9,956 bases of DNA from Geminicoccaceae bacterium. Lineage in GTDB: Bacteria > Pseudomonadota > Alphaproteobacteria > Geminicoccales > Geminicoccaceae. The DNA lies in contig JAPJRA010000071.1 in the NCBI GenBank assembly GCA_030824835.1, forward strand, positions 445 to 10,400, written 5' to 3'. Made by a program: the position numbers and the translations under genes. Numbering within the stretch: the first letter of the stretch is position 1; every line of letters starts with the position of its first letter. Below are positions 1 through 9,956 of this stretch, piece by piece. The notes under the pieces are model-generated. The model ran no database searches and was not told the origin of the DNA. It worked only from the letters and a program-made list of their open reading frames with translations.

Positions 1-2250
1 GTTCAGCTCGGTCCGTGCCGCACGGATGGCGCCGATCAGGCGGACGAGCCAGCCCAGCTCACTCTCGGCCTCGCTGTCGACCAGCTCACCGCCGAGCCGT
101 GGCCAGCTCGCCTGGATGAGCAGGCCGCCAGGGCGGCCGAACAGGCTCTGCCACAGCTCCTCGGTGACGAAAGGCGCGATGGGATGCAGCAGATGCAGCG
201 CCTGGCTCAGCGCCCAGGCCGCCGTGGCGCGGGTTTCCGCCTGCGCTGCCACGTCGTCGCCAAACAGCAACGGCTTCGCCAGCTCGACGTACCAGTCGCA
301 GAACGTGTCCCAGAAGAAGTGGTAGAGCCCAAGCGCGGCGTCGTTGAACCGGTATGCCTCGATCGCCCCGGTGACCGCTGACGCCGTCTTCTGGGTCTCG
401 CCGATGATCCAACGATTGAGCGGCTGGGCGCAGGCGCGCGGGTCGAAGGCGGGGTCGAGCCGGGCTTCGTTCATCTCGACGAAGCGGGCGGCGTTCCACA
501 GCTTGGTGACAAAGTTGCGGTAGCCCTCGACCCGGCTCGGGCCGAACTTCACGTCACGCCCCTGCGCTGTTGAGGCCAGCAACGCCAGTCGCAGCGCGTC
601 GGTGCCGTAATCGTCGATGAGCTGCAGCGGGTCGATCACGTTGCCCTTAGTCTTCGACATTTTGGCACCGCGCTCGTCGCGGACCAGGCCATGGATGACG
701 ACGTCCTTGAACGGCACCTCGCCCATGAAGTGCAGTCCGAGCATCATCATCCGGGCGACCCAGAAGAAGATGATGTCGAAGCCGGTCACCAGCACGTCGG
801 TGGGGTAGAACCGCTCGAGCTCGGCCGTGCGCTCGGGCCAGCCCAATGTCGAGAATGGCCACAGCCCCGAGGAGAACCAAGTGTCGAGCACGTCCTCGTC
901 TCGGCGCAGCTCGACCGGCCGCCTATAGTGCCGGCTGGCTGCGGCCTCGGCTTCGGCCTCGGTTTCTTCGACGAAGACCTGGCCGTCCGGTCCGTACCAG
1001 GCCGGGATCTGATGTCCCCACCACAGCTGGCGCGAGATGCACCAGGGCTGGATGTTGCGCATCCACTCGAAGTAGGTGTTCTCCCACTGCCTCGGCACGA
1101 AGCGAGTCCGGCCGTCCTCGACCGCGGCGATCGCGTCCTGGGCCAGGGTCTTGGCGTCGCAGTACCATTGGTCGGTGAGGAACGGCTCCAGTGGTGTCGC
1201 GGAGCGGTCACCGTGGGGCACCATGTGCCGGTGACGCTCGATCGCCGCCACCAGCCCCAGGGCCTCGAGATCCTCCACGATGCGTCGCCGGGCGGCGAAC
1301 CGGTCGAGGCCGCGATAGGCCGCCGGTGCCGCGGCGTTGACCTGCCCGACCTCGTTGAGGATCGATATCGCTTCCAGCGCGTGCCGCCGGCCGACCTCGA
1401 AATCGTTGAAGTCGTGCGCCGGCGTGATCTTGACCGCCCCGGTGCCCTTTTCGGGATCGGAGTAGCTGTCGGCCACAATCGGGATCCGGCGGCCGACCAG
1501 CGGCAGGATGGCGTACCGGCCGTGCAGGTGCCGGTAACGATCGTCGTCCGGATGGACGGCCACCGCCGTGTCCCCCAGCATGGTCTCCGGCCGGGTGGTG
1601 GCGACGGTGATGAACTCGCCGTCCAGTCCCTCGATCGGGTACCGGAAATGCCAGAGGAAGCCATCGACCTCCAGCTGCTGCACCTCCAGGTCCGAGACCG
1701 CCGTCTGCAGCTGGCAGTCCCAGTTCACCAGGCGCTTGTCCTTGTAGATCAGGCCCGCCTTGTGCAGGCTGACGAAGGCACGGCGCACGGCCCGGCTCAG
1801 CCCTTCGTCCATCGTGAAGCGCTCGCGGCTCCAGTCCGGAGAATCGCCGAGGCGGCGCATCTGTCGGGCGATGGTGCCGCCGGACTGGGCTTTCCATTCC
1901 CAGACCTTGGCGACGAACGCCTCGCGACCCAGCTCGCGCCGGCCGACGTTACCGCCCTCGGCTGCGAGCTGGCGCTCCACGACCATCTGGGTGGCAATGC
2001 CGGCATGGTCCGTGCCTACCTGCCAGAGCACCTCGCGTCCGCGCATGCGATGGAAGCGCACCAGCGTGTCCTGGATGGTATGATCCAGCGCGTGCCCCAT
2101 ATGCAGGCTGCCGGTCACATTGGGCGGCGGCAGCATGATGCAATACGGCGCCCCGCTGGCGGCGCTGTTCGGCGCGAGTGCTCCGGAAGCTTCCCATTCG
2201 CCGTAGATTCGCTTCTCGACCGCACCCGGCCGGTAGGTCTTGTCCAACAT
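1..2250 (-). CDS. valS: Valine--tRNA ligase (ValRS), C-terminus cut by window edge
   Basis: Class Ia aminoacyl-tRNA synthetase that charges tRNA-Val in the cytoplasm and hydrolyses mischarged Thr-tRNA. The frame is open for 750 codons from ATG at 2250 to base 1, with no stop, so roughly the last 130-200 residues of a usual 880-950 aa enzyme lie outside the window. Seen in order: N-terminus MLDKTYRPGAVEKRIYGEWE; the HIGH signature as HMGH at residues 50-53 in PPPNVTGSLHMGHAL; the CP1 editing-domain motif TTRPETM at 218-224; the catalytic-core WFSSGLWPFSTLGWPE; the KMSKS loop as KMSKT at 530-534 in AKMSKTKGNVIDP; then the start of the helical anticodon-binding domain. A GAGGA sequence lies about 12 bases before the ATG, a rather long spacing. 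It is the last gene of the minus-strand series in this window. KMSKT in place of KMSKS is conservative and not a sign of inactivity. Confidence 0.97.
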   Translation of the reverse strand, partial: MLDKTYRPGAVEKRIYGEWEASGALAPNSAASGAPYCIMLPPPNVTGSLHMGHALDHTIQDTLVRFHRMRGREVLWQVGTDHAGIATQMVVERQLAAEGGNVGRRELGREAFVAKVWEWKAQSGGTIARQMRRLGDSPDWSRERFTMDEGLSRAVRRAFVSLHKAGLIYKDKRLVNWDCQLQTAVSDLEVQQLEVDGFLWHFRYPIEGLDGEFITVATTRPETMLGDTAVAVHPDDDRYRHLHGRYAILPLVGRRIPIVADSYSDPEKGTGAVKITPAHDFNDFEVGRRHALEAISILNEVGQVNAAAPAAYRGLDRFAARRRIVEDLEALGLVAAIERHRHMVPHGDRSATPLEPFLTDQWYCDAKTLAQDAIAAVEDGRTRFVPRQWENTYFEWMRNIQPWCISRQLWWGHQIPAWYGPDGQVFVEETEAEAEAAASRHYRRPVELRRDEDVLDTWFSSGLWPFSTLGWPERTAELERFYPTDVLVTGFDIIFFWVARMMMLGLHFMGEVPFKDVVIHGLVRDERGAKMSKTKGNVIDPLQLIDDYGTDALRLALLASTAQGRDVKFGPSRVEGYRNFVTKLWNAARFVEMNEARLDPAFDPRACAQPLNRWIIGETQKTASAVTGAIEAYRFNDAALGLYHFFWDTFCDWYVELAKPLLFGDDVAAQAETRATAAWALSQALHLLHPIAPFVTEELWQSLFGRPGGLLIQASWPRLGGELVDSEAESELGWLVRLIGAIRAARTELN

Positions 2251-2492
2251 GGAGCGAGGGATTCCTCGATGGTCGATGCGGGCCGGCACCGACGGCGCCG
2301 AGTAGCGGGTTGTGTAGAAGAAAGCCGATGCTGCGGCAAGGCGACGGGCCGATCGCTGTCCGGTCGCCAAAGCGCACGTCGATGCTCGTAGGAATCAGGC
2401 GCGTCGCTGCGATCCAGGCGTGGACGCAGCTCGGGCAGGGTGGTGCAATGTCGAACCTGGCGGGTTGTCGCGGCGGGCCTTTGGCGCCCACC
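2251..2492. other. Intergenic spacer between HerA-like gene and valS
   Basis: 242 bases with no gene I can support. Minus-strand frames here are open but compositionally unlike a protein and are the overhang of shadow frames from the neighbouring genes. I see no hairpin followed by a T-run that would terminate the HerA-like gene, and no T-box-like or leader-peptide structure. The only candidate signal is the weak valS promoter listed separately. Confidence 0.6.
2311..2339 (-). promoter_or_regulatory. Candidate valS promoter (weak)
   Basis: On the minus strand TTGCCG (2339-2334, 4 of 6 to the -35 consensus) and TACACA (2316-2311, 3 of 6 to the -10) are separated by 17 bases. Transcription would start near 2303, giving a leader of about 50 bases to the valS ATG. 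The match is poor and a chance occurrence in 242 bases is quite possible. valS may instead be read through from upstream. Confidence 0.25.
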
Positions 2493-4082
2493 TCAGCGTT
2501 GCTGGAGGCGCCAGCGGGCGACGGTGCGGCCGACAAGCGCTAGGTTCTCGATTTCGGCGGACCAGGCGCGGCTGAAGCTGGGCGTTCGACTGGCGGGCTG
2601 ATGCTCGGGTGCCAACGGCCGGAACTGGATCTGCATGGGCACGGTGACACCCTCGCCGACCACGACGGCCTCGCCCGTTCCCAGGGCTGGCAGGGCGCCG
2701 ATCAGCCAGTCGAAGCCGTCCGGCAGAGAATTGCGGACGAACTGCTGATCGCGCTCGTTGCTCAGGCGCAGTGCCACGATCGTGCCGCACTGCGCGAGGC
2801 TGCTGGTCGAAAGTTCCGAGGGACGCTGGCTGACGAGGCACAACGACACCCCGTACTTGCGCCCCTCCTTGGCAATCCGGTCGATGGCCCGCCTGGTCGG
2901 CTCGAACACGGGTGCACCGTCGGCTGGGACGTAGCGGTGGGCCTCCTCGCAGACCAGCAACAGCGGCGGGCTGTGCTCGCGTTCGGACCAAAGGGCGAAT
3001 TCGAAGATCAGCCGGCATAGCAGCGAGACGACGACGTTGACCACCTCGGACGGCACGCCCGAGATGTCGAGCAGGGTCACCGGCTGGCCGGCCACGGGCA
3101 GACGCAGCAATCGACCAAGGATCGCCTCGAGGCTATCGCGTAGATAGATCGACTGGAACATGAAGCCGTAACGCCGATCCTCGCGCACGCTGGTCAGTCG
3201 GGCGAGCAGATGGCGATAGGCGGCCGTGCCCTCCGCCTTGTTCAGCGTGCCCATGGCCTCCTCGATCAGGCGCGCAAGGTCCGACAGTCGATACGGCACG
3301 GGCGTGTCGACGGTGATGTGAGCGGTCTCGGCGGCGTTGCCCAGGTAGAGCTGCTTCGCGCGCAGAATCGCATCCTTGAGGATGGCGCCCTCGGCATAGG
3401 CACGACCGGGCTCGCCCGAGGTCAGGACGACCGCGATCTCCTCGAAGGTGAGCAGCCAGTAAGGCAGCTCGAGGTTCGATGGATCGAGCCGCAGCGCACA
3501 CCCGCCGAATGCTGCCGCATATTCGTTATGCGGGTCGATGACCAACATGTGGGCGAACGGATGGGTGGTGAGCAGGGACTGCAACACCACGGTGACGGCG
3601 CAGGACTTGCCCGAGCCGGTACTGCCCAGGATCGCCAGGTTCTTGCCGAGCAGGCTGTCGATGGCGAGATAGGCTCGCATCTCAGGGTCATGGCGCAGAT
3701 GCCCGATGTCCACATGGGCGGCGGCTGGTCGGGCATAGACCAGCGCGGCCTCGTCGCGACTGGCGCGGAAGATGGGAGCGTCGAGTGCCGGGTAGCTGGA
3801 CACGCCTCGGCGGAAGTCACGCTGACGCCGTGCCTGGCTGACCTCGCCCAGCAACTGGATCTCGACCGCCGGCCGATCCGTGTCCCGCCGCCCCTTGCGA
3901 AGGCCATGCACGATGCCGAAAGCGCGGCCGACCGTCGTGGGCAGTGCCACGAGGTCGCCAATCACGATGCCGGCGGTGCCGCCGTCGGCAACGCCAAGTA
4001 GCAATCCGCTGATCGTGGCACCCCGCATAGCCACGACGTGCCCAACGACGTTCCCAGTGCCGCCGGTGCGTTGCTCGTCCAA
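2493..4082 (-). CDS. HerA-like hexameric ATPase (HAS-barrel/DUF87 type), stand-alone
   Basis: 529-aa P-loop ATPase of the HerA/FtsK superfamily, a family of ring-shaped DNA translocases. An N-terminal beta-rich segment (about residues 10-90, GHVVAMRGATISGLLLG onward) fits the HAS barrel. Walker A is GSTGSGKS at 153-160. The strand VIDPHNEY at 181-188 is characteristic of HerA. Walker B is LLLVCEEAHRY at 374-384, and SQRPSELS at 418-425 matches the sensor region. The start is TTG at 4082: GGAG lies 5 bases upstream, the frame is closed by a TAG further upstream, and a later start (GTG at codon 17 or ATG at codon 19) would cut into the barrel. It lies 109 bases after popZ in the same direction. 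HerA often works with the nuclease NurA, or in bacteria with Sir2 or other effectors in defence pairs; none is next to it here. Bacterial stand-alone members are of unknown role. The family assignment is secure; the function is not. Confidence 0.88.
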   Translation of the reverse strand: MDEQRTGGTGNVVGHVVAMRGATISGLLLGVADGGTAGIVIGDLVALPTTVGRAFGIVHGLRKGRRDTDRPAVEIQLLGEVSQARRQRDFRRGVSSYPALDAPIFRASRDEAALVYARPAAAHVDIGHLRHDPEMRAYLAIDSLLGKNLAILGSTGSGKSCAVTVVLQSLLTTHPFAHMLVIDPHNEYAAAFGGCALRLDPSNLELPYWLLTFEEIAVVLTSGEPGRAYAEGAILKDAILRAKQLYLGNAAETAHITVDTPVPYRLSDLARLIEEAMGTLNKAEGTAAYRHLLARLTSVREDRRYGFMFQSIYLRDSLEAILGRLLRLPVAGQPVTLLDISGVPSEVVNVVVSLLCRLIFEFALWSEREHSPPLLLVCEEAHRYVPADGAPVFEPTRRAIDRIAKEGRKYGVSLCLVSQRPSELSTSSLAQCGTIVALRLSNERDQQFVRNSLPDGFDWLIGALPALGTGEAVVVGEGVTVPMQIQFRPLAPEHQPASRTPSFSRAWSAEIENLALVGRTVARWRLQQR

Positions 4083-4191
4083 GGTTGCTCCAGCTTCGTC
4101 TGCGCCTACAAGGCCCCATTTAGCGCAGGCGAGATTAAGGGCCTGCTAACGAGCTTCGCGGCCCGAGCTGGGCGGAGGCGCAGACGGTGGC
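4083..4191. other. Short spacer popZ to HerA-like gene
   Basis: 109 bases with the Shine-Dalgarno GGAG of the HerA-like gene at its left end. I see only a very short hairpin (GCCT-TGT-AGGC on the minus strand), too weak to call a terminator. Co-transcription of popZ and the ATPase gene is therefore possible. Confidence 0.4.
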
Positions 4192-4755
4192 TCACATCAA
4201 CTCGGCACGGCGTGCCAGTTTCTTAACCTCCTGCTCGACGACCCGCTCGACGATCTCCGGCAGATGCTTGTCGAGCCAATCCCGGAGCATCGGTGTCAGG
4301 AGGTCGATGACCAGCTGCTCGACCGTCACGCCCGCCGCGGAGACGTCCTTCCTGTCGTCGGCGGTGGCCGCACGCGCCAGCCGTGCGAATGCCTGCGTGC
4401 TCGCGCTGGCGACCACGGGAGATATCAAGGATTCGGCGGCTGGCGCGGGCATTGGACTGGGCTCCATGGTGGTATGGGCCGATTCAACGGTCGGGGGCAC
4501 GTTAGGCGCCGGCGCCGGATGCGGCGGTGCGCTTGCTGGTTGGGGTCGTGACGGCTCCGGTCCGCCTACGATCTCGGTCAACTCCAGGACGTCGTCGTCA
4601 TCCTCGTCCGGCAAAGCCGGCATGATAGTGGCGCCACCGGCCGCCTTGGCCGCGCCCGATGCCCCACTGGCCGGTTCATCCTCCGCGATGATGCGTCGGA
4701 TCGACGACAGGATTTCCTCCATCGAGGGCTCCTGCGCAGCCTTGCTGTCAGCCAT
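4192..4755 (-). CDS. popZ: PopZ-type polar organizing protein (DUF2497)
   Basis: Cell-pole scaffold family. In Caulobacter PopZ self-assembles at the pole and tethers ParB/parS and other clients. The 187-residue product has the family layout. A short N-terminal client-binding helix contains EPSMEEILSSIRRIIAEDE. A long low-complexity linker follows, rich in Ala, Pro, Asp and Glu (EDDDDVLEL and several Pro-rich stretches). The conserved C-terminal oligomerisation helices run from VTVEQLVIDLLTPMLRDWLD to VEQEVKKLARRAELM. The start MADSKAAQEPS (ATG at 4755) is preferred over an ATG 39 bases upstream, because GGAG sits 8 bases before it and the upstream extension (MDGGRRTVAGDRR) is not like the family. 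It lies 87 bases downstream of tolC in the same direction. Family membership is clear from both ends; polar localisation in this organism is inferred. Confidence 0.92.
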   Translation of the reverse strand: MADSKAAQEPSMEEILSSIRRIIAEDEPASGASGAAKAAGGATIMPALPDEDDDDVLELTEIVGGPEPSRPQPASAPPHPAPAPNVPPTVESAHTTMEPSPMPAPAAESLISPVVASASTQAFARLARAATADDRKDVSAAGVTVEQLVIDLLTPMLRDWLDKHLPEIVERVVEQEVKKLARRAELM

Positions 4756-4842
4756 TCTCCTGTCTCCCGCAACTGTGCGTCGGCCACCATCCAACCGACC
4801 ACGATATCTTGCCCGGCACGGGCCCGGATGGCTCCAGCATGC

Positions 4843-6186
4843 CTATTCCGCTCCCAGTTTCGGCCCAAAGCCGAACCATTTTCGTTTGACGTCTTGATAG
4901 TGTATCTCAGGGTCGTAGTAGGCCACCGTCAGCCCGAGGTCGCGGGCCGTCAGCTGGCCGACCGCAGCTAGCATACGATAGGCCGCGAGCACCCGCTCTC
5001 GCTCCGCGCGAACCAGATCGGTCTCGCCCGCAAATCGCTCGCGCTCCGCGTCCAGCACGTCGAGCACGGTTCGAGCGCCGACCAGAGCCTCCTGACGCAC
5101 GCCCTCCACGGCGAATGTCGCAGCGTCCACCTGAACCTGCAGCGAGCGGATCGAAGCCTCGGCGGTTTGCGTGGCCGCCCAGGCGGCGGCGATCTCGGCC
5201 TCGGCCGTCCGCAGGGCGTCGTCGCGACCATAGCGGCGCTGCGTCAACACTTCCTTGCTCTGGCGGACACGAGCATACTCCCCGCCGCCCTGGTAGAGGG
5301 GCAGGGTGAAAGTGGCGCCGATGGCGGCATTGGCGCCAGATCGGCCGGAACTGCCGCCATCGTCGGCATAGCTGATCTCGGCGCCCATGGTGAGACGTGG
5401 CTTCATGCCACCCCAGGACACGGCGACATCGTTGCGGGCCGCCGCCAGCTCAAATGTTGCCGCCTGCCAGCGCCAGTTTGCATCGACATTGGCCAGGGCA
5501 TCGTCCAGCGTCGCTGGCAGACCCTCCGGCATTGGCGGCATAACCAGCCGTGGCGGTTCCGTGCCGGCCAGCCGGCGGTACTCGGCCGCGGACACCTTGA
5601 GCGCACCCTCGGCGGCGTCGCGCTCGGCCATGGCCCCGGCATAGCGGGCCTTGGCCTGGTGGATGTCGGTCGTGGTGACGTCGCCGAAATGCTCGCGGTC
5701 ACGGGTCGCATCGAGCTGGAGGCGCAGGCGGTCCTCATTGCCTCGGGCGAGGTCGAGAATCGCGTTGTCGCGCGCCACTGCGGTGAAAGCAGCCACGGCT
5801 TCGAGCAGCACGTCCTGCTCGAGCTGGGACAGCCGTGCCCGTTCGGCCCGCACGCTGTTCTCCGCGCGGCGGCTCGAGGCGGCGATCGTGCCGCCACTAT
5901 AAATGCTCTGGGTCAATGTCAATGCCTGCCGCTGTGTCGGCAAAGCATCGCCGGTCGCATTATAGGCTACCGAGTTGCTGGTGCTTGCCTGCGGTCGTCC
6001 GGGCGCCAGGGCCTGCGGCACCGATTCGTCCGCTGCCCGCAGACTCGCCCGCCCGGCTTCGAGCCTCGGGCTGCCGACATAAACCTGACAAAGCATGTCG
6101 CTCAAGATTTCCGCGCCGGCCGCCGTCGGCTCGAGCACGGGCACCGAAACGAGCAGGAGCCATAGGACGGCAAGTTTCATGGCCAT
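4843..6186 (-). CDS. tolC: TolC-family outer-membrane channel protein
   Basis: Outer-membrane factor of type I secretion and tripartite efflux systems; the trimer forms a beta-barrel with a periplasmic helical tunnel. The 447-aa product starts with a signal peptide (MAMKLAVLWLLLVSVPVLEP, cleavage probably near AAGA, residue 25). Two structural repeats follow. The first has long helices (NSVRAERARLSQLEQDVLLE to residues about 210) and the second has FTLPLYQGGGEYARVRQSKE and further helices. The ending DVKRKWFGFGPKLGAE is typical of alphaproteobacterial TolC. Length fits the family. Two in-frame ATGs (6186 and 6180) lie inside a perfect palindrome, neither has a visible Shine-Dalgarno, and I keep the longer form. 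The gene has no adjacent ABC exporter or membrane-fusion protein, so it is probably a shared channel. A terminator before it argues for its own promoter in 6187-6240. Confidence 0.93.
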   Translation of the reverse strand: MAMKLAVLWLLLVSVPVLEPTAAGAEILSDMLCQVYVGSPRLEAGRASLRAADESVPQALAPGRPQASTSNSVAYNATGDALPTQRQALTLTQSIYSGGTIAASSRRAENSVRAERARLSQLEQDVLLEAVAAFTAVARDNAILDLARGNEDRLRLQLDATRDREHFGDVTTTDIHQAKARYAGAMAERDAAEGALKVSAAEYRRLAGTEPPRLVMPPMPEGLPATLDDALANVDANWRWQAATFELAAARNDVAVSWGGMKPRLTMGAEISYADDGGSSGRSGANAAIGATFTLPLYQGGGEYARVRQSKEVLTQRRYGRDDALRTAEAEIAAAWAATQTAEASIRSLQVQVDAATFAVEGVRQEALVGARTVLDVLDAERERFAGETDLVRAERERVLAAYRMLAAVGQLTARDLGLTVAYYDPEIHYQDVKRKWFGFGPKLGAE

Positions 6187-6202
6187 GCTATAGCATGGCC
6201 AT
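6179..6202. repeat. 24-bp perfect palindrome over the tolC start
   Basis: The 12-base arm ATGGCCATGCTA is followed immediately by its exact reverse complement, with no spacer. Both candidate tolC start codons lie inside or at its edge. As DNA it could be an operator. As RNA it would fold the tolC start into a stem, though a zero-length loop would have to open a few central pairs. No Shine-Dalgarno is visible near the start. Confidence 0.85.
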
Positions 6203-6215
6203 CGCTTTAGACGCT

Positions 6216-6229
6216 AGAATCCAGATTCT
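6216..6229. promoter_or_regulatory. Inverted repeat in tolC upstream region, possible operator
   Basis: Arms AGAATC and GATTCT are separated by CA, in the AT-rich 74-base spacer upstream of tolC. Size and symmetry fit a dimeric repressor site, but the repressor is unknown and I could not place a convincing -35/-10 pair around it. Confidence 0.35.
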
Positions 6230-6238
6230 TAATCTACC

Positions 6239-6279
6239 AAAAATAGAAAAGCCGCTTTCGTCAGAACTGGAAAGCCGGC
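6239..6279 (-). terminator. Rho-independent terminator of the PIMT-family gene
   Basis: On the minus strand GCC(G)GCTTTC, a 10-base loop and GAAAGCGGC form a nine-pair stem with one bulged G, followed directly by TTTTCTATTTTT. The stem overlaps the last codons and the stop of the gene ending at 6261. It should separate that gene's transcript from tolC. Confidence 0.75.
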
Positions 6280-6914
6280 TCATGCCTCAGCCCGGGCAGC
6301 CGAGAGACCTGTGCGTCGAACGGCGTTACCCGACCAATGGCGCCGTGAATCTTGCGCGCGACGGTGACCTTGCCGCTACGGCCGTGCTCGACCACCGTCG
6401 CCAGCCGGCCCAGGTCGCCGAGCTGGTCGAGTAGGTTGGTCGGGATGCTCGGGACGGAACCAACGAGGACGATGAGGTCGAAAGGTGCCTGGGCCGGATG
6501 GCCGTCCGCTGCCTCACCGACCTGCAGGACGACATTGTCGCACTCGCGCTCGCTGAGCAGAGCTTCCAGCGGTTGGGTAGGCTCGCCAGGCGGCAATAGC
6601 AAAAACACTGTGCCGGCCAGCCGCGACAGCACTGCCGCTGCGTATCCCGTGACGTCCCCGATGACCAGCGCCACATCCTCGGGTTTCGGCTCCGAGGCTT
6701 GCAACAGTTTGCCCAGAGCCAAAGGCTCGATCAGGAAGCGCCCCTGTCCAAGCGCCAGATCCTCGTCGCCATAGGCGCAGCCGCGCAGCGCCTTGGGCAC
6801 GAACAGCTCGCGCGGAATGTCGCCCATGGCATGAAGCACACGCGGATCGTCGATGCGATTTGGTCGGAGCTGGTTCTCGACCATGTTGGCCCGGGCGATG
6901 GCGGCGTCGATCAT
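6261..6914 (-). CDS. Protein-L-isoaspartate O-methyltransferase family protein, divergent
   Basis: 217-aa member of the PIMT (Pcm) family, whose genuine enzymes methylate isoaspartyl residues with SAM to start protein repair. The framework is recognisable: MVENQLRPNRIDDPRVLHAM at the N-terminus, RELFVPKALRGCAYGDEDL at 36-53, a Rossmann core, and FDLIVLVGSVPSIP at 145-158 followed by GRLATVV. Key motifs are eroded. The active-site stretch that usually reads GQTISQP is GRFLIEP (58-64), without the Ser/Thr. The SAM loop that usually reads E-I-G-T-G-S-G-Y is IGDVTGY (85-91). It may bind a nucleotide poorly or have another role. The start ATG at 6914 has GGAG five bases upstream. It has its own promoter and a terminator, so it is probably a single-gene unit ahead of tolC. 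Family is certain; isoaspartate methyltransferase activity is doubtful. Confidence 0.88.
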   Translation of the reverse strand: MIDAAIARANMVENQLRPNRIDDPRVLHAMGDIPRELFVPKALRGCAYGDEDLALGQGRFLIEPLALGKLLQASEPKPEDVALVIGDVTGYAAAVLSRLAGTVFLLLPPGEPTQPLEALLSERECDNVVLQVGEAADGHPAQAPFDLIVLVGSVPSIPTNLLDQLGDLGRLATVVEHGRSGKVTVARKIHGAIGRVTPFDAQVSRLPGLRHEPAFQF

Positions 6915-6936
6915 GGCGGCTCCGAGGCAGGATCTA

Positions 6937-6951
6937 GCGCTGATTCAGCGC
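6937..6951. promoter_or_regulatory. 15-bp dyad at the predicted transcription start
   Basis: GCGCTGA and TCAGCGC flank a single central base. It begins about seven bases past the -10 box of the PIMT-family gene, so it covers the predicted start point. Position and perfect symmetry suggest an operator or a 5' hairpin in the leader; nothing identifies a regulator. Confidence 0.4.
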
Positions 6952-6957
6952 CGGGCG

Positions 6958-6986
6958 GTTATACCGACTGCGCTCGGCCTGAGCAA
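6958..6986 (-). promoter_or_regulatory. Promoter of the PIMT-family gene
   Basis: Minus-strand TTGCTC (6986-6981) and TATAAC (6963-6958) are separated by exactly 17 bases. Transcription would start near 6951, leaving about 37 bases before the ATG at 6914. This is the best sigma70-like match on this side of the tRNA cluster. Confidence 0.6.
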
Positions 6987-7019
6987 CGGCAGCCCGGGGG
7001 CGGAAAATGTCGCTGGGCA

Positions 7020-7049
7020 TTGACCGAGCGCCGCAGGGGTCTTTATAGA
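7020..7049 (+). promoter_or_regulatory. Promoter of the tRNA-Cys/tRNA-Asn unit
   Basis: TTGACC (7020-7025) and TATAGA (7044-7049) are separated by 18 bases, with a G+C-rich stretch (GCGGCGCCG) between the -10 box and the tRNA, as expected for a stable-RNA promoter under stringent control. tRNA-Cys begins 13 bases after the -10 box. It is divergent from the PIMT-gene promoter, with about 34 bases between the two -35 boxes. Confidence 0.7.
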
Positions 7050-7062
7050 GAGCGGCGCCGGC

Positions 7063-7136
7063 GGCCCGGTGGCAGAGTGGTCATGCAGAGGACTGCAAAT
7101 CCTTGCACGTCGGTTCGATTCCGGCCCGGGCCTCCA
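7063..7136 (+). tRNA. tRNA-Cys (anticodon GCA)
   Basis: Full cloverleaf. The acceptor GGCCCGG pairs with CCGGGCC. The short D stem is GCA/TGC. The anticodon stem GAGGA/TCCTT carries loop CTGCAAA with GCA at 7095-7097. The T arm is GTCGG-TTCGATT-CCGGC. The discriminator is T, as required for tRNA-Cys, and CCA is encoded. Confidence 0.97.
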
Positions 7137-7198
7137 CCGGCGAAATGGCTGGCGGTAGCTCTAGCGTTCTGCTAGGCACGGCCGCCTGAGAGACTTGA

Positions 7199-7273
7199 TC
7201 CGGCGTGGCGCAGCGGTAGCGCAGCGGACTGTTAATCCGTTGGTCGTAGGTTCGAATCCTACCGCCGGAGCCA
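7199..7273 (+). tRNA. tRNA-Asn (anticodon GTT); att site of the adjacent element
   Basis: Full cloverleaf. The acceptor TCCGGCG pairs with CGCCGGA, the D stem is GCGC/GCGC, the anticodon loop CTGTTAA has GTT at 7231-7233, the T arm carries GTTCGAATC, the discriminator is G and CCA is encoded. It follows tRNA-Cys after 62 bases and is probably co-transcribed. The minus-strand recombinase gene ends inside the T arm, so the tRNA 3' end is probably the attachment site. The gene itself is intact. Confidence 0.97.
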
Positions 7274-7275
7274 AT
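7245..7275. other. Probable att junction at the tRNA-Asn 3' end
   Basis: Inferred boundary between chromosome and element. The T arm and acceptor 3' half of tRNA-Asn abut and overlap the end of the recombinase gene. No second copy of the tRNA 3' end occurs elsewhere in the window, so the exact core and the other end cannot be set. Confidence 0.5.
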
Positions 7276-8908
7276 TCGGAACGAAACTGCGAACGCCGTG
7301 CGCCGCAGTTTCCACTCCATAGTTTCCTCCAGACGCCACAAGCGTCTGGAGGAGCCTTGGCTTCGATCCCCTGATCCGAATTTCGTCGGCTCCGACCTCC
7401 ACCCGCTGAACTAGCGCCTGGAGATGATGGCGCCGGAAACCGCCCTCTCGATCCCTGATCTTCTTACGAGCCTCGATGCCGAACCGACGCAGCAGCTCCG
7501 GCGTCACTCGATTGTCGTCGCCCTCTCCCCTGTTTTCGGCCCGGTCCGCATCGGCCCGCGCCGAATCACGGATCCGCTTCAACTCGACAATCCGCCCCTT
7601 GAGGTTGGAATCGTCCATTTCAGCGAGACCATTCTCAATGGCCTCATACAGCCGAGTCAGCTTGGCTTCCGCGTCCGCAGCCTGCTTCCTCAGCTCGGCG
7701 ATCCGCCCCTTCAGGCGTCCGGCGTGTTCCTCCCTGCGCTTAAGCAGGCCGGCGAGCAACTCCTCAAGCCGCTCGGGCGCAAGAAGTCGCTCCTCCAGAT
7801 GCGACACAACAATCGTATCCAGCTCGTCCATCGGGATCGTGCGGCCGCGGCACGCCGTCTTCCCCTGCCGTGCCGTCGTGCAGCAGTTGTAGTAGCGGTA
7901 TTGGTCCCCCTTGCCGGAGGTGCGGAGGGTCATAGCTCCCCCGCAATCGGCACAGAAGCACACGCCGCCCAGGAGCGTCCCGGCCGTTACGAACCGCGGG
8001 GCCTTCAGTTGCGGGCTGCGCGACCGCATGACCGCCTGAACTTCAGCGAATTCCTCCTCGTCGATGATCGGCTCGACCGCCACGTCGATGATCTCGTCTT
8101 CCGACTTCTGCTCTCCCTTACGCTTGCCCGAGACGTTGAAGCGATGGCGGCCGATGTAGGTCTCCCTGGTCAGGATTTGGTGGACCGCCCCGACGCCCCA
8201 GCGCCCGCCGGTCTGCGTCCGAATACCGCGCGTGTTCAGATAGTCGGCGATCTGGCGGGACCCCATTGGACCGTCGTCGGCGCCGACCCGTGCGAGCCGG
8301 AACATGAGCTGGACCGTCTCCACCTGGGCCGGATCGGGCTCGATCTTCTTCTTGGTCCTCGCGCCCCGCTGCTCGGCCGCCACGATCCTGTCTCCGAATG
8401 GCGGCCGCGAGCCATTCCAATAGCCCTGGCGGGCGTTCTCGCGCATGGCCCGGAGCGTGTGCTTGGCGTTCTCCTTCGACTGGTACTCGTCGAATAACGC
8501 CATGATCTGGCGCATCATCACGCTCATCGGATCATCCCCGAGATCCTGCGTGATGGAAGTCAGGCGGATATCGTTCTTCGCCAGCCGCCGGACGTAGAAT
8601 TCGAGCTGGAACTGATCGCGAAAGAAGCGCGAGAAAGAATGGACGATGATGAAGTTGAACGGCGCAGGCTTCTGCGCTCCGGCATCCATCATCCGCTGAA
8701 ACTCAGGCCGCCGGTCGTCTGTCGCCGATGCGCCCGGCTCGACAAACTCGGCGACGATGGCGATCCCCTTCGCTTGGCAATAGGCCTGAAGTTGGCGGCG
8801 CTGATCCGGAATCGAAAGATCATGTTCGGCCTGCCGGCCGGTCGAAACACGCAAATAGAGCGCGGCACGCCCCGGCGATGCCAAGGCGGGGGTCGCTTTG
8901 GCATTCAT
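7259..8908 (-). CDS. Large serine recombinase (resolvase/integrase family)
   Basis: 549-aa site-specific recombinase that cuts and religates DNA through a phosphoserine intermediate. The resolvase domain spans about residues 14-160: YLRVSTGRQ gives catalytic Ser22, and HSFSRFFRD (90-98) carries active-site Arg residues. A recombinase domain follows (about 165-300, with SRQIADYLNTRGIRT and ILTRETYIG). Next is a zinc ribbon (CFCADCGG at 317-324, with CC at 342-343 and C353). A coiled-coil segment lies at about 375-460, then a C-terminal extension ending SFVPNWLRR. The ATG at 8908 has GGAGG six bases upstream. The stop codon TAG at 7261-7259 lies inside tRNA-Asn on the opposite strand. It follows a small gene by 21 bases, probably as an operon. 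Length and domains fit an element integrase rather than a small resolvase or invertase, and the gene looks intact. Family is certain; target specificity is inferred. Confidence 0.95.
   Translation of the reverse strand: MNAKATPALASPGRAALYLRVSTGRQAEHDLSIPDQRRQLQAYCQAKGIAIVAEFVEPGASATDDRRPEFQRMMDAGAQKPAPFNFIIVHSFSRFFRDQFQLEFYVRRLAKNDIRLTSITQDLGDDPMSVMMRQIMALFDEYQSKENAKHTLRAMRENARQGYWNGSRPPFGDRIVAAEQRGARTKKKIEPDPAQVETVQLMFRLARVGADDGPMGSRQIADYLNTRGIRTQTGGRWGVGAVHQILTRETYIGRHRFNVSGKRKGEQKSEDEIIDVAVEPIIDEEEFAEVQAVMRSRSPQLKAPRFVTAGTLLGGVCFCADCGGAMTLRTSGKGDQYRYYNCCTTARQGKTACRGRTIPMDELDTIVVSHLEERLLAPERLEELLAGLLKRREEHAGRLKGRIAELRKQAADAEAKLTRLYEAIENGLAEMDDSNLKGRIVELKRIRDSARADADRAENRGEGDDNRVTPELLRRFGIEARKKIRDREGGFRRHHLQALVQRVEVGADEIRIRGSKPRLLQTLVASGGNYGVETAAHGVRSFVPNWLRR
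7325..7353. repeat. 12-bp perfect stem inside the recombinase 3' end
   Basis: TCCTCCAGACGC and GCGTCTGGAGGA are separated by the 5-base loop CACAA. The hairpin lies in codons of the recombinase C-terminus and 52 bases downstream of tRNA-Asn on the plus strand. Neither side has a T-run, so it is not a standard terminator. It might be a recombinase-binding dyad, a processing or stalling signal for the tRNA transcript, or chance. Confidence 0.8.
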
Positions 8909-8929
8909 GCGGAACCTCCGTTCACAATA

Positions 8930-9175
8930 TTAGTTTTTCGAGCCCAACAGCTCGTCGAGAATCTGACCGAAGTGGACCTCGAAAAGGTCCAGCTCAGCCT
9001 CAGCGACCGGCACGTGATCGGGCCAATCATCAGAGACTTTGCGGCTCGCTTGGTGCTCGACCCCTTTCCGAGCGCGTGACCGCGGCTCGGGCACCGCCGA
9101 CCGGACCGGGCGGACGTAGTCGTAAAGGTCGGCGTCGCCCTGCGACGCTGAGAATTGAACCACGTTGGCAGACAT
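8930..9175 (-). CDS. Small hypothetical protein upstream of the recombinase
   Basis: 81-residue product starting MSANVVQFSASQGDADLYDY, with a basic middle (PRSRARKGVEHQASRK) and an acidic, probably helical C-terminus (AEAELDLFEVHFGQILDELL). I do not recognise the family. No cysteine cluster, signal peptide or membrane segment is visible. A GTG eight codons upstream would give an 89-aa form; I prefer the ATG because the N-terminus looks natural, although neither start has a good Shine-Dalgarno. It ends 21 bases before the recombinase start and has the same direction, so the two are probably one transcript. A role as accessory or directionality factor for the recombinase is only a guess from position. 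Confidence 0.55.
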   Translation of the reverse strand: MSANVVQFSASQGDADLYDYVRPVRSAVPEPRSRARKGVEHQASRKVSDDWPDHVPVAEAELDLFEVHFGQILDELLGSKN

Positions 9176-9180
9176 GCCGT

Positions 9181-9208
9181 CATTGTTGCATTTAACCACA
9201 CAACATTG
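9181..9208. promoter_or_regulatory. Imperfect inverted repeat ahead of the small gene and recombinase
   Basis: CATTGTTG (9181-9188) and CAACATTG (9201-9208) form an 8-base repeat with one mismatch and a 12-base, AT-rich centre, just upstream of the preferred start of the small protein. It could be an autoregulatory operator of the recombinase operon. No clear -35/-10 pair was placed. Confidence 0.3.
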
Positions 9209-9437
9209 AACAGTTTCAGTTGGTTACGCGAGAAACATGCAGTGAGATATCGGCCACTCCCGGTCGCGATAGGCTCCGCTGGCGAACCCTGGCGCGTCGT
9301 GGCGAAGCGCAAATACCTACAATCGGCGGCTGGGTGATGCGGTCGCGTGCGGTGTTCGACGGCATCAGCCATCATCGCTTAGTTCCCGGAACGAGCCCTT
9401 GCTCCAGGCCATCTTGCCGTCCGGCCTGTGACTGGAT
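9209..9437. other. Stretch without a recognisable gene
   Basis: About 230 bases between the recombinase operon and the AT-rich operator-like site. Several short frames are open on both strands, but none has a start with a Shine-Dalgarno or a protein I recognise. No tRNA fragment or repeat was seen. Confidence 0.5.
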
Positions 9438-9453
9438 ATATTACTGGTAATAT
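9438..9453. promoter_or_regulatory. Operator-like palindrome before the antitoxin-like ORF
   Basis: Perfect arms ATATTAC and GTAATAT flank the centre TG, 15 bases before the ATG at 9468. AT-rich dyads in this position are typical autoregulatory sites of type II toxin-antitoxin operons, which agrees with the N-terminus of the following ORF. Confidence 0.5.
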
Positions 9454-9467
9454 CGCGTAGATTAATC

Positions 9468-9620
9468 ATGAGCAACACGTCTCAGAGGCGCGCCGTCAAG
9501 AACTACCGGAACCGCTTGGTTGAACGCGGCGCTGCGCGGCACCGTTCGGTCGTGGGCCGAAAAGCAAGAAGCCGAACGGTCTGCCTGGGCTGCCCCAGGC
9601 GTGACGAGCGTCGACAATAA
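9468..9620 (+). pseudogene. VapB-like antitoxin remnant (N-terminal part)
   Basis: 50-codon ORF starting MSNTSQRRAVKNYRNRLVER. From memory this N-terminus resembles a small alphaproteobacterial antitoxin-like family (pattern S-Q-R-R-A-V-x-x-Y-R-x-R-L-x-E-R-G-x-x-R-F-E-V-x-G) usually paired with a PIN-domain toxin; I could not check it. After residue 24 the match fades. VVGRKA may be the eroded VLGRDA motif, and the rest (RSRTVCLGCPRRDERRQ) is unlike the family, whose members are about 80-100 aa. No PIN toxin follows on the same strand. I read it as a decayed antitoxin gene that keeps its operator-like site. It might still be a short expressed protein. No Shine-Dalgarno is visible. Confidence 0.4.
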
Positions 9621-9820
9621 GATCATTGTATCGACGTATATTTTTGCCGAACCTTCGACCATGCTCTCGGCGCAGACGGCATGTTGTCGTGGGCGTCGAG
9701 TTTATGCAAAAGCAACGCGTCCTCAAGAGCAATATAAAATGGCTATCTGGAATCAGCGCGACTGAGCTGCGCTCTCAAGAAATCCTTATGGCAGAGAGAT
9801 TATGCCGAGATATCTATAAT
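9621..9820. other. AT-richer stretch without a supported gene
   Basis: Composition falls clearly below that of the core region. A plus-strand frame from TTG at 9626 stays open to 9883 but has no Shine-Dalgarno, begins with an unlikely Arg-rich run, and overlaps the better-supported minus-strand membrane protein. It may be residue of the antitoxin locus or of another insertion. Confidence 0.4.
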
Positions 9821-9956
9821 TCACTCCTTCGCTGCCCGCTTGATCAAGAGGCTGGCGAACAGCATACTGATTCCTGTTGCTAGAAGAATCGGTACACCGA
9901 CATCTTTTGGAACCACACCTGATGCCATTGCTGCCGATAGCAGCATGAGGCTAAAC
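9821..9956 (-). CDS. C-terminal end of a membrane protein, cut by window edge
   Basis: Open frame entering from the right edge and ending at TGA (9823-9821), giving the last 44 residues. Two hydrophobic stretches, FSLMLLSAAMASGVV and VGVPILLATGISMLFASLLI, are separated by a short polar turn (PKD), and the end is charged (KRAAKE). This layout suggests the last two transmembrane helices of a transporter or other integral inner-membrane protein with a cytoplasmic C-terminus. Too little is visible to name a family. It is probably cargo of the element at tRNA-Asn or of its surroundings. An opposing plus-strand frame overlaps it but has a less natural composition. Confidence 0.55.
   Translation of the reverse strand, partial: FSLMLLSAAMASGVVPKDVGVPILLATGISMLFASLLIKRAAKE

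What the first reader, a model, noticed from the sequence alone, without database searches (positions are those of the whole stretch)
7199..8908. Large serine recombinase seated on a tRNA-Asn 3' end
The recombinase gene runs convergently into tRNA-Asn and its stop codon lies within the tRNA T arm, so the last residues (NWLRR) are encoded by the antisense of the tRNA. tRNA 3' ends are the classical target of tyrosine integrases, while large serine recombinases usually use other sites. The arrangement implies that the recombinase 3' end was set by integration, or that its C-terminal codons travel with the att core. This marks the left border of a genomic island extending to the right.
Basis: partly seen in the sequence, partly recalled or inferred. 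Interest (0 to 1): 0.7.

Follow-up and report, generated by a model that had tools for sequence, protein, structure and literature searches.

The report
Integrase gene split by its insertion
A DNA-inserting enzyme's gene here runs into the neighbouring tRNA-Asn gene, so the enzyme's last amino acids are that tRNA gene read backwards; in relatives the gene's missing end, coding a predicted DNA-binding domain, lies at the other end of the mobile element, so insertion likely cuts the enzyme's own gene in two.

Summary
The large serine recombinase (LSR) gene (8908-7259, minus) converges on tRNA-Asn(GTT) (7199-7273); codons W-L-R-R and the stop are antisense tRNA, W being CCA read backwards. It is a family rule: 63 of the 80 best genome loci have a full antisense tRNA at the LSR 3' end: tRNA-Asn in the window's clade, tRNA-Arg, -Ser or -Glu in sister clades.

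Acceptor 3' strands fit each host's own 5' strand although the LSRs are 95-99.8% alike, so the tRNA's 3' half is host DNA and crossover lies in its last bases. Far ends mapped in relatives share only 8-12 bp with the tRNA end. The T-loop (TTCGAA) sits about where an attB zinc-domain motif should.

Unexpected: in tRNA-Asn relatives the far end carries about 100 codons in frame with the same W codon, coding an AbiEi-like winged-helix domain; one Mesorhizobium contig has LSR and domain as one gene. The free circle therefore likely encodes an LSR-winged-helix fusion that integration severs. The window's own far end is out of reach; a close relative (98% LSR, Ferrovibrio) has the domain.

The parts
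7259..8908 (-). large serine recombinase, 549 aa; Resolvase, Recombinase and zinc-ribbon domains; last four codons and stop inside tRNA-Asn
7199..7273 (+). tRNA-Asn(GTT) with encoded CCA; inferred attL, host side
7269..7273 (+). AGCCA: predicted crossover region (tRNA 3' end), by analogy with mapped relatives
   Evidence: inferred
7274..7298 (+). element-side att arm (inferred P half-site); motif TGCGAAC at 7288-7294, 15 bases after CCA as in 54 of 69 loci
7321..7357 (.). hairpin inside the 3' end of the LSR gene
   Evidence: function unknown
8930..9199 (-). 89-aa ORF just upstream of the LSR; relatives found upstream of the LSR in 86 of 98 loci; candidate directionality factor (guess)
   Evidence: no family match

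Best explanation
The recombinase gene reads into tRNA-Asn, so that its codons for WLRR and its stop are antisense tRNA sequence, and this is likely the attL end of an integrated island whose insertion cut the recombinase gene in two, the missing 3' part being predicted to lie at the island's far end. How it works: the LSR joins its attP to the 3' end of a tRNA gene, with crossover inside the last bases; the T-loop sequence TTCGAA, common to nearly all tRNAs, would serve as the zinc-domain motif of attB (inferred from position). Because attP lies inside the LSR's own reading frame, integration swaps the gene's end: the integrated LSR keeps its recombinase domains but ends in a short host-encoded tail, while in the tRNA-Asn clade about 100 codons for an AbiEi-like winged-helix domain are left at attR, cut off from the LSR's start codon. 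In the excised circle the frame is predicted to close into one LSR-winged-helix protein of about 650 residues. Shown in relatives: both junctions, island size, frame, one fused gene. Inferred: that the fusion is made, its role (most likely to favour integration or to regulate the circle), and the far end of the window's own island.
For: LSR frame enters an antisense tRNA in 68 of 68 loci with a full tRNA. Window, L003-L008, L012: LSRs 95-99.8% alike, six acceptor sequences, all pairing perfectly with the host 5' strand. Far ends: Sphingomonas trio, Mesorhizobium G141. Domain in frame from the W codon: intact in 19 of 32 loci, Pfam AbiEi_4 E 4e-7 and 1e-6. LSR and domain contiguous in L016; LSR end and domain contiguous in G129 and, by eye, in five database proteins. 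LSR and domain on one contig in the needed orientation in G141, G028, G041, G310. Domain present in 10 of 13 genomes with window-type LSRs. Codons 27-95 protein-like.
Against: The window's own far end is not seen. No full-length fused LSR was found among database proteins of fitting length. Three of 13 genomes lack the domain (G308, G001, G316); drafts, so not conclusive. The mapped Sphingomonas tRNA-Arg element has no such domain: its circle would add only about 18 residues (read by eye). Codons 15-26 show little protein constraint (third/first-second ratio 1.36). Codon 27 is ATG/GTG/TTG in 9 of 20, so some copies could start on their own. 13 of 32 loci are broken, shifted or changed at W. 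Domain poorly modelled.
Confidence: 0.75

Rival explanations
1. The AbiEi-like ORF is an independent gene at the element's end; its frame merely happens to be open up to attP, and it has no tie to the LSR.
For: Codon 27 is a start codon in 9 of 20, database entries such as P0122 begin there, and codons 15-26 are weakly constrained.
Against: 11 of 20 lack a start there, yet the domain stays intact; the frame is open from W in 19 loci; L016 has one frame through LSR and domain.
Confidence: 0.17
2. Crossover lies in the T or anticodon loop and the element carries its own tRNA 3' half, as many tyrosine-integrase elements do.
For: Some loci have a tRNA fragment of about 46 nt, to the anticodon loop, beside the LSR.
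Against: Acceptor 3' strands follow the host, not the LSR; mapped far ends share only 8-12 bp with the tRNA. The fragments fit later insertion of other elements into the tRNA (not tested).
Confidence: 0.05
3. The LSR is a passenger: another integrase put the island at tRNA-Asn.
For: The 3' flank of tRNA-Asn is a busy site with many different neighbours in Mesorhizobium and Sphingopyxis.
Against: The LSR-side end is conserved up to CCA in tRNAs of several amino acids and diverges there.
Confidence: 0.03

Closest known systems
Archaeal 'suicidal' (SSV1-type) tyrosine integrases
   Same: attP inside the integrase gene; integration at a tRNA gene splits that gene (PMC8371274, passages)
   Different: those are tyrosine recombinases, described there as exclusively archaeal, and the split inactivates them; here a bacterial serine recombinase keeps its recombinase domains and loses an added C-terminal domain
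Serine integrases that use a tRNA gene (phage phiRSM1 at tRNA-Ser; Mycobacterium AICEs at tRNA-Leu)
   Same: LSR-mediated insertion at a tRNA gene (PMC3218068, passages)
   Different: one tRNA each as described; no gene splitting mentioned in the passages seen; their proteins were not compared here (one search failed)
Integration-dependent immunity of mycobacteriophages
   Same: integration changes a protein's C-terminus at attL, adding seven bacterial codons in MabB phages (PMC8092301, passages)
   Different: there the repressor is changed, here the recombinase
Multi-targeting LSRs
   Same: one LSR lineage, several targets (PMC10083194, passages)
   Different: here all targets are tRNA 3' ends; the word tRNA does not occur in that paper's main text

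Membership tests
Large serine recombinase / serine integrase | Resolvase, Recombinase and zinc-ribbon domains in order | tested here: met
   Ser22 invariant in 18 members; that it is the catalytic serine is recalled
Large serine recombinase / serine integrase | att sites with a short common core | tested here: met
   relatives only: 8 bp and 12 bp; not testable for the window
Large serine recombinase / serine integrase | zinc-domain motif in attP arms, about 5 bp nearer the core in attB (PMC3783163, passages) | tested here: inconclusive
   positions fit, shift 5-6 bp by my count; no binding data
Suicidal (self-splitting) integrase | attP inside the integrase reading frame; gene parts at both ends after integration | tested here: met
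   relatives: L016, G141, G028, G041, G310; window: left part only
Suicidal (self-splitting) integrase | tyrosine recombinase of archaea, inactivated by the split | tested here: not met
   serine recombinase domains, all on the LSR side; loss of activity not testable
Integrative conjugative element | conjugation genes between attL and attR | tested here: inconclusive
   coupling protein, CagX and TrbI proteins in the Ferrovibrio island; window's cargo not seen
AbiEi antitoxin | AbiEi winged-helix domain | tested here: met
   AbiEi_4 above its cut-off in both exons scanned; fold model too poor to confirm
AbiEi antitoxin | toxin partner gene next to it | not tested
   neighbours of the exons were not searched for a toxin

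The most novel reading that the evidence does not exclude
A bacterial 'suicidal' serine integrase: its attP sits in its own frame, so integration is a domain-swap switch. The circle makes an LSR-winged-helix protein; insertion at the 3' end of a tRNA gene replaces the winged helix with a tail written by the host tRNA in antisense, recording the integrated state in the enzyme itself and setting the direction of recombination.
Probability: 0.4. Interest if true: 0.88.

Novelty: new variant of a known kind. Interest (0 to 1): 0.73.

Why it matters
If true, an integrase changes its own domain make-up by the reaction it catalyses, so how serine integrases choose direction could be tested with two natural forms of one protein. 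The family also finds the same spot in tRNA genes of five amino acids (Asn, Arg, Ser, Glu and, in distant members, Thr), which may be of use for DNA insertion. And it explains two sets of odd database entries: recombinases with tails such as PGPDSNQRPTG (antisense tRNA) and 'AbiEi antitoxin' proteins with unrelated N-termini (flanking sequence read into the orphaned exon).

Tried and rejected
A matrix search for a mirror image of the first att arm in the upstream flanks found nothing that stood out against shuffles. Far end from shared host flank in Sphingopyxis: the strains differ right after tRNA-Asn. A NUDIX gene as host-flank mark: its match in Ferrovibrio lies in another gene context and was dropped; the exon on that contig was found later. 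Flank L133 as mark: no junction found. A 15-45 bp repeat at the far end: not present in the two mapped relatives. Structure of the fusion: the added domain is mostly under pLDDT 60, so no fold search was made.

Rows changed or dropped: L021 (called tRNA-Ala by ARAGORN) was counted as Arg(ccg) in the tree, L092's call (wrong strand) was dropped, L037 and L096 were left out of the tree, L099 and L100 were in none of the scripts; 29 of 104 tree rows bear no tRNA label. L210, whose LSR end has no full tRNA, was also not put in the tree. Counts over 69 loci use only loci with a full tRNA starting TGG, L001 and the window included.

Print: ten answered paper searches listed no paper that I recognised as reporting a gene-splitting serine integrase or a serine integrase family for many tRNAs; listings only, and the library lacks most subscription papers. 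One paper I wanted is not held. Seen as passages only: PMC12884075, PMC3218068, PMC5704250, PMC10083194, PMC8092301, PMC8371274, PMC3783163, PMC11530663.

Full report
OBSERVATION. The LSR ORF is 8908..7259 on the minus strand; tRNA-Asn(GTT) is 7199-7273 on the plus strand with its CCA encoded. The gene ends ..AAT TGG CTC CGG CGG TAG. AAT lies just outside the tRNA; TGG is CCA read backwards; the rest is acceptor stem, and the stop is in the 3' strand of the T stem. The protein has Resolvase, Recombinase and zinc-ribbon domains.

A FAMILY RULE. Among the 120 listed relatives, tails such as WLPGPDSNQRPTG recur; GAT TCG AAC (D-S-N) is the T-loop read backwards. In an alignment of 18 members W546 is invariant. 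With a local ARAGORN run, 63 of 80 have a full antisense tRNA at the LSR 3' end, as have 4 of 18 viral contigs (L099 and L100 were not put to the script). Several of the others hold a tRNA fragment there. Of 14 further regions fetched, eight have the antisense tRNA at the LSR end (two of them, L215 and L216, repeat L040 and L045) and six do not; two LSRs of about 31% identity end in tRNA-Thr (L207, L208).

WHICH tRNA. The window's clade (67-98% identity to the window) sits on tRNA-Asn wherever a full tRNA is present; L016 has none. Sister clades sit on tRNA-Arg, -Ser and -Glu. On a quick tree of 104 rows, 75 labelled, the tRNA's amino acid needs 10 changes and the anticodon 32; with unlabelled rows as a group of their own, 30 changes against 59.5 in shuffles. 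LSRs 96-98% identical occur at different isoacceptors (L054/L056, L044/L051, L045/L050/L058), and in one Jannaschia assembly LSRs 94-97% identical sit at tRNA-Glu (L064) and two tRNA-Ser genes (L070, L080).

WHERE THE CROSSOVER LIES. Window, L003-L008 and L012 have LSRs 95-99.8% alike but six different acceptor sequences, each pairing perfectly with the host's 5' strand; over 69 loci 59 pair perfectly and 64 with G-U allowed, the exceptions being L018, L021, L064, L086 and L001. Two near-identical elements, L063 and L069 (95.7% over 11.6 kb, both beside tRNA remnants), part company after TGGCGG. So the tRNA's 3' half is host DNA. In the family of L008's genome, which shares the window's tRNA-Cys/tRNA-Asn order, loci without the element (L114-L119, L121-L124) have tRNA-Asn-CCA followed at once by what reads as an intrinsic terminator.

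FAR ENDS. Three Sphingomonas genomes share 45.25 kb upstream of the LSR at 99.9-100%, while the flanks beyond are about 90% alike in two of them. Near the end of the shared stretch comes ..CGGTGCGGGGCGCCA, then a terminator that differs between the three hosts and so is taken as host DNA; several Sphingomonas genomes without the element have CCA followed directly by a terminator of this kind. In Mesorhizobium G141 the flank of L111, which three other genomes share in part and which I take for the empty state, resumes 49.1 kb from the tRNA, joined as ..tttttgaaatatt|TGGCTCCCCGGGTCGAATGAAACCGCGAACTACGAG. The shared core is 8 bp and 12 bp. In G141 the two arms carry ACTGCGAAC and ACCGCGAAC as an inverted pair about the core. 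In 54 of 69 loci the arm motif TG[CG]G[AC]AC starts exactly 15 bases after CCA, and TTCGAA of the T-loop starts at the 18th base from TGG in 65 of 69. By my count the T-loop motif lies 5-6 bp nearer the core; Rutherford et al. report a zinc-domain motif shifted 5 bp towards the centre in attB (PMC3783163, passages). I infer that the T-loop, at a fixed distance from CCA, is what lets one family use many tRNAs.

THE GENE IS SPLIT. Reading on from TGG at the G141 far end gives 102 residues without a stop; in L016 LSR and the like stretch form one frame, and Pfam matches both to AbiEi_4. Of 146 Mesorhizobium genomes 35 have the domain at E 1e-8 or better. Of the 30 loci returned there plus L232 and L010, 19 are open from the W codon at about full length; the rest are shifted, cut, run on or changed at W. 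Codon 27, where some entries start, is ATG/GTG/TTG in 9 of 20. Pooled dN/dS is 0.39, 0.33, 0.11 and 0.15 along the domain, without a test. In 24 exons (one with R for W, one with a stop) codons 27-95 show a 3.8-fold excess of third-position change; codons 15-26 only 1.36, so they look like a linker. Of 13 genomes with a window-type LSR, 10 have the domain, one with a stop and one at only 36% identity. In G141, G028, G041 and G310 LSR and domain share a contig in the orientation that a circle needs, 49.1, 46.8, 25.8 and 70.3 kb apart; the G310 (Ferrovibrio) LSR is 98% identical to the window's. Only for G141 was the host flank checked against an empty relative. In G129 an LSR end and the domain are contiguous. 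Of the 120 listed of 312 database proteins with the domain, 77 have it after an unrelated N-terminus by a pattern rule; by eye five of the 120 (P0156, P0177, P0183, P0200, P0201) have an LSR-like end there. A search for full-length fused LSRs found none.

WHAT THE ISLAND IS. The Ferrovibrio island carries a conjugative coupling protein, CagX and TrbI conjugation proteins, a heavy-metal ATPase, a ParB-like protein and a helicase (nine of its ORFs scanned), so it is likely an integrative conjugative element. The window's cargo is unknown: similarity to L004 ends about 0.6 kb upstream of the LSR.

COMPARISON AND VERDICT. The nearest idea in print is the archaeal suicidal tyrosine integrase, described as exclusively archaeal (PMC8371274, passages). 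Here chemistry, kingdom and the part removed differ: the recombinase domains stay together. I call it a new variant of a known kind. Shown: the overlap, the family rule, the host origin of the tail, two far ends, the in-frame exon. Inferred: the fusion protein in the circle, its role, and that the window's own island has the exon.

Noticed in passing
window 8930-9199 (-): An 89-aa ORF just upstream of the LSR has relatives upstream of the LSR in 86 of 98 loci and no match in Pfam, NCBIfam or PHROGs; a candidate directionality factor.
   Followed up: partly
window 7321-7357: A strong hairpin lies inside the 3' end of the LSR gene; many relatives have one of other sequence 2-84 bases from CCA, many do not (mean score 11.6 against 8.75 in plain shuffles).
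   Followed up: partly
L084, L091, L092, L097, L098, L034, L043: Beside the LSR only a tRNA 3' fragment of about 45-48 nt is left, ending near the anticodon loop; perhaps a later insertion of another element into the same tRNA.
   Followed up: no
L101-L112, L125-L144: In the Mesorhizobium genomes looked at, the 3' flank of tRNA-Asn mostly differs from genome to genome, as in Sphingopyxis: a hotspot for several kinds of element.
   Followed up: no
L001 (MT839362.1): A record named 'Bacteriophage sp.' is 99.4% identical over 4.3 kb to a Sphingomonadaceae MAG (L011), with LSR and tRNA-Asn: a piece of bacterial chromosome rather than a phage genome.
   Followed up: partly
L026, L027, L058: Contigs labelled Mycobacterium sp. 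KBS0706 and Bacillus sp. 2B10 carry this otherwise alphaproteobacterial LSR family at tRNA genes; probably mislabelled or contaminated assemblies.
   Followed up: no
L040, L041, L044: A 46-kb island is 99.9-100% identical in three Sphingomonas genomes, two of which are about 90% alike in the flank beyond: recent horizontal transfer.
   Followed up: partly
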